Under the pieces are notes generated by a model, which saw only the letters and a list, made by a program, of their open reading frames with translations, made no database searches and was not told the DNA's origin. Below, piece by piece: positions 1 to 41,221 of a stretch of DNA of 41,221 nt. The position numbers and the translations under genes are program-made. This DNA comes from Paenibacillus bovis. Its GTDB lineage: Bacteria; Bacillota; Bacilli; Bacillales; Bacillaceae_C. The stretch is taken from NCBI GenBank assembly GCA_007679095.1, contig VEFU01000040.1:1-41221 (forward strand), in the 5' to 3' direction. How positions within the stretch are numbered: position 1 is the first letter of the stretch; every line of letters starts with the position of its first letter.

Positions 1-71
1 CGGTATTTACTTTTTTGGCTCTAAACAGAAGATATAATAAAACTGAAAATTACGACATTATTTTTGCAACA
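1..71. other. Unidentified sequence replacing the 3' end of cls
   Basis: The cardiolipin synthase frame stops at 72-74, and nothing from 71 down to 1 translates into the missing C-terminal half in any frame I tried by eye. The junction lies next to the short palindrome ACACTAGTGT (70-79). The stretch could be the end of an insertion sequence or a recombination scar. It is too short to assign. Confidence 0.3.
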
Positions 72-1094
72 CTAGTGTGTTTGTATATAAATATATTTCT
101 TAGCTGAGGAAATAATTTTTAACATGCCATATTTTATTTGTTGCCATTCTGAATCTGGACCACTAGAAACAATTTGGATGTCTGTTTCACCTAACACTTC
201 AAGCTTTGGAAACAGTCTTTCTGCATAGCTAATTTTATGGGTAGAAGCTTGATTCCAATCGAGGATAAAACGAGTTTGCAGGGCATAGACTGCATTACCA
301 CAAATTTTTAAGTGCGTATCGCGCCAATAGCCAAATTTTTTATTTAAGCCTAAATATTCATCCCCAATATTAAAGCCACCTACATAGCCAATTGCTCCAT
401 CAATGACAACAATTTTGCGGTGATTACGATAATTTACTTGTAAGTTAAGATGAGGAAGGATGGCAGGAAAAAATGCACTCGCATGGCCACCTACTTCAAT
501 CAATGGCTTAAAAAAATTGCGTCCTAACCTTCTTGATCCCATTGCATCAAAAAGGACGCGTACCTCGACACCTTCTTTTGCTTTCTCAATGAGTACCTCT
601 AACAATTTCTTACCAAGTTCATCATTACGGATAATATAATACTCTACATGAACATGATCTTTCGCAGACTTAATATCTTCTATTAATGTTTGAAATTTAT
701 CATTTCCATCAGTAAATATTTCGACATGGTTATCTTGGGTAAAAACTGCTCGGTCATGGAATAACAGCATATAAATTAAATCTTTATACTGAGCCGTTTT
801 ATTATCTTTGAAAGGAAATTCCCCTTTTTCCAATAATTCAATTTGATATTTTGTAATATCCATAATTCCGATTTTATTCGTATCTTTCCACTCAAAAATC
901 TTTTTTCGACTCAAATTTTGACCGAATATTAAATATAAAATAAATCCTACAACAGGAATAAAGAATAGAACTAATAACCAAGCCCATGTTGCGCTAGCAT
1001 CACGTCTTTCTAAGAAAAGAACAAACCCAGCTAATATAATATTTAAAATTAATACAATACTGACTAAAATAGCTGTAATTGTCCCAAATGTCAT
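72..1094 (-). pseudogene. cls: Cardiolipin synthase, C-terminally truncated
   Basis: Cardiolipin synthases condense two phosphatidylglycerols into cardiolipin at the membrane and carry two HKD (phospholipase D) motifs. This frame has the N-terminal pair of membrane helices (about residues 5-60, PLDc_N type) and the first HKD motif (NHRKIVVIDG, about residue 228). It ends after 340 residues at KKYIYIQTH, where family members read on as IQTPYF and continue for roughly 140 residues with the second HKD motif. The start is ATG with GAGAGGG upstream. With half of the active site missing the product should be inactive, so I call it a pseudogene. It lies downstream of the ftsEX/M23 genes on the same strand, behind a terminator at 1181-1215. 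An assembly break is an alternative explanation. Confidence 0.8.
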
Positions 1095-1180
1095 ATACAG
1101 TCCCTCTCATCCAGTTACTATTTTTTCTCTGCATCTATTCTATCATACTCTATAACGTATGGTGTACTTGATGAATTTAT

Positions 1181-1215
1181 GTAAAATAAAACAGCCGCAT
1201 CAAATTAGATGCGAC
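1181..1215 (-). terminator. Rho-independent terminator after the M23 peptidase gene
   Basis: Read on the minus strand, GTCGCATC (1215-1208) pairs with GATGCGGC (1201-1194) with one G-U pair, and is followed by TGTTTTATTTTAC. It lies just past the stop codon of the M23 gene. Confidence 0.75.
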
Positions 1216-1226
1216 TTTACGTTTAA

Positions 1227-2612
1227 TTAAAAGTTAATATATTTTCTTGGATTTACTGCATTAGACTTCGCGCCATTCCATTCGCCTTCATGAAGTTCAA
1301 AATGCAAATGCTGTCCATATGACTGACCTGTATTACCCATATATCCAATATGTTGACCTTTGCTTACCATTTGTCCGACAACCACTTTCGGTGTTTCGCG
1401 CATATGAGCATATACGGTCATAAATGTTTTTCCATCCAAATAATGGGAGATATATACTACATTCCCATAACTATTAGACCAACCCGCTCGAGTAACAATT
1501 CCACCTGCTGCAGCAACAATAGGAACTGTACCACCTTTTGCAATATCGATTCCGTAATGGAATGCACCCCAACGATGATCAAATTCAGAAGAGACATATC
1601 CTTGCGCTGGTCTCATAAACAATCCGGATGATACAGGTGGTGTAGTGACGACTTCTTCGTTTGATTCTTCATTACCATTACTTGTATCAGGAGTCTTTCC
1701 AGCAGCTTCTTCCTGTACTTTTCTTTCCGCTTCTTCTTTTGCTTTTCTCTCTGCTTCTTCTTTTGCTTTTCTTTCTGCTTCTTCTTTTGCTTTCCTAGCA
1801 GCTTCTTCCGCTTTCCGTTTTTCTTCTGCAATTCTTTCTTTCTCTAGTTGAATCAACTTTTGAATGGCAGCTTCTTGTTGCTTTAATAATTCTGCTTCTT
1901 CTTCCATTGACATTTTTTCATGTTCAATATGTTGTTTTTGTGCTTCAAGTTGTTCGAGAAGTTCTTGCTTTTTCTTATTCTGTTTCTCTAAATCTGCTTT
2001 AAGAGACTCTAACTCTTTTAACATATCATTTAAGCTAGCAAGATCTTTTTCTACTTGTTCTTTATTTGCTTCTAGTTTTTCTTTATCCGCTTTTTGCTCT
2101 TCAATGATTTTTTTATCTGCTTCTACTAAAACTGTCACAGCTGATAAGCGATCAATAAAATCACCAAAGCTCTCAGCACCTAGTAGGACGTCAAGATAAT
2201 TAACAGATCCACCATTTTGCTGGATATTTCTTGCTCTTTCTTGAAGCAATTTGTTGCGCTTTTCTAAACGTTCCTCTAGTGCAGTTATTTCACTTTTAAG
2301 TCTTTCTATTTCTGCCTTCGTATCTTCAATTTCTTTTTGCTTGTCCGATATTTTTTTATCTGTAGTAGCCATCTCTGCCTCTAGTTGTTGAATTTCTACT
2401 TCTACAGCAGTTTGTTGACCAGTTATTTCGTTTATTTCATGATCTTTATCTTTAATAGATTCTTCTAAGTCTGATCTTTCGTTCTTAATATGTGATTTGT
2501 TTTTTTCCAAATCCGTTAATGATTCTGCGTACACAAAGCCATTAGGAGAAAAAACAAATGAAACACCTAGTATAACCGCTACTGTCAATGAGAATAATGA
2601 ACTTCTTTTCAA
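1227..2612 (-). CDS. FtsEX-linked coiled-coil M23 metallopeptidase (EnvC/CwlO-like murein hydrolase)
   Basis: This is a secreted 461-aa protein: signal peptide (residues 1-29, cleavage near VYAES), then long coiled coils (about 30-240), a charged low-complexity linker made of repeated EEAERKAK units (about 255-300), and a C-terminal LytM/M23 domain (about 330-455). The zinc-ligand motifs are intact: HYGID (His352, Asp356) and HLHFE (His435, His437). It may therefore be an active endopeptidase, unlike E. coli EnvC, whose LytM domain is degenerate. It lies directly downstream of ftsE-ftsX, so FtsEX probably controls its activity across the membrane through the coiled coil, as known for EnvC, PcsB and CwlO. 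The start is TTG (2612) with AAGGGG upstream. The 160-bp gap to ftsX contains a GC-rich hairpin. Confidence 0.88.
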   Translation of the reverse strand: MKRSSLFSLTVAVILGVSFVFSPNGFVYAESLTDLEKNKSHIKNERSDLEESIKDKDHEINEITGQQTAVEVEIQQLEAEMATTDKKISDKQKEIEDTKAEIERLKSEITALEERLEKRNKLLQERARNIQQNGGSVNYLDVLLGAESFGDFIDRLSAVTVLVEADKKIIEEQKADKEKLEANKEQVEKDLASLNDMLKELESLKADLEKQNKKKQELLEQLEAQKQHIEHEKMSMEEEAELLKQQEAAIQKLIQLEKERIAEEKRKAEEAARKAKEEAERKAKEEAERKAKEEAERKVQEEAAGKTPDTSNGNEESNEEVVTTPPVSSGLFMRPAQGYVSSEFDHRWGAFHYGIDIAKGGTVPIVAAAGGIVTRAGWSNSYGNVVYISHYLDGKTFMTVYAHMRETPKVVVGQMVSKGQHIGYMGNTGQSYGQHLHFELHEGEWNGAKSNAVNPRKYINF

Positions 2613-2701
2613 CTCACTTTTTCCCCTTTCACCCTTTTGTCTAATCTACTCTATTAATTATGTAAAGCTAATAATCTTTGGACTTCGTGAAAACTATTGA
2701 A

Positions 2702-2733
2702 GGAGAGAGGGAGGTGCACCCCCTCCGTCCTCC
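2702..2733 (-). other. GC-rich hairpin between ftsX and the M23 gene
   Basis: On the minus strand GGAGG-ACGGAGG pairs with CCTCC-CTCTCTCC around a loop containing GGTGCA. No clear U-tract follows, so it may be a weak terminator/attenuator or an mRNA-stability stem setting the ratio of FtsX to the peptidase. Confidence 0.4.
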
Positions 2734-2774
2734 AACAAAAATTAAAATAAGAGTATTCTTCACAAAGGTAGTTC

Positions 2775-3662
2775 TTATACTTTCAAGAAACGGCGGACCG
2801 ACATAAAACTACCCCATCCACCAATTATTACTCCAACTAATACGAGAAGTAGACTGATTTGATATACGAATGGACTAAATTCTAATGGTTGTACTAATTG
2901 TTGAGGTATACGAGTAACTAAGAAATCGTAGGCATAATAATATCCTGTTGCAACTGCAGCAATTGGGATAAGAGAGCCAAGGATCCCGAGCCATATTCCT
3001 TCCAATAAGAATGGCCAACGTATAAACCAATTTGTAGCTCCGACCAGTTTCATAATTTCAATTTCACGTCGTCTTGCGAAGATAGTTATTTTGATTGTAT
3101 TTGAAATGAGGAACATTGCGGTAAAAACAAGGCCAGCAATTAAAAATATACCGACATTCCTGCTTGTCTTTAATACATTAAATAATCTTTCTACTTTTGC
3201 TTCACCGTATTCTGCAGCATAAACATTATCTAATTTACGAATTTGTTTTGCTATCACAGCTGTATCTGTTGGTGATTTTGCTTTGACTATAAATACATTT
3301 CTTAATGGATTTTCTTGGCCTTCAAACAAGGACCAGGAATCTCCCATCGTGTCTATTAAGTGATCTAATTCTTTATCTTTAGAGGAATACTCAATCGAAT
3401 CTATTAAATCAATTTTCTCTATTTGCTTTCTTAACTCCGCTTCCTCTTCTTCTGTTGCAGTTAATTCTACATGTGTTCTTATTTCCACATCATTTTCCAA
3501 ATCAGAAGCAAATTTGTTCATGTTCATCATAATGACTAGAAATACTCCTACTAATAGAAGTGTGACTGTTACTGCACTTACAGAAGCAAAAGTCATCCAA
3601 GTATTTCTTTTAAGACTTTTGAAGCTTACTTTTAGATGGCGCCGGAATGTCCTAGCCTTCAT
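2775..3662 (-). CDS. ftsX: Cell division ABC transporter permease-like protein FtsX
   Basis: FtsX is the membrane half of FtsEX, which converts ATP hydrolysis by FtsE into activation of peptidoglycan hydrolases outside the cell (in B. subtilis it is also needed for timely sporulation entry). The 295-aa protein has an N-terminal cytoplasmic stretch (MKARTFRRHLKVSFKSLKRN), TM1 (about 27-50), a large extracellular loop (about 51-170), and three C-terminal TM segments with the FtsX core (about 175-290). The frame is open upstream to 3689, but I chose ATG 3662 because GGGGTGA lies about 9 nt before it and the family normally starts at this MKxRxxRRH-like segment. It then overlaps the end of ftsE by 11 nt, indicating translational coupling. 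Confidence 0.93.
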   Translation of the reverse strand: MKARTFRRHLKVSFKSLKRNTWMTFASVSAVTVTLLLVGVFLVIMMNMNKFASDLENDVEIRTHVELTATEEEEAELRKQIEKIDLIDSIEYSSKDKELDHLIDTMGDSWSLFEGQENPLRNVFIVKAKSPTDTAVIAKQIRKLDNVYAAEYGEAKVERLFNVLKTSRNVGIFLIAGLVFTAMFLISNTIKITIFARRREIEIMKLVGATNWFIRWPFLLEGIWLGILGSLIPIAAVATGYYYAYDFLVTRIPQQLVQPLEFSPFVYQISLLLVLVGVIIGGWGSFMSVRRFLKV

Positions 3663-4338
3663 AGCCGTAATCACCCCGCTGCTCATCACGTACTATTCTA
3701 CCACTTTCGATTGCGACAACACGGTGCTTAATCGTATTAACGATTTCTTTATTATGTGTTGCCATGACAATTGTTGTACCCTTTAAGTTAATTTCCTCTA
3801 GCAAATGCATAATCTCCCATGATGTATCAGGATCTAAATTACCTGTTGGTTCATCTGCAATAATTAACTTTGGTTTATTTACGATGGAACGAGCAATGGA
3901 TACCCGTTGCTGTTCACCACCGGATAATTCGCTAGGTAGCATTCTTACTTTATGCTTTAATCCCACTAAAGCAAGAACATCCATAACTCTTCTTTTTATA
4001 TCTTTTGGTCTTTGCTCTATAACCTCAAGTGCAAACGCAACATTTTCAAATACAGTTAATGTTGGCAATAACTTAAAGTCTTGAAAGACAACTCCGATAT
4101 TTCGGCGAAAGAAAGGCACCTCTCTATTTTTCAGCTTAGATAAATTCACACCATTTACCAAAACAGTACCAGATGATGCCTTCTCTTCTCGGTACATCAT
4201 TTTGATGAAGGTAGATTTACCTGCACCACTAGGCCCTACGACATAAATAAATTCACCTTGTTTAATATGAATGTTCAATCCGTTAGCGGCCGTTATTCCA
4301 TTTGGGTACTTTTTATATACATCTTGCATTTCAATCAT
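3652..4338 (-). CDS. ftsE: Cell division ATP-binding protein FtsE
   Basis: This is the cytoplasmic ATPase of the FtsEX complex, 228 aa. Walker A is GPSGAGKS (35-42), the Q-loop lies in VVFQDF (about 84-88), the ABC signature is LSGGEQQR (138-145), Walker B is LIIADE (158-163), and the switch His lies in MATHN (about 195). Length and motif spacing match the family. The ATG start has GGGTGA just upstream. It is the first gene of an ftsE-ftsX-M23 unit, and a sigma-A-like promoter sits about 160 nt upstream at 4500-4527, leaving an unusually long leader with two inverted repeats. Confidence 0.96.
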   Translation of the reverse strand: MIEMQDVYKKYPNGITAANGLNIHIKQGEFIYVVGPSGAGKSTFIKMMYREEKASSGTVLVNGVNLSKLKNREVPFFRRNIGVVFQDFKLLPTLTVFENVAFALEVIEQRPKDIKRRVMDVLALVGLKHKVRMLPSELSGGEQQRVSIARSIVNKPKLIIADEPTGNLDPDTSWEIMHLLEEINLKGTTIVMATHNKEIVNTIKHRVVAIESGRIVRDEQRGDYGYEG

Positions 4339-4499
4339 GTAATCACCCGGTCCCTAAGAATTGGCACCATACTAGTAAATGCTACCCATGATTTGACATA
4401 TGAGTAGCAAAATAGAATGATGCAAACTGTTTTTTCTTCCGTAAAGTCGAAAAAAACTGCTGTTTTACGTCGCTTGTTGCCGAAAGATAATCCTTATTT
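4339..4499 (-). other. Long leader of the ftsEX unit with two inverted repeats
   Basis: There is no ORF here. Two potential stems are visible: GCTAC (4381-4385) with GTAGC (4404-4408), and CGTAAA (4440-4445) with TTTACG (4464-4469). I cannot match it to any known riboswitch or T-box. It may be an untranslated regulatory leader. Confidence 0.35.
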
Positions 4500-4527
4500 A
4501 TTATAACATTTGCAGGGGATATGTTAA
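4500..4527 (-). promoter_or_regulatory. Sigma-A-like promoter for ftsE
   Basis: On the minus strand TTAACA (4527-4522), a 16-bp spacer, and TATAAT (4505-4500). The -10 is perfect and the -35 has one mismatch. Confidence 0.55.
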
Positions 4528-4743
4528 GGGATTTTTATATTACAGTTTCATTTCAATTCCATGTAAATTTTTGTTGTATTAGCAAATTTATGTAACCTTT
4601 AAAAAAAAGAGGTTAGAACAACATAGTTTTTCAACTATTTATTTCTTCTCAACTCTAGCTGATATACTAAAAAAATGTTGATGGACAGAGCATTTCGGGG
4701 CTAATAGATCAGTGGAAATAGCTAAATAGAAATGTTCTTATAT

Positions 4744-4787
4744 ATAAAAAACCAAACTATATTGAAAACTTTTCAAATAGTTTGGTT
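4744..4787 (-). terminator. Rho-independent terminator after cccB
   Basis: Stem AACCAAACTAT/ATAGTTTGGTT (4750-4760 with 4777-4787), with an inner palindrome TTGAAAA/TTTTCAA, followed on the minus strand by TTTTTATATA. The stem sequence recurs at 15433 and 40959. Positions 4528-4743 hold nothing else I can recognise. Confidence 0.85.
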
Positions 4788-4804
4788 ATTCATTCTCATG
4801 ACTA

Positions 4805-5110
4805 TTATTTTTTCTCTGCTAACCATGCAGCTACTTTTTCTGCATCTTCGCCTTTAATGATGTTCGCACCCATTCCTGGGCGTCCTTCTTTTATAATTTC
4901 TAAAATTTCTTCTTTATTATATTTAGCACCTATTTTAGTTAAATCTGGGCCAAGTCCATCTCTTCCTTGTAGATTTTCACCATGACAGCCAATACAGCTC
5001 CTGTCCACTATTGCTTCAGGGCTTGAATCTTTATTACCACCATCTCCACATGCAGCTAAAACAATAATAAATGTAATACCGACTAACCATAATACAAGTT
5101 TCTTATTCAC
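4805..5110 (-). CDS. cccB: Cytochrome c-551, membrane-anchored lipoprotein
   Basis: This is a small c-type cytochrome of the respiratory chain, anchored on the outer face of the membrane. The 101-aa precursor has a lipoprotein signal peptide with lipobox LAAC (Cys about 21), a short Gly/Ser-containing linker, and a class I cytochrome c fold with the haem attachment motif CIGCH (about 40-44). A methionine in the GRPGMG segment (about 80) is the likely sixth ligand. Its position between prfB and ftsE is the B. subtilis arrangement. ATG start with GAGGGGG upstream, and its own terminator follows at 4744-4787. Confidence 0.92.
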   Translation of the reverse strand: MNKKLVLWLVGITFIIVLAACGDGGNKDSSPEAIVDRSCIGCHGENLQGRDGLGPDLTKIGAKYNKEEILEIIKEGRPGMGANIIKGEDAEKVAAWLAEKK

Positions 5111-5209
5111 TCATATACCCCCTCGTATTTAATCTACTTATCTGTAGTATACCAATTAATATTGCCGAATAGTCTATTTTCCAACTTGTGTTTTTAGCAA
5201 TTTGGTGAA

Positions 5210-5254
5210 AAGAACATACAAATAGCCCAAGTAATCATCTGATCACTTGGGCTA
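5210..5254 (-). terminator. Terminator after prfB
   Basis: The 10-bp stem TAGCCCAAGT/ACTTGGGCTA (5223-5232 with 5245-5254) is followed on the minus strand by TTTGTATGTTCTTTT, immediately downstream of the prfB stop. Confidence 0.7.
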
Positions 5255-5260
5255 ATCTTC

Positions 5261-6359
5261 TTATATACGTGAACGTAAATAAGCATTTATAAATACATCA
5301 ATATCTCCATCTGTTACAGCATGAACGTTTCCAACTTCTGTATTCGTACGATGGTCTTTAACCATTGAATAAGGGTGGAAAACATAGGAACGAATTTGGC
5401 TACCCCAGCCAATTTCTTTTTGCTCGCCACGTATCTCAGCGAGTTCCTTTTCCTTTTGTTCAATTTCTCTTTGATAAAGTTTTGCCTTTAACATATTCAT
5501 CGCTTGTTCACGGTTCTTGATTTGTGATCTCTCATTTTGGCAGGTCACAACGGTTCCAGTTGGAATATGGGTAATACGTACTGCTGAATCTGTTGTATTT
5601 ACGTGCTGACCACCAGCGCCACTTGAGCGGTACGTATCTACCTTCAGATCTTCTGACCGTACTTCAATCTCAATATCATCCGTGAATTCCGGCATTACTT
5701 CACAAGAAACAAATGACGTATGTCTTCTTCCGGAAGAATCGAATGGAGAGATCCGGACAAGACGGTGAACTCCTTTTTCTGCTTTTAAATAACCATAGGC
5801 ATTATGTCCCTTTATCAGGAGTGTCACACTTTTAATTCCAGCTTCTTCACCTGGAAGATAATCAAGAGTTTCCACTTTAAAGCCTTTCTTCTCTGCCCAA
5901 CGCGTGTACATCCGTAGGAGTATAGATCCCCAATCCTGTGACTCTGTACCACCAGCCCCCGGATGAAGCTCCAGTATTGCGTTGTTTTTATCATATGGCT
6001 CACTTAATAGCAGTTGTAGTTCAAAGTTCTCTATTTGTTCCATCATCTCTTCTAACTCTGAATCTAATTCAGCCAATAACTCTGGATCATTTTCTTCTTT
6101 TACGAGCTCAAGCGTTAATTCCAAGTTTTCTTGCGTATCTACTAACTCTTTATATTCATTGACGAGGTCTTTTAGGCCATTTGCTTCATTGATAATAGAT
6201 TGTGCTGCCTGTTGATCATCCCAAAATCCAGGCTCCAGCATTCTTTCATCAAGCTCCGCAATACGGGTTTCTTTCTCCTCTAAGTCAAAGAGACCCCCTA
6301 AAATCAGCCAATCGTTTCGCTGTTTTTTCTAGTTCTGATTTTATTTCAGATAATTCCAT
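5261..6359 (-). CDS. prfB: Peptide chain release factor 2 (programmed +1 frameshift)
   Basis: RF2 recognises UGA and UAA and triggers peptidyl-tRNA hydrolysis on the ribosome. The gene starts at ATG 6359 (GAGGTG about 8 nt upstream), reads 24 codons ending ADFRGSL, and meets an in-frame UGA at 6287-6285. The frame resumes +1 as [15 protein letters not shown] and runs to 5261, about 365 aa in all, the normal length. Visible motifs are the GGQ loop (GAGGQHVN), the SPF anticodon-like tripeptide in RISPFDSS, and the helical N-terminal domain. A start at 6241 would lack the N-terminal domain and is not the real start. The gene follows secA by about 47 nt on the same strand. Confidence 0.97.
6284..6300 (-). 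promoter_or_regulatory. RF2 autoregulatory +1 frameshift site
   Basis: The minus strand reads TTT AGG GGG TCT CTT TGA C: an internal Shine-Dalgarno-like AGGGGG three nt before the slippery CTT, then UGA followed by C. When RF2 is scarce, slow UGA decoding lets the ribosome slip +1 from CTT to TTT and continue into GAC. Confidence 0.96.
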
Positions 6360-6406
6360 CCTGTACACCTCAAAAGTAAGATTCCTACTAATTTGTAGGT
6401 TATAAT

Positions 6407-8917
6407 TTATGCCAATCTTCCATGGCAATGTTTATATTTTTTACCGCTACCGCATGGGCACGGTTCATTTCTACCAACGTTTTCTTGCTTACGAACTGGC
6501 TTTCTTTTTGCTTTTTCGCCATCCTCTTTAGGATTTACAGCTTGACCTTTTGCTACTTCTTCCCGTTGTAAGTTGTTTCGAATTTCTGCTTTCATAACAT
6601 ACTTAGCCGCATACTCTTCAATCGAAGTAACCATGTTTTCAAACATTGCAAATCCTTCTGCTTGATATTCTCTAAGCGGATCTGTTTGACCGTATGCACG
6701 TAAATGAATACCTTGACGTAATTGATCCATCGCATCAATATGGTCAATCCACTTCGAATCCACTGCACGTAACAAGATAACTTTTTCAAATTCTCGCATT
6801 TGCTCCGGAGATAATAATTCTTCTTTTTCGTTATATCTAATCATTACCTTATCGAATATTAATTCCTCAATTTCTTGTGGTTCCTTGTTTTCGATATCGG
6901 TAGGAGTAATATCACCTTCTGGTAATAGGTTAGCATTAATATAATCGATTAAACCTTGGACATTCCAAGTCTCATCTTCATCATTCACAACTGTATACGC
7001 GGATACAGAGCGCTCGACAACAGATTGAATCATTTTTTCAACTATACCACGTAAGTTCTCTGATTCCATTACTTCATTACGTTGTTGATAAATGATTTCA
7101 CGTTGCTGTCTCAATACATCATCATATTGTAAAACACGTTTACGAGAGTCAAAGTTATTACCCTCTACTTGTTTCTGAGAAGATTCAACTGCTTTCGAAA
7201 CCATCTTACTTTGAATTGGTTGGGAATCATCCATACCAAGACGAGCCATCATATTTTTCATGCTATCAGAACCGAAACGGCGCATTAAGTCATCTTCTAA
7301 TGATAAGTAGAATTGAGTTACACCCGGATCTCCTTGACGACCTGAACGACCACGAAGCTGATTGTCAATACGACGTGATTCATGTCGCTCTGTACCAATA
7401 ACAGCAAGGCCGCCTAGTTCTTTCACACCTTCACCAAGCTTGATATCTGTACCACGACCAGCCATATTGGTAGCTATCGTTACAGCTCCTTGTTGACCTG
7501 CATTTAAAATTATCTCTGCTTCACGTTCATGGTTCTTCGCATTCAAGACATTATGCTTTACACCTTTTTTTGTTAAATAATTAGAAATAATTTCTGAAGT
7601 TTCAATTGCAACTGTACCAACTAGCACCGGCTGCCCTTTTTTATGGCGCTCTGCAATATCCTCAGCAACAGCTTTAAATTTACCATCAATAGTTGCATAA
7701 ATTAAATCAGGACGATCATCCCTAATAACAGGTTTGTTTGTTGGGATTACGACAACCCTCATATTATAAATATTACGGAATTCTTCTTCTTCTGTTTTAG
7801 CTGTACCCGTCATCCCTGACAGTTTTTTATACATACGGAAGTAGTTCTGGAATGTAATGGTTGCCATTGTCATCGATTCATTTTGAATCTCCACGCCTTC
7901 TTTTGCTTCAATCGCTTGGTGTAAACCATCACTGAAACGACGTCCTTTCATTAGACGACCTGTGAACTGGTCTACAATGACAATTTCTCCATCTTGAACA
8001 ACATAATCAATATCCTTATGCATGCTAACATGTGCCTTCAACGCTTGATTTAAATGGTGATTTAACGTTACGTGAGAAATATCGAAAAGGTTGTCAATTT
8101 TAAATGCGCGTTCCGCCTTATTTATTCCTTCTTCTGTTAATTGAACACCTTTTGTTTTCTCATCATATGTGTAATCAACATCCTTCTTCAGCATGCTAAC
8201 AAAGGAGTTTGCTTGAATATATAATTGTGTTGACTTTTGCGCTTGTCCAGAAATAATTAATGGTGTTCTCGCTTCATCAATTAGAATCGAGTCGACCTCA
8301 TCAATAACGGCATAATGCAATGGTCGTTGTACACGTTGATCCGAGTAAATAACCATATTGTCACGTAAGTAGTCAAAGCCAAATTCATTATTCGTACCAT
8401 AAGTGATATCAGCAGCATATGCTTCTTTTTTCTCTTCCTTAGAAGCACCATTTGTATTTAAACCGACTGTTAAGCCAAGAAATTCATATAAAGCTCCCAT
8501 TTCCGTTGCATCACGGCTCGCTAAGTATTCGTTAACTGTAATAACATGAACACCTTTTCCCGCAAGTGCATTCAAATACACAGGCATAGTGGAAGTTAAT
8601 GTTTTACCTTCACCGGTTTTCATCTCAGCAATATTACCTTCATGAAGTGTTGCTGCACCCATAATTTGTACGGGATATGGATACATTCCTAGTACGCGGC
8701 GAGCACCTTCACGAACAACCGCAAATGCTTCTGGTAAAAGACTATCGAGCGTTTCACCATTTTGGTGTCTTTTTTTAAACTCATCTGTTTTTGCACGTAG
8801 AGCATCATCAGATAGCTTTTCCATGTCTCCAGCTAATGCTTCAACGCTATCAGCAATTTTTTCTAATTTTTTTAATTCACGTTTATTTGGATCGAAAATT
8901 TTATTTAAAAAAGCCAT
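6407..8917 (-). CDS. secA: Preprotein translocase ATPase SecA
   Basis: SecA is the ATPase motor that pushes unfolded preproteins through SecYEG. The 836-aa protein has NBD1 with Walker A TGEGKT (about residue 100), the DEVD Walker B/DEAD-type box in [15 protein letters not shown], the preprotein cross-linking domain, NBD2 (RGRSGRQGD), the helical scaffold/wing, and a C-terminal zinc-binding tail [13 protein letters not shown] that binds SecB-like partners or phospholipid. The frame is open to 8977, but ATG 8917 (MAFLNKIFD) has AAGGGGAG at the right distance and matches the usual N-terminus. It precedes prfB as in B. subtilis. Confidence 0.97.
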
Positions 8918-9088
8918 CCTACAAAACTCCCCTTTATTATAATACGGGTAAATATTCCATTGAAACATAACCTTCATAGTTGCTTTTTATCAAAATGTGT
9001 GATTACAACTACACTATCCCTTATTTATCTTATCACTAACACCTTTTGGTGACAACATTGTTAAGTTTTGCTTACTTTTATCGTGCAT

Positions 9089-9622
9089 CTATAATATAAA
9101 AGCACCGTAAAGAAGTGCTCCACCAATAACATAGGCTGGGTGGACTTTCCACTTTACAAGTAGTAGTAAACTCAAAAGTCCGATGATGATGGTATGTAGA
9201 AAACCTGCGCCCTCAATCGATAAAGAGTGTTGGAAGAAATCCCATGTCATAACGCCTAGTAAAACTGCAATAACAGGTCTTACAAGTTGCGTCATCTTCT
9301 TAACTTGTGGTGAATGCTTATATTTAAGCAGAATACTTAATAACGTAATCATTAAAATTAACGAAGGAGCGACAGTTGCAAATAAGGCGACAAATGCTCC
9401 AAGTATTCCCCCTTGTTGATATCCTATATAACCAGCCATTTTAGTTGCAATAGGTCCAGGTAAGGCATTTGCTAACGCAAGGACTTCACTAAATTCATTT
9501 ACTGTTAACCAATCATAGTGATCGACAACTTCTTTCTCGATAAGAGGAATAGAAGAAGGACCACCCCCATATCCAAGAATTCCAGGAATGAAAAAGGCTA
9601 AAAATATGTACCAATATATCAT
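9089..9622 (-). CDS. Chromate-transporter (CHR) family half protein, second of a pair
   Basis: This is a 177-aa membrane protein of the short-chain CHR family, in which the two homologous halves of ChrA are made as separate polypeptides. Visible are the conserved GYGGGPSSIPLIEKE (about 18-32) and ANALPGPIATKMAGYIG (about 52-68) blocks and about five hydrophobic segments. Its ATG follows the stop of the upstream half directly (TAG then ATG), so the two are translated in series and probably form a heterodimer. Short-chain pairs in Bacillus export chromate. Whether chromate is the natural substrate here cannot be read from sequence. Confidence 0.85.
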   Translation of the reverse strand: MIYWYIFLAFFIPGILGYGGGPSSIPLIEKEVVDHYDWLTVNEFSEVLALANALPGPIATKMAGYIGYQQGGILGAFVALFATVAPSLILMITLLSILLKYKHSPQVKKMTQLVRPVIAVLLGVMTWDFFQHSLSIEGAGFLHTIIIGLLSLLLLVKWKVHPAYVIGGALLYGAFIL

Positions 9623-10177
9623 CTAGTTTTCGCCCCTTGCTTTTCGCTTTTTGCCCCCAGAGAAAAGTGCTACACATAACAGTGTGACAATCACAATTGC
9701 TGGATGAATCCCTAATAATTCCAATATAATTAAACTAGCGATTACGATGATCACTGTCCATTTCCAACCAAGCGTATCCTTCGACTTTACAATGAAGTCC
9801 CACGTCAAAATTCCCATTAATACCCCAACCACAGGGACAACAGCATTTGTCATTCCTTCTACCCATGGTTTATCTTTATGCGTTGTTAAAATCGTTAAAA
9901 AGACAATCATTAATACAACTGTAGGAATAACAGTAGCAACAAGAGCGGAGATCATCCCTAGAAAACCACGAACTCGCCACCCAATATAACCAGCCATCTT
10001 CGTATTGATTGGACCTGGGAGTGCGTTTGCTAATGCAAGAACATCAGAAAATTCTTCATCCGTCATCCATTTATATGTGATAACAACTTCCCTATGTACT
10101 AGAGGAATAGCAGAAGGTCCACCACCGAACCCAAGTATTCCGGAACGAAAAAAGGCAATAAACAAATCTTTTATCAT
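9623..10177 (-). CDS. Chromate-transporter (CHR) family half protein, first of a pair
   Basis: This is a 184-aa membrane protein with the same GFGGGPSAIPLVHRE and ANALPGPINTKMAGYIG blocks as its downstream partner, about five TM segments and a basic C-terminal tail. I chose ATG 10177 (MIKDLFIAFF) because AAGGAT lies about 11 nt upstream. The frame is open to 10246 without a better signal. In CHR pairs, as in ChrA itself, the two halves are thought to insert with opposite topology. The gene sits between secA and hpf, where B. subtilis has no such genes, so it looks like an insertion into the conserved neighbourhood. Confidence 0.85.
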   Translation of the reverse strand: MIKDLFIAFFRSGILGFGGGPSAIPLVHREVVITYKWMTDEEFSDVLALANALPGPINTKMAGYIGWRVRGFLGMISALVATVIPTVVLMIVFLTILTTHKDKPWVEGMTNAVVPVVGVLMGILTWDFIVKSKDTLGWKWTVIIVIASLIILELLGIHPAIVIVTLLCVALFSGGKKRKARGEN

Positions 10178-10249
10178 TATTTTAGCCATCCTTTTAAACG
10201 TTAGTATTGGAATATTTATTTTCACATAAATAAAGGTGGAGGACAAATA

Positions 10250-10282
10250 AAACAGAAAACACGCAATCGTAGTGATTGCGTG
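10250..10282 (-). terminator. Rho-independent terminator after hpf
   Basis: The 9-bp stem CACGCAATC/GATTGCGTG (10260-10268 with 10274-10282) is followed on the minus strand by TTTTCTGTTTTATTT. Confidence 0.85.
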
Positions 10283-10308
10283 CTTATTATATCGTATGCT
10301 TGTGTTGA

Positions 10309-10866
10309 TTAGTTTGTTTCAATTAGACCATATTTTCCATCTTTACGCTTATATACAATATTTGTTCCATTTGTCTCTGCGTCTGTGTAGATGAAGAAAT
10401 TATGTCCAAGCATATTCATTTGTAGAACAGCTTCTTCACTGTCCATTGGTTTTAAATCAAACCGTTTTGTACGGACAATCGTAAATTCGTCCTCATCTTC
10501 TTCAACTGCAACAGCGGTTTGGCCATTTGTAGAACTGAAAAATTCTTTTGCGTTGCCTTGTTCTCTAAATTTGCGATTTACTCTTGTTTTATGCTTTCTA
10601 ATTTGTCTTTCTAATTTATCTACAATTAAATCTACTGCCGCATACATATCATTATTAGTTTCCTCAGCTCGAAGAACGAGACCCGGCATTGGTATAGTTA
10701 TTTCGACTTTTGATTTTTTATCAGGATTAACTTTAAGATTTACATGAACATTTGCTTCAGGAGTTCCATTAAAATATTTCTCTAATTTACTTACTTTCTT
10801 CTCCACATGGTCACGAATTGCACTAGTAACCTCGATGTTTTCACCACGAATTTGGAAGTTCAGCAT
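10309..10866 (-). CDS. hpf: Long-form ribosome hibernation promoting factor
   Basis: Hpf binds the decoding region of the 30S subunit and, in its long form, dimerises ribosomes into inactive 100S particles in stationary phase. The 185-aa protein has the N-terminal S30AE/HPF domain (about 1-100), a linker, and the C-terminal dimerisation domain (about 125-182, with the DLKPMDSEEAVLQMNMLGHNFF segment typical of long HPFs). ATG start with AAGGAGGAG. It has its own terminator and a sigma-H-like promoter upstream (10900-10929), in keeping with the stationary-phase control known for B. subtilis hpf (yvyD). Confidence 0.95.
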   Translation of the reverse strand: MLNFQIRGENIEVTSAIRDHVEKKVSKLEKYFNGTPEANVHVNLKVNPDKKSKVEITIPMPGLVLRAEETNNDMYAAVDLIVDKLERQIRKHKTRVNRKFREQGNAKEFFSSTNGQTAVAVEEDEDEFTIVRTKRFDLKPMDSEEAVLQMNMLGHNFFIYTDAETNGTNIVYKRKDGKYGLIETN

Positions 10867-10899
10867 AATAACTCCTCCTTATAAAATGCTATGTATATA

Positions 10900-10929
10900 T
10901 ACTTCTATACATAAATTAAAAAATCCTGC
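10900..10929 (-). promoter_or_regulatory. Sigma-H-like promoter for hpf
   Basis: On the minus strand, GCAGGATTT (10929-10921) matches the sigma-H -35 RNAGGAWWW fully. After a 12-bp spacer, ATAGAAGTA (10908-10900) matches RNNGAATWW at 8 of 9 positions. B. subtilis hpf is known to be sigma-H and sigma-B dependent. I saw no sigma-B pattern. Confidence 0.6.
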
Positions 10930-10971
10930 TTTTTTTCTAAATTTTTTTGTCGTTTTTACTATTTATTTGTC

Positions 10972-11322
10972 TTATTTTCGCTTATCATAAAACATTCCAT
11001 CTAAGCTCTCTGTTGCCGCATAAGGATTCCCATACAGTTTTGCAGATTTTTTCTTTTGGCTCAATTGATTTATATCCATCTGAATATGAGCTTGTAAATT
11101 GTTCAAGGTTTTTTCCATCTTTTTATTTAGATCGAGTAATCTTTTTCCCTCGTTTCTTTCTCGGAGAGAAGTAGGTGCTTTCATTAGAGAAAATAATTGC
11201 TCTCTTTCCTCTAATAATGCATCTATTTTTCCTATACGAGCATCACGATCTTTTTCGTCTACAATTTCCGCAGTACGAATTATTTCTTCTGTCAGTTGGA
11301 TACATTGGTCAATTGCATTCAT
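10972..11322 (-). CDS. fliT: Flagellar chaperone FliT
   Basis: This is a 116-aa mostly helical protein in the position of fliT, the export chaperone for the filament cap FliD. FliT family members are poorly conserved. The assignment rests on size, predicted helices (about 1-55 and 60-95) and order fliD-fliS-fliT-hpf. Its ATG overlaps the fliS stop by one base (TAATG), so translation is coupled. Confidence 0.85.
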   Translation of the reverse strand: MNAIDQCIQLTEEIIRTAEIVDEKDRDARIGKIDALLEEREQLFSLMKAPTSLRERNEGKRLLDLNKKMEKTLNNLQAHIQMDINQLSQKKKSAKLYGNPYAATESLDGMFYDKRK

Positions 11323-11726
11323 TAGGCTCCATTACTCCCTGATGCATGTTGAAGCTGGCGATTTTTTTGAATTACTTGTTTCCATGTATCTCTAAATTCC
11401 GTAATAATTTCCTCTACTTCCACTAATATTGCTTTATCATTGCGAATATTCGCTTCCACTAATCTTCTTAAAGCAAAATCATATAAAGCCATCATATTTT
11501 TGGAAATTTCCATATCCATATTTAACGTTACCATCAATTCAGAGATGATGTTTTGTGCTTTTTGGATGTTAGTATTTTTCTCTTGGATATCATTTTTATC
11601 GACGGCAATTTTCGCCATGTTTATGAATTTTAGGCAACCATTGTAGAGCATTAATGTAAGCTCACCTGGAGATGCTGTTGTTACAGAATTTGTTTTATAC
11701 GCTTGAAATGGATTTGGCTTAGCCAC
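11322..11726 (-). CDS. fliS: Flagellar export chaperone FliS
   Basis: FliS is the cytosolic chaperone that keeps flagellin unpolymerised before export. The 134-aa protein shows the typical N-terminus AKPNPFQAYKTNSV, the LTLMLYNGCLKFI helix, and a helical bundle throughout. I chose the GTG at 11726: AGGAG lies 8 nt before it and the product starts like other FliS proteins. An in-frame GTG nine bases upstream touches the ribosome binding site. It overlaps fliT and follows fliD by about 40 nt. Confidence 0.93.
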   Translation of the reverse strand: MAKPNPFQAYKTNSVTTASPGELTLMLYNGCLKFINMAKIAVDKNDIQEKNTNIQKAQNIISELMVTLNMDMEISKNMMALYDFALRRLVEANIRNDKAILVEVEEIITEFRDTWKQVIQKNRQLQHASGSNGA

Positions 11727-11765
11727 TTTTTTCACTCCTAATATTTATGTAAAAGATGGCAACTA

Positions 11766-13766
11766 TTACATGCCACCGAATTGATTCATTAAGAACATTG
11801 ATTGCTGATTTGCACGTTGTATTGCTTTTTCCATTGCTGTAAATTGACGCCAGTAACGATCTTCTGTAATTTTCATTTTATCCTCAAAACGATCGATACT
11901 TTTATCTACATTTAAAAGTTCACGTCCAATTGAAAATTGTTGGTTAGTGGATGTCGCACGTCCAGCTTTTTCACGTAATCTATTTAATGAAGCATCAACG
12001 GTATTATATAATTTGTGAATAATACCGAGGTCAGATGTACTTCCATCACTTCTAAACAAGCTTTCAACAGAATCGGGATCTTGTTCAATTGCTTCCTTCA
12101 GCTTTGCCTCATTAATTTGTAATTTACCACCATCTAAGTAATTGGAAGTGGTGGAAATTCCGATACTTGCTAATTGGCTAAATAAACCATTTGTCTCGAC
12201 TACACTAGACATGTCTAGGCGCATGTTCGTTAACACACCGGAAAGGAGAGGGTCACCTTTTAAAAGACCACTTTTAGCCATTTCCTCCCATTTTTCTTGT
12301 TGTTTGTCTGAAAGTTCTTCTCTTTCATCGTCCGTTAATGGTTTATAGCTTCGATGGCGTTCCTCATTGAGTTTCCCACTAATTTCAGCAATTAGTTCAT
12401 TATATTGATTCACAAATTCTTTTATGTTCTCAAAAACTTGATTTGTATCATTTGCGATGGAAATGGTTGCTGGTTCAATCGTTTCAGCATCAAACTTTTG
12501 TTTTAGAGTAAAGGTTACACCGTTCATGTCGAAGGTATTGGAAGTACGTTCAGTAGTAAGACCATTGATAGTGAACATGGCATTCTCGCCACCGGTTTCT
12601 TTACTATCCGCATTGAATTTTAATACTTCTTCCATAAATGTTCCTGTAACTGTGATTTCATTTCCTACCCCTGGATTAAAATCTCCGGTTTCTTTTCTAG
12701 TTAACGTCACTCTGTTTGTAAAGGAATCATAAAACATGGTCACACCGGCATCTGATTCATTTACTTTGCGAATCACACTATTTAATGAATCACTGCCAGT
12801 GATGAATATCTTTTCGTTCACTGCTCCTTTTGAAGTGTGAGTATTTAGCTCGAAACTGGAATAATTTTGAGTATAAGATACTTCGATATTAGTATCCGTT
12901 TTACGCTCTGGATTAAATAAAATCACTCCAGTATTAAGGTTTATACTTCCGTAATTTCCAATTGCAACATTGCCATCTCCATCAGCATGCTCTCTCTTTA
13001 CCTCTATAGTAGTACCATCATCTATTGTAATAGTCGCTGTTGCAAGCCATGTAGCACCAACACTCCATGTTTTCAACGGATTTTCATTGTCACCAGTATA
13101 ATCAAATTTGACTGTCTTCTCATCAATAACATAGTCAATTTTCACTAAGTCATCTTTTTTTAAAGCAGTACCAAATTCTAGTACACCATTAGTTCCTACC
13201 CTTACTTCATTAGCTTTCAGCTCTGCATTAGAATCAGTCTGAACCACTAAAGTTTTCCCATTTACTTTAATACTTGGACTTTCACCTGCTGCTAATGTCT
13301 CAGTAAGTGTGATTTCTTCTTTATCTGCTTTTACCTTAACTGTTTTAGCCTCTACTACACCTTGTTTCCAAGAAAATCCATTCCCAAGCTCCTGAGTTGC
13401 AAGTGCTCCTGTTGGATTTGTTAATGAAATTGGTGCAGCATTCACCCTCGTAGCCGCACTAGCTAGTTGAGTTACTTCTGATATTGAATATGACGCTTGC
13501 GATGCTCCGCTTGTTGCTGTTGCTGATACGTATGCGTCATTAGATGAGCTAGTTGTTCTTGCCCGATAATTACTTGTTAATTTTAATTGTGCGAGCTTGT
13601 CACGAAATGAAAGTAATTGTGTATTAATAGCACGGTAATCGTCCCGTTGCCACTCTAGTATTTGTTTCTTCTGCTTTAATTTATCAAGTGGCATTCTCTC
13701 AGCTCTCATTAGATCCTTTACTATAGAGTCGATATCCATTCCACTTGCTAATCCTGCGATTCTCAT
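11766..13766 (-). CDS. fliD: Flagellar filament cap protein FliD (enlarged)
   Basis: FliD caps the growing filament and catalyses flagellin addition. The 666-aa protein has the conserved N-terminal coil (MRIAGLASGMDIDSIVKDLM, about 1-90) and the FliD_C region (about 420-665, ending QQSMFLMNQFGGM). At 666 aa it is clearly longer than B. subtilis FliD (about 500 aa). The extra length lies in the middle, about residues 130-330, and is rich in Thr, Val and Asp with beta-strand-like repeats, so it should extend the exposed head domains. ATG start with GGAGGG. It is the second gene of flaG-fliD-fliS-fliT. Confidence 0.94.
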   Translation of the reverse strand: MRIAGLASGMDIDSIVKDLMRAERMPLDKLKQKKQILEWQRDDYRAINTQLLSFRDKLAQLKLTSNYRARTTSSSNDAYVSATATSGASQASYSISEVTQLASAATRVNAAPISLTNPTGALATQELGNGFSWKQGVVEAKTVKVKADKEEITLTETLAAGESPSIKVNGKTLVVQTDSNAELKANEVRVGTNGVLEFGTALKKDDLVKIDYVIDEKTVKFDYTGDNENPLKTWSVGATWLATATITIDDGTTIEVKREHADGDGNVAIGNYGSINLNTGVILFNPERKTDTNIEVSYTQNYSSFELNTHTSKGAVNEKIFITGSDSLNSVIRKVNESDAGVTMFYDSFTNRVTLTRKETGDFNPGVGNEITVTGTFMEEVLKFNADSKETGGENAMFTINGLTTERTSNTFDMNGVTFTLKQKFDAETIEPATISIANDTNQVFENIKEFVNQYNELIAEISGKLNEERHRSYKPLTDDEREELSDKQQEKWEEMAKSGLLKGDPLLSGVLTNMRLDMSSVVETNGLFSQLASIGISTTSNYLDGGKLQINEAKLKEAIEQDPDSVESLFRSDGSTSDLGIIHKLYNTVDASLNRLREKAGRATSTNQQFSIGRELLNVDKSIDRFEDKMKITEDRYWRQFTAMEKAIQRANQQSMFLMNQFGGM

Positions 13767-13782
13767 TGGTTAACCCTCCATC

Positions 13783-14157
13783 TCAAACCTTCTTATCCAC
13801 CATCAATCCTAGAAATTCAGTCATTGCTGCAAACATATCTAGCATCTTTTTAGGTGGTATTTCCCTTACTACCTCTTTTGTTTCTTCGTTTATAAGCGTT
13901 ACATAATATTCATCGAGTTGTTCGTGAAATTCAAATTTCAAATGAGTATTAGGGGATGCTACTAAGAAGTCGTTCATACTATCAACGACATTCCTTACAT
14001 TTTCTTTCGCTTTTGCTGAAGGAAATTGTTGTCTATTCTCTTCGGATGTAAACCCATCATGTACTTGATTTTTCACATTAATAACTTTTTCTACATATTC
14101 TGTTGCTTTATTATTTGATACAGATGTAGATACTTGACCAGTTATTTGACCAACCAT
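13783..14157 (-). CDS. flaG: FlaG family protein
   Basis: This 124-aa protein (B. subtilis YvyC equivalent) has a variable N-terminal half and a conserved C-terminal FlaG domain (about 65-122) with KFEFHEQLDEYYVTLINEET and the EIPPKKMLDMFAAM helix. FlaG proteins influence filament length; the mechanism is not settled. ATG start with GGGGAG. It is the first gene of the fliDST operon, directly behind a sigma-D promoter. Confidence 0.93.
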   Translation of the reverse strand: MVGQITGQVSTSVSNNKATEYVEKVINVKNQVHDGFTSEENRQQFPSAKAKENVRNVVDSMNDFLVASPNTHLKFEFHEQLDEYYVTLINEETKEVVREIPPKKMLDMFAAMTEFLGLMVDKKV

Positions 14158-14196
14158 ACGATTTCTCCCCTACCGTTATGTAATTAGTTACTTTTT

Positions 14197-14223
14197 ATAT
14201 CGACATGTTCTTTCATTTGTTTA
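14197..14223 (-). promoter_or_regulatory. Sigma-D (flagellar) promoter for flaG-fliDST
   Basis: On the minus strand TAAA (14223-14220), exactly 15 bp, then GTCGATAT (14204-14197). The consensus is TAAA-N15-GCCGATAT, so only one base differs. It ends about 40 nt before the flaG ATG. Confidence 0.85.
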
Positions 14224-14326
14224 ATTTGTTTCATTCCTTTTTACGCATGTGTTATATGCCTATTTCACTACTAGGAAAAATGCATAAGATGAAGTGAAGT
14301 AAATAGAAATATTAGGAGGATGTCAT

Positions 14327-14560
14327 ATGAATGAACATTATAATATGAACGAAATTAGCTATCATATGCCTATGGATCAAAGAATTTACAGACGTCCATT
14401 TGGTCGTCCATTCGGATTTGGTCGCCCATTTGGTTTTGGACGTCCATTTTTCGGAGCACCATTCTTAGGTGGTTTTCTTGGAGGACTTGCGGCTGGAGCG
14501 TTAATCCGACCTTATGGTTATCCATTTTACCCATACCCACCATATGGATTTTTCTGGTAA
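14327..14560 (+). CDS. Small RPFGF-repeat, Gly/Pro/Tyr-rich protein
   Basis: This 77-aa protein has a strong ribosome binding site (AGGAGGATGTCAT ATG). After an N-terminal polar segment it carries four RPFGF/RPFFG-type repeats (about 23-45), a short hydrophobic Gly-rich stretch (FLGGFLGGLAAGALI, about 48-62) and a Pro/Tyr/Phe tail ending GFFW. Such compositions occur in Bacillus spore coat or surface proteins, but I do not recognise a family. It stands alone, opposite to flaG, and ends at a terminator at 14583-14626. Confidence 0.7.
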   Translation: MNEHYNMNEISYHMPMDQRIYRRPFGRPFGFGRPFGFGRPFFGAPFLGGFLGGLAAGALIRPYGYPFYPYPPYGFFW

Positions 14561-14582
14561 TGCAATAATATAAATTCAAAAA

Positions 14583-14626
14583 ACAAAAAGAACCAAAGCT
14601 TCAGAGCTTGGTTCTTTTTGTTTTCA
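14583..14626. terminator. Bidirectional terminator
   Basis: The stem GAACCAA(A)GCT/AGCTTGGTTC (14590-14600 with 14604-14613) has CTTTTTGTTTT on the plus side and CTTTTTGTTTTT on the minus side. It serves the 77-aa gene (+) and the CBS gene (-), which converge here. Confidence 0.85.
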
Positions 14627-14633
14627 ATTCTTA

Positions 14634-15056
14634 TTAATGAGTTTGTTCGGAAATATTACTCAATGCCTCTCCTGCTTCATTTACATGAATATCAACTGTT
14701 GCTAAGTCACCAATTGCACAAATCCCCACCATTGCACCATTCTCTACAACAGGAATACGGCGAATTTGATGCTCTGCCATCATTCTAGAACATTCATGTA
14801 AGTCAGTGTCTGGAGAACATGTAATGACATCGCTCGTCATACATTCTTGACATTGAACTGCATTACTATCCTTGTTATCAGCAACACAATTTAAAACGAT
14901 ATCTCTATCTGTAATCATTCCAACAACTTTGTTCCCTTCACAAATTGGAACAGATCCACAATCAATATCACGCATGATTTTTGCAGCATTGGAAACAGCA
15001 TCTTGCGGGCTACACGATTTAACATTTTTAGTCATTACATCTGCTACTTTTGTCAT
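14634..15056 (-). CDS. CBS-domain pair protein
   Basis: This 140-aa protein consists almost wholly of two CBS domains (about 7-60 and 70-125), with the usual GMITDRDIV and RRIPVVENG blocks. CBS pairs bind adenine nucleotides and act as energy sensors. Free-standing ones of this size resemble B. subtilis YhcV/YlbB and have no established partner. It is Cys-rich for such a protein (six Cys, several next to predicted ligand loops), which could hint at metal or redox response. ATG start with GGAGGAAT. It is transcribed alone. Confidence 0.88.
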   Translation of the reverse strand: MTKVADVMTKNVKSCSPQDAVSNAAKIMRDIDCGSVPICEGNKVVGMITDRDIVLNCVADNKDSNAVQCQECMTSDVITCSPDTDLHECSRMMAEHQIRRIPVVENGAMVGICAIGDLATVDIHVNEAGEALSNISEQTH

Positions 15057-15275
15057 TATATAAATTCCTCCTTAATAATCCTTAATAAACACATCCATTG
15101 TATTATTCAGCTAACAAACAAATTTCATGCGCAAAACTTACTACTTTACTTTTCACCATCGACACATTTCCCGGGAAATGTCGATTTGTAGTAAATCTTA
15201 CTATTGGCCAAGCTGTTTAATATCTTACTTTTAGGGAAAAAGAATGGAGAACGACATTTGAAAGGAGATATGGAC

Positions 15276-15392
15276 ATGAAAAATAAAACCATTCTTGCAA
15301 CTGTAGCTCTTGGTGCAGCATATTTACTGAGAAATGAAAAATCACGAAATAAGTTAATGAATCAATTTAAAAATATGACTTCAAGAAAATAA
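15276..15392 (+). CDS. 38-aa basic single-helix peptide
   Basis: This short ORF starts at ATG 15276 with AAAGGAG 8 nt upstream. The product (MKNKTILATVALGAAYLLRN and a basic tail ending MTSRK) has one hydrophobic segment of about 14 residues followed by Lys/Arg/Asn-rich sequence, as in many uncharacterised small Bacillaceae membrane or sporulation peptides. The frame is open to 15204 but has no other good start. I do not recognise a family. Confidence 0.6.
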   Translation: MKNKTILATVALGAAYLLRNEKSRNKLMNQFKNMTSRK

Positions 15393-15432
15393 TAAATAAG
15401 AGGTTGGGCAAAGGTAAATGGTTGCATATAAA

Positions 15433-15468
15433 AACCGAACTATAACTTGAAAGCAAGATAGTTCGGTT
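15433..15468. terminator. Terminator stem between the 38-aa gene and tenA
   Basis: The 11-bp stem AACCGAACTAT/ATAGTTCGGTT (15433-15443 with 15458-15468) has the better U-tract (TTTTTATA) on the minus side and a weak one (ACTTTAT) on the plus side. The stem is a near copy of those at 4750 and 40959, with one compensated pair. Confidence 0.7.
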
Positions 15469-15498
15469 ACTTTATCAATTATAAAATTTTAAAATTAC

Positions 15499-15622
15499 TA
15501 GCGGAGGAAATACACGAAGACTCCTGCGGGATGTGCGGTAACCGGGAGACCCCACAGGTGCGATCAGCACCGAGGAGGCATCCGAACCGCCCGCGGAAAG
15601 CGAAGTGTATTTCCGAAGCGGT
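15499..15622 (+). repeat. GC-rich dispersed palindromic element, copy A
   Basis: This about 124-bp GC-rich block lies in AT-rich intergenic DNA. The outer arms GGAAATACAC (15506-15515) and GTGTATTTCC (15605-15614) pair, and an inner stem GGTGC/GCACC (15557-15561 with 15567-15571) lies at the centre. It shares long identical blocks with copy B at 30017-30134 (inverted), and its left end with copy D at 41123. Confidence 0.85.
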
Positions 15623-15672
15623 ACAGCTGAATCTACATCCAGGTAAAATCGATTTGTCGCAACCTCTATTAG

Positions 15673-16359
15673 TTAAGCATTTGTTACTTCATATTCCTTA
15701 ACAGACCAATCTTCTAAAGTATAAGACATTTCCCAGAATTGCCATTCATAATAACTACTAATTTTAAAAATCTCTACCATTTCATCTCGATCTGCTTGTG
15801 TTACTTTATCTGCAATCTCATCGAGTCTTTCAATTTGTTCGAGAACTAACTTTCTAAACCATTCTCCATTATAAGTTGCAATCCATTCTTGATAGATAGG
15901 CTCTTCAGGTTTACAATCTTTCAACCTCTCGCCAACTTCCAAGTACAACCAATAACAAGGTAATAATGCCGCAATAATATGCCCAAGTTTCCCTGAAAAA
16001 GCAGCACGGTAAAGATGGGATGTGTATGCATAGGCTGTTGGAGCAGGTTTAAAATTCTTCTTTTCTTCTTCCGTAATACCAAGAAGTTCTGAAAACTTAC
16101 GATGTAGCCCCATCTCTGCTTCATATGTACCTTGAGCATGAATAGCCAAGCGATTTGTAGTGTGCAAATCTTGAGCAACTGCTCCTCCATATGATTGAAT
16201 TTTTGCGAAGTTAGATAAATAATAGGAATCTTGTAAAACATAATGCTTGAATTTCTCCAAACTTAATTCCCCTGTCCCAATCCCTTTTACAAAAGGATGA
16301 TTGAAACTTGCATCCCATAATTCCTTTGACACTTGTAAACATTGACTTGATAATTTCAC
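15673..16359 (-). CDS. tenA: Aminopyrimidine aminohydrolase / thiaminase II
   Basis: TenA hydrolyses aminomethyl-HMP (and slowly thiamin) to salvage the pyrimidine moiety for thiamin synthesis in the cytoplasm. The 228-aa helical protein fits the family length. It shows the FVKGIGTGELSLEKFKHYVLQDSYYL N-terminal block in part (FKHYVLQDSYYL, with the substrate-binding Asp), the nucleophile Cys in ALLPCYWLY (about 132), and YEWQFWEM with the catalytic Glu near the C-terminus. I chose GTG 16359, which has GGAGGGG 7 nt upstream. The frame runs up to 16395 but that part overlaps the leader terminator. A TPP riboswitch precedes it. Confidence 0.94.
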   Translation of the reverse strand: MKLSSQCLQVSKELWDASFNHPFVKGIGTGELSLEKFKHYVLQDSYYLSNFAKIQSYGGAVAQDLHTTNRLAIHAQGTYEAEMGLHRKFSELLGITEEEKKNFKPAPTAYAYTSHLYRAAFSGKLGHIIAALLPCYWLYLEVGERLKDCKPEEPIYQEWIATYNGEWFRKLVLEQIERLDEIADKVTQADRDEMVEIFKISSYYEWQFWEMSYTLEDWSVKEYEVTNA

Positions 16360-16375
16360 AGCAATTCCCCTCCGT

Positions 16376-16413
16376 ATAAAAATTAAAAACCACATTCCAG
16401 AGATGAAATGTGG
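16376..16413 (-). terminator. Expression-platform terminator of the tenA leader
   Basis: On the minus strand CCACATT (16413-16407) pairs with AATGTGG (16396-16390), followed by TTTTTAATTTTT. It lies between the TPP aptamer and the tenA start codon, so TPP binding should end transcription here. Confidence 0.85.
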
Positions 16414-16445
16414 CTACGCAAAAGAAACTATTGCTGTATATATCC

Positions 16446-16535
16446 GCACTTCCCTCCGCTGGTACTAACCAGATCAGGTACAAAGGGTTTTAAAGTAATA
16501 CTTTAATCTCGGCCTTTTCAAAGGCACCCCTAGTG
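16446..16535 (-). ncRNA. TPP riboswitch (THI element)
   Basis: The minus strand shows the conserved blocks in order: GGGGTGCC, GGCCGAGAT (usual form GGCTGAGA), ACCCTTTGTACCTGATCTGG, TTAGTACCAGCGGAGGGAAG. The P1 stem closes between CACTAGG and the region after GGAAGTG. Confidence 0.95.
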
Positions 16536-16560
16536 TCATCCTATTATGTGGTTTGAGATT

Positions 16561-16588
16561 ATCATAACATGATTAGAAAATAACTCAA
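16561..16588 (-). promoter_or_regulatory. Sigma-A-like promoter for the tenA leader
   Basis: On the minus strand TTGAGT (16588-16583), a 16-bp spacer, and TATGAT (16566-16561), ending just before the aptamer. Confidence 0.6.
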
Positions 16589-16603
16589 ATAGTACAAAAC
16601 GCC

Positions 16604-17005
16604 TTATTCTACGTATATACTCTTATTTGGCTTGCCAAACCATTTCTCCATTCGTTTTCTCGCTTTCTCTTTCGTTTCCTCATTAATTGCACCTATTAAT
16701 TTTCCAAATGCAGCTATGATAATGAAAGCATCGTCTGTAAAGCCTACTGCTGGTAGAAAATCAGGTAATAAATCAACAGGGAAAATGAAGTAGCCTAAAG
16801 CACCTAGTATTAACATACGTGATTTCTTTGGCACTTCTGGGCTCTGTAATGCATAAAAAAGAACTAAACTTGCATAAATTGCCTTTTCTGCTAGTTTTCC
16901 TCCGGTTTTCTTTAACTTATTTAAAAATTTAGTATCAGAATAGTGTTTATCCATATCTTCAGTAGTTGTCTGTAAATCTAATTGTTGGATTTCTTTTTCA
17001 GTCAT
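16604..17005 (-). CDS. YkvA-family (DUF1232) membrane protein
   Basis: This 133-aa protein carries the DUF1232 signature (FIFPVDLLPDFLPAVGFTDDA, about 75-95) flanked by hydrophobic segments, with a helical polar N-terminus and a basic C-terminus. The function of the family is unknown. I chose ATG 17005: AAGGAG is 9 nt upstream, whereas the GTG at 17011 is only 3 nt away. It is monocistronic and runs convergent with nothing. The upstream 17012-17312 is non-coding. Confidence 0.85.
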   Translation of the reverse strand: MTEKEIQQLDLQTTTEDMDKHYSDTKFLNKLKKTGGKLAEKAIYASLVLFYALQSPEVPKKSRMLILGALGYFIFPVDLLPDFLPAVGFTDDAFIIIAAFGKLIGAINEETKEKARKRMEKWFGKPNKSIYVE

Positions 17006-17011
17006 TGCCAC

Positions 17012-17312
17012 CGACTCCTTCTCAATGTATTTCTATTATATACTTTACCCCAATAATTGGAATTATAGTGCTATAACCGAATAAATATAATAACGGACAA
17101 TTACTAAAAAAGGTTTCAATAAGGAGGGATCATTCTACTACTACCCAAAATATTTCGACAAAAACCAACAAAACTCTTATTTAAAAATAGCATACGAATA
17201 GAATTGTTATTATATTTTCCGAGAGCATTAATTTTACTTACTATAGGAAATGAATGACAGAATGTTTGGAAGGTTATATACTAGACTTATATTCTAATAG
17301 GAGGCGAGTATT
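17012..17312. other. AT-rich intergenic region between divergent genes
   Basis: There is no convincing gene. A stray TAAGGAGGG (about 17120) is followed by a frame encoding YYYPKYFDKNQQN-like residues but has no normal start codon. Promoters for both flanking genes presumably lie here, and I could not fix them. Confidence 0.5.
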
Positions 17313-18305
17313 ATGTCAGAGAAGAAAGTTCGTTGGGGTATTCTTAGCACTGCAGGAATTGCAAAACGATCTGTCATTCCAGGTATTAGAGCTTCAAATA
17401 GAAATGAAATAGTTGCAGTTGCAAGTAGGTCTTTAGAAAAAGCTCAAAGTTTTGCAGATGAATTAGAAATACCTAAAGCATATGGAAGTTATGAAGAATT
17501 ATTAAGCGATCCAGAAATTGAAGCCGTTTACATCCCACTCCCTAACCATTTACATAAGGAATGGACGATTAAGGCTGCACAAGCTGGAAAACATGTATTA
17601 TGCGAAAAACCAATAGCTTTAGATGAGGCAGAAGCACAGGAAATGATTGATGCTTGTGAAGAAGCTGGAGTAGTATTGGCAGAAGCATTCATGTATCGTC
17701 ACCTCAATAAATATACAGAAATAAAGGAATTAATTGCTGCAGGTGAAATTGGTGAGATAAGAGGAATTCACGGAGTTTTCTCTTTCAATAATCCAAAAGA
17801 TTACAATAATATTCGTTATAAAAAGGAATGGGGCGGCGGCTCTATTTATGATGTTGGTTGCTATCCAATTAGTGCAGCTCGACTTATTCTTGGCGAAGAA
17901 CCTAAAGCAGTAACAACTCAAGCATTTTTCTCACCAGAGCATGGAGATGTGGACATGATGGCTTCTGGCTTGATGGAATTCTCAAACGGTGTTGCCTTAA
18001 CTTTTGACTGCGCAATGTGGGCAGAGGGTCGTATGGAAGTAGAAATACTAGGTTCTGAGGGTAGAATCGTTTTACCAAATGCCTTCTTCGGTGAACATAA
18101 ATACGACATTATAAAAGGTGGAAAAGTCGTAACAGTAGAGAAGGAAGCTTCAAATCCATATGCATTACAAGCAGATAGTTTTGCTGATAGCGTTCTGGAT
18201 GGAAAACCTGTACCATTTTCTGCAACCGATATCATTCATAATATTCGTGCAGTAAAAGGAGCATTGGACTCCGCTGAAAAAAGAGAAAGAGTTATTCTAA
18301 ACTAA
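17313..18305 (+). CDS. Gfo/Idh/MocA family NAD(P)-dependent oxidoreductase
   Basis: This 330-aa cytoplasmic sugar/inositol-type dehydrogenase has an N-terminal Rossmann fold (GILSTAGIA, about 9-17) and the family EKP motif (CEKPIALDEAEA, about 97) whose Lys helps catalysis. Its C-terminal alpha/beta domain includes GGGSIYDVGCYPI (about 175-187), typical of the sub-group that acts on xylose/glucose-like or 1,5-anhydro sugars. ATG start with AGGAGG. The stop is followed 15 nt later by the aldo/keto reductase start, so the two form an operon. The substrate is not readable. The nearby xylan cluster makes a pentose or uronate plausible, but it is 8 kb away. Confidence 0.9.
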   Translation: MSEKKVRWGILSTAGIAKRSVIPGIRASNRNEIVAVASRSLEKAQSFADELEIPKAYGSYEELLSDPEIEAVYIPLPNHLHKEWTIKAAQAGKHVLCEKPIALDEAEAQEMIDACEEAGVVLAEAFMYRHLNKYTEIKELIAAGEIGEIRGIHGVFSFNNPKDYNNIRYKKEWGGGSIYDVGCYPISAARLILGEEPKAVTTQAFFSPEHGDVDMMASGLMEFSNGVALTFDCAMWAEGRMEVEILGSEGRIVLPNAFFGEHKYDIIKGGKVVTVEKEASNPYALQADSFADSVLDGKPVPFSATDIIHNIRAVKGALDSAEKRERVILN

Positions 18306-18320
18306 AGGTTGGTGGACTAT

Positions 18321-19253
18321 ATGAAATCTATTCGTATACCTAATGTGGAAAAAGAGATTTCTAATCTTGTAATGGGTTCTGACTATTTTACACCCGATAT
18401 CATCGACAAAGTATCGGATGTTCTTGATAACTTTTTAAAAATCGGTGGAAATACAATTGACACTGCCTATATTTATGCTGGTGGTAAAAGTGAAGAAGCA
18501 ATCGGCATTTGGATGGAAGAAAATAAGCGTCGAGATGATGTCATTATTTTAACAAAGGGTGGCCACCCTAATCAGCACGGCCCTCAAATTAATAAGCAAG
18601 CTATTGGCGATGAGTTAAATAAAAGTTTAGAAAGACTCCGCACTAATTACGTTGAATTGTATGCGCTTCATCGTGATGATCCAAATGTTCCGGTCGGAGA
18701 GATTTTGGAAATTCTGAATGAGCATGTGGAAGCAGGAAGAATTGGTGCGTTCGGAGGATCTAACTGGTCACAGGAACGCCTGCAAGAAGCAAATGAATAT
18801 GCTGAAAAACACGGCTTAGTTGGATTCACGTTCAGCAGCCCTAATTTGAGCTTAGCAAAAGCACAGGAACCATATTGGGCAGGATGTGTATCTGTTGACG
18901 AGCCAATGCTTGCTTGGCATGAACAAACTAAATTACCTTTATTCTCATGGTCATCACAAGCACGTGGCTTTTTTACGGGACGATTTACACCTGAAGACCG
19001 TTCAAATGCCGATTTAGTGCGCGTATTTTATAATGATGAAAACTGGGAACGCTATCGACGTGCGGAACAGTTAGGCAAGGAAAAAGGTGTGGAGACCATT
19101 CAAATTAGTCTTGCATATGTACTGAATCAATCATTCCCTGCCGCGGCAATAATCGGACCACAAAACGAAAAAGAAATGCTATCCTGCCGCGAAGCAGCTG
19201 AGATTAAACTAACAGAAGACGAAATAAAATGGCTCGATTTACGAATTAAATAA
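18321..19253 (+). CDS. Aldo/keto reductase
   Basis: This 310-aa (beta/alpha)8 NADPH-dependent oxidoreductase has the catalytic tetrad: Asp and Tyr in DTAYIYAGG, Lys in ILTKGGHP and His in YALHRDD. The C-terminal IIGPQNEKEM contributes to cofactor binding. The start is ATG 18321 behind GGTTGGTGG. Upstream in-frame TTG/GTG codons overlap that site. It is co-transcribed with the upstream Gfo/Idh/MocA gene and ends at a strong terminator, so the pair may run one oxidoreduction pathway on a sugar. Confidence 0.9.
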   Translation: MKSIRIPNVEKEISNLVMGSDYFTPDIIDKVSDVLDNFLKIGGNTIDTAYIYAGGKSEEAIGIWMEENKRRDDVIILTKGGHPNQHGPQINKQAIGDELNKSLERLRTNYVELYALHRDDPNVPVGEILEILNEHVEAGRIGAFGGSNWSQERLQEANEYAEKHGLVGFTFSSPNLSLAKAQEPYWAGCVSVDEPMLAWHEQTKLPLFSWSSQARGFFTGRFTPEDRSNADLVRVFYNDENWERYRRAEQLGKEKGVETIQISLAYVLNQSFPAAAIIGPQNEKEMLSCREAAEIKLTEDEIKWLDLRIK

Positions 19254-19267
19254 GTGAGTCAATGACA

Positions 19268-19306
19268 AAAAAAGGTTGAGACGTAAATATCTCAACCTTT
19301 TTCTTA
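19268..19306 (+). terminator. Terminator after the oxidoreductase pair
   Basis: The 11-bp stem AAAGGTTGAGA/TCTCAACCTTT (19271-19281 with 19290-19300) is followed by TTCTTATAT. The U-tract overlaps the stem end. Confidence 0.85.
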
Positions 19307-19344
19307 TATACTCGAATATTTCATACTATAAGACTCGATGTAAC

Positions 19345-19611
19345 CAATGTAACCTATTTTGGTTAAATCCCTAATGGAGGGCACTATTCGCCTTGATTAA
19401 TGACCAATCCTTATAAAATCTCTAATCAAGGTCTCTATTCCTCTTGATTAATGACCTATTATCATAAAATCTATTATTCAGGGCTCTATTCCAGATGATT
19501 CGTTACCTATTTGGATAACTTCCTTAATTAAGGGCATTATTCAACCAAAATATTGACCGAATCCTTTAAATTCTTGAATACAGGTCACTATTCAATCCTC
19601 TTTTACCACAT
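19345..19611. repeat. Degenerate tandem array, 51-bp period
   Basis: A CTATTC core recurs at 19384, 19435, 19486, 19537 (TTATTC) and 19588, exactly 51 bp apart each time. Around it the consensus is roughly ATCTCTAATCAAGG-GCTCTATTC-CTTGATTAATGACC with an AT-rich joiner. The best unit forms a hairpin, TAATCAAG (19423-19430) with CTTGATTA (19443-19450). The array lies between two convergent genes, with no ORF. Confidence 0.85.
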
Positions 19612-19630
19612 ATCTACGCTATCATTGGAT

Positions 19631-20767
19631 TTACATAGAAAGAGTTGGATTTGCTTTACGATCTTCAAATTTCACATCTTTGTAATATGCATTTTTCACT
19701 AAAATATTTGGCCCTAAGCATTTTACGGCTGGGCAATGACAGTTAAGTGATTTTGCGAGAGGTCCTTCAATCCACCGATCGAACATCGGTTGTAATGGTT
19801 CAGTTAAAATATTACCTAGTGCTGGCGTATCGCCAAAATCCGTTACGATTACCTCACCTGAGAAAATATTTACATTTAGGCGTGATCTTCCATCTGGATC
19901 ATTTCTTAATGATATATTCTTGCTTTTGTATAATCGTTGCAGCAGCGCCGTATCTTCGGGATTTTGACTGCACGGATAGAATGGCAACGTACCAAAGAGC
20001 ATCCATACATTTTCATCGCGGACATCTAGTAAATGATGAATAGCATCTCTTATCTTATCTAAAGAAAGAACCTCTAAATTCGATGCAAAATCACTTGGAT
20101 ACATTGGATGAATCTCATGACGAGCACATTTCATTTCCTCCACGATTTGTTTATGGATATGCTCCAAATGTGGGAGTGTTCTTTTATTTAGCATCGTCTC
20201 CGCTGAAACCATTACCCCTGCTTCTGCTAATGCACGACTGTTTTCTATCATTCTCTCAAATTGTTGTGCCCGTCTTTCTCTAGATGGTTTCCGCTCCATA
20301 TTGGCAAACCCACCATCAATAAAGTCATCTACCGTTCCCCAGTTATGAGAAATATGAAGCACATCCAAATATGGTGCTATCAACAAATATCGATCTAGAG
20401 GCATTGTTAAATTGGAATTCATTTGTGTACGTACACCGCGTTCATGGGCATATTTTAACAAAGGAAGTACATATTGCTCCACCGATTTTTTTGAAAACAT
20501 CGGTTCTCCACCTGTAATACTTAGCGCACGTAAATGCTTAACCTCGTCCAGTCTTTTTAACAAAAGATCAATTGGCAAAGCATCCGGATCTTTATTCTGC
20601 AAAGTATATCCAACTGCACAGTGTTCACAACGCATGTTGCAAAGATATGTGGTTGTAAATTCAATATTCGATAATGTTAATTGTCCGTGTTCTTCCACAT
20701 CCAAATATGCTTCCCATGGATCTCTTGTAGGTGTCATTTCTTGCAATTTTTCAAGCTTGTTAATCAT
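19631..20767 (-). CDS. yfkAB: Radical SAM protein, YfkAB family (CxCxxxxC)
   Basis: This 378-aa protein has the radical SAM cluster motif CNMRCEHC (Cys43, 47, 50), the SAM-binding GGEP segment in SITGGEPMFS, and a C-terminal second cysteine motif CHCPAVKC (CxCxxxxC), which defines the YfkAB family and may hold an auxiliary Fe-S cluster. The reaction is not known to me. The start is ATG 20767 (MINKLEKLQE) with AGGGG 7 nt upstream. The longer frame to 20812 lacks a site. Unlike in early B. subtilis annotation, the gene is one intact frame. It converges with the oxidoreductase pair across the 51-bp array. Confidence 0.9.
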   Translation of the reverse strand: MINKLEKLQEMTPTRDPWEAYLDVEEHGQLTLSNIEFTTTYLCNMRCEHCAVGYTLQNKDPDALPIDLLLKRLDEVKHLRALSITGGEPMFSKKSVEQYVLPLLKYAHERGVRTQMNSNLTMPLDRYLLIAPYLDVLHISHNWGTVDDFIDGGFANMERKPSRERRAQQFERMIENSRALAEAGVMVSAETMLNKRTLPHLEHIHKQIVEEMKCARHEIHPMYPSDFASNLEVLSLDKIRDAIHHLLDVRDENVWMLFGTLPFYPCSQNPEDTALLQRLYKSKNISLRNDPDGRSRLNVNIFSGEVIVTDFGDTPALGNILTEPLQPMFDRWIEGPLAKSLNCHCPAVKCLGPNILVKNAYYKDVKFEDRKANPTLSM

Positions 20768-20845
20768 GTAAAAACCCCTATTTCCCTTAGTTGTATACTG
20801 ATTAGTATGCAATTGATTAGGAAGTTACGCAAGAAAATATTAATA

Positions 20846-20887
20846 AAAATGAAAAAGGCCAATTCTCCATGATGAGCATTGACCTTT
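20846..20887 (-). terminator. Terminator after the secreted unknown gene
   Basis: On the minus strand AAAGGTCAAT (20887-20878) pairs with ATTGGCCTTT (20863-20854) with one G-U or mismatch pair, followed by TTCATTTTT. Confidence 0.75.
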
Positions 20888-20895
20888 CATATCGT

Positions 20896-21657
20896 TTATT
20901 TTCTAGTTTTTACTCCAGTTGGCCCCCATTCTACATGAATCGGGTTCCATTCACCATTTTCATAATACCACTCAGCTTCTACCCTACCTAGTTGATCTGC
21001 ATGATATGCACCACTTACTTGCCGAAAACTTTTTAAACCGTATCCTTCTTTTCCTTCAATTTCAATTACTTCAAACATTGCAATCGGATCAAGCATTAAT
21101 TCCATCGGCTCATTTAATAAGCCATTTTTTTGATATAACCCTAACCTTATATATTCCTCTTTACGATCAGATACATCTAAAATAATGGTTTCTTCTATTC
21201 CAGGTATTTTTATACTTGCTTTAAAGTTATCTTGAAACGACGATTCAATTGGAAGTGGTGATGGAAGAGGAATTTCCTCGAGTTTGTTATCTTTAACAGT
21301 ATGTAAAGCATAATTATACAGACCACCGCTTCCTCCAGTCGGACTAGAAAAGAGAATATCATCAACATTATCATGATTTAAATCAGCAAATTCGAGTTTC
21401 GGTTCATACCCACCTTCATAATCAATCCTAAGCGTCTCTCCATTATTTAATTCAATAATGGCCCAAATCTCCCTTAAAAAACCAGAGCCAGTTTCAAAAG
21501 GAATTCCGTAAACTGTAATTTTCTCTGGCTTTTCATCACCAGTGACATCATGACGATATTCTAATAATGTTTGTACTGATTCTGTCGCAAATACAGCATG
21601 ATTCAATACAAATCCAATTCCGAATAGAACGAATAGGAGCCAACTCTTCTTCCACAT
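20896..21657 (-). CDS. Secreted protein of unknown function with FG-GAP/VCBS-like segment
   Basis: This 253-aa protein has a signal peptide (about 1-24, cleavage near VFATES). It has two segments resembling calcium-binding FG-GAP/VCBS repeats: HDVTGDEKPEKITVYGI (about 35-51) and FADLNHDNVDDILFSSPTG (about 87-105), each with the DxxxDxxxD-like pattern. The C-terminal part (about 150-250) looks like beta-sandwich and has no motif I recognise. The start is ATG 21657 behind GGAGG. It may be a spore-coat or cell-envelope protein, but this is a guess. Its promoter region is occupied by the 21-bp repeat array. Confidence 0.7.
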   Translation of the reverse strand: MWKKSWLLFVLFGIGFVLNHAVFATESVQTLLEYRHDVTGDEKPEKITVYGIPFETGSGFLREIWAIIELNNGETLRIDYEGGYEPKLEFADLNHDNVDDILFSSPTGGSGGLYNYALHTVKDNKLEEIPLPSPLPIESSFQDNFKASIKIPGIEETIILDVSDRKEEYIRLGLYQKNGLLNEPMELMLDPIAMFEVIEIEGKEGYGLKSFRQVSGAYHADQLGRVEAEWYYENGEWNPIHVEWGPTGVKTRK

Positions 21658-21749
21658 CAGCAACACCTCCGTTTAGTAATCGTCATTATTTTCTGCTATT
21701 GGAGGAAAAATATGTACAAGAGCAATAATAAGTTGTGTTACTGATTCAT

Positions 21750-22330
21750 ATTGCAAATATAACCTGTGTATCCGCAAGATTAGTGGGATGTCCTGCAAGA
21801 AAGTGAGCAGTTGTCTCAAGATTATGGAGTGAACCCGCAAGAATAACAGGTGATCCCGCAAGATTGCAAGGGAGTTGCAAGAATAACCTGTTTATCCGCA
21901 AGATTAATGGGATGTCTCGCAAGAAAGTGAGCAGTTGCCGCAAGATTATGGAGTGATCATGCAAGAATAACGGGTTATTCCGCAAGAATGCAGGGGAGCT
22001 GCAAAAATAACCTGTTCAACCGCAAGATTAGTGGGATATCTCGCAAGAAAGTGGGCTGTTGCCTCAAGATTATGGAGTGAACCTGCAAGAATAACGGGTG
22101 ATTGGGCAAGAATCCAAGGGAGCTGCAAAAATAACCTGTTCAACCGCAAGATTAGTGGAATATCTCGCAAGAAAGTGAGCAGTTGCCGCAAGATTATGGG
22201 ATGAACATGCAAGAATAACAGGTGATCCCGCAAGATTAACAAGTGAACCCGCAAGAATAACAGCCGAACCCGCATGAATAAAATGCGATCTCCCAAGAAT
22301 GTACGTGAGTTGCAAGGATCAAGTTCGATA
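21750..22330. repeat. 21-bp tandem array in 124-125 bp higher-order blocks
   Basis: About 27 units begin GCAAGA and are mostly 21 bp long, with some of 19, 20 or 22 bp. Units cycle through six types (GCAAGATTAGTGGGAT, GCAAGAAAGTGAGCAG, CAAGATTATGGAGTGA, GCAAGAATAACAGGTG, GCAAGATTGCAAGGGA, GCAAGAATAACCTGTT). The first type recurs at 21773, 21898, 22022 and 22146, i.e. steps of 125, 124 and 124 bp. The last block breaks down. The array fills the space between two divergent genes. Minus-strand frames through it are open only because 21 is a multiple of three. Confidence 0.9.
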
Positions 22331-22435
22331 GGCAATGGTCTAAATTCGCAATAAGCCTGTCACCATAAGTTTTTTCGTGCATAATAGATGATAGGAAACT
22401 TAATATGTATAAGCTCTTGTAGAGAGGTGATTAAT

Positions 22436-22891
22436 TTGTCTTATGTAGAAGAATTAAGAAAAATAGTGGGGACGAGACCACTAATTCTAGTCGGTTCCAT
22501 TTGCATTATTTTAAATGACAAAAATGAAGTTTTATTGCAGCAACGCACTTATCCTTATGGTGTATGGGGATTACCTGGTGGGTTAATGGAGCTAGGTGAA
22601 TCAACTGAAGACTGTGCACGCCGGGAAGTGTTCGAGGAGACTGGACTCACACTTGGTGAACTACAATTACTGAATGTATCTTCCGGTCCTCAAAGTTATG
22701 TCGTAGCCCAAAATGGAGACGAATACTATGCAGTTACAATGATTTACGTCACGAATGATATTATACAAGGAACCGCATCTGTTCATGACGATGAGTCACT
22801 GAATATCCAATACTACCCACTAAACAATCTTCCTGAAAAAATGGTTGGTAGTCATCGGAAAGCAATAAATGATTTCTTAGCTAGAAAATAA
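22436..22891 (+). CDS. Nudix hydrolase
   Basis: This 151-aa cytoplasmic pyrophosphohydrolase carries a complete Nudix box, from GGLMELGESTEDCARREVFE through EETGL (about 52-75), with the metal-binding REVFEETGL. N-terminal VGTRPLILVGSICII is typical of Bacillus Nudix proteins acting on nucleotide or ADP-ribose derivatives. The substrate is not readable. The start is TTG 22436: AGGTGA is 5 nt upstream, and the product then starts like its relatives (SYVEELRKIVG). An upstream ATG at 22388 has no ribosome binding site. The gene stands next to the 21-bp array. Confidence 0.9.
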   Translation: MSYVEELRKIVGTRPLILVGSICIILNDKNEVLLQQRTYPYGVWGLPGGLMELGESTEDCARREVFEETGLTLGELQLLNVSSGPQSYVVAQNGDEYYAVTMIYVTNDIIQGTASVHDDESLNIQYYPLNNLPEKMVGSHRKAINDFLARK

Positions 22892-22932
22892 TAGAGAGAC
22901 TGCGCTATTTTTAGAACTGCGCAAATCTCTCT
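22892..22932. terminator. Possible bidirectional terminator
   Basis: AGAGAGA..GCGC pairs with GCGC..TCTCTCT between the convergent Nudix and DUF2269-like genes. U-tracts are weak on both sides. Confidence 0.4.
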
Positions 22933-22948
22933 ACATCATAGTTCAATT

Positions 22949-23404
22949 TCACCATGGTTTTAAAATCATTAATGCAATAATCACTAGAAAAATAATATTT
23001 TCTAAGTGTTCCACATTGTCTAGCTTTTTAGCCAAACGATAATATTCAGGGGGGATTTCCTCACCTTCATATGTTGCGAGTAATTCTTTTATAGGTGTAG
23101 ATATTGGTTTTAACAGGAAGGGACCAAATGCTAAAGCAATTAGAAAGAGTGTGAGACTTGTCACATACCACCCCATTGAAAATAGACTTGGGTTGATTGC
23201 TCCCATTAATAACCCCGAAATAAGTAATGACGATCCCCCAACCATAACAAAAATATGTAAACGATGTTTTATCGCATATGCATGTCTTAACTCTTGCATC
23301 GTTTTCGCAGATCTTGCTACAAAAGTTAAAATAAATCCTGGGCCCATGCCAAGGATTGCAGAAAATATATGAATAATCACTAGAATACTGTATATGGTTG
23401 CCAA
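22949..23404 (-). CDS. DUF2269-like integral membrane protein
   Basis: This 151-aa protein has four predicted TM segments (about 4-27, 48-68, 76-98, 132-150) and the IHIFSAILGMGPGF N-terminal helix with His, followed by KHRLHIF. That pattern is typical of DUF2269 and related small haem-like or copper-related membrane proteins. The function is unknown. The start is TTG 23404 with GGGGGAAG upstream. It lies 35 nt after the truncated haemoglobin gene on the same strand, so the two are probably co-transcribed, which fits a redox or oxygen-related role (inference). Confidence 0.72.
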   Translation of the reverse strand: MATIYSILVIIHIFSAILGMGPGFILTFVARSAKTMQELRHAYAIKHRLHIFVMVGGSSLLISGLLMGAINPSLFSMGWYVTSLTLFLIALAFGPFLLKPISTPIKELLATYEGEEIPPEYYRLAKKLDNVEHLENIIFLVIIALMILKPW

Positions 23405-23439
23405 CGTTCTTCCCCCATTTTAAGGAGCGACCGAATGGA

Positions 23440-23826
23440 TCACTCCTCTGTATTAACCATAATTGCAGCTACTTGCTTAAGTCGCTCATAAAACATCGGA
23501 CCTACAGGATGTTCACTTAAACCAATCTCTTCAAACGCTTCTCCCATACACCTTAACCAACTTTGTGCACGACTTGGTGTAATCTCAAATGGCAAGTGAC
23601 GTCGGCGCATTGCAGGTGGACCGTATTCTTGACTATATAACGGTGGACCTCCAAGAAACTGTGTTAAGAACATTCTTTGTTTCTCCATTATAATACTCAT
23701 ATCACCTTCGAAGAGATGACTTATATTTGGATCAGCATATACTTTTGGATAAAATGCATTTACTAACTGTTCAATCATGTCTGGGCCAATCTGATCATAT
23801 AAGGATTGTAATTTTTGCTCAGCCAT
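23440..23826 (-). CDS. Group II truncated haemoglobin (YjbI-like)
   Basis: This 128-aa 2-on-2 globin binds haem and O2 or NO in the cytoplasm. Visible are the B10 Tyr in NAFYPKVY (Tyr26), the proximal His in MRRRHLPFEI (His77), and the G8 Trp in AQSWLRCM (Trp90), which mark group II (TrHbO). Length and the GGPPLYSQEYG loop match Bacillus YjbI. In B. subtilis yjbI follows yjbH. No yjbH is present here, and its partner is a DUF2269-like membrane protein. ATG start with GGGAGG. Confidence 0.93.
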   Translation of the reverse strand: MAEQKLQSLYDQIGPDMIEQLVNAFYPKVYADPNISHLFEGDMSIIMEKQRMFLTQFLGGPPLYSQEYGPPAMRRRHLPFEITPSRAQSWLRCMGEAFEEIGLSEHPVGPMFYERLKQVAAIMVNTEE

Positions 23827-23984
23827 TAAATAACCTCCCTATCCTCTCTATTTTATCATAACCCTAACCTAAATAATTACAGTGATATTTATCACATAAA
23901 ATTCCCACCATCAATATCCATTGACGCCAGATTGTGAGTTTCCTATACTTGAAGAGTTGTGAATAAAACAAACAAGGTGAGTAC

Positions 23985-25049
23985 ATGGACTTCGATATTT
24001 TATATTTGTCCTTCAATGTTATACAAGTTGAAGGTAATGACGACAATGCTACAAAACATTATAAACATTTTCAAACATTAGATACAGACGAGTATGAACA
24101 ACATGCGATTAAGGATTTCCTTGATGGTGAATTAACAAAAATCGTCAAACGAAAAGTGGAACGCCATCCAAAATCCGATACAGTACCCACAAAATTGGGA
24201 CGTTTTATCGTGGAAGAAGGGCATGAGCTTAGTTCCAATCCAAATTACAATTTATTACATCGCTTAAGGACAGCAGAACAAAAAGCTGATTTTCAAAATG
24301 CAAGCGAAGAATTATTGCGAGCGTATCTTGATACGAGTGCTGTTCGTGGCGGAGCATTTCTTGTAGCTGCTGCAAAACCAAAAAAGTTCTTCGATGATCG
24401 TTTTGTCTTTATGATGAAATGTGACTTCGAACCAAAGGTAGCATCCATTTCCGATGAATCGACTTTAATCAAAAATGTAGAAATGGCGATTACTACAAAG
24501 AACATGAAATCCATTCAGTATCCTTATATGCCAGAAGATGGCATGGTAGTAGAGAGCGAATTAAAGATTCATCAAGCTTCACATGCACGCTACTTTGAAG
24601 ATTTTTTAAAGTTTGTGGAGTATGGAGAGCCAATGCCAGAGATTTTACGTAATCAAGTAAAAACGATGGTAGAAGAACATTTCCATGAGGTATTAGAGGA
24701 TAATAGTGAAGAACTTCAGCAGTTCGAAAAAGAAATGGAAATCTGGGAAGCGAGTCCTCAAAGGGAAATTCAGGAGCGTTTAACAACAGAACAAGTAATG
24801 GAAGCTACAGCGCAAATTGTAGAAGTTGCACCTGAAACAGAATTGAAATTAAAAATTGGCGACACCTCTATCAAAGGAAAACTAGCCGATTTTGGAGAGA
24901 ACATCCATTTAGCAAAAATAAACCACAAATATGTTTTATTAGTAGAAGCAGATTCTGTTATTTTTGAAAAAGGCGTATCCCCAATCGAATTTCATCGGCC
25001 AGATGACCTGCATAAAACAATTGAGCGTATTCAAAATAAAACTATTTAA
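23985..25049 (+). CDS. DUF3900-like protein of unknown function
   Basis: This 354-aa soluble acidic protein begins MDFDILYLSFNVIQVEGNDD and contains blocks I associate with the Bacillus DUF3900 family: YKHFQTLDTDEYEQ (about 26-39), LGRFIVEEGHELSSNPNYN (about 74-92), and KCDFEPKVASISDE (about 145-158). No catalytic motif or membrane segment is visible. The C-terminal third (about 280-350) looks like a separate small beta domain. The family assignment is from memory of these blocks. ATG start with AAGGTGAG. It is transcribed alone and ends at the terminator at 25054-25091. Confidence 0.7.
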   Translation: MDFDILYLSFNVIQVEGNDDNATKHYKHFQTLDTDEYEQHAIKDFLDGELTKIVKRKVERHPKSDTVPTKLGRFIVEEGHELSSNPNYNLLHRLRTAEQKADFQNASEELLRAYLDTSAVRGGAFLVAAAKPKKFFDDRFVFMMKCDFEPKVASISDESTLIKNVEMAITTKNMKSIQYPYMPEDGMVVESELKIHQASHARYFEDFLKFVEYGEPMPEILRNQVKTMVEEHFHEVLEDNSEELQQFEKEMEIWEASPQREIQERLTTEQVMEATAQIVEVAPETELKLKIGDTSIKGKLADFGENIHLAKINHKYVLLVEADSVIFEKGVSPIEFHRPDDLHKTIERIQNKTI

Positions 25050-25050
25050 T

Positions 25051-25096
25051 AAAAAACTAGCTTATCCTTTTAACATGGGATAAGCTAGTTTGCTAT
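25051..25096. terminator. Bidirectional terminator with 14-bp stem
   Basis: AAACTAGCTTATCC (25054-25067) pairs perfectly with GGATAAGCTAGTTT (25078-25091). The U-rich tail is better on the minus side (TTTTTTATT). Confidence 0.8.
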
Positions 25097-25137
25097 TTAC
25101 CTATAATCTTGAGCCACGATAAAAACTATAAAAGAAG

Positions 25138-26110
25138 CTTGTATGATTCCTATTCATGCGTGTTTTTCATTTCAGCGGGAATCATATGGTGGTTTTGATT
25201 CCCATTCAGAACTGTTTGTCATTTCAACGGGAATCATACGACGGCTTTGATTCCCATTCACCACAATTTTCCACCGCAACGGGAATCATAATGCCGCTTT
25301 GATTCCCATCCTCACCTATTTTTCACTCCAATGGGAATCATACGACTTGTTTGATTCCCATGCACGACTGTTTTTCACTTCAACCGGAATCATTTGGCCA
25401 CTTTGATTCCCATCATCACCTATTTTTCACTCCAATGGGAATCATACGACGGCTTTGATTCCCATTCACACATATTTCCCATCTCAACGGGAATCATACG
25501 ACTTGTTTGATTCCCATGCACGACTGTTTTTCACTTCAACCGGAATCATTTGGCCGCTTTGATTCCCATCATCACCTATTTTTCACTCCAACGGGAATCA
25601 TACGACGGCTTTGATTCCCATTCACACATATTTCCCATCTCAACGGGAATCATTCGGCCACTTTGATTCCCATTCACCACAATTTTCCACCTCAACGGGA
25701 ATTATAATGCCGCTTTGATTCCCATTCAGAACTGTTTGTCATTTCAACGGGAATCATACGACGGCTTTGATTCCCATTCAGAACGATTTTTCGTTTCAAC
25801 GGGAATCATACAGCCGTTTTGATTCCCGCTCCAATCAGTTTTTCTTCTAAACGGGAATCATTCAGTAGCTTTGATTCCCATTCAGAACGATTTTTCGTTT
25901 CAACGGGAATCATACAGGGGTTTTGATTCCCGCTCCATGCAGTTTTACTTCTAAACGGGAATCACTCGGCAGCTTTGATTCCCATTCACATCAATTTTCC
26001 ACCTCAACGGGAACCATAATACCACTTTGATTCCCATCATCACCTATTTTTCACTCCAAGGGGAATCATACACCACCATCAATTCCCACTCATACTGTTT
26101 TTTCACTTAG
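25138..26110. repeat. 52-bp tandem array of hairpin units, 18 copies
   Basis: GGGAATCA, or a one-base variant of it, begins at 25177 and every 52 bp after that up to 26061, 18 times with no drift. Each unit is GGGAATCA, a variable loop of about 11 bases (for example TACGACGGCTT or TTGGCCACTTT), TGATTCCC, then a spacer like ATTCACAACTATTTTTCACTTCAAC. The 8-bp arms pair perfectly in most units. The loop and the middle of the spacer vary. The array starts after the terminator of the DUF3900-like gene and runs into the last codons of the GH95 gene (stop at 26090). Confidence 0.95.
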
Positions 26111-28366
26111 TTGTGACTCATACACGAAACTTTGACCTGGTGCAATTTCCACTTCAAATACTTTTCCTTGACTATGTGGTAATCTAATTTTACATACTCC
26201 ACCTTTTTCAGATGTTATTGCCATATACTCTAATTGTTCGTTACTCCACTTGATTTCAACCTCAAATCCACCGCGTGCCTTTAATCCTTTAACACTACCT
26301 TCTTTCCAAGCTTTCGGAAGTGCTGGGAGGATATGAATTACATCATTGTGGCTTTGCAACAGCATTTCTGCGATTCCAGCAGTTCCTCCAAAGTTCCCAT
26401 CAATTTGAAAAGGTGGATGATTATCAAACATATTAGGTAATGTTGATGATTTCAATAATTCGTGAACATTATTGTATGCACGTTCACCGTCATGCAGGCG
26501 AGCCCACATATTGATAATCCATGCACGACTCCAGCCAGTATGACCACCACCATGCTGTAATCTCCGTTCTAATGTCACTTTTGCGGCCCGTGCCCATTCA
26601 TCCGTTACTCCAGGTACAATTTGCTTTCCAGGATGGAGAGCGAATAAATGGGATATATGCCGGTGTCCAGGTTCCGCTTCATCGTAATCTATATACCATT
26701 CTTGGATTTGGCCATGTTTTCCGATTTTCGGTTTCGGTAACTTATCCCGCAAATGAGCTAACTCCTGACGAAACTCTTCATCGATATCTAATATCTCACT
26801 AGCAGAAATACAACTGGAGAAAAGCTCATAAATGATTTGACTGTCCATGGATGGACCTTCACATAAAGTTCCTCTTTCTCCATTGGACAAAATATAAGTG
26901 TTCTCTGGAGATACAGATGGTGTTGTAATAAGCTCACCAGTAGGAGTTTCTACTAGATAATCAACGAAAAATAACGCTGACTCTTTAATTGTCTCATATG
27001 CATTTTTCAAAAATGAAGTATCCCCGTTATATTCAAAATGCTCCCACAAATGAAGACATAGCCATGCTGCTCCTAATGGCCATATCGTAGCAGGCATATA
27101 GATGTCTTGTGGCGCAGTGTCTCCCCAAATGTCTGTATTATGATGAGCTGTAAAACCTCGACAGCCATACATAATTTCAGCTGTCTTCCTACCTGGTTCT
27201 CGCATCTTCTCAATGTGATCAAATAACGGTTGATGACATTCGGATAGATTACAAACCTCTGCAGGCCAATAGTTCATTTGTGCATTAATATTTATCGTAT
27301 ATTTACTATCCCATGGCGGGAGCATACTCTCGTTCCAAATTCCCTGCAATGTAGCTGGTAAGGAATTGGGGCGACTACTAGAAATAAGCAAATAACGCCC
27401 GAAGTGAAAATACGTACTAATTAAATCCGCATCTTCTTCCCCGTCTTTTAATAACTGTAGTCTCTCATCGGTTGGAAGTTGGCGCTTATCGTTTTCTTTT
27501 CCTAGCTCTAACTCAACACGGTTAAACAATGATTGATAATCGTCTTGGTGATTCTGTAGCAAATCAAGATAACTTATGTTAGCTGCACTCTCTAACACTT
27601 TCAGGCATTGAAGCTCAGGTTCCACGAAACGATAGGAAGTTGCGGCAGCTATTAAAATCGTTACTGCATCTGCGTCTTTCACAATGAGTCGATTTCCAAT
27701 CGTTGTTACTTCTCCATTTTCAGGTATAACCCTCACACCACTTCGGAAGCTGATCCCATTTCCGCCGCCGGTCTCCCCGCGCATTATTAAACAATTAGAA
27801 TGTAAGGGTACTGTCTCATCTAAGTTGCGCGTATTCCCACGATCATAGTGCAGTTGAAATGAAATTGCTCTTTTTTGAGAAGCTGTTATTCGCATCATGA
27901 TGACTTCATTAGGATAACTCGCAAATATCTCTCGCTTATATTCGACACCATTGTATTCGTATTCAACGTTTACTAATCCGTTGGCAAGATTTAATTCTCG
28001 TCTATAGTTAGTAGCGAGTTCCTGACGATGATGGAAGTTAATCCATACATCTCCCAGTGGTTCATAATGACGCTGTGATTCAGGAATTCCAACGAGTGCA
28101 AGTGCAGCTAATTCCTCTGCCTCTCTTATCCTACCTTCAGCTAACAATTCTCTTACTTTTGACAAATTGCGAAGTGCATCAGGGTTGTTTCTATCTCTTG
28201 GGCCTCCGTACCATACAGAATCTTCGTTGAGCTGAATCCGCTCATTTCCAACTAGACCAAAAACCATAGCACCTAGTCTTCCATTTCCAATTGGCAATGC
28301 TTCATTCCAATTTCTAGCAGGCTGTCGATACCAAAGCAATTTATTGTTACGAGTAACATTTGTCAT
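26090..28366 (-). CDS. Glycoside hydrolase family 95 (alpha-L-fucosidase / alpha-L-galactosidase type)
   Basis: GH95 enzymes remove terminal alpha-1,2-L-fucose or L-galactose by inversion. The 758-aa protein has the N-terminal beta-sandwich (WNEALPIGNGRLGAMVFG, about 20-37; QLNEDSVWYGGP), the (alpha/alpha)6 barrel with INAQMNYWPAEVCN (paired active-site Asn) and the general-acid Glu in PSVSPENTY, and a C-terminal beta domain. There is no signal peptide, so it acts in the cytoplasm. The start is ATG 28366 (AAGGGA upstream), 17 nt after GH43, so it is the last gene of the GH8-isomerase-GH43-GH95 unit. In a xylan context the target is probably an L-galactose or fucose side unit. The final codons lie in repeat-like sequence. 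Confidence 0.9.
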   Translation of the reverse strand: MTNVTRNNKLLWYRQPARNWNEALPIGNGRLGAMVFGLVGNERIQLNEDSVWYGGPRDRNNPDALRNLSKVRELLAEGRIREAEELAALALVGIPESQRHYEPLGDVWINFHHRQELATNYRRELNLANGLVNVEYEYNGVEYKREIFASYPNEVIMMRITASQKRAISFQLHYDRGNTRNLDETVPLHSNCLIMRGETGGGNGISFRSGVRVIPENGEVTTIGNRLIVKDADAVTILIAAATSYRFVEPELQCLKVLESAANISYLDLLQNHQDDYQSLFNRVELELGKENDKRQLPTDERLQLLKDGEEDADLISTYFHFGRYLLISSSRPNSLPATLQGIWNESMLPPWDSKYTININAQMNYWPAEVCNLSECHQPLFDHIEKMREPGRKTAEIMYGCRGFTAHHNTDIWGDTAPQDIYMPATIWPLGAAWLCLHLWEHFEYNGDTSFLKNAYETIKESALFFVDYLVETPTGELITTPSVSPENTYILSNGERGTLCEGPSMDSQIIYELFSSCISASEILDIDEEFRQELAHLRDKLPKPKIGKHGQIQEWYIDYDEAEPGHRHISHLFALHPGKQIVPGVTDEWARAAKVTLERRLQHGGGHTGWSRAWIINMWARLHDGERAYNNVHELLKSSTLPNMFDNHPPFQIDGNFGGTAGIAEMLLQSHNDVIHILPALPKAWKEGSVKGLKARGGFEVEIKWSNEQLEYMAITSEKGGVCKIRLPHSQGKVFEVEIAPGQSFVYESQLSEKTV

Positions 28367-28383
28367 GATTTGCAATCCCTTCT

Positions 28384-29931
28384 TTATACCCCTACATATT
28401 CAAACCAATCAAAATATGCTTTATTATTACTTTCCGCTCCATTTGAACTAGCATATAAACCAATTACAGCTCCGACAAAACCACCTGCTACATCAGTACT
28501 CAATATTCTTCCATCTACATTTTCAATGAGAGTTTCAAAATTATTTATACTCTCACCATAGTAAAAATTATAATCTTGTCCATATGCTGTTACTTTTAAA
28601 TACAGTTTATTGGACTGAATTGGTGCTTCTGCCAGTACTTCTTCTTCCTTATTTGAACATTTAACTAGTTTTATAATCTTTTCATCACCTTTTTGTGTAT
28701 AAATAAAGCTGAAGTGATATTCATTACTTTGTTGTAACACAATTCCCGCCACTTCATTTTCATTTTCTGGAGAAAATTCCATTACTGTTGTTGCAGAGAA
28801 GTTAATATGCTGTTGTCTTCTAGCAATAAAACTTGGTTGATCTAGTTCTGTAATTTTTTGCGGTCTTAATTGTAAACTTAAATATCCAGGTCGTTCTGAT
28901 AAACTATAAAACTTTTCCTTTGGTGTACGAAGTATATGCCATTTGAAATCGAGTTCCTCACTCTCAAAATGGTCACAAGCAGATTGTAATGCTGGTTTTC
29001 CAATTGGTAGATTAGGAACTGGGTAAGTTGTTTCCAGCCTACCGGTTCCTTCACACATGACTGGCCAGCCGTCCTCCCATGTGACAGGGATTAAAAATGT
29101 TTCTCTTCCTAAGTTTCGATAATAGCCACCATATGGTCGTGAAGCTAACCCTACAGCCCACCATTCGCCATTTTGTGTTTCAACTAAATCACAGTGACCA
29201 ACATTCACAATTGGATAGTTTTTACCTAAATGTCTATGAGTAAGAATTGGATTTCCGCGATTCCCCTCGTATGGACCATCAATTTTTTTACTTCTAGCAA
29301 CCGTAACTGCATGGTGATGAGCAGTCCCTGCCTCGGAAATTAACAAATAATAGTAATCGTCTTTTTTGTATATATGAGGTCCTTCTGGCCAAACAACATC
29401 CTTTAGAGCACCACGCCACAGCCCAACAGGTTCTCCTACTAATTGTTTCGTTTCTAAATCTAATTCTTGTAACCATACTTCATAGTTACCAAAGTATTTT
29501 TCCCCTTCTGGTGCTGGTCTCGTTCCCGTATAATAAACTTTTCCATCATCATCAAAAAACAATGATGGATCGATACCTGGTGCTTTTAAATAATAGGGAT
29601 CAGACCATGGTCCAGCAGGATCTGTAGCGGTTACAAAAAAGTTCCCACCTCTACCCACATTTGTCGTAATCATGTAGAATACACCATCATGATAGCGAAT
29701 GGTTGGTGCAAAAATTCCTTCTGATTGCCTTAAACCATCTAATGGTAATTGTGATGGCCTATCCAGTACATGTCCTATTTGTTCCCAATTCACTAAGTCC
29801 TTACTGTGAAAAATTGGAACTCCCGGGTAATAAGCAAAAGTGGATGTTACTAAATAGTAATCATCGTTTACTCTACAAATTGATGGATCAGGATAGAATC
29901 CTGGTAGTATTGGATTTTCAAATGTTTTCAT
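28384..29931 (-). CDS. GH43 beta-xylosidase / alpha-L-arabinofuranosidase
   Basis: This 515-aa protein releases xylose (or arabinose) from non-reducing ends by inversion. The five-bladed propeller (about 1-310) carries the three acidic residues: Asp15 in YPDPSI, Asp121 in PGIDPSLF, Glu183 in WPEGPHIY. A C-terminal concanavalin-like beta-sandwich (about 320-515, ending AYFDWFEYVGV) is typical of xylosidases of this family. There is no signal peptide. ATG start with AAAGGAG. It is followed closely by GH95. Upstream, a GC-rich repeat (copy B) separates it from the isomerase gene on the same strand. Confidence 0.93.
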   Translation of the reverse strand: MKTFENPILPGFYPDPSICRVNDDYYLVTSTFAYYPGVPIFHSKDLVNWEQIGHVLDRPSQLPLDGLRQSEGIFAPTIRYHDGVFYMITTNVGRGGNFFVTATDPAGPWSDPYYLKAPGIDPSLFFDDDGKVYYTGTRPAPEGEKYFGNYEVWLQELDLETKQLVGEPVGLWRGALKDVVWPEGPHIYKKDDYYYLLISEAGTAHHHAVTVARSKKIDGPYEGNRGNPILTHRHLGKNYPIVNVGHCDLVETQNGEWWAVGLASRPYGGYYRNLGRETFLIPVTWEDGWPVMCEGTGRLETTYPVPNLPIGKPALQSACDHFESEELDFKWHILRTPKEKFYSLSERPGYLSLQLRPQKITELDQPSFIARRQQHINFSATTVMEFSPENENEVAGIVLQQSNEYHFSFIYTQKGDEKIIKLVKCSNKEEEVLAEAPIQSNKLYLKVTAYGQDYNFYYGESINNFETLIENVDGRILSTDVAGGFVGAVIGLYASSNGAESNNKAYFDWFEYVGV

Positions 29932-30016
29932 TTTTATAGAACTCCTTTTTATTTTTGTTTGTTAAAAATATTTTTTATTATTGATGGAGTACTCTTTATG
30001 TACTGTGAGAATATTG

Positions 30017-30134
30017 ATTTCCGCTGCAGGAGCTCGCTTTCCGCGGGCGGTTCGGAAGCCTCCTCGGCGCTTATAGCGCCTTTGGGTTCTCCCGGCTACC
30101 GCATTTCCCGCAGGAGTCTCGCTCCTTCCGCTTC
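30017..30134 (-). repeat. GC-rich dispersed palindromic element, copy B
   Basis: Read on the minus strand it matches copy A in the blocks GACTCCTGCGGGA, CCGGGAGA, CCGAGGAGGC and TCCGAACCGCCCGCGGAAAG. The central stem is GGCGC/GCGCC (30066-30070 with 30076-30080), where copy A has GGTGC/GCACC. The outer arms are GGAGC/GCTCC instead of the ACAC/GTGT type of A. It lies inside the GH8-GH95 gene row, between the isomerase and GH43. Confidence 0.85.
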
Positions 30135-30171
30135 AATCATCCAAAAATTATATTGTTTTTGTATAAATGAT

Positions 30172-31035
30172 TTATTTGCCATCCCTTATCAGCTTTAATA
30201 GCTTTTTCAATGCTTGTACTGCAACTGCAAATCTTTTTGCTTCGCTTTCTTCTAATTCGTATCCTGGATCTCCAGGTTCAAGTGAAGAGAAGTCGGAATA
30301 TCCCCAAAGATGTGGTTCAAGTGATAAGAACCCTTCGAAACCTCTTTCATGTAATACTTTTAGAATTTCAGCTACATTCCCATCGCCTTCTCCTGCAGGG
30401 ACGACACGATGGTTGCTATACAAAGCATCTTTTATATGAATATATTCGATATAATCTTGGAGAAGTTCATAGCCCTCTGGATAATTTTTGGCATTACATT
30501 GAACAAAGTTAGCGAAATCGAATATTGCCCTAACATGTGGACGATTCAATGTCTTCATCAAATCTAAACATCTTTCAGGTGTATCCCCATAAATTCCAGA
30601 TTCATTTTCGTGGAGAAGAATTACTCCACTTCCTTCTGCTGCGTCAGCAAAACTGCGCCAACGGTTCATCACTTCATCTCGATAATTATTAGGGTCCTCC
30701 CCTTTTGGAATGTAAAAGCTAAACATACGAATATACTTACATTCCATTAATTTGGCAATTTCTAATGTATGTTTAAATAACTCTAAATGCGGTTCAAATT
30801 CATCTGTAATACCAATTTTCCCTAAAGGTGAACCAATTGCAGACAGATTAAAACCTCTATCATCTAGTTTTCTCTTAATTTCTTTTACTTCTTCCAAAGT
30901 ATAATGAACTAAAAGTTTGCCATTTACGCCTCTCATTTCAATATGTTTAATATCATGTGCGTCCAGCACGTCCATTTGTGTATCTAAGTTACTATCAATT
31001 TCATCTGCAAAAGCAGATAATATAAATTTACTCAT
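30172..31035 (-). CDS. Sugar phosphate isomerase/epimerase-like TIM-barrel protein
   Basis: This 287-aa protein of the xylose-isomerase-like (AP endonuclease 2) superfamily has metal-ligand candidates at Glu in LLHENESGIYGDT (about 143), Asp/His in IFDFANFVQC (about 172), His in YIHIKDAL (about 197) and Glu in FLSLEPHLWGYS (about 237). The order of acidic and His residues matches metal-dependent ketose epimerases and isomerases. The substrate is unknown. A role on an imported sugar acid or pentose fits the cluster. ATG start with AAAGGG. It lies 36 nt downstream of GH8, so it is probably co-transcribed. Confidence 0.85.
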   Translation of the reverse strand: MSKFILSAFADEIDSNLDTQMDVLDAHDIKHIEMRGVNGKLLVHYTLEEVKEIKRKLDDRGFNLSAIGSPLGKIGITDEFEPHLELFKHTLEIAKLMECKYIRMFSFYIPKGEDPNNYRDEVMNRWRSFADAAEGSGVILLHENESGIYGDTPERCLDLMKTLNRPHVRAIFDFANFVQCNAKNYPEGYELLQDYIEYIHIKDALYSNHRVVPAGEGDGNVAEILKVLHERGFEGFLSLEPHLWGYSDFSSLEPGDPGYELEESEAKRFAVAVQALKKLLKLIRDGK

Positions 31036-31071
31036 TATATCGACCCTTTCAGAATGCTAAATTCTACACAC

Positions 31072-32211
31072 TTATTCAGTAGGCATCCAAATCTTATAAT
31101 TTCCACTCAATGCTAGAAAGCTAAATAAATATAAACAATTATCGTAATATCTTCTGTCTCCTGTACGAACTGGTGTATTCCAAAATAATTCCACACATTT
31201 CTTGGCCTTTGGTCCACTCGTACAAAGTGATGCCATTGCATTTGTAGCCACTAGCCCTACTGGATGTAGAGATTTCTCTTCAAAAGGCTCTCCTGAAATC
31301 GTATATCTACGAAAATCCGCTGGATCCTTATCAACAAAAAACTGTTGAATTCGTTCATTAATTTTAACTGGACATTCCTCATCTTTAAACCACTCATAAT
31401 CTAATCCGATATTACAGGCAACACGGTAGGAGTCACTGAAGAAATGTCCGTAACCCCTTTCATTATTTGGTGTACCATCATAATAAGCATATTCTGGTGC
31501 TAACCCTGTTTCTGGATGACAGGCAATCTTTAAATACTTTCTACTAGCAATTGCTGCTTCTTTCCAAAAAGCACGATCCTCTGGATACGCCCACAATGCA
31601 AACAGTTCATAGAAATGCGGTAAATGATAAGAAGGATCAGAGAATTCGACCTCTGGAATAAACTTGATTAATTTATTTTCCGGATTCCACATTGGATATC
31701 CTTCTCCATCCTCGCCATTATGTAGACAAGTTCTCAATAAATCTCTTGCTTGTTGGCCGTAATTAAATACTCCTTCCCCATCCCCCCATCGATGTGAGGC
31801 AAAGAAGAGCGCCATCGCAAAATATTCCTCTCCATCTGGGGCTGGTCCGTACGCACGCTTTGAGCCATCAGGGTTACATGACCATGCAAAATAGCCTGCA
31901 TGAACTCCTTCTGTCATATACATATTTTTATAGGTCCACTTCCATAAGCGATCAAAAACTTCTTTATTATCCAATTGAACTGCCATCATCATTCCATATG
32001 ACATGCCTTCTGTTCTCACATCGTGATTACCAGTATCTAGCATATATGCCTCATCATCACCGACTGTGAAATAAATCTGTGTTTCTGGATGCTTATCAGA
32101 AAATAATTTATCCCAAGTATCTAGTAATCTCTCATTTATTTCTTCTTCCGAATAGCCATATTCACGAAAGACATTCCTATACTTCCCGCTATAAAATGCA
32201 GCCTCACTCAT
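31072..32211 (-). CDS. GH8 reducing-end xylose-releasing exo-oligoxylanase (Rex)
   Basis: Rex cleaves xylose from the reducing end of xylo-oligosaccharides of three or more units by inversion. The 379-aa (alpha/alpha)6 protein looks very close to the characterised B. halodurans enzyme along its whole length. It shows the general acid Glu68 in DVRTEGMSYG and the base Asp260 in GHFFSDSYRV, plus HAGYFAWSC, FIPEVEFSDPSYHLPHFYEL and SLHPVGL. There is no signal peptide, so oligosaccharides must be imported first. The start is ATG 32211 with AGGGGTGG upstream. An in-frame GTG at 32220 overlaps that site. It is the first gene of the minus-strand unit GH8-isomerase-GH43-GH95. Confidence 0.95.
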   Translation of the reverse strand: MSEAAFYSGKYRNVFREYGYSEEEINERLLDTWDKLFSDKHPETQIYFTVGDDEAYMLDTGNHDVRTEGMSYGMMMAVQLDNKEVFDRLWKWTYKNMYMTEGVHAGYFAWSCNPDGSKRAYGPAPDGEEYFAMALFFASHRWGDGEGVFNYGQQARDLLRTCLHNGEDGEGYPMWNPENKLIKFIPEVEFSDPSYHLPHFYELFALWAYPEDRAFWKEAAIASRKYLKIACHPETGLAPEYAYYDGTPNNERGYGHFFSDSYRVACNIGLDYEWFKDEECPVKINERIQQFFVDKDPADFRRYTISGEPFEEKSLHPVGLVATNAMASLCTSGPKAKKCVELFWNTPVRTGDRRYYDNCLYLFSFLALSGNYKIWMPTE

Positions 32212-32407
32212 TACGTCCACCCCTAAATATTTATATTACTAGCATAGTCATGTACCATTATAAACGTTTCAGTTAACAAAATTACCCTACTCTCTCTACT
32301 CAATTACCCCTCAAAGTATAGTTCCTTTATTAGAAGTCTTTTGATTTAGTTTTATTTGGCATATTATCGAAATATAACGAACTATTAAAATGAAAGAAGG
32401 AAGTCAA

Positions 32408-34264
32408 ATGAAATTATCAACGTTAATTAGTAACGGGATGGTTCTCCAACGTAATGAACAAATAGCTATTTCGGGGAAGACTGAAGTTTCTAAGGAAGTT
32501 AGTCTTTCTTTCCTAGGCGAAACATACACGACATTATCCAATCACAGTGGGGAATGGTCGATTGAACTAGCTAATTTACAACCCGGCGGACCATATGAAA
32601 TGGAGATATCTACAGAAGATGAAAGAGTAGTAATTTCAGATATATTAATTGGAGATGTTTGGGTGCTTGGTGGGCAATCCAACATGGAATTACCTATTAA
32701 TAGAACACTAGATTTACTATACGATGAGGTAAAAGATATAAACGAACCAAATATAAGACAATTCAATGTGCCGCAAATATATGATTTCAAAGGTCCAAGA
32801 AATGAGTTAGATGGTGGTAGTTGGATGAATGCAACTGGTGAAAACGTGATGAACTTCAGCGCAGTTGGCTATTTTTTTGCGCAAAAATTATATAAAAAAC
32901 ATGGTGTGCCAATTGGGTTAATCCATACTGCTGTAGGGGGAACTCCGATTGAAGCTTGGATGAGTGAAAAAACACTGAGGGAAATCGGCGGTTATGATGA
33001 AGAGTTAGACCAAATCAAAGATGATGCTTATGTAAGAAAAACGAAAGAAAACGATGAGAAGCGGATGCAAGATTGGCACCGTAATTTAAATGAGAAAGAT
33101 ATAGGATTACAAGAACATTGGTTTATGGAGGAAGTAGATACAAATAATTGGAGTGAGTTGGAAGTACCCAATACATGGGAAAATAGCGACCTAGATATTA
33201 GAGGAGCAGTTTGGTGTAAACGTGAATTTGAGGTACCCAAATCTCTTGCAGGTACAGAAGCAAAGTTATACCTTGGTACGCTGATTGACGCAGATCAAAC
33301 GTATATTAATGGGACACTAGTAGGGACAACAGGCTATCGTTACCCACCAAGACGTTATTCCATACCTGCAGGTGTACTTCGTGAAGGGAAAAATTCCATT
33401 ACTGTTCGTGTTATTAGTTCCGGTTCAGCTGGAGGCTTTATTAAAGACATGCCTTATAAAATAGCTGCAAATGAGGAAGAACTCAGCTTAGAGGGGACAT
33501 GGAAGTATAAAATTGGTGCGATTACTGAACCATTAGGACCATCAACCTTCTTCCAATATAAACCTACAGGAGTATACAATGCGATGATTACACCGCTTCG
33601 GGATTATCGAATTAAAGGATTTGCATGGTATCAAGGTGAATCAAATACTGGAAGACCTATTGGTTATAGTAACCTTTTTGCGAAATTGGTAAAGGATTGG
33701 AGAGAAAATTGGGGGCAAGGAGATCTCCCTTTTCTATTTACACAATTAACAAGTTTAGACACTGGTGAAAAAGATGCGAATTTCAGTCATTGGGCATTAC
33801 TTCGTGATGAGCAACGATTATCGCTACATGTTCCAAACACTGCGATGGCTGTTATAATTGATGCTGGTGAACATAATGACCTTCATCCTCAAGATAAGAA
33901 AACGGTAGGTGAGCGCCTCGCTTTAGGAGCAATGAAAATTGCTTATGGGGAAGATCTCGTTTATAGTGGCCCGTTGTACGAGAAGATGGAGATTATCGAT
34001 GGTAGCATCCATTTATATTTTACTAATATTGGCAGTGGATTAGTTGCACATGGTGGCGAACTAAAAACATTTGTAATTAGTGGTGAAGACGAAAACTTCG
34101 TACCTGCTAAGGCCGAAATCAGCGGGGATAAAGTGATAGTAAGCAGCAACCATGTAAAACAACCAACCAACGTCCGCTACGCATGGGCATCCAACCCAGA
34201 AGGAGCAAACCTATACAACAAAGAAGGCCTCCCAGCATCACCATTCACAACGGAAATAAGATAA
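32408..34264 (+). CDS. Sialate O-acetylesterase-type carbohydrate esterase
   Basis: This 618-aa SGNH-type esterase has the nucleophile Ser91 in VLGGQSNMELP, the downstream block WYQGESNTG, and the Asp/His pair in HNDLHPQDKK. An inserted galactose-binding-like beta domain (about 215-345, KLYLGTLIDADQTYINGTLVG) is usual for this family. There is no signal peptide. Beside xylan enzymes it most likely removes acetyl groups from xylo-oligosaccharides rather than from sialic acid (inference). The start is ATG 32408 with AGAAGGAAG just before it. It is the only glycan gene on the plus strand, divergent from GH8 and convergent with GH2. Confidence 0.9.
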   Translation: MKLSTLISNGMVLQRNEQIAISGKTEVSKEVSLSFLGETYTTLSNHSGEWSIELANLQPGGPYEMEISTEDERVVISDILIGDVWVLGGQSNMELPINRTLDLLYDEVKDINEPNIRQFNVPQIYDFKGPRNELDGGSWMNATGENVMNFSAVGYFFAQKLYKKHGVPIGLIHTAVGGTPIEAWMSEKTLREIGGYDEELDQIKDDAYVRKTKENDEKRMQDWHRNLNEKDIGLQEHWFMEEVDTNNWSELEVPNTWENSDLDIRGAVWCKREFEVPKSLAGTEAKLYLGTLIDADQTYINGTLVGTTGYRYPPRRYSIPAGVLREGKNSITVRVISSGSAGGFIKDMPYKIAANEEELSLEGTWKYKIGAITEPLGPSTFFQYKPTGVYNAMITPLRDYRIKGFAWYQGESNTGRPIGYSNLFAKLVKDWRENWGQGDLPFLFTQLTSLDTGEKDANFSHWALLRDEQRLSLHVPNTAMAVIIDAGEHNDLHPQDKKTVGERLALGAMKIAYGEDLVYSGPLYEKMEIIDGSIHLYFTNIGSGLVAHGGELKTFVISGEDENFVPAKAEISGDKVIVSSNHVKQPTNVRYAWASNPEGANLYNKEGLPASPFTTEIR

Positions 34265-34270
34265 TAAAAA

Positions 34271-34318
34271 TGGCATCCAATAAAGTCATGATTGACGTAT
34301 TGGATGCTCATTTATTTT
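34271..34318 (+). terminator. Terminator after the esterase gene
   Basis: The 10-bp stem GCATCCAATA/TATTGGATGC (34273-34282 with 34298-34307) is followed by TCATTTATTTT. Confidence 0.8.
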
Positions 34319-34352
34319 AATACTACCTTTTACGGTTGATACCCGTTGAAGA

Positions 34353-34370
34353 AGTCTCGCTCCTTCCGCT
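34353..34370 (-). repeat. Fragment of the GC-rich dispersed element, copy C
   Basis: Eighteen bases are identical to the outer end of copy B (30116-30132 region), and the following CAATCA is also shared. The short flanks GTTGAT and ATCAAC are inverted repeats of each other. Nothing of the element core remains. Confidence 0.6.
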
Positions 34371-34422
34371 ACAATCAACGATATGCGATACAAATTTGAA
34401 AACAGCCTCTTATTTAGTAAGT

Positions 34423-37400
34423 TTATTTTTCAAACTTAAACTCTTTGAAGTCAAAGTTACTTCCAGGTAGGAATACAAACGTTACTTTTTGCATACCTGT
34501 TATTTTTTCAAGTTCAAATATTCGTTCCACATACTCATCTGATTTAATAAATTCTACAATTTGATTACTTTCCTCTGTCTCACTAGTAAAGCGAACATGA
34601 ATCGTATTATTAATCGGTGCTCTCCCATTGATTACTAGTTTCGTAGCTCCATCTGTAGTAAAATCCAATTCACTAAATTCCAATGAAACATTGTTGCCAA
34701 TACCTTCTACACTACAATCTGTCATTGTAAATGCATCACCATAAATATGGTCACAAGTATTTGCGCTATTCTCTATAAAAGCTCTATTATGTTTTTCAAA
34801 AGAAAAACCTTTAATATGAACCTTATTGTTTAGAACAAAACATATGGAGGTAATACCTTTTAACTTTTTCGGTAATGTATACGTTTCTTCTTGGTACACA
34901 TTCCATCTGGATTCTTTTTGATATATCACATCAGCAAGTAATTCACTGCCTGCTTCCTCTGGCATACCTTCCCAAATCTGAATTGGATATTCCTCGCTAG
35001 ACAAAGCAAAGATTGGAATTGTGATTGTATCTGAACCATATGGGCCAAAGTCAATATCTCTATAACCTACTTGTGTCTCACCATCTCTACTAGTGGCAAC
35101 ACCGCGGTCATTCCCATTTGTTACCTCACCTTTACTATAGTCAAACAATCCACCAGAAATAAAACTATAAGGATCTTTGTATGCAGTTCCTATACCTTCT
35201 GCAGAAAATTCCAATTCTGAAATAAGTTTTGTTTTCTCTGTACCGTTCTTACTTGTGCATCTCAGCCTAAAATGGCCATCCCCTAAAGCAATTACCTTCA
35301 CTTCATGACTACTTGGCTCTACTTTAGCGATATTCGATTCTATACCTGCATCATTTACTACACTCCACTCTACTTCTCGGTAGGAAGTATTTTCAGGATG
35401 CAGTTTGACTCGAACTGTCCTTTCCTTTAGCTCAGGGTGGAAATTCTGTCCTGTATCACTAATTATCTCTAGCTTGCGAAGCGGGATTTCCTTCTCCATT
35501 TCCCCCATCACTATAGGAGTTTCTATATTTTTGGTGCTAGCTGAAATTCCTTCCAATATTTCCTCTTCAGCTGGTAACACCACAAACTCACGTTTCTCAC
35601 TTTCCAAACCTTCCGACGTCACTTCTATTTGAACATTTCCAGACTCAAATGTAGAGGCAACGATAGCCATCAATTTTCCACTAAACAGTCTTCTACTTGT
35701 ACCTTTGTACTGGTCAAAATCTGTACTATCCCCATTATCAAGTCCAACTAAGCGACCTACACCTGTAACATTCACATGAACCCTATTATTTGCATTCTCT
35801 ACTTGATTTCCAGCTTTATCCTCCATGCTGATTTCAATAAATAGTAAGTCAGTGCCATTGGCGACAAGCTTTTCTTTATCTGCTTTTAAGCGAATTCTCT
35901 CAGCATCTCCAAACGATCTTCTTACGTCTGTTGCAATTACAACACCATTTTCATCATAAGCTATTGCTTTTAATTCGCCATGCTCATACGGTACTTTCCA
36001 CCAACCAGTTATTTCAAAACCTTTTTGATGATCGATCTTATGAGTTCCTATCGTTTTTCCATTCAGTTGTAATTCAATTTTTGGAGCATTCGAGCAAACA
36101 CGAACATCGATTATTTGTCCTTCATTCCAATCCCAGTAAGGCAAAATGTGTACCATTGGCTTTTTTTTGTAATCTGTCCATGCAGCTTGATACACATAAT
36201 AAGAATCCTTTTTAAATGTAGCAGTATCAATCTGACCAAAATAGGAATTCTTCGTATGATATGGTGTAGGTTCACCGATATAATCAAATCCTGTCCAAAT
36301 AAACGTACCGAGTGAGAATGGAGCATCCCTATCCGCTATAATGCAAGATTCTGCTGATTTTGCACCCCAACTCGTTGAACTATTTCCAAGTGCAGAACAT
36401 TGCTCATCATCATCTGCAAGGATGGATTGCTCATATGGAAAATGATAAATTCCTCTACTTTGGACGACAGACGCTGTTTCACTCCCATAAATTATCCAAT
36501 CTGGATACTTCGCATGATGAGTATGATAATATTTTTCACCATAATTATAGCCAGCGACCTTCACAATATCAGCTACTTTTTGTGCATTTTCCCATGGCAT
36601 ATAATTTGACCCAATTGTAATTCTTGCATTCTCTTTCGGATCATATTTTTGTACCTCTACCATTAACATTCTAGTAATTTCTTGTCCTCGCTCATCCGCA
36701 TGTGTATCGTAGATTTCGTTTCCAATACTCCACATTAATAAGCTTGGATGATTACGATCTCTCATCACCCAACTTTTCACATCAATAGGTGCCCATTCCT
36801 TGAAAAAACGCCCATAATCATAACGTGTTTTCGGTCTTTCCCACATATCAAAAGCTTCTGTAATCACAAGAAATCCCATTTCATCCGCTAAGTCCATTAA
36901 TTCCTTAGCCGGCATATTATGAGCAGTACGAATTGCATTAACACCCATCTCTTTCAAAATATCTAGTCTTCTTTTTAACGCTGTTATGTTAAAAGCTGCG
37001 CCTAATGCTCCTAAATCATGATGCTCACATACACCATTTAACTTCATCCTTACTCCATTCAGGCGGAATCCATCATTTGCATCTAATTCAATTGTTCGAA
37101 ATCCAATATTTTGTGTTATCGTTTCGATTAGCGTCCCATTTTCACTCTTTAGTTCTGTTCGTATTTCATAAAGATTCGGCTCATCCATGCTCCATAATAA
37201 AGCATCCGCAACGAATAGACTTTGTTCATTTAACTTTTCACTTTTATCTTCTACAAGAATCAGTGATTTCGAACTAGTGATTTCCTCACCTTTATACATA
37301 ATGGTATGAGAAAGCTGTACATCCTCCGTCACTTTCAACGACGTATCAACTTCCACGGTCCAACCTTGCTCTTGCTTTTTCGTGGAAATGTAAATACCAT

Positions 37401-37842
37401 TCGTTTCGATATGTGTTTTACCTCTAGTCTTTAGCCAAACATTACGATAGATTCCAGCACCTGAATACCATCTACTGTTCGGGCTTTGATATACAACTTT
37501 TACAATAATTTCATTTTCTCCGTCTACCAACGCTTCCGTTATCTCGTGCTCAAAGGATGAATATCCATATTTCCATTCACCAACAAACTGGTCATTTATA
37601 AATACAGAAGAATCCATATAGACACCATCAAAACATAAGAGAACTTCTTCGTTTTCATTCTTTACATAAGAGAAACGCTTTCGATACCAGCCAATACTAT
37701 TTTCGTAAAGGTTCAATGTGTTATAAATAAGCCAATCATGTGGAATATCGATAGGTTCGAAAGGTAGCTCTTTGCTATATGATTCATTTAGAGCCGTTTT
37801 GGCAAACTCCCATCCATTATTAAAAAGCACTTTCGAATTCAT
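34423..37842 (-). CDS. Large GH2 glycosidase (beta-galactosidase type) with C-terminal carbohydrate-binding extensions
   Basis: This 1139-aa retaining glycosidase has a sugar-binding jelly roll (about 1-140), an Ig-like domain (150-250), and a TIM barrel (255-560) with acid/base Glu376 in WSIGNEIYD and nucleophile Glu455 in IYGSETASV. After that come a DUF4982-type beta domain (about 575-640), an Ig-like domain (about 665-760), and about 300 residues with a CBM6-like sandwich (about 870-1000) and a further sandwich at the end. There is no signal peptide despite these extracellular-looking modules. It is translated after GH67 (gap 14 nt). I chose ATG 37842 (GAGG upstream) over the TTG at 37860. 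A galactose side unit on glucuronic acid of xylan is a plausible target. Confidence 0.9.
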   Translation of the reverse strand: MNSKVLFNNGWEFAKTALNESYSKELPFEPIDIPHDWLIYNTLNLYENSIGWYRKRFSYVKNENEEVLLCFDGVYMDSSVFINDQFVGEWKYGYSSFEHEITEALVDGENEIIVKVVYQSPNSRWYSGAGIYRNVWLKTRGKTHIETNGIYISTKKQEQGWTVEVDTSLKVTEDVQLSHTIMYKGEEITSSKSLILVEDKSEKLNEQSLFVADALLWSMDEPNLYEIRTELKSENGTLIETITQNIGFRTIELDANDGFRLNGVRMKLNGVCEHHDLGALGAAFNITALKRRLDILKEMGVNAIRTAHNMPAKELMDLADEMGFLVITEAFDMWERPKTRYDYGRFFKEWAPIDVKSWVMRDRNHPSLLMWSIGNEIYDTHADERGQEITRMLMVEVQKYDPKENARITIGSNYMPWENAQKVADIVKVAGYNYGEKYYHTHHAKYPDWIIYGSETASVVQSRGIYHFPYEQSILADDDEQCSALGNSSTSWGAKSAESCIIADRDAPFSLGTFIWTGFDYIGEPTPYHTKNSYFGQIDTATFKKDSYYVYQAAWTDYKKKPMVHILPYWDWNEGQIIDVRVCSNAPKIELQLNGKTIGTHKIDHQKGFEITGWWKVPYEHGELKAIAYDENGVVIATDVRRSFGDAERIRLKADKEKLVANGTDLLFIEISMEDKAGNQVENANNRVHVNVTGVGRLVGLDNGDSTDFDQYKGTSRRLFSGKLMAIVASTFESGNVQIEVTSEGLESEKREFVVLPAEEEILEGISASTKNIETPIVMGEMEKEIPLRKLEIISDTGQNFHPELKERTVRVKLHPENTSYREVEWSVVNDAGIESNIAKVEPSSHEVKVIALGDGHFRLRCTSKNGTEKTKLISELEFSAEGIGTAYKDPYSFISGGLFDYSKGEVTNGNDRGVATSRDGETQVGYRDIDFGPYGSDTITIPIFALSSEEYPIQIWEGMPEEAGSELLADVIYQKESRWNVYQEETYTLPKKLKGITSICFVLNNKVHIKGFSFEKHNRAFIENSANTCDHIYGDAFTMTDCSVEGIGNNVSLEFSELDFTTDGATKLVINGRAPINNTIHVRFTSETEESNQIVEFIKSDEYVERIFELEKITGMQKVTFVFLPGSNFDFKEFKFEK

Positions 37843-37856
37843 TATGATCACAATCC

Positions 37857-39944
37857 TCAATAAATTTTTCTGTTTTTCGCATCGGGAATTCCAGATTTAC
37901 GATAAAAATACGTATTAACTTGATCACGCCATTCTTTCGCATTCTTTAATTGCATTTCCAAACGCTCCAGGACATTGTGAAATCTATATGAATCTATCTT
38001 ATCTTCGAGGAGAATCCATCTAGCAATCAATTCTTCTACCTGCTCTACACCTTTGAAATGAGAATTGTAGTAATGTTGAATAACTGTTTCTCCAGACTTT
38101 AATGTATGTGTATATGGCACATGGTGGAAAAATAGTAATAATTCATCTGGGCATGTATCTAACGAGTTAAACATTTCTTTATTAGGAGAGAAATATTGAC
38201 CTGTATAACCTGTTCCTGTTTCCATCGTTCTGTCTACTCCAATTCCATCTCGATCAGCAAAATGGTAGGTGCCCCATCTTGAATACTCGTAACCATCAAC
38301 ATTTGGCCCGTAATGGTGGTTTGGATTCACCATCCATCCGATTCCTAATGGTGTTGTATAGTTTTCATATATTCCCCATGAGTCTAGTAACATATGATTA
38401 ATTTGTTCGATGACAGTTTCATCATTACCAAATGTCAGTTGAATCCATTCCCTCGAAATCTCTTCCGCCGCTAAGTCCGGATTCCAAATGAGACGTCCAT
38501 ACCCGAATAAATTCGCCTGTGCTAATGTATGCCCTGTCCAATTCACATCATTTCCTATATTGGAGACTGCAGCTATTCCGCTAATTTTAGAACCAAAAAG
38601 CGATCCATCCACAATCGTTTTTACAGTTGAACCTGCACCTTTACTATACGTATCGAATTCAAGCACTTCTTTCCACATTGGTACTAAATAGCACAGATCT
38701 CTCTGTTGCCCTAAATATTCCTGGGTAATCTGGAATTCAAGCACTTGGTTCGTACTTTCCAATGCTCCAAATAGTGGTGAAACAGGCTCACGTACTTGGA
38801 AGTCCATTGGTCCATTTTTGATTTGTAAAATAACATTGTCCAAGAAATGACCATCTAATGGTTTAAAATGATCATATGCAGCTCTTGCACGATCTGTAGA
38901 TCGATCTCGCCAATCTTGCATGCAGTTATAAACGAAACATCTCCAAATAACTATTCCATTAAAAGGTTGTAATGCTCCTCCTAATAAATTTGCTCCATCT
39001 GCATGATTTCTGTTATATGAAAACGGACCTGGGCGATGCTCAGAATCAGCTTTTACAACAAACCCTCCAAAATCTGGGATATAACGGTAGATTTCTTCTA
39101 CTTTTTGCTTCCACCATTGTTTTACATCGTTATCGAGTGGATCAGCAGTTGTTAAATCACCTATTTCGATTGGGCTTGCAAAATTAATACTTAGAAAAGT
39201 TTTGATTCCATAAGCTCGTAAAATATCCGCAATATTAGCCACATCAGGCAGTAATACATTTGTTATTAAATTTGTTTCCACTTTCCATACATTTACGTTA
39301 TTAATAGAAATGGCATTAACCCCAACGGAAGATAATAATCTCGCATAATCTTTAATTCGCTCCATATTGGAAGTAATTTTATTATTCTCATAGAAAATGG
39401 ATTTCCCTGCATAACCACGTTCTATACTGCCATTCATGTTGTCCCATTGATTAATCATTCGAATTTTATTTCGTGGGGATTCCAAAATGTTTAGTTCTTT
39501 TAGTGTTTCTCCTGTTTGGATAAGCCGTAATAAATGGTGGGTTGCGTATAGCACACCTTTATCTGTTTTTCCTATTAGTAAAATCGCTTCTTTATCGCCA
39601 TTTTTTGATGATTTGATAACATATCCTTCATCGTTTATTTCCTGAAAAATATCACCATTCAATCCATAGTCAGCTAATTTGATATCTTGATAAGTTGCTA
39701 AAATAAGAGTTGTTTGCTCATGTATTTGTTGTGAAATATCTGGACCCTTGCCATACATGGAGTGAAAAGCCAGTTCAAGTTCTTGTATTACAGATTGAAT
39801 AATAAGCGAATTACTTACAGCAGCAACAGACTTTAAATACAAATGAAATAGCTTGTCATTATCTACTTTTCTATACTGTAACCAGCAAGCATAAGCCTCC
39901 TTCACATCCATCTGTTCTACTACATTAGTATTATGAATAGACAT
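37857..39944 (-). CDS. aguA: GH67 xylan alpha-1,2-glucuronidase
   Basis: The enzyme removes (4-O-methyl)glucuronic acid from the non-reducing terminal xylose of aldouronic oligosaccharides, by inversion. The 695-aa protein has the N-terminal beta domain (about 10-155), the barrel with [16 protein letters not shown] (about 165-180), [16 protein letters not shown] (about 298-312) and [20 protein letters not shown] (about 373-392), where candidate catalytic acids lie, and the helical C-terminal domain with [19 protein letters not shown]. There is no signal peptide. ATG start with AGGAGG. It is the first gene of a GH67-GH2 unit. The promoter is at 39996-40024, and a perfect cre at 39976-39989 lies just inside the transcript. 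Confidence 0.96.
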
Positions 39945-39975
39945 GTAACGAACCTCCTGATTTACACATTTTTAT

Positions 39976-39989
39976 TGATAGCGGTTTCA
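39976..39989 (-). promoter_or_regulatory. CcpA cre site in the GH67 promoter region
   Basis: TGAAACCGCTATCA on the minus strand matches the cre consensus TGWAANCGNTNWCA at every position. It lies directly downstream of the predicted -10, the usual place for repression. Confidence 0.85.
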
Positions 39990-39995
39990 AGGTTA

Positions 39996-40024
39996 AGTAT
40001 AAAGATAACCATTATGACTGTCCA
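39996..40024 (-). promoter_or_regulatory. Sigma-A-like promoter for GH67-GH2
   Basis: On the minus strand TGGACA (40024-40019), a 17-bp spacer, and TATACT (40001-39996). A short inverted repeat GGTTA...TAACC (39991-40010) spans the -10 and could be an operator. Confidence 0.6.
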
Positions 40025-40085
40025 AGCTATTTTAAGAATAAAGAGAAACAAGTAAACAGATGTAACAAGAGCAAAGAATTGGACA

Positions 40086-40114
40086 TTGAGAATGTTGGAT
40101 TTTAAATCCATAAT
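40086..40114 (+). promoter_or_regulatory. Sigma-A-like promoter for the AraC-type regulator
   Basis: TTGAGA (40086-40091), a 17-bp spacer, and CATAAT (40109-40114). Each hexamer has one mismatch. Confidence 0.55.
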
Positions 40115-40125
40115 TATAAGTATAT

Positions 40126-40139
40126 AGAAAGCGCTTACG
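40126..40139 (+). promoter_or_regulatory. Second cre-like site, before the regulator gene
   Basis: AGAAAGCGCTTACG has the palindromic cre core AAAGCGCTT and differs from TGWAANCGNTNWCA only at the first and last bases. It lies about 12 bp after the predicted -10 of the regulator promoter. Confidence 0.65.
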
Positions 40140-40163
40140 ATATTTAAAGGGGGAGTATGTATC

Positions 40164-40916
40164 ATGTATAGTGTATTACTTGTCGACCAGAATAAACACG
40201 CCTTGAATCGTACGAAGACTCTACTTGATTGGAAATCCATCGGCTTTCAAGTTAGTGAGAGTACCGATCAATTCTCTGAAGTAATTCCTTTACTTGCGGA
40301 ATGGAACTTTTCTCTCATCATTATTAATATGAAGAACTATAATTCTAGCGCGGTTATGCTGGTACATCGTATTCGCAAACAACATAACATCCCAATTATT
40401 CTTATTGGTGGTAGCGACGACTTCCAAATTGCCAGGAAAGCTTTAACATATCAAGTGAGAGATTATCTGACAGATCCGGTTGATAAGGAAGCATTAACAA
40501 AAAGCTTATTAACATTGAAAAAAGAATTAGACTTCAAACATACGATAGATTCTCAATTTTATAGACCACAACCTGGGAAAAACACCAATCAGTCTGCGGC
40601 TTCCATCATTGAGAAAGTGAAATATTATGTAAGTGCTGAAATGAACCAAAATATCACATTAAAGAAGATCTCACGTTTATTACATTTTAATAGTGCATAT
40701 TTAGGACAAAAATTTAAACAACATGAGAATATGACTTTTAATGAATATCTTTTACAACAACGAATGGAAAAAGCAAAGCAATTACTAAAACAAACAGACT
40801 TAAAAATATATGAAGTAGCGAATAAAGTCGGCTATACCGAAATGGATTGGTTTTATAAGAAATTCAAAGAGTATACAGGTGTTAGCGCAAAAGAATACCG
40901 CAAAAAAATGGCATAA
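40164..40916 (+). CDS. AraC-family response regulator with degenerate receiver domain
   Basis: This 250-aa protein has a receiver-like domain (about 1-115), a linker, and a C-terminal AraC DNA-binding domain with two helix-turn-helix motifs (about 150-250; ITLKKISRLLHFNSAYLGQK and VANKVGYTEMDWFYKKFKEY). The receiver has lost its chemistry. The acidic pair is Asp8-Gln9, the phosphoacceptor position is Asn55 (IIINMK instead of IIDMR), the Thr/Ser position is Ile/Gly (81-82), and the conserved Lys is Asp104 (YLTDPV). It should not be phosphorylated in the normal way. No histidine kinase lies next to it. The position beside GH67 suggests it controls the cluster. ATG start with AAAGGGGG. Confidence 0.92.
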   Translation: MYSVLLVDQNKHALNRTKTLLDWKSIGFQVSESTDQFSEVIPLLAEWNFSLIIINMKNYNSSAVMLVHRIRKQHNIPIILIGGSDDFQIARKALTYQVRDYLTDPVDKEALTKSLLTLKKELDFKHTIDSQFYRPQPGKNTNQSAASIIEKVKYYVSAEMNQNITLKKISRLLHFNSAYLGQKFKQHENMTFNEYLLQQRMEKAKQLLKQTDLKIYEVANKVGYTEMDWFYKKFKEYTGVSAKEYRKKMA

Positions 40917-40956
40917 TATTATTTTAAACTTGAACAACAGATTATAGATGAAATTA

Positions 40957-40997
40957 CAAGCCAAACTACTTGAATTATGATAGTTTGGCTTTTTTCT
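40957..40997 (+). terminator. Terminator after the regulator gene
   Basis: The 10-bp stem AGCCAAACTA/TAGTTTGGCT (40959-40968 with 40981-40990) is followed by TTTTTCTAT. Positions 40998-41122 hold nothing I recognise. Confidence 0.9.
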
Positions 40998-41122
40998 ATA
41001 GATATAATATTTGCAAAAGCCCTTATATCATCGACGAGCTATTTCAGTGAAGTGAAGTGAACTGATTGTAATACAAATGAAAGATTAATTTATAAAGAGT
41101 GATCTTATATTGAATTGAAAGT

Positions 41123-41151
41123 TACCAGCGGAGGAAATACACGTAGACTCC
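41123..41151 (+). repeat. GC-rich dispersed element, copy D (5' end only)
   Basis: AGCGGAGGAAATACACG and the following AGACTCC match copy A with a single base difference, then identity stops at 41151, where copy A continues TGCGGGA. The following 70 bases are unrelated to the element. Confidence 0.75.
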
Positions 41152-41221
41152 CTCAGAAAAAGTTGATCTGACGGGGGTTTCCGTGGTTTTTTGACTTCTT
41201 AAAAATATTTTTTTATACAAT
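41152..41221. other. Unidentified sequence interrupting copy D
   Basis: It starts CTCAGAAAAAGTTGATCTGA (TCAGA/TCTGA inverted ends) and continues with GGGGGTTTCCG and an AT-rich end. This could be the end of an insertion sequence. It is too short to assign. Confidence 0.3.

Follow-up and report, generated by a model that had tools for sequence, protein, structure and literature searches.

A 52-bp tandem array of inverted arms beside a GH95 gene in Paenibacillus bovis, and its place among the constant-size repeats of Bacillus

The locus and the anatomy of the repeat unit

The stretch of DNA analyzed here (the window) comprises 41,221 nucleotides of contig VEFU01000040.1 from Paenibacillus bovis, and contains a tandem array with a period of 52 bp, located between a gene encoding a DUF3900/DUF3898 protein and a convergent gene for a glycoside hydrolase of family 95 (GH95). 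The features of the region, in the order of their coordinates, are the following (for the 52-bp array, the + strand is the one with the T-rich spacers):

19365..19600, + strand: second array of the same class, with degenerate 51-bp units GGKCNCTATTC...TTAATGACC, the same 27-bp geometry and other arms
21752..22300, + strand: array of a sister class, with the motif GCAAGA recurring at intervals of mostly 19-21 bp (mean 20.8) and a 124-bp higher-order unit
23985..25049, + strand: DUF3900/DUF3898 gene, 354 aa, upstream of the array and convergent
25055..25091, + strand: terminator-like hairpin AAACTAGCTTATCC...GGATAAGCTAGTTT, recognized from sequence, directly 3' of the DUF3900 gene and unrelated to the array
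25144..26087, + strand: tandem array with a 52-bp period, made up of a half unit at its start and 18 complete dyad units GGGAATCA-N11-TGATTCCC
25177..25203, + strand: first full 27-bp dyad, the next ones following every 52 bp until 26061
25204..25228, + strand: first 25-bp spacer (array spacer consensus ATTCACACCTATTTTTCATTTCAAC, with a T run mid-way)
26061..26087, + strand: last recognizable dyad, with two arm mismatches, 3 bp off the GH95 stop codon
26090..26135, + strand: possible remnant of a 19th unit, weak, reaching into the coding end of GH95 (local score 13, equalled by 38 of 1000 shuffles)
26090..28375, - strand: GH95 gene, 761 aa, downstream of the array and convergent

Tandem Repeats Finder (TRF) delimits the array at 25144-26071, with a period of 52 and 17.8 copies, and a scan for dyads with loops of 9-13 bp recovers 18 of them, with starts running from 25177 to 26061 and all 17 spacings equal to 52 bp, so that the 18 units at an exact 52-bp period proposed in the earlier note are fully confirmed. 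Both arms are perfect in 13 of these dyads, four dyads have one mismatch and one has two, and the 13 perfect GGGAATCA-N11-TGATTCCC sites compare with none in any of 100 dinucleotide-preserving shuffles. Over the 18 units, the arms have a column identity of 0.98, compared with 0.73 for the loop and 0.77 for the spacer, which agrees with the constant arms and variable loops and spacers that had been described; TACGACGGCTT by itself is present in four units. The array lies outside open frames of at least 90 aa, and its 52-bp period is not divisible by 3. The three-unit period of 156 bp outscores that of 52 bp (910 vs. 798 in TRF), indicating that growth has also proceeded by three-unit blocks and that the loop types are not independent of each other.

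The claim that the array ends exactly between two convergent genes stands as far as the orientation of DUF3900 and GH95 is concerned, although the gap is not simply filled by the repeats, as the hairpin of the DUF3900 gene precedes them. The DUF3900 gene was detected in three of 15 other genomes of the genus, in none of the three with an array downstream, and the next gene differs. At the other end, the faint 19th unit overlaps the last codons of GH95, and the array may have expanded into the end of the gene or, conversely, out of it. The notion that the 3' end of GH95 seeded the array was discarded because the match is weak and those 38 shuffles are equally good. GH95 may have been shortened by the array: the motif IR, shared with two relatives (L194 and L195), is followed by 42 residues in these and by 33 in the window GH95, in which the Pfam C-terminal domain aligns over 62 of its 94 positions.

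As regards the two other arrays, AATCAAGGG was considered as the arm of the one at 19365 and, though its dyad scores 10/10 on the TRF consensus, it was replaced by GGKCNCTA and TTAATGACC. Clearer kin of this array adjoin GGGAATCA arrays in C54, C154 and C484, and a related one is found in C522 (L048, L050, L198, L202), from which it follows that some loci combine two arm families. The array at 21752-22300 belongs to the 20-21-nt sister class, so that this class and the 52-nt one are both found inside one window.

Relatives of the array, their phase and their turnover

Tandem repeats of constant size (52 or 20-21 nt) and variable sequence, of unexplained function, were described in Bacillus by Subirana and Messeguer in 2021 (PMC8161180), the first report of the class being, as cited there, a paper of the same authors in J. 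Bacteriol. in 2020. Their study of 176 Bacillus genomes yielded 1886 arrays with units of 51-53 nt, along with 781 whose units measure 20-21 nt, and led to two proposals, a protein polymerizing on DNA or small RNAs (PMC8161180). Table 4 of the study gives B. subtilis 168 as a species lacking arrays of 51-53 nt. The authors consider the repeat sequences species-specific and without conservation and mention that a repeat frequently contains a short signal together with its reverse, while the words palindrom-, dyad and hairpin are absent from the text (PMC8161180). No description of the dyad was found among the matches listed for open-licence full texts. The array of the window is genuine and belongs to this published 52-nt class, having units within the 51-53 length, at least four in number, in non-coding DNA and alongside other families of equal length; the view of the earlier note, to which no described element of this form was known, is therefore contradicted.

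The search of the whole genome for the arm-N11-arm pattern, which the earlier note had suggested, gave 96 perfect GGGAATCA-N11-TGATTCCC sites, and hence the window array is not unique. Arrays of such sites are found on at least 13 contigs (a minimum, because 11 of the 96 sites fall outside the narrower pattern used for this tally), in addition to one lone site between convergent genes. A search of 33 further genomes from the family, 15 of them of the same genus, gave no perfect GGGAATCA site. A scan of a collection of 84,980 species for the dyad plus the next arm retrieved 31 stretches from 10 genomes, bearing the names Bacillus, Neobacillus, Peribacillus and Alkalihalobacillus, with a single MAG accounting for 17 of the 31. 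Neobacillus niacini is an example of a soil bacillus that bears arrays. Adjacent dyads are 51-53 bp apart in 29 of these stretches, as read from the printed units, the exceptions being L020 (one dyad under the filter) and L044 (interrupted by N). The spacers are unlike between most loci and species, and the arms are common to the genome of the window and the 10 others; this half-site, shared by 11 genomes, is new with respect to the published species-specific view. Neither blastn for plasmid or phage carriage nor a pattern search of viral contigs gave any match. Several arm families with periods of 51-52 may coexist, as in genome G000, which carries GGGAATCA, GGKCACTA, GGGCACGT and GGTCGTGA arrays. 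In the A. macyae MAG, 52-bp arrays made of unrelated words (GAGGACA, TGTCCTC) and without a clear 27-bp dyad adjoin GGGAATCA arrays (L022, 3548-3820, and L041, 3483-3652).

A survey made without reference to the arms covered 2.04 Mb, including the window, from eight genomes (six chosen as known array bearers and two congeners). It gave 35 arrays scoring at least 100, of which 14 were set aside as lying in open frames (at least 80% of the array), among them three that are probably members of the two classes (L074, L079 and L083, with periods of 42, 52 and 124). The 21 intergenic arrays, three of which are the window's own, fall into two groups, with periods of 51-52 in 10 cases and of 20-22 or the near-multiples 41, 124 and 249 in the other 11. 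The motif of the 20-bp class recurs mostly every 20-21 bp, with means per array from 19.6 to 20.8, close to two helical turns. Only this class was found in 400 kb of the congener G019, and no 52-bp array appeared in the 80-200 kb sampled from each of G037, G043, G040 and G006. A 249-bp tandem unit of Neobacillus sp. DY30 (L142, 18164-19319) contains 20-21-bp TACCTGC repeats.

The catalogue of the 52-bp class holds 56 arrays, chosen at a TRF period of 50-54, in which the period is 52 in 46, 51 in seven and 53 in three (one array, with a 25-bp span, was dropped before one catalogue-based count). The best dyad span is 27 bp in 54 of the 56, a figure that is partly selected, since 40 of the entries are GGGAATCA-type loci fetched by the N11 search. 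The arrays found without an arm search include GGGCACGTTG-N7-CAACGTGACC, AGTCGCCTAT-N7-ATTGGCTACT, GGGCCTCATG-N7-CATGACGACC and TGGTCGTATG-N7-CATAGAACCA, and in two arrays (L077 and L085) a 25-bp GGTCGTGA...TCTCGACC dyad fits better than 27 bp. Across 377 spacings between units (each step held within 2 bp of the period of its array), 302 equal 52 and 375 lie between 51 and 53, the mean being 51.94 bp or 5 x 10.39 bp per turn, and the period is thus constant across unrelated sequences, its proximity to five helical turns being borne out. In the 39 arrays with 25-bp spacers, positions 11-14 are 56-64% T; 17 of these arrays have their longest T run centred on positions 12-14, and the other 22 have it centred elsewhere. 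This enrichment is given no weight, because the strand of each array was picked by its mid-spacer T content and the enrichment is therefore partly built in.

Evidence of turnover came from a syntenic locus that follows the ordinary terminator of a gene for a 329-aa protein and precedes an IclR-like gene (a label based on reading). Here, OK048 and 7884-1 carry an array, EB106 a degenerate remnant and PL-B1 and DY30 nothing (the array-free loci, L063 and L064, were judged by eye), whereas the sixth close orthologue of the 329-aa gene, that of Marseille-Q6967, lies next to a different gene and is followed by no array. A comparison between strains had been advised in the earlier note, and it does reveal an array that is present, degenerate or absent depending on the strain; on the other hand, the spacers of OK048 and 7884-1 are alike, and in EB106 the spacer is about as well kept as the arms, which do not come out ahead. 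As to the gene context, both neighbours could be called with a crude open-frame caller for 33 arrays (14 of 47 array loci had no called neighbour on one side), and they are convergent in 14, co-directional in 16 and divergent in three, at least one gene 3' end bordering 30 of them; convergent placement is therefore common but not required. Within the 76 of 80 neighbour genes that were scanned (two each of L038 and L023 were omitted, their counterparts in L019 and L016 being included), no Pfam family occurs in more than three.

Arm conservation and the possible explanations

Conservation was evaluated in 48 arrays, eight of the 56 having been dropped from the conservation and spacing set (two for their span or degeneracy and six for having fewer than four usable units). 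The mean identities are 0.92 for arms, 0.82 for loops and 0.80 for spacers, with the arms better conserved than the loops in 42 arrays and than the spacers in 45. Nine arrays were found without an arm search: six have arms better conserved than loop and spacer alike, one shows a tie (L119, 1660), and the arms are the less conserved part in two (L077 and L085). Arms as variable as loops in relatives had been named in the earlier note as the result that would refute its interpretation, and this result is mostly absent, the remnant of EB106 going the opposite way. The dyad itself was evaluated in consensus units: 14 of our own 18 have at least 8 of 10 arm positions matched, compared with 299 of 3600 shuffled units, and the 27 units in Table 1 of PMC8161180 include 17 with a dyad of 8 or more at any span from 21 to 33 and 10 without. 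In these published units, the spans are nearly always odd (25 in 10, 27 in eight, 29 in six and 31 in six, partly nested, and one for all even spans together), while their shuffled versions give 0.06-0.09 per span, at most two at any span in 300 rounds and about one when summed over the 13 spans. The dyad is, consequently, a property of much of the class, and in good part one of 27 bp, and a unit composed of a dyad of about 27 bp and a spacer of about 25 bp is a new addition to the published description.

The way in which the arms vary is informative. Among 325 units of the GGGAATCA type, 287 arm pairs are changed, 276 of them on one side only (51 of these leave a G-T pair) and five with compensation, or five of 156 when each change is counted once per locus; this count excludes units whose arms had over four mismatches or that had no neighbour at the array distance, and the units of one array are not independent in it. 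The commonest change, A4 to C, occurs on both sides (50 on the left and 22 on the right), as would fit a tolerated base of a half-site. Past the arms, no covariation was found at pair 9-19 in 41 arrays (matched in 37% vs. 32% in shuffles), and pair 10-18 is matched in 76% vs. 63%, a weak excess equalled by 228 of 5000 shuffles. The loop measures 11 bp in 240 of 243 units, and the spacer 25 bp in 143 of 182. This covariation test across units, which the earlier note had called for, gives little backing to the emphasis of that note on hairpins.

An element acting through its hairpins would, once transcribed into RNA (or as extruded or single-stranded DNA), form a row of structures recognized by their shape, and could work as a small RNA, a sponge or a structural terminator. 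Both strands do fold far above 20 shuffles each (z of -16.4 and -13.8), which is so because the arms guarantee it. In addition, in arrays with very different arms the two arms of a unit remain complementary (GGTCACTATT/AATAGTGACC, GGGCACGTTG/CAACGTGACC), four arrays with different arms have in common the loop core AAC[CT][CT][CT][CT] (L079, L020, L122 and L125), and a single shape-reading machine would cover differing arms, whereas reading by protein needs several specificities. Related arrays are transcribed in B. coagulans, according to RNA-seq in a follow-up report (PMC8625621), and this lends weak support to the store of small RNAs contemplated in the earlier note, but the transcription carries no tie to function; the transcription barrier and the recombination substrate that the note also listed are hypothetical roles. 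However, the scarcity of compensated pairs, together with the near-invariant loop, argues against a selected hairpin and in favor of two half-sites held at a fixed distance on double-stranded DNA; a loop that is rigid next to a looser spacer fits a rigid two-fold protein, while the loop of a hairpin would accept insertions and deletions. This evidence against a selected stem is likewise an addition to the published description. Moreover, the stem is hardly prolonged inward, the hairpin provides no reason for a period of 51-53 bp or for an 11-bp loop, and a comparison of the 1.1-kb region of the window array with Rfam gave nothing up to E = 1, so that we regard this explanation as rather unlikely. 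We hold a similarly doubtful opinion of a neutral or selfish satellite, whose arrays would expand and contract through unequal exchange and slippage at gene ends, where insertions are tolerated, with a period dictated by the amplification machinery and not by a function for the host. The turnover at the 329-aa locus, the three-unit higher-order repeats of the window array, the few arrays between divergent genes and the lack of relationship among the neighbour genes would all be expected from it, but drift does not predict arms that are kept while spacers differ over most loci and species. No slippage process is known to us by which a unit of 52 bp would become fixed whatever its sequence.

Two further explanations appear much less probable. 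A bidirectional terminator acting at multiple points between convergent genes would suit the position of the window array and the gene 3' ends (crudely called) that border most of the others, and yet co-directional genes flank 16 of 33 arrays and divergent ones three, and an ordinary hairpin is already found before the array both at the DUF3900 gene and at the syntenic 329-aa gene. Intrinsic terminators are made of a GC-rich stem directly followed by a T run; in the units, the stem is followed on the + strand by ATTCAC (CCC-ATTCAC), GCTCC and similar words with no T run, and they were rejected as such terminators. This makes the terminator explanation very improbable. Even less credible is an element of the REP/BIME kind moved by a RAYT (Y1 transposase). 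The array is palindromic, extragenic and multicopy, as these elements are, and matches to Y1_Tnp occur in all 11 array-bearing genomes tested, but they are also found in 13 of 14 tested genomes without perfect GGGAATCA sites, and none of 20 fetched Y1_Tnp neighbourhoods (part of the matches, 19 of them from array-bearing genomes) contains a 51-53-bp array. Furthermore, the units lack the terminal unpaired tag, GTAG or CGTC, that figures in the definition given in PMC3733652. Words of the GGTGCCTGTCACC type lie close to several of the Y1_Tnp (RAYT-like) genes in these neighbourhoods, numbered L173-L192 (for example L173, L176, L177 and L179), and perhaps constitute a separate REP-like family.

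Phased binding sites and comparison with known systems

The explanation that we favor over a hairpin or RNA element and over a neutral or selfish satellite, with a probability of about one half, is that the array is a phased row of protein-binding sites, a role for the constant arms already put forward in the earlier note and supported, as a reading of the sequence, by the present data. Each 52-bp unit would serve as one site for a DNA-binding protein that is sequence-specific and probably a dimer, the site consisting of two inverted 8-bp half-sites with the consensus GGG[A/C]ATCA, whose centres are 19 bp apart, followed by the 25-bp spacer. With a period near five helical turns, all sites would share the same face of the duplex, so that neighbouring dimers would be able to touch and could build a regular filament at gene ends. 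The data establish the geometry, the conservation of the half-sites and their nearly fixed distance, the phase and the turnover of the arrays, whereas the binding of a protein, its dimeric state and its cooperativity are inferred; as to the purpose, our best guess would be a contribution to nucleoid structure at a local scale, or an insulation of adjacent gene ends from each other. Several facts run counter to the binding-site explanation: the 76 scanned neighbour genes hold no evident candidate for the protein; the several arm words within one genome would need either several proteins or one of broad specificity; perfect sites are missing from the 33 further family members searched; the arms do not lead in three of the nine arrays found without an arm search; the spacer is kept about as well as the arms in EB106 and is alike in OK048 and 7884-1; 10 of the 27 published units have no dyad of 8 or more; and the 27-bp span is partly selected in 40 of the 56 catalogued arrays.

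A more general and tentative proposal, which we put forward as a possibility, is that of a satellite chromatin of Bacillales, in which related and fast-diversifying DNA-binding proteins may, at many gene ends and in phase with the helix, coat the 52-bp dyad arrays (five turns) as well as the direct arrays of 20-21 bp (two turns), thereby organizing or insulating the chromosome. The class had been presented as enigmatic, lacking both a conserved sequence and a function, and the shared half-site and fixed geometry make it testable. Should a protein bind, common soil bacteria would have a new chromosome-organizing system; should there be none, some other physical cause would have to account for the constancy of the 52-bp period, and that would be equally instructive.

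Among the known systems, CRISPR arrays have invariant repeats, unrelated spacers and adjacent cas genes. They resemble the present array in their regular palindromic units, and differ from it in that here the spacers are mutually similar, the centre of the palindrome is variable and the unit is one conserved module; the window array was rejected as a CRISPR because its loops vary, its spacers are alike and its immediate neighbours are DUF3900 and GH95. REP/BIME repeats, which flank the RAYT gene, are likewise clustered extragenic palindromes, but the units of the window have no tag and a rigid period, and no link to a transposase was found for them in the Y1_Tnp neighbourhoods fetched. The 20-21-nt class shares some genomes with the 52-nt class, lies mostly in intergenic DNA and also combines a constant motif with a variable spacer at a period of about two turns; its motif, in contrast, is directly repeated. 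It is the published 52-nt class that the array resembles in its period of 51-53, its four or more units, the several families per genome, the non-coding location, the patchy occurrence among species and the turnover among strains, and the published B. alkalitelluris family 4_52_27 carries GGGAATCA and ATTCCC. What sets the present description apart from that view of species-specific sequences is that the unit is here resolved into dyad and spacer and that, while spacers differ between most arrays, the half-site of the window is shared with 10 other genomes.
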